Assembly (NCBI RefSeq): GCF_000379125.1
Contig: NZ_KB900626.1
Location: 638,017-649,332 of the forward strand
Origin: Methylosinus sp. LW4
Lineage (GTDB): Bacteria; Pseudomonadota; Alphaproteobacteria; Rhizobiales; Beijerinckiaceae
Length of the DNA: 11,316 nt
Direction: 5' to 3'
How positions within the stretch are numbered: position 1 is the first letter of the stretch; each line of letters starts with the position of its first letter. Below the pieces are notes generated by a model. It was not told the origin of the DNA. It worked only from the letters and a program-made list of their open reading frames with translations, and searched no databases. A program made the position numbers and the translations under genes. Positions 1 through 11,316 of this stretch are shown here, in pieces.

Positions 1-1042
1 CGATGTCCGCCATTGCGAAGAACGGGCGCCGCGCATGGACCCAGCACGCGGCCTCGCGGATCGGGCCGGGCTCGCGCCCCGGCAGATACAGCTTGCCGTA
101 GCCGTCATAGGCGTCCGCTTGCAGGATGCCGGACCAGTTCGCCAGATGGCTCTGCGGATGTTCGCCGCGCCGATCGCGCGAGTAATAGAACATCGCCGCC
201 GGCGGCCCGGCGGCGCCGAAGGGCGCGTCGTCGCGCACATAGACTCAGCAGCGGCCTGTGTCGGTCTTGCCCTTGGCCAGCACGGGAACCGTGGTGTCGT
301 CCCCGTGCAGCCGCTCGGCTGCGAGGACATGCGCCTCGACGAGACGCCGCAGCGGATCGAGTGCGGCGCAGATGGAGCCGACGGCGTCGGCCATGGTCGA
401 CAAGGCGATCGGCGCGCCTTCCAGCGCATAGCGCTCGGCCTGACGGTTCAGCGGTTGATGCTGGCCGAACTTCTCGAAGGCGATCATCGCCAGTAGGCTC
501 GGCCCCGCCCAGCCGCGCGCGACGACATGGAACGGCGCCGGCGCCTGGGTGATCTTCTCGCAGTCCCGGCAGGTGAACTTCTCCCGCACGGTCTCGATGA
601 CCTTCCACTGGCGTGGCGTCGTCTCCAGCGTCCGCGTCACATCCTCGCCGAGCTTGCGCAGGCGCGAACCGCCGCAGCAGGCGCAGGCCTTCGGCGCCTC
701 GATCACCACGCGCTCGCGCGGCAGATGGTCGGGAAAGGTGTTGCGCTCCGGCCGCCTGCGCTCGAAGCCGGCGACCGTGGTCGTCCTGGCGACGGCGTGC
801 TCCGCGGCGAGCTCGTCTTCCGCCGCGTTCGCTTCCAGCTCTTCGAGCTCTAGCGACAACTGATCGAGCAGCCGAGCCGAGCGCTCCGACTTCTGCCCAT
901 AGATCTGCCGCTGCAATTTGGCGATCTGGAGCTTTTGCGCGGCGATCAGCGCCATGTCTTCCGACGCCTTGGCGAGCGCGACGGCGAGTTGCGCCTTCAG
1001 CACGGCGTTTTCGTCGAGAAGGGCTCTGGCGGCGGCGTCCAT
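1..1042 (-). pseudogene. tnpC: IS66 transposase TnpC, nonsense-mutated and cut by the window edge
   Basis: This is the DDE transposase of the IS66 element. From the ATG at 1042 it shows a leucine-rich coiled N-terminus (DENAVLKAQLAVALAKA), the IQGQKSERS-like segment QIYGQKSERSARL, and a zinc-finger block with CACCGG and CRDC pairs. The start of the catalytic domain follows, with the first Asp in LHGDDTTVPVL. After 265 residues the frame meets TGA at 247-245, where relatives have Trp (TGRC-W-VYVRDD). Beyond the stop the same frame continues without damage to the window edge, through FYYSRDRRGEHPQ, ILQADAYDGY and ACWVHARRPFF. One G-to-A change (C-to-T at 245 on the plus strand) therefore explains the break. 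The family is about 520-550 residues, so the C-terminal third lies outside the window. An upstream ATG at 1195 is in frame but falls in tnpB sequence and past the insertion junction, so I reject it as the start. Confidence 0.9.
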
Positions 1043-1113
1043 GAGGCGAAGTGAATCACAAAACGCGCGATTTGTGGCGCCCCAAAATGCAGCCGACCCC
1101 AGCTTTTTCGGCC

Positions 1114-1173
1114 TCACCCGGCGCTTTGCGGCCTCCAGGTGAGTTGCGGATTCCGCCAATCGATCCCCTCGAA
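1114..1173 (-). pseudogene. tnpB: IS66 TnpB, detached 3' end (last 18 codons)
   Basis: Read on the minus strand, this short piece encodes EGIDWRNPQLTWRPQSAG followed by TGA at 1116-1114. That is the typical C-terminus of the IS66 accessory protein TnpB. It starts at the TTCGA shared with the other tnpB fragment near 5090. Joining the two at that pentamer gives one continuous 115-residue TnpB, the normal family length. The tnpC ATG follows 71 bases downstream, as expected in an IS66. The piece is too short to be found by ORF calling and was identified by reading across the tnpB break. Confidence 0.88.
1169..1173. repeat. TCGAA, left junction core of the recombinase element
   Basis: TCGAA lies exactly where the tnpB reading frame stops matching (minus-strand TTC GA, codons 97-98). 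The same pentamer is at 5090-5094. One copy is enough to rebuild tnpB, so it is either the shared att core or a 5-bp target duplication. Confidence 0.7.
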
Positions 1174-1217
1174 CGAAGGGGTTCAGGAATATCACCTCTG
1201 AGCAGTCTGATGAATCA

Positions 1218-1441
1218 TTGGTCGAGGTCGTGCAGGTTCACGATCCGCGCCATCCACTCTATGGACGATCCTTCCGCGTCGTCGGGCGCGGCAGATGTCC
1301 TGGCAGTGTTGTGTCGCCATCGTATGAAGTCGAATATCGAAACGGCAGCAGTCTACTGATCCCTATAGCTGTAACTGAGCCCTATGAAAGCGAGACGAAT
1401 CAGACTAAGCTGAGCATAGAGGCGCTTCGCGAGCTTATTTC
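1218..1441 (+). pseudogene. Small protein of unknown function (DUF5372-like), 5' part, split by IS256
   Basis: The first gene of the recombinase element begins with a TTG at 1218 (or GTG at 1230); the frame is open back through the left junction, so the start is uncertain. It encodes a basic N-terminus, VHDPRHPLYGRSFRVVGRGR, then a predicted beta-rich stretch and ALRELIS, where the IS256 enters. Removing 1442-2876 plus one CTTATTTC joins this to 2885-3008 in frame and gives 115 residues. Small proteins with an HP-L-G-F-V-G pattern, annotated DUF5372, are found upstream of recombinases like this one. That assignment is from memory and is moderate. No catalytic motif is evident; a role as a DNA-binding or directionality helper of the recombinase is only an inference. 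Confidence 0.6.
1434..1441. repeat. CTTATTTC, left target-site duplication of IS256
   Basis: This octamer abuts the left inverted repeat of the IS256-family element. An identical copy is at 2877-2884. Eight bases is a usual duplication length for the family, and removing the IS with one copy restores an open frame. Confidence 0.82.
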
Positions 1442-1467
1442 GGTCGTGCCCCCACCGGTGGTGTAGC
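1442..1467 (+). repeat. IS256 left terminal inverted repeat
   Basis: It starts GGTCGTGCCCC and ends GTGGTGTAGC. It matches the reverse complement of 2843-2868 at 21 of 26 positions, with all five mismatches clustered at positions 12-16. Confidence 0.85.
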
Positions 1468-1476
1468 AGTTCGGGA

Positions 1477-1531
1477 GCAAGCCGCTCGCGAAGCGCGCTT
1501 TTCGTAGCGCTGTAGCGAGCGAGCGGCTTGC
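1477..1531. promoter_or_regulatory. Long hairpin in the IS256 leader
   Basis: GCAAGCCGCTCGC (1477-1489) and GCGAGCGGCTTGC (1519-1531) form a perfect 13-bp inverted repeat around a 29-base loop. The loop contains a second perfect palindrome, AAGCGCGCTT (1491-1500). It lies between the left terminal repeat and the transposase start, 68 bases before the ATG. It could act as an attenuator of transcription entering from outside, or as a folding site for the element end. Function is inferred; the structure is seen. Confidence 0.6.
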
Positions 1532-1598
1532 GGCGGCCACCGGCGATTCTCCGGTTAGGGTCGGTTTGCGAATCTCAACGCAACCGAGGAACCCACCG

Positions 1599-2798
1599 AT
1601 GACCGACGAGATGATGAGCCTGCGGGCGCTTCTGGGAAAGTCCCCCGACGCCGATTTCCTTCGCGAGATGATCGGCTTCGCCGCCGAGCGGCTGATGGAG
1701 CTGGAGGTCGGCGCGAAGACCGGCGCCACGCTCGGCGAGCGCTCGCCCGATCGCGTGGCCCAGCGCAACGGCTATCGGGATCGCGACTGGGAGACGCGCG
1801 CTGGAACGGTGGAGCTGCGCATTCCCAAGCTCCGCAAGGGAACCTATTTCCCCTGCTTCCTCGAGCCGCGCCGCGTGGCCGAGAAGGCGTTGACGGCGGT
1901 GATCCAGGAGGCCTATGTGCAGGGCGTCTCGACCCGCTCCGTCGACGATCTCGTCAAAGCCATGGGCGGCTCCGGCGTCTCCAAGAGCCAGGTCAGCCGG
2001 CTCTGCGAGGAGATCGACGAAAAGGTCAAAGCCTTTCTCGATCGCCCGATCGAAGGCGATTGGCCCTATGTCTGGATCGACGCGACTTACGTCAAAGTCC
2101 GCCAGAACGGCCGCATCGTCTCGGTGGCCGTGATCGTCGCTATCGGCGTCAACAACGACGGACGGCGCGAGGTGCTCGGCATGGACATCGGCCCTTCGGA
2201 AGCCGAAACCTTCTGGACCGATTTTCTGCGCAAGCTCCGGCGGCGCGGCCTGCGCGGCGTCAAGCTCGTCGTCTCCGACGCCCACGAGGGAATAAAAGCC
2301 GCGGTCGCCAAGGTGATGCACGCCGGCTGGCAGCGTTGCCGGGTGCACTTCATGCGCAACGCGCTCGCCCATGCCGGCAAGAGCGGCCGCCGGGTCGTTT
2401 CCGCCTTCATCGCCACCGCCTTCGCCCAGGACGACGCCGACGCCGCCAAAATGCAGTGGCGCAAGGTCGCCGATCAGCTCCGCCCCACCTTGCCAAAGCT
2501 CGCCGTTCTCATGGACGAGGCGGAACAGGACGTGCTCGCCTACATGACCTTTCCCAAGGACCATTGGCAGAAGATCTATTCGACGAATGGTCTCGAGCGG
2601 GTGAATGGCGAGATCAAACGCCGCACCGAGGTCGTCGGCATCTTTCCCAATGAGGACGCCATCACCCGCCTCGTCGGCGCGATCCTGCTCGAGACGAACG
2701 ATGAATGGGCCGTGCAGCGCGGTCGCTACATGACGCTGGAAACCATCGCGTCTTTGAGCGATGATCCGATCGTCAGACTGTCCGCCGTGACCGCCTGA
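1599..2798 (+). CDS. IS256-family (Mutator-type) transposase
   Basis: This is a 399-residue DDE transposase of the IS256/Mutator group, intact from end to end. The catalytic triad is visible as D161 (WIDATYVKV), D227 (VVSDAHEGI) and E333 ([14 protein letters not shown]). The family C-x2-H motif ([11 protein letters not shown]247/H250) lies between the second and third. The N-terminal third carries the [20 protein letters not shown] and [13 protein letters not shown] blocks. The start is taken at the ATG at 1599 because GAGGA stands nine bases upstream and the length then fits the family (about 400); an in-frame TTG at 1566 is less likely. The 100-odd bases ahead of it fold into a long hairpin. 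There is no frameshift or stop, unlike in the surrounding IS66, so this is the youngest layer of the nest. Confidence 0.95.
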
Positions 2799-2842
2799 CC
2801 ATTCCGGCCATAGCCGAAAATACCGGTGTCCGCCTCGATCCA

Positions 2843-2868
2843 GCTACACCACGCTCTGGGGCACGACC
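2843..2868 (-). repeat. IS256 right terminal inverted repeat
   Basis: Read on the minus strand from 2868 it starts GGTCGTGCCCC and ends GTGGTGTAGC, pairing with 1442-1467 (21 of 26 identical). It lies 45 bases beyond the transposase stop codon. Confidence 0.85.
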
Positions 2869-2884
2869 CTTATTCCCTTATTTC
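2869..2884. repeat. Tandem CTTATTCC-CTTATTTC at the IS256 right end
   Basis: The exact duplicate CTTATTTC is at 2877-2884, but an almost identical octamer, CTTATTCC (2869-2876), separates it from the inverted repeat. The gene frame downstream (AGT CGC CGA read as TCA GTC GCC GAA after joining) uses the second copy. Confidence 0.75.
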
Positions 2885-3008
2885 AGTCGCCGAATGTCTC
2901 GAAGGCCATGAACATGGATCCGAAGGATCTTTGGGCGACGTTGCCATATGCTCTGCGCCGCCAAGTCGTCGTCGACATCGCGGCAGTTCTGGCGGAGCTC
3001 TCCCATGA
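2877..3008 (+). pseudogene. Small protein of unknown function (DUF5372-like), 3' part
   Basis: This is the continuation of the gene begun at 1218. After the CTTATTTC duplicate it reads SVAECLEGHEHGSEG and ends in an Arg/Ser/Gly-rich tail. The stop TGA at 3006-3008 overlaps the recombinase ATG at 3005 as ATGA, a typical arrangement for translational coupling. Together with the exact frame restoration after IS256 removal, that supports this being the real 3' end of a gene rather than a chance frame. The tail overlaps, in another frame, the small ORF at 2908, which may explain its low-complexity composition. Confidence 0.6.
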
Positions 3009-3156
3009 TGTCCGAACTGGTCAAGCCGACCCACTTGGCGCGCAAGGCCGTCGTCTATATCCGTCAGTCGACGCCTCATCAGGTCGTGAGCAATCAAGAA
3101 AGCCTGAGGCTGCAATACGCCCTCCGCCAGCGCGCTCGCGAGCTCGGATGGCATGA
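2908..3156 (+). CDS. Small ORF overlapping two neighbours, unknown function
   Basis: This 82-codon frame starts at ATG 2908 (a second ATG is at 2914), a few bases after GAAGG. Its first 45 residues (MNMDPKDLWATLPYALRRQV, then an Ala/Val-rich amphipathic helix ending AELSHDVRTG) look like a genuine helical protein. The rest runs antiregister through the recombinase catalytic domain and is Arg/Ser/Pro-rich. It overlaps the tail of the DUF5372-like gene by 101 bases and the recombinase by 152. I recall similar short proteins annotated between these two genes in rhizobial elements, but I cannot confirm conservation here. It could be translated and couple the two genes, or be a by-product of the overlap. 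Confidence 0.45.
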   Translation: MNMDPKDLWATLPYALRRQVVVDIAAVLAELSHDVRTGQADPLGAQGRRLYPSVDASSGREQSRKPEAAIRPPPARSRARMA

Positions 3157-5089
3157 AGCCGATATCGACGTGATCGACGCCGACCTCGGCCTCAGCGGAG
3201 CGTCCGCCGCCAAACGCAGCGGGTTCAAGGAACTCGTGGGTCGAGTCGGGCTCAGCGAGGTTGGGCTGATCCTGTCGATCGACGTGACCCGTCTCGCGCG
3301 CAATTGTTCGGACTGGTATCCGCTCCTGGATATCTGCGGCCTGCGCGGCTGCCTCATCGCCGATCGGGACGGCGTCTATGATCCTGGTAGCGCCAATGGT
3401 CGTCTTTTGCTCGGCCTGAAAGGGACCATATCGGAACTCGAGCTTCATACCATTCGCAGTCGGCTCACTGCCGGCCTGCTCGCAAAGGCCGAGCGTGGCG
3501 AGCTCGCGCTCAATCTGCCGGTCGGTCTGATGCGCGATCCGACGGGCGTCGTCGTCAAGGATCCCGATATATCGGTTCAAGAGCGGCTCGGGTTGGTGTT
3601 CGAGTTGTTTCAGAAGCTGGGCGCCGCCGCCAAGGTCATGCGCATGCTCAACGAGCGAGGTCTCGATCTGCCGCGTCGCGATAGGCGCGGCAATTTCTGC
3701 TGGGCGCGGGCGACGATATCGTCCGTGGCGTCGATTTTGAAGAATCCCGCCTATGCGGGCGCCTTTGTCTATGGACGGACGCGGATGCGAGCAGGCCGTG
3801 AAGGCGCACCGAAGATGAAGGCGCCGCAGCCTGTGGATGAATGGCGTATCGTCGTGAAGGACCGATATCCCGCCTACATCGATTGGCCAACCTATGAAAA
3901 AATAAACGCCGCCCTGAAGGACAACCGAGCCGAATACATGCGCATCAAAACCAGAGGCGCGCCTCGCGACGGCGATCTCCTGCTGCATGGGATCGCCTGG
4001 TGCGCGCGCTGCGGATACAAGATGTACGTCCTCTACAAGAGCGGCGGCGAATATGTCTGCAATCATCTCCGCTCCAACGAAGGCATGTCGGCCTGTCAAC
4101 ATGTTCGAGCGACGCCGATCGACGCCGCCGTGGCCGACGCATTCCTGACCGCGCTGGCGCCGGCGGAGCTCGACGCTTTGTCGAAGGCGCGTCGCGCGCA
4201 ATCACAGGTCGACGCGGCGCTGCGGACGAGCGCCGAGCGCCAGCTCGAACGTAAACGCTACGAGGCCACACTGGCCGAGCGGCAGTTCAATCGGGTGGAC
4301 CCGGACAATCGTCTCGTCGCCGCGGAGCTCGAACGCCGCTGGGAAGCGGCGCTGAACGAAGTCCGGGTGGCGGAGGAGGCGCTCGCCCGGCAAGCATCGC
4401 CTCAGAGTGGCGCACAGCTCGGGATCGGCAAATCACTGGAAGGCAAAGTCATCAACCTCGCGGGACGTCTGCCGCAAATCTGGGACGACCCGGCCACTTC
4501 CGACGCCCGCCGAAAGGCGCTGTTGCGATGCCTCATCGACAAGGTCATCCTCGACCGCGGCGACCACGATGTCGCGGTCGTCCGCATAGTCTGGCGCGGC
4601 GGGGCGGTAACTCGCCTGGAAGTCAAAATGAGGGTCACCTCACTCTCCAAGCTCGCGCGCGGCGAAGAAATGCGTCAGCGCGCTCTCGCCTTGGCGCGTG
4701 AGGGCCTCGACGATGACGCGATCGCCGCCGTTCTCACGAGTGAAGGGCATCGCTCGCCGACCTGCGAGGACAAGGTCCTCCCCGTGACCGTGCAGAAGAT
4801 CCGGCTCGCCGAGAAAGTCGAGCTGCGGCGCCCACGCACGCGATGGACCCATGGCAGGGAAGCTCTGTCCGCGCCTGAACTGGCCGCCAAGCTGAGCATC
4901 CCCGTGAACTGGCTCTATGTGCAAATCCGAAAACAGCGGCTGACGGTCGATCGACAACCCAACGGCGCGTATATTTTCAGCGACACCGAGTACGTCCTGA
5001 AGGGAGTTCGAGATCTCCGAAACCACGCGATCGGCAGTCTCGATCTCAGAATCTGTCAGCTTGACCAGGAGGGGCATCAACATGGGTGA
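3005..5089 (+). CDS. Large serine recombinase (resolvase/invertase family)
   Basis: This 694-residue site-specific recombinase probably moves the element that carries it. The N-terminal catalytic domain shows the nucleophile Ser22 in VVYIRQST and the conserved arginines in SIDVTRLARN. A Recombinase domain follows at about 166-310 (GLMRDP, LKNPAYAGAFVYGRTR). A zinc-ribbon comes next, with cysteines at about 333, 336, 352 and 364 (CARCGYKMY, then YVCNHL and SACQH), then a charged coiled coil at about 392-461. The C-terminal part contains two helix-turn-helix-like stretches (LAREGLDDDAIAAVL and SAPELAAKLSIPVNWLYVQIR). The start is placed at the ATG at 3005, with GGAG seven bases upstream and an ATGA overlap with the gene before it; ATG 3008 is an alternative. 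An open frame reaches back to 2948 but lacks support. The TGA ends at 5089, exactly at the element boundary. Confidence 0.93.
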   Translation: MMSELVKPTHLARKAVVYIRQSTPHQVVSNQESLRLQYALRQRARELGWHEADIDVIDADLGLSGASAAKRSGFKELVGRVGLSEVGLILSIDVTRLARNCSDWYPLLDICGLRGCLIADRDGVYDPGSANGRLLLGLKGTISELELHTIRSRLTAGLLAKAERGELALNLPVGLMRDPTGVVVKDPDISVQERLGLVFELFQKLGAAAKVMRMLNERGLDLPRRDRRGNFCWARATISSVASILKNPAYAGAFVYGRTRMRAGREGAPKMKAPQPVDEWRIVVKDRYPAYIDWPTYEKINAALKDNRAEYMRIKTRGAPRDGDLLLHGIAWCARCGYKMYVLYKSGGEYVCNHLRSNEGMSACQHVRATPIDAAVADAFLTALAPAELDALSKARRAQSQVDAALRTSAERQLERKRYEATLAERQFNRVDPDNRLVAAELERRWEAALNEVRVAEEALARQASPQSGAQLGIGKSLEGKVINLAGRLPQIWDDPATSDARRKALLRCLIDKVILDRGDHDVAVVRIVWRGGAVTRLEVKMRVTSLSKLARGEEMRQRALALAREGLDDDAIAAVLTSEGHRSPTCEDKVLPVTVQKIRLAEKVELRRPRTRWTHGREALSAPELAAKLSIPVNWLYVQIRKQRLTVDRQPNGAYIFSDTEYVLKGVRDLRNHAIGSLDLRICQLDQEGHQHG

Positions 5090-5094
5090 TCGAA
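5090..5094. repeat. TCGAA, right junction core of the recombinase element
   Basis: It immediately follows the recombinase stop codon (TGA at 5087-5089) and matches 1169-1173. On the minus strand it is TTCGA, in codons 97-98 of tnpB. Confidence 0.7.
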
Positions 5095-5382
5095 TAGAGC
5101 TTCGAACTGCACCCGGCTCAATTGCAGGACGCCGTCGCTGACCTGCGGCCAAGAAAAACCGTTATCGCCAAGATGCTTGTAGATCAGCACTAGTCCGGTT
5201 CCGTTCCACAACAAAATCTTCAAGCGATCCTTTCGCTTCGAGCGGAACACGACGATGAGGCCGGAATGCGGATAGAGTCCGAGCTTGTTTTGTACCAGAG
5301 CGGCCAGCGCATCATGCCCGCAGCGAAAATCGACGGGGCGCATGGCGAGCACGATCCGCAACCCTTGCGACGGAATGATCAC
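5090..5382 (-). pseudogene. tnpB: IS66 accessory protein TnpB, 5' part (97 codons)
   Basis: TnpB is the small conserved accessory protein needed for IS66 transposition. Its hallmarks are present: AMRPVDFRCGHDALAALV, then FRSKRKDRLKILLWNGTGLVL and the SRVQFEALF near the C-terminus. The GTG start at 5382 overlaps the tnpA stop as GTGA. After F97 the frame runs into the recombinase element and would end four residues later (DHPC, stop at 5079-5077). The missing EGIDWRNPQ tail is at 1173-1114, 3.9 kb away. The two pieces join in frame at TTCGA, so the insertion is precise and tnpB has no other damage. Confidence 0.92.
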
Positions 5383-5786
5383 GCGCCGCGCTCCAGCGCC
5401 GTCATGATCTCGGCGATGCGCGTCGACGCGGTGTCCTGCTCCAATCGTAGCACGACCTTGCCGACGACGATCTCGATCTTCGCATCGCTCTCATTACGAA
5501 CGGACGGCTGCTCGAGCTCGATCTCCACGAACTCCGCGGGACCGTCGGTCACGAGCGCGAGCCGCCCGGCGCGCGCCTGGCGGCGCCATTGCGTCAATTG
5601 CTGCGCGCATATCCGATATTTGCGGGCCACGTCGGCGACGCGTACTTCAGGCGCGAGACTCTCTCGCATGATACGGCCCTTCAGGTCCTTCGATCACAGC
5701 CGATTGCCCGAACGTGAACGACGACAATCCACACGCCCAACAAATCCTGTGCCAAAAGCCGTTTCGACCGTCGCATTCTCGTTCAT
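5379..5786 (-). pseudogene. tnpA: IS66 accessory protein TnpA, nonsense-mutated
   Basis: TnpA is the HTH-type first ORF of IS66. From the ATG at 5786, preceded by GGAAGG, the frame encodes 135 residues. It opens MNENATVETAFGTG, continues to RSGNRL, meets TGA at codon 31 (5696-5694), then goes on as SKDLKGRIMRESLAPEVRVADVARKY and CAQQLTQWRRQARAG. That last block is the family helix-turn-helix. Relatives have a Trp just before S-K/E-x-K (pattern R-x-W-S), so a TGG-to-TGA change is the simplest explanation. A downstream ATG at 5669 could restart translation and would give a 96-residue protein lacking the N-terminus. The gene ends in a GTGA overlap with tnpB. This is the second Trp-to-stop change in the same IS. 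Confidence 0.82.
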
Positions 5787-5834
5787 CTTCGGATCCTTCC
5801 AGAGACATGGCTGTCCCTCGGAAGAATCTCACAT

Positions 5835-5885
5835 CGAAAAATCCGCCAGAACCCGAAAAATCAATGGGGTCGCAACGGCGCTTGC
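5835..5885 (-). repeat. IS66 terminal region with two CGAAAAATC repeats
   Basis: The minus-strand terminus is read as GCAAGCGCCGTTGCGACC starting at 5885. Just inside it, the 9-mer CGAAAAATC occurs twice on the plus strand (5835-5843 and 5854-5862), one centre 19 bases from the other, about two helical turns. Such spacing would suit a transposition protein binding near the end. The partner end is outside the window, so the inverted repeat cannot be verified. Confidence 0.5.
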
Positions 5886-5893
5886 GATGGATT

Positions 5894-6757
5894 TTAGTCC
5901 AATAATTGGCTCAGATAGGCACCATATTGGCTCTTGGCGAATTTCTGCGCGGCGGCGCGCAGCGCCTTGGCGTCGATCCAGCCCTGGTGGAAGGCGATCT
6001 CCTCGAGGCAGGCGATGCGCTGACCCTGTCGCAGCTCTATGGCGCGGACATATTCGGCCGCCTCCAGCAGCGAGGCCGGCGTGCCCGTGTCGAGCCAGGC
6101 GAAGCCGCGACCCAATCGCTCGACATTCAGCTCGCCGCGCTGGAGATAGACATTGTTGAGATCGGTGATCTCCAATTCGCCGCGCGGCGACGGCTTCAGC
6201 TCCGCCGCGAAATGCGGGGCGCGATCGTCGTAGAAATAGAGGCCCGTGACCGCCCAATTGGATTTCGGCGCTTTCGGCTTTTCCTCGAGCGACAATGCGC
6301 GGCCCTGCGCGTCGAAATCGACGACGCCGTAACGCTCGGGATCGGCGACGTGATAAGCGAAGACGGTGGCGCCGCGGCGCGATGCTTTCGCCTTGGTCAG
6401 CGATTCCGTGAGGCCATGGCCGTAGAAGATATTGTCGCCGAGCACCAGAACGGAGCTTCTTCCTTCGACGAAGCTCGCGCCGATGATATAGGCCTGCGCC
6501 AGCCCATCTGGACGCGGCTGCGCGGCGTAGGAGAGCGAGAGACCCCATTGCGCGCCGGAGCCGAGCAGGCGCTTGAACGCCGCTTCGTCCTCGGGAGTCG
6601 TGATGACGAGAATTTCGCGCACGCCCGCGAGCATCAGCGCGCTCAGAGGATAATAGATCATCGGCTTGTCATAGACGGGCAGCAATTGCTTGGAGACGGC
6701 GAGCGTCGCGGGATGAAGGCGCGTTCCGCTGCCGCCGGCGAGAATAATTCCACGCAT
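5894..6757 (-). CDS. rmlA: Glucose-1-phosphate thymidylyltransferase RmlA
   Basis: RmlA makes dTDP-glucose from dTTP and glucose-1-phosphate, the first step of the dTDP-L-rhamnose pathway, in the cytoplasm. The 287-residue length is normal. Visible motifs are the nucleotide-binding loop [11 protein letters not shown] at residues 6-16, [12 protein letters not shown], then [20 protein letters not shown] and [16 protein letters not shown]. The ATG at 6757 is chosen because the conserved MRGIILAGG begins there and GAGGAG lies seven bases upstream; the frame is open further but carries no family sequence. It starts one base after the rmlD stop, so translation is probably coupled. Eight bases after its stop the IS66 begins, so any native terminator or downstream operon gene has been displaced. 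Confidence 0.97.
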
Positions 6758-6758
6758 T

Positions 6759-7655
6759 CTAGGCTCCTCGGTCTGTGGGGCCGGCCAGCAGCCTGTCGAC
6801 GCAGGTTGCGAGTGATCGGCGCCAGTCCGGCAGAGCGACGCCATAGATTTGCGAAAGCTTCGTATTGTCGAGGCGTGAATTGGCCGGGCGCCGCGCCGGC
6901 GTCGGATAATTGGCCGTCGTGATGCGGCGAAGGCGCACCGGCCTGCGGCCATGTTCCTCCGCGCGCGCGAAGATCGCCTCGGCGACATCCGCCCAGCAGG
7001 CCTCGCCCGCGCCCGTCATATGGAAGACGCCGCGCAGCTGAGGCGCGCGGTCGCCGAGGAGGCGCGCGGCGACGCGTAGCGTCGCATCGCCTATGTCGAG
7101 CGCGCTGGTCGGATTGCCGAGCTGATCGGCGACGACGCCGACCTCCTCGCGCGTCTCGCCGAGCCGCAACATGGTGCGCACGAAATTCGCGCCGAAAGGG
7201 CTGTAGACCCAGGCCGTGCGCAGGATCGCGGCGTTGGGGCAGAGCGCCGCGACGCGCTTTTCGCCCTCCACCTTGGAGCGGCCATAGGCGCCGATCGGCG
7301 CGGTGGGATCGCTTTCGCGATAGGGGCGCGCGGCGGAGCCGTCGAACACATAATCGGTCGAGAAATGGATGAGCGGAACGCCGAGCTCGGCCGCCGCCTC
7401 GGCGACATGGCCGGTGCCCTCGCCATTGATGCGCATGGCGAGCTGTTCTTCCTGCTCGGCCTTGTCGACGGCGGTATAGGCGGCGGCGTTGACGATCACA
7501 TCGCAGCGGGCCTCGCACAGCGCCTCAAGCACGCTCTCGCGGTCGGTCAGATCGAGCAGCGGCCGGCCGAGCGTGACGATCTCGGCGTCCGCCGCCGCGC
7601 GCTCGCGCAGGCAGGTGACGATCTGGCCCTGTGTTCCCGTGACCGCGATACGCAT
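6759..7655 (-). CDS. rmlD: dTDP-4-dehydrorhamnose reductase RmlD
   Basis: RmlD uses NAD(P)H to reduce dTDP-4-keto-L-rhamnose to dTDP-L-rhamnose, the last step of the pathway. This 298-residue short-chain dehydrogenase starts with the Rossmann motif [11 protein letters not shown]. It has [12 protein letters not shown] at about 56-67, FSTDYVFDG with the catalytic Thr100, and the YGRSK pair Tyr124/Lys128. [16 protein letters not shown] and [11 protein letters not shown] follow and are typical of the family. It starts seven bases after the rmlC stop and its own stop is one base from the rmlA start. Its ribosome-binding site is weak (GAAG), which fits coupling to rmlC. Confidence 0.96.
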
Positions 7656-7662
7656 CGGCGCT

Positions 7663-8220
7663 TCAATCGAATGCGTCGGCGAGATCGCGCAGGCGCGGCC
7701 AGCGGCGATCCTTGTCCGACAGAATGAGGCGATCCTGCGCGTCTGGCCAGCCTATGTCGAGATCGGGGTCGTCCCATGCTAGGCCGCGGTCATTGGGCGC
7801 CGAATAGAAATTCGTCACCTTATAGACGACCTCCGTGTCGGGCTCGAGCGTGCAGAAGCCATGCGCGAAGCCGATGGGGACGAGCAATTGCCGCCAATTC
7901 TCCGCGGAGAGCTCCACCGCGACATGGCGTCCGAATGTGGACGACGAGCGGCGAATATCGACCGCCACATCCAGGACGCGTCCGCGCGTCACGCGCACCA
8001 GCTTGTCCTGCGCGAAAGGCGCGGTCTGGAAATGCAGCCCGCGCAGCACGCCGGTCTCGCGCGAGAGCGAATGATTGTCCTGCACGAAGCGCAGCGGCGG
8101 CAGGCCGCGCTCCTCCCAGCGTCTTTGATTATAGGTCTCGGAGAAAAAGCCCCGCTCATCGCCGAAGCGATCCGGCGTGACGATCTTGACGCCATCGAGC
8201 GCCGTATCTTCGACTTTCAT
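7663..8220 (-). CDS. rmlC: dTDP-4-dehydrorhamnose 3,5-epimerase RmlC
   Basis: RmlC epimerises dTDP-4-keto-6-deoxyglucose at C3 and C5. The 185-residue cupin has the family landmarks: FGDERGFFSETYN at about 19-31, QDNHSLS, RGLHFQ with the catalytic His63, Lys73 in QDKLVRV, and YKVTNFYS with the catalytic Tyr133. The ATG at 8220 follows AGAGGAT at a good distance, and the family sequence begins just after it; an in-frame extension to 8307 has no family content. It lies 26 bases downstream of rmlB and seven upstream of rmlD. Confidence 0.96.
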   Translation of the reverse strand: MKVEDTALDGVKIVTPDRFGDERGFFSETYNQRRWEERGLPPLRFVQDNHSLSRETGVLRGLHFQTAPFAQDKLVRVTRGRVLDVAVDIRRSSSTFGRHVAVELSAENWRQLLVPIGFAHGFCTLEPDTEVVYKVTNFYSAPNDRGLAWDDPDLDIGWPDAQDRLILSDKDRRWPRLRDLADAFD

Positions 8221-8246
8221 GCCATCCTCTTGCGGAACGAAACGCC

Positions 8247-9299
8247 TCAGGCGACGCAGCCGAGGCGCTCGCCGCGATATTTGCCGGAGCGTATGGCCTT
8301 CCACCACTCCTCATTGTCGAGATACCAGCGCACGGTTTTATGAAGCCCGCTCGCGAAGCTCTCCTTGGCGCGCCAGCCGAGCTCGCGCTCTATTTTCGAG
8401 CAATCGATCGCATAGCGCAGATCATGGCCCGGCCGATCCTGCACGAATGTGATCAACTCGCGATAGGAGCCGCGCACGCGGGGCCGCATATCGTCGAGAC
8501 TGTCGCAGATCGCCAGCACCACCTCTATGTTGCGCATCTCCGAGCGGCCGCCGACATTATAGGTCTGGCCGACGGCGCCGGCGCGCATGACCGTGAGCAG
8601 CGCCTCGGCGTGATCCTCGACATAGAGCCAATCGCGCACATTCTCGCCGCGGCCATAGACGGGCAGGGGCTTTTCCTCGAGCGCGTTGAGAATGGTGAGC
8701 GGGATAAGTTTCTCCGGGAAGTGATAGGGACCATAATTATTGGAGCAATTGGTGACGATCGTCGGCAGGCCGTAGGTCTCGCGCCAGGCACGCGCGAGAT
8801 GATCGGAGCCGGCTTTCGACGCGGAATAGGGCGAGTTGGGCGCATAGGGCGTGTCCTCGCGAAACAGGCCTTCGGACCCGAGCGCGCCGAACACCTCGTC
8901 GGTCGAGACATGCAGGAAGCGAAAGCCTGCGGCCGTCTCGGCGTCGAGACGGCGCCAATAATCGAGCGCCGCGACGAGCAGGGTGAAAGTGCCGACGACA
9001 TTGGTCTCGATGAAGGCGGCGGGCCCGTCGATGGAGCGATCGACATGGCTCTCGGCGGCGAGATGCATCACCACATCCGGCCGAAACTCCGCGAAGGCGG
9101 CGGCGACAGCGTCGCGGGCGCATATGTCGGCGCGGCGGAAGGAATAGCGCGGATCGCCGGCGATGGGCGCGAGTGAATCGAGATTGCCGGCATAGGTGAG
9201 CTTGTCGAAAACGAGCAGTTCATGCGGCGTCGTCTCGATGATGCGGCGGGAGACCGCCGAGCCGATGAAGCCGGCGCCGCCGGTCACAAAGTAGCGCAT
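8247..9299 (-). CDS. rmlB: dTDP-glucose 4,6-dehydratase RmlB
   Basis: RmlB converts dTDP-glucose to dTDP-4-keto-6-deoxyglucose with a bound NAD. The 350-residue protein shows the NAD loop GGAGFIG at 7-13, LTYAGNL, then [14 protein letters not shown]. The active-site STDEVFG follows (Thr133, Asp134, Glu135), with the YSASK pair Tyr158/Lys162, [17 protein letters not shown] and the substrate-binding [11 protein letters not shown]. The ATG at 9299 is the start because family sequence begins there and AGGGA sits just upstream. It is the first gene of rmlBCDA. A 14-bp palindrome 20 bases upstream probably controls the operon. Confidence 0.97.
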
Positions 9300-9319
9300 G
9301 TTATTCCCTACTCTACAAA

Positions 9320-9333
9320 TGTGGTATACCACA
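9320..9333. promoter_or_regulatory. Palindromic operator candidate TGTGGTATACCACA upstream of rmlB
   Basis: The 14 bases form a perfect palindrome with the core TGGTATACCA, which resembles operators of GntR-family repressors. It ends 20 bases before the rmlB ATG. On the minus strand it contains TGGTATACC, an acceptable extended -10 (TG-N-TATAxx); no good -35 is present. A repressor bound here would block rmlB transcription. A second, 10-bp palindrome, GCGAATTCGC, lies at 9360-9369. The regulator is not encoded in the window. The rest of 9300-9492 shows no gene. Confidence 0.55.
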
Positions 9334-9492
9334 CTCTTGCTCAGACTATGGGTCTTCAAGCGAATTCGCGGAATGAAGAAAGAGCACCTGGGAATCATGG
9401 GCCGTTCAAGAGACGATAGTAAATCTTAACATATCGATCAATGCACCTATTGATTGCGACGAAAGATACTGTTTGTCCTTGCGGCGAAAGAC

Positions 9493-10677
9493 CTAAAATC
9501 CTCCTTTAGTCGCTTTACCTGCTGCGATGACATTAGATTGAGTTGCCGCGGCTGCGTTTACGACAGTCAGGAATTTCAGGAATTCGACGGATTTCGCGTT
9601 GCCAACGAATATCGCATCCTTCTCGCGCATCTGGAAGTTGCTGGCGAGCAATAGACCCGTTGAGTCGAGCATATCTATGCTGTAGACGGTTGGAATTTTA
9701 TTGCCGTCATATCGACTGACATCGATACCAATCTTCTCAAGGAACGGCCTGTCCTCATGTCGATAAACAAATACAGCGGCTGGATTAGCCTGCGTGTCCA
9801 GCAATCCGCCGGCCCGACCGATTGCCTGCGACAGTGTGATATGTTCGTTCTCGAACGGGAACAACCCGTTGGATCCTGACGCACCTACGGCAGTGAATGT
9901 CGCCATTTCGCGCTGCAAATAGATTTGGTCTCGCGGACGAACATATATATTCTGCTTTGGATCTGCCAGAATCCGGCTCATCAGACCTCTAATTTTCTTT
10001 CCGTTCCGCTGCATGATTACCCAAGTCTCATTCGGCGGATATTTTGGCCCCCCCGCCCGCGCGATTAATTCAAGCAATTTTTCGCCGCTCTGGCTTAGTG
10101 TCAGAGATCCAGGGGAGTTGACTTCGCCTAGCACCGAAACAATCGTCGAGTGCTGTTCCTTCAACGCGACGACGACCTGTGGTTCGATAGCCCGGTTCTT
10201 AAGTCGATCCTGGATAATTGCTTCAACCTCGGGGATTGTCTTGCCTGCGGCGGGGACGAGACCGGCGAAGGGAATAGAAATATTGCCGTTTTCATCAACA
10301 GATTGCGTAGGGATATCGACAAAATTGCCAGGCCGAGCGCCAGCAGTCGTGGAGGGTGTAAAAAGACCACCGGGCGCTGCTTCGAAAATTGTAACCGAAA
10401 TAATATCGCCGGCCCCAAGTCGAATGATCGGCTTCGGGCCTTTTTCGACAAAGGTATCGGACGGCACCGCCGTTCGAGCGACACCAAGCTCCACGAGATT
10501 GCTGGCATTGACTGGCACTAACTCGTACGCCAATGGAGCTTCGGGCTCCGGCGAAGAGACTCTGCCTAAGAGCTTGATATCATTGTCATCTGGCCCAGAC
10601 CGGGGCAACAGGCTACATCCAGTGAGGAGGATCGCGCAGGCGACCATGAACCAGGAGCGCCACAAAAGCTTTTTCAC
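9493..10677 (-). CDS. Polysaccharide export outer-membrane lipoprotein (Wza/KpsD/BexD type)
   Basis: This is the OPX channel that carries capsule or exopolysaccharide across the outer membrane. The 394-residue protein opens with a lipoprotein signal, KK followed by a hydrophobic stretch and the lipobox LLTGC (Cys21). A Poly_export domain spans about 83-170, including RLGAGDIISVTIFEAAPGG and SVDENGNISIPFAGLV. Soluble ligand-binding (SLBB) repeats follow from about 178 (VSVLGEVNSPGSLTLS) and 258 (VGASGSNGLFPFENEHITLSQAI). The start is GTG at 10677, since it alone gives the full signal peptide; its ribosome-binding site is weak. It is on the same strand as rml, 193 bases upstream, probably with its own transcript. 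It is clearly less GC-rich than the rml genes, hinting at a different origin. No Wzc-type kinase partner is in the window. Confidence 0.93.
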   Translation of the reverse strand: MKKLLWRSWFMVACAILLTGCSLLPRSGPDDNDIKLLGRVSSPEPEAPLAYELVPVNASNLVELGVARTAVPSDTFVEKGPKPIIRLGAGDIISVTIFEAAPGGLFTPSTTAGARPGNFVDIPTQSVDENGNISIPFAGLVPAAGKTIPEVEAIIQDRLKNRAIEPQVVVALKEQHSTIVSVLGEVNSPGSLTLSQSGEKLLELIARAGGPKYPPNETWVIMQRNGKKIRGLMSRILADPKQNIYVRPRDQIYLQREMATFTAVGASGSNGLFPFENEHITLSQAIGRAGGLLDTQANPAAVFVYRHEDRPFLEKIGIDVSRYDGNKIPTVYSIDMLDSTGLLLASNFQMREKDAIFVGNAKSVEFLKFLTVVNAAAATQSNVIAAGKATKGGF

Positions 10678-10712
10678 TGATCAAATCCCATAACACCGGA
10701 AACCAAAGAACG

Positions 10713-10728
10713 CGCCACCTCAGTGGCG
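10713..10728. promoter_or_regulatory. Short hairpin in the leader of the export gene
   Basis: CGCCAC and GTGGCG pair around a CTCA loop, 35 bases before the GTG start of the export lipoprotein. Further upstream the 10-bp palindrome TACCTAGGTA (10769-10778) partly overlaps a TATAAC on the minus strand that could be a -10, though no good -35 is visible. The stretch 10678-10861 holds no gene. Confidence 0.35.
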
Positions 10729-10861
10729 TCGATCACCGCGGATTCCACAAAATCCAACTAAGCGGTTATACCTAGGTAATTCAATTGCTCTCGGCTAGTC
10801 AAGCTGTCCATCCACAGACTTCGATTTTTGATTAAAATGTCTCAGAGTCGGTCCGTGAACT

Positions 10862-11239
10862 TCATGCCTGATTACAAAGCCTTCTGAGCATGAGGCGGAT
10901 GGAAGCGAGGTGAAGAAACGCCAGCGCCTTGCGATTGAGGTTTTCGAAGTCCTTGGCCAGCCTTCGGCAGCGACCGAGCCAAGAAAAGGTTCTTTCGACG
11001 ACCCATCGGCGAGGCAGCGCCTCGAAACCTTTGGCCGCATCCGAGCGCTTGACGATCTCGGTGTCGACAAACGGCAGGGCCTTCTTCTGTGCGTCACCGA
11101 ACTGCGGGCCCTGATAGCCGCCGTCGGCAAACAGCTTTTGTAGAAATGGGAATTTTCCAAACATCGTGCGCAGGACGAGAACGCCGCCATCGCGATCCTG
11201 AATGTCGGCCGGATGAACGAGCGCGTGAAGCAGCAAGCG
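10862..11239 (-). pseudogene. IS5-family transposase, C-terminal half only
   Basis: The frame encodes the last 126 or so residues of an IS5-family (IS427-like) DDE transposase. It begins abruptly at LLLHALVHPADIQDRDGG and includes the second catalytic Asp (KLFADGGYQGP), KTEIVKRSDAAKGF-like sequence and the Glu block RRWVVERTFSWLGRCRRLAKDF. It ends NRKALAFLHLASIRLMLRRLCNQA, as in the family. The N-terminal half with the first Asp is missing. Homology stops at about 11239, where a different sequence begins, so the gene was cut by another insertion or by a deletion. The 3' terminal repeat of this IS may lie near 10840-10855 (CTCAGAGTCGGTCC), but that could not be verified. Confidence 0.85.
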
Positions 11240-11316
11240 GGAGTGTCAGGAATTTCGTGTGTGGGCGGGCGGGTTGAACATCGTCAGACCATCGCTCTTG
11301 TGAAGCGCTCGCCGAA
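11240..11316 (+). mobile_element. Probable terminus of another insertion sequence, cut by the window edge
   Basis: Immediately after the break in the IS5 transposase the sequence reads GGAGTGTCAGGAATTTCGTG and continues into a noncoding leader. GxGTGTnnGGAATTT-like ends followed by a transposase leader occur in IS256-family elements, so this is probably the left end of such an IS. Only 77 bases are visible and no transposase is reached, so the family is tentative. Confidence 0.4.

Follow-up and report, generated by a model that had tools for sequence, protein, structure and literature searches.

The 11,316 bp stretch of Methylosinus sp. LW4 DNA analysed here (the window) contains a 3916 bp segment that is best interpreted, with a probability of about 78%, as a minimal integrative element of the large serine recombinase (LSR) type, which has its attachment site in an IS66 tnpB gene and a small partner gene that is completed by circularisation. 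Comparison of sequences establishes the site, its use in both orientations, the crossover position and the recurrence in relatives, and likewise establishes that a Shine-Dalgarno sequence and ATG at the right end are in frame, across the joined ends, with a small ORF lacking an ATG. The window lies within a 3.97-Mb contig, and its features are listed in Table 1.

Table 1. Positions of features in the window
Feature	Position	Strand	Basis
IS66 type A half: tnpC and 3′-end of tnpB	1..1172	-	PF03050, PF13007, PF13005
IS66-A tnpC	245-1042; also 2-238 in another frame, off left edge	-	
IS66-A tnpB 3′-end (EGIDWRNPQ..)	within 1..1172	-	
attL, left junction: TCG and crossover dinucleotide AA (1172-1173)	1169..1173	.	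position matched in relatives
Serine-recombinase mini-element	1174..5089	+	bounds from IS66-A and IS66-B copies and relatives
DUF5372-like small ORF body	1176-1441, then 2885-3008	+	
IS256-family element (transposase 1599-2798)	1442..2868	+	PF00872 7.5e-128; NF033543 above cut-off
CTTATTCC and CTTATTTC, extra imperfect octamer beside IS256 target duplication	2869..2884	+	sequence, flanks
Predicted large serine recombinase (LSR), 694 aa	3005..5089	+	PF00239, PF07508, PF13408
Shine-Dalgarno AGGAGGGG (5067-5074) and ATG (5082-5084), element right end	5067..5084	+	
attR, right junction: TCG and crossover dinucleotide AA (5093-5094)	5090..5094	.	
IS66 type B half	5090..5885	-	PF05717, PF01527
IS66-B parts	tnpB 5′ part 5095-5382; tnpA 5379-5669; terminal repeat end 5885	-	

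The first-pass annotation of this DNA described three nested layers, an IS256 element within a serine-recombinase element within IS66 DNA, and domain searches and direct repeats confirm that these layers are real. The predicted recombinase has the domain order of an LSR, with Resolvase, Recombinase and zinc ribbon domains that all exceed their cut-offs (E-values 3e-19, 1.6e-14 and 2.9e-06, respectively), and its frame is open throughout in the integrated form. Both pairs of direct repeats are present, TCGAA at 1169-1173 and 5090-5094 and CTTATTTC at 1434-1441 and 2877-2884. A predicted Mutator-type transposase together with terminal inverted repeats places the innermost layer in the IS256 family, members of which produce a direct target duplication of 8-9 bp. 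Removal of 1442-2876 with one copy of CTTATTTC gives an open frame as originally proposed, and this join is right because the counterpart in L015, which has no IS256, aligns gap-free across it (by eye). However, the extent given for the IS was too long, as the inverted repeats are at 1442-1467 and 2843-2868 (26 nt, 81% complementary) and the IS therefore ends at 2868 and not at 2876. The removed 1435 bp block consists of 1427 bp of IS and an imperfect 8-mer, CTTATTCC (2869-2876), and without this block the mini-element is 2481 bp. CTTATTTC is found on both sides of the IS with the extra CTTATTCC between the IS end and the right copy, and the octamer is present in three near-copies instead of two.

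The IS66 DNA on either side of the mini-element, which had been taken for one IS66, is of two types. A copy elsewhere in the same genome (L058) is 99.3% identical to positions 160-1172 (type A) and then runs on into a different tnpB. Another (L059) is 97.4% identical to 5090-5555 (type B) and continues in the opposite direction into the end of its own tnpB, and a further type B copy (L133) is 94.5% identical to the B half over 800 bp. The TnpB proteins of types A and B share 38% identity over 103 residues. All 10 of the A copies that were read, L058 and nine other loci, continue with GCATATAGG.. past the junction. Of 8 B copies, 7 run on into the B ending and one is cut at the junction by an IS110 gene. 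Both kinds of copy cease to match the window at the TCGA/TCGAA boundary. An element of the IS66 family has matching terminal inverted repeats and an 8-bp target duplication around it. The composite has unlike terminal repeats (left GTAAGCATCC.., right GCAAGCGCCG..), and its 8-bp flanks, TTCGCGAG and GATGGATT, do not match. The two sides are assigned to different types because the copies diverge at the junction and the repeats and flanks differ. The set of tnpA, tnpB and tnpC is complete in the window but drawn from both types. The left side of the composite is also locally duplicated.

Removal of 1174-5089 with one TCGAA does restore an open frame of 115 codons as had been claimed, but the product is not a genuine single TnpB; it is a hybrid, because IS66 DNA of two types is joined at the recombinase crossover. 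Sequences of intact copies do not continue across the TCGAA join, and a search of related genomes for the uninterrupted hybrid site, with a 600-nt joined probe, gave half matches only. The hybrid was not found intact in 10 genomes of the genus and 297 of the order, among 40 candidates scored per genome (genus) or the two best per genome (order), short partial matches being uncounted. Outside the window, matches of at least 77% identity comprised 13 to the A half and 9 to the B half, none extending more than about 20 bases beyond the junction, and those fetched for reading are a subset of all matches. The idea that the IS66 TnpB is a single gene with a simple interruption was rejected on the joined probe and the divergence of the A and B copies at the junction, and from these comparisons the window has IS66 halves of two types joined through the recombinase element.

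The same observations bear on the simplest history, in which the recombinase element entered one IS66 and IS256 followed. That history would account for both joins being open in frame, and relatives do enter tnpB genes with both halves present, but it is very improbable given that the type switches at the crossover, that neither set of half matches in the genomes searched extends more than about 20 bases beyond the junction, and that terminal repeats and flanks disagree. Of the nesting first proposed, IS256 within the recombinase element stands, and insertion into one IS66 is too simple. The window element instead forms the seam between two IS66 types, created via recombination at or within the element. 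Whether two copies of the element, one in IS66-A and one in IS66-B, underwent homologous recombination, or the recombinase acted on two IS66 sites, is evenly balanced. The former requires only the common process of homologous recombination and yields this structure, but it predicts AG at attL, as in the IS66-A copies at the same place, where the window has AA, and a second copy of the element was not found in the Methylosinus genome.

Related elements were collected by scanning genome contigs with the LSR as query, which returned 42 loci; L044, L051 and L056 (<40% identity) were dropped, leaving 39 in family 1. These relatives have the same kind of element ends as the junctions at 1170 and 5090, the two points at which an assembly error was considered. 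In 36 of the 39, IS66 tnpB borders the element on one side or both, at the same codons, in about ten loci in the same orientation as the element and in the others in the opposite one. Thirty were called with a tnpB HMM built here, including L029 and L038, where the LSR is split by another insertion, and the fragment L043. The other six were called from the codons that follow the site, read by eye or matched by regex (L027, which is weak, L028, L032, L047, L050 and L053). The target is a conserved codon block, Leu/Phe-Glu/Asp-Gly-x-Asp-Trp, with the crossover at bases one and two of its Leu/Phe codon, just ahead of Glu/Asp-Gly. The crossover dinucleotide is CT or TT with one orientation and AG or AA with the other, with a one-base mismatch in a few loci. 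Some ends were missed by the end-finding regexes, and the target and frame counts pool several scans. The three exceptions, judged by eye, are L024 in an hsdR-like gene, L054 in a UDP-glucose dehydrogenase-like gene, and L023, in a gene to which no name was given. The tnpB codon block is, on these flanks, a recurrent target of the predicted recombinase family. In a class-wide sample, LSRs at E≤1e-60 were present in 10 of 385 genomes.

More distant elements, with LSRs mostly 33-45% identical, were also retrieved, and this set is what the searches returned and not an unbiased count. Their targets include IS66 tnpC (L137, L138, L140, L148 and L155), a different codon of IS66 tnpB (second copies of L138 and L181, and L193), IS21 istA (L183, L187 and L194) or istB (L157, L168, L185 and L189), genes of IS3 (L188 and L192), IS5 (L191) and IS110 (L154), and a group II intron reverse transcriptase (L186). 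Names for L137, L138 and L140 were checked by Pfam and the others were given by eye from flank translations. Two are unsure, L150 (one side IS4-like) and L190 (transposase-like), and L149, L151, L142, L146 and L184 are left out of these assignments. Ordinary genes are the target in 2 of 21 distant elements, L147 (nucleoside hydrolase-like) and L136. L182 lies within another recombinase gene. Target labels, assigned by the analyst, cluster on an LSR tree of 50 rows, changing 15 times vs 29.5 times when shuffled, with none of 200 shuffles as low. A 'DUF' match at the second L138 copy was spurious, being antisense to tnpC, and was not used.

In most elements a DUF5372-like ORF is located upstream of the LSR gene and is open up to the left boundary. 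In the window, the part of the small ORF that precedes IS256 has no in-frame ATG, only TTG and GTG codons. Its TGA (3006-3008) overlaps the LSR start in an ATGA, and the same spacing is seen in 24 of 27 family-1 loci, differing in L031, L039 and L049. The right end of most intact elements carries a Shine-Dalgarno sequence and an ATG, located inside the LSR C-terminus, on the LSR stop as ATGA, or just past the stop. When the ends of the window element are joined as a circle, this ATG is in frame with the small ORF. With the small ORF ending over the LSR start and the LSR gene ending at this ATG, the circle would be a closed loop of overlapping genes. The attP of a split integrase lies within the integrase gene; here the LSR ORF is open and the small ORF is the one that is split.

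The frame relation was assessed in relatives, the frame of the interrupted gene supplying the insertion length modulo 3. The ATG is in frame with the small ORF in 20 of 22 assessable family-1 elements, 9/9 in the same orientation and 11/13 in the opposite one; among these 11, a manually relaxed tnpB motif was used for L021, L036 and L178, and L029 and L038 are near-copies. The two that are out of frame, L033 and L049, both have a frameshifted LSR and are decayed, yet L041, also frameshifted, is in frame. Not counted were L017, L028, L032, L037, L050, L053, L181 and L182 (end pattern not found), L022, L023, L024 and L145 (left flank or motif not tnpB) and L018 (left end off the contig). Joining in silico gives M-x-D/S-R-.. 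followed by a conserved block in 21 of 22 family-1 elements, L144 having been joined at the wrong spot. For the distant elements, 21 of 26 were used, omitting the second L138 copy, L149, L150, L151 and L190 (no identified flank gene or ORF). The first ATG is in frame in 17 of 21 vs 7 expected by chance, and the ATG after a Shine-Dalgarno sequence in 20 of 20, using a pattern list drawn up after viewing the distant-element ends. L185 has no Shine-Dalgarno sequence by this rule, and its sole ATG is in frame. Members of a family inherit their frame agreement, and the number of independent cases is therefore estimated to be nearer ten than forty.

Proteins that begin at the predicted junction are present in databases. 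One joined small ORF, searched against 5.8 billion proteins, gave 128 matches, 120 of which were listed. Among the matches listed, most of those reaching the left end of the element have unrelated N-terminal tails (by eye), as expected of integrated copies. The predicted junction start was found in 4 of the 136 family-1 proteins listed from this and a second search combined, P0007 (MHDRAK), P0030 (MRDRTK), P0062 (MHDRSK) and P0086 (MGSRSK), and 125 of the 136 fit a loose block pattern. The P0086 contig is 2502 bp, about the length of one element (2481 bp). A search with a family-2 protein gave 246 matches, and the 120 listed include one junction-type start, P0159, which begins MTQASPSPVHSAHVGQ, near the predicted MTHASSSPVHSAHVGQ. 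Junction-start proteins could come from tandem copies instead of circles. No circle was observed as DNA in viral contigs, where the attP pattern gave no matches and from which the LSR is also absent.

The right-end Shine-Dalgarno sequence and ATG might merely form part of the attP recognition sequence, the small ORF being an ordinary gene started at a weak internal GTG or TTG. The attP arms have to be conserved at the DNA level, in-frame GTG or TTG codons occur in the N-terminal block of 13 of 19 relatives, protein-level constraint in that block is weak (pN/pS 0.70 vs 0.26 in the core), and L031 and L180, whose LSRs are near-copies, lack a right-end ATG. Against this, the block is devoid of ATG, GTG and TTG in 6 of the 19 sequences, the database includes proteins beginning at the junction ATG, and distant families with different ends keep the Shine-Dalgarno sequence and an ATG that frequently overlaps the LSR stop (ATGA) and is in frame in every case under the Shine-Dalgarno rule. 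The proper frame of the block has a stop in none of the 19 sequences, compared with 3 and 19 for the other two frames. An internal start is unlikely, although the lack of an ATG in L031 and L180 and the internal GTG and TTG codons slightly reduce confidence in the overall reading of a gene completed by the circle.

The small ORF is termed DUF5372-like only, as the window piece scores 12 bits against the DUF5372 (PF17342) gathering cut-off of 25 (E 0.23). The distant relatives L194 (1.9e-25) and L136 (1.7e-17) pass this cut-off, and L138, L189 and L019 fail. A structural model of the small protein built from 16 sequences is of low confidence (pLDDT 69, pTM 0.42), and Foldseek found no match to it in the PDB at E≤0.001. 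Its strands suggest that the protein is perhaps a small beta barrel, and assignment of a DUF5372 function via the fold was abandoned, there being no significant structural match and a poor model.

Under the favoured interpretation, that of a hyperparasitic mini-element, the predicted LSR would excise the element as a circle, from which the small protein and, through coupling, the recombinase could be made. The small protein may then help re-integration, and integration into a transposase gene would part the start from the body and turn the small ORF off. A role as integration partner is inferred from when the protein could be made, with a role as directionality factor as the rival. In the window, IS256 broke the small ORF later, and this copy is probably immobile because the small ORF is broken and the element joins two IS66 types. 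The element belongs to an apparently undescribed serine-recombinase clade with transposon genes as most of its attachment sites and a partner gene split at attP. A broader proposal is marginally favoured, namely that this is an LSR clade of elements with two to three genes residing mainly inside genes that belong to other mobile elements, with every lineage specific for one conserved block of transposase codons and with a DUF5372-like protein made only from the circle. Circularisation would close a ring of genes coupled in translation and integration into the prey would reopen it, expression thereby reporting the free vs the integrated state.

If true, integrases would gain many-copy targets, transposase genes, that the host can spare, and mobile elements would be seen to prey on mobile elements at codon precision. 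This would explain how IS66 elements recombine into chimeras, and would provide a sequence-level test for a gene that is whole only in an excised circle. In addition, the recombinases are natural enzymes whose attP/attB pairs can be read off. In open-access titles and the starts of abstracts, with subscription papers outside this scope, no description of such an element was found, and genes reconstituted in a circle were represented by analogues only. No paper on DUF5372 was found in the open-access literature.

Several known systems share single properties with the window element. LSR integrative elements (Durrant et al. 2022, PMC10083194) have the same recombinase domains and a short core within a conserved gene site, but the window element is about 2.5 kb, has a DUF5372-like partner, targets transposons and has its partner ORF split across attP; 'IS66' and 'insertion sequence' do not occur in the main text of that paper. 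The 'suicidal' tyrosine integrases of archaea, e.g. of SSV1 (PMC8371274), resemble it in that a gene intact in the circle is broken on integration. In their case this gene encodes the integrase, whereas the window element keeps an intact serine recombinase and has a small partner ORF separated from its start. Helper-embedded PICI satellites (PMC10111431) also have an integrase lineage specialised on the genes of another mobile element, a clade targeting prophage late genes, but these are phage satellites with a prophage as host, in contrast to a 2.5-kb element within an insertion sequence. The IS607-family serine transposases (PMC4058570) likewise drive a small element with a serine recombinase, but have an inverted domain order and minimal target specificity, whereas the window element encodes a predicted large recombinase directed to a fixed codon block.

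An additional ORF (LWATLPYALRRQVVVDIAAVLAEL..), read in another frame, spans the end of the small DUF5372-like ORF and the start of the large serine recombinase (LSR) gene, and a similar ORF is present in L144, a relative of this LSR element. It may represent a third, overlapping gene. At the IS256 insertion, the CTTATTTC duplication is adjoined by a further, imperfect octamer, CTTATTCC, which may have arisen by slippage, may be a circle-junction spacer carried along with the element, or may be there by chance.

To the left of the window, the tail of the IS66 type found left of the recombinase element (IS66-A) is doubled as a direct repeat, and further IS66-A pieces in both orientations lie approximately 10 kb upstream. 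The remnant near the right edge of the window shares the motif GTGTCAGGAATTTCGTGTG with the point at which tnpC is interrupted in L058, an IS66-A copy in the same genome.

Features within and outside the window.
Feature	Location	Coordinates
IS256 duplication and octamer	window	2869-2884
Other-frame ORF	window	2908-3156
Remnant resembling a transposase (IS5 type, judged by eye)	window	10862-11316
342-bp direct repeat	L057, left of the window (C1)	10809-11512
Start of IS110-like gene	L134, genus-mate	6193-6415
Apparent insertion of one element in another (by eye)	L182	2782-5241
Possible second seam	L022, R. capsulatus DSM 1710	5618
Decayed second element	L141, own genome (C2)	~793000

In a copy of the right-hand type, IS66-B, an IS110-like gene starts at the tnpB attachment site, and in L182 one element seems to have inserted into a second serine recombinase gene, within its resolvase domain. 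L022, a relative of the window LSR element, carries tnpB in its right flank alone, the left flank being not recognisably IS66, and is perhaps another seam like that of the window. The second element in the Methylosinus sp. LW4 genome belongs to the tnpC-targeting family, and the start of its LSR is 95% identical to that of L137, a distant LSR element located in an IS66 tnpC.
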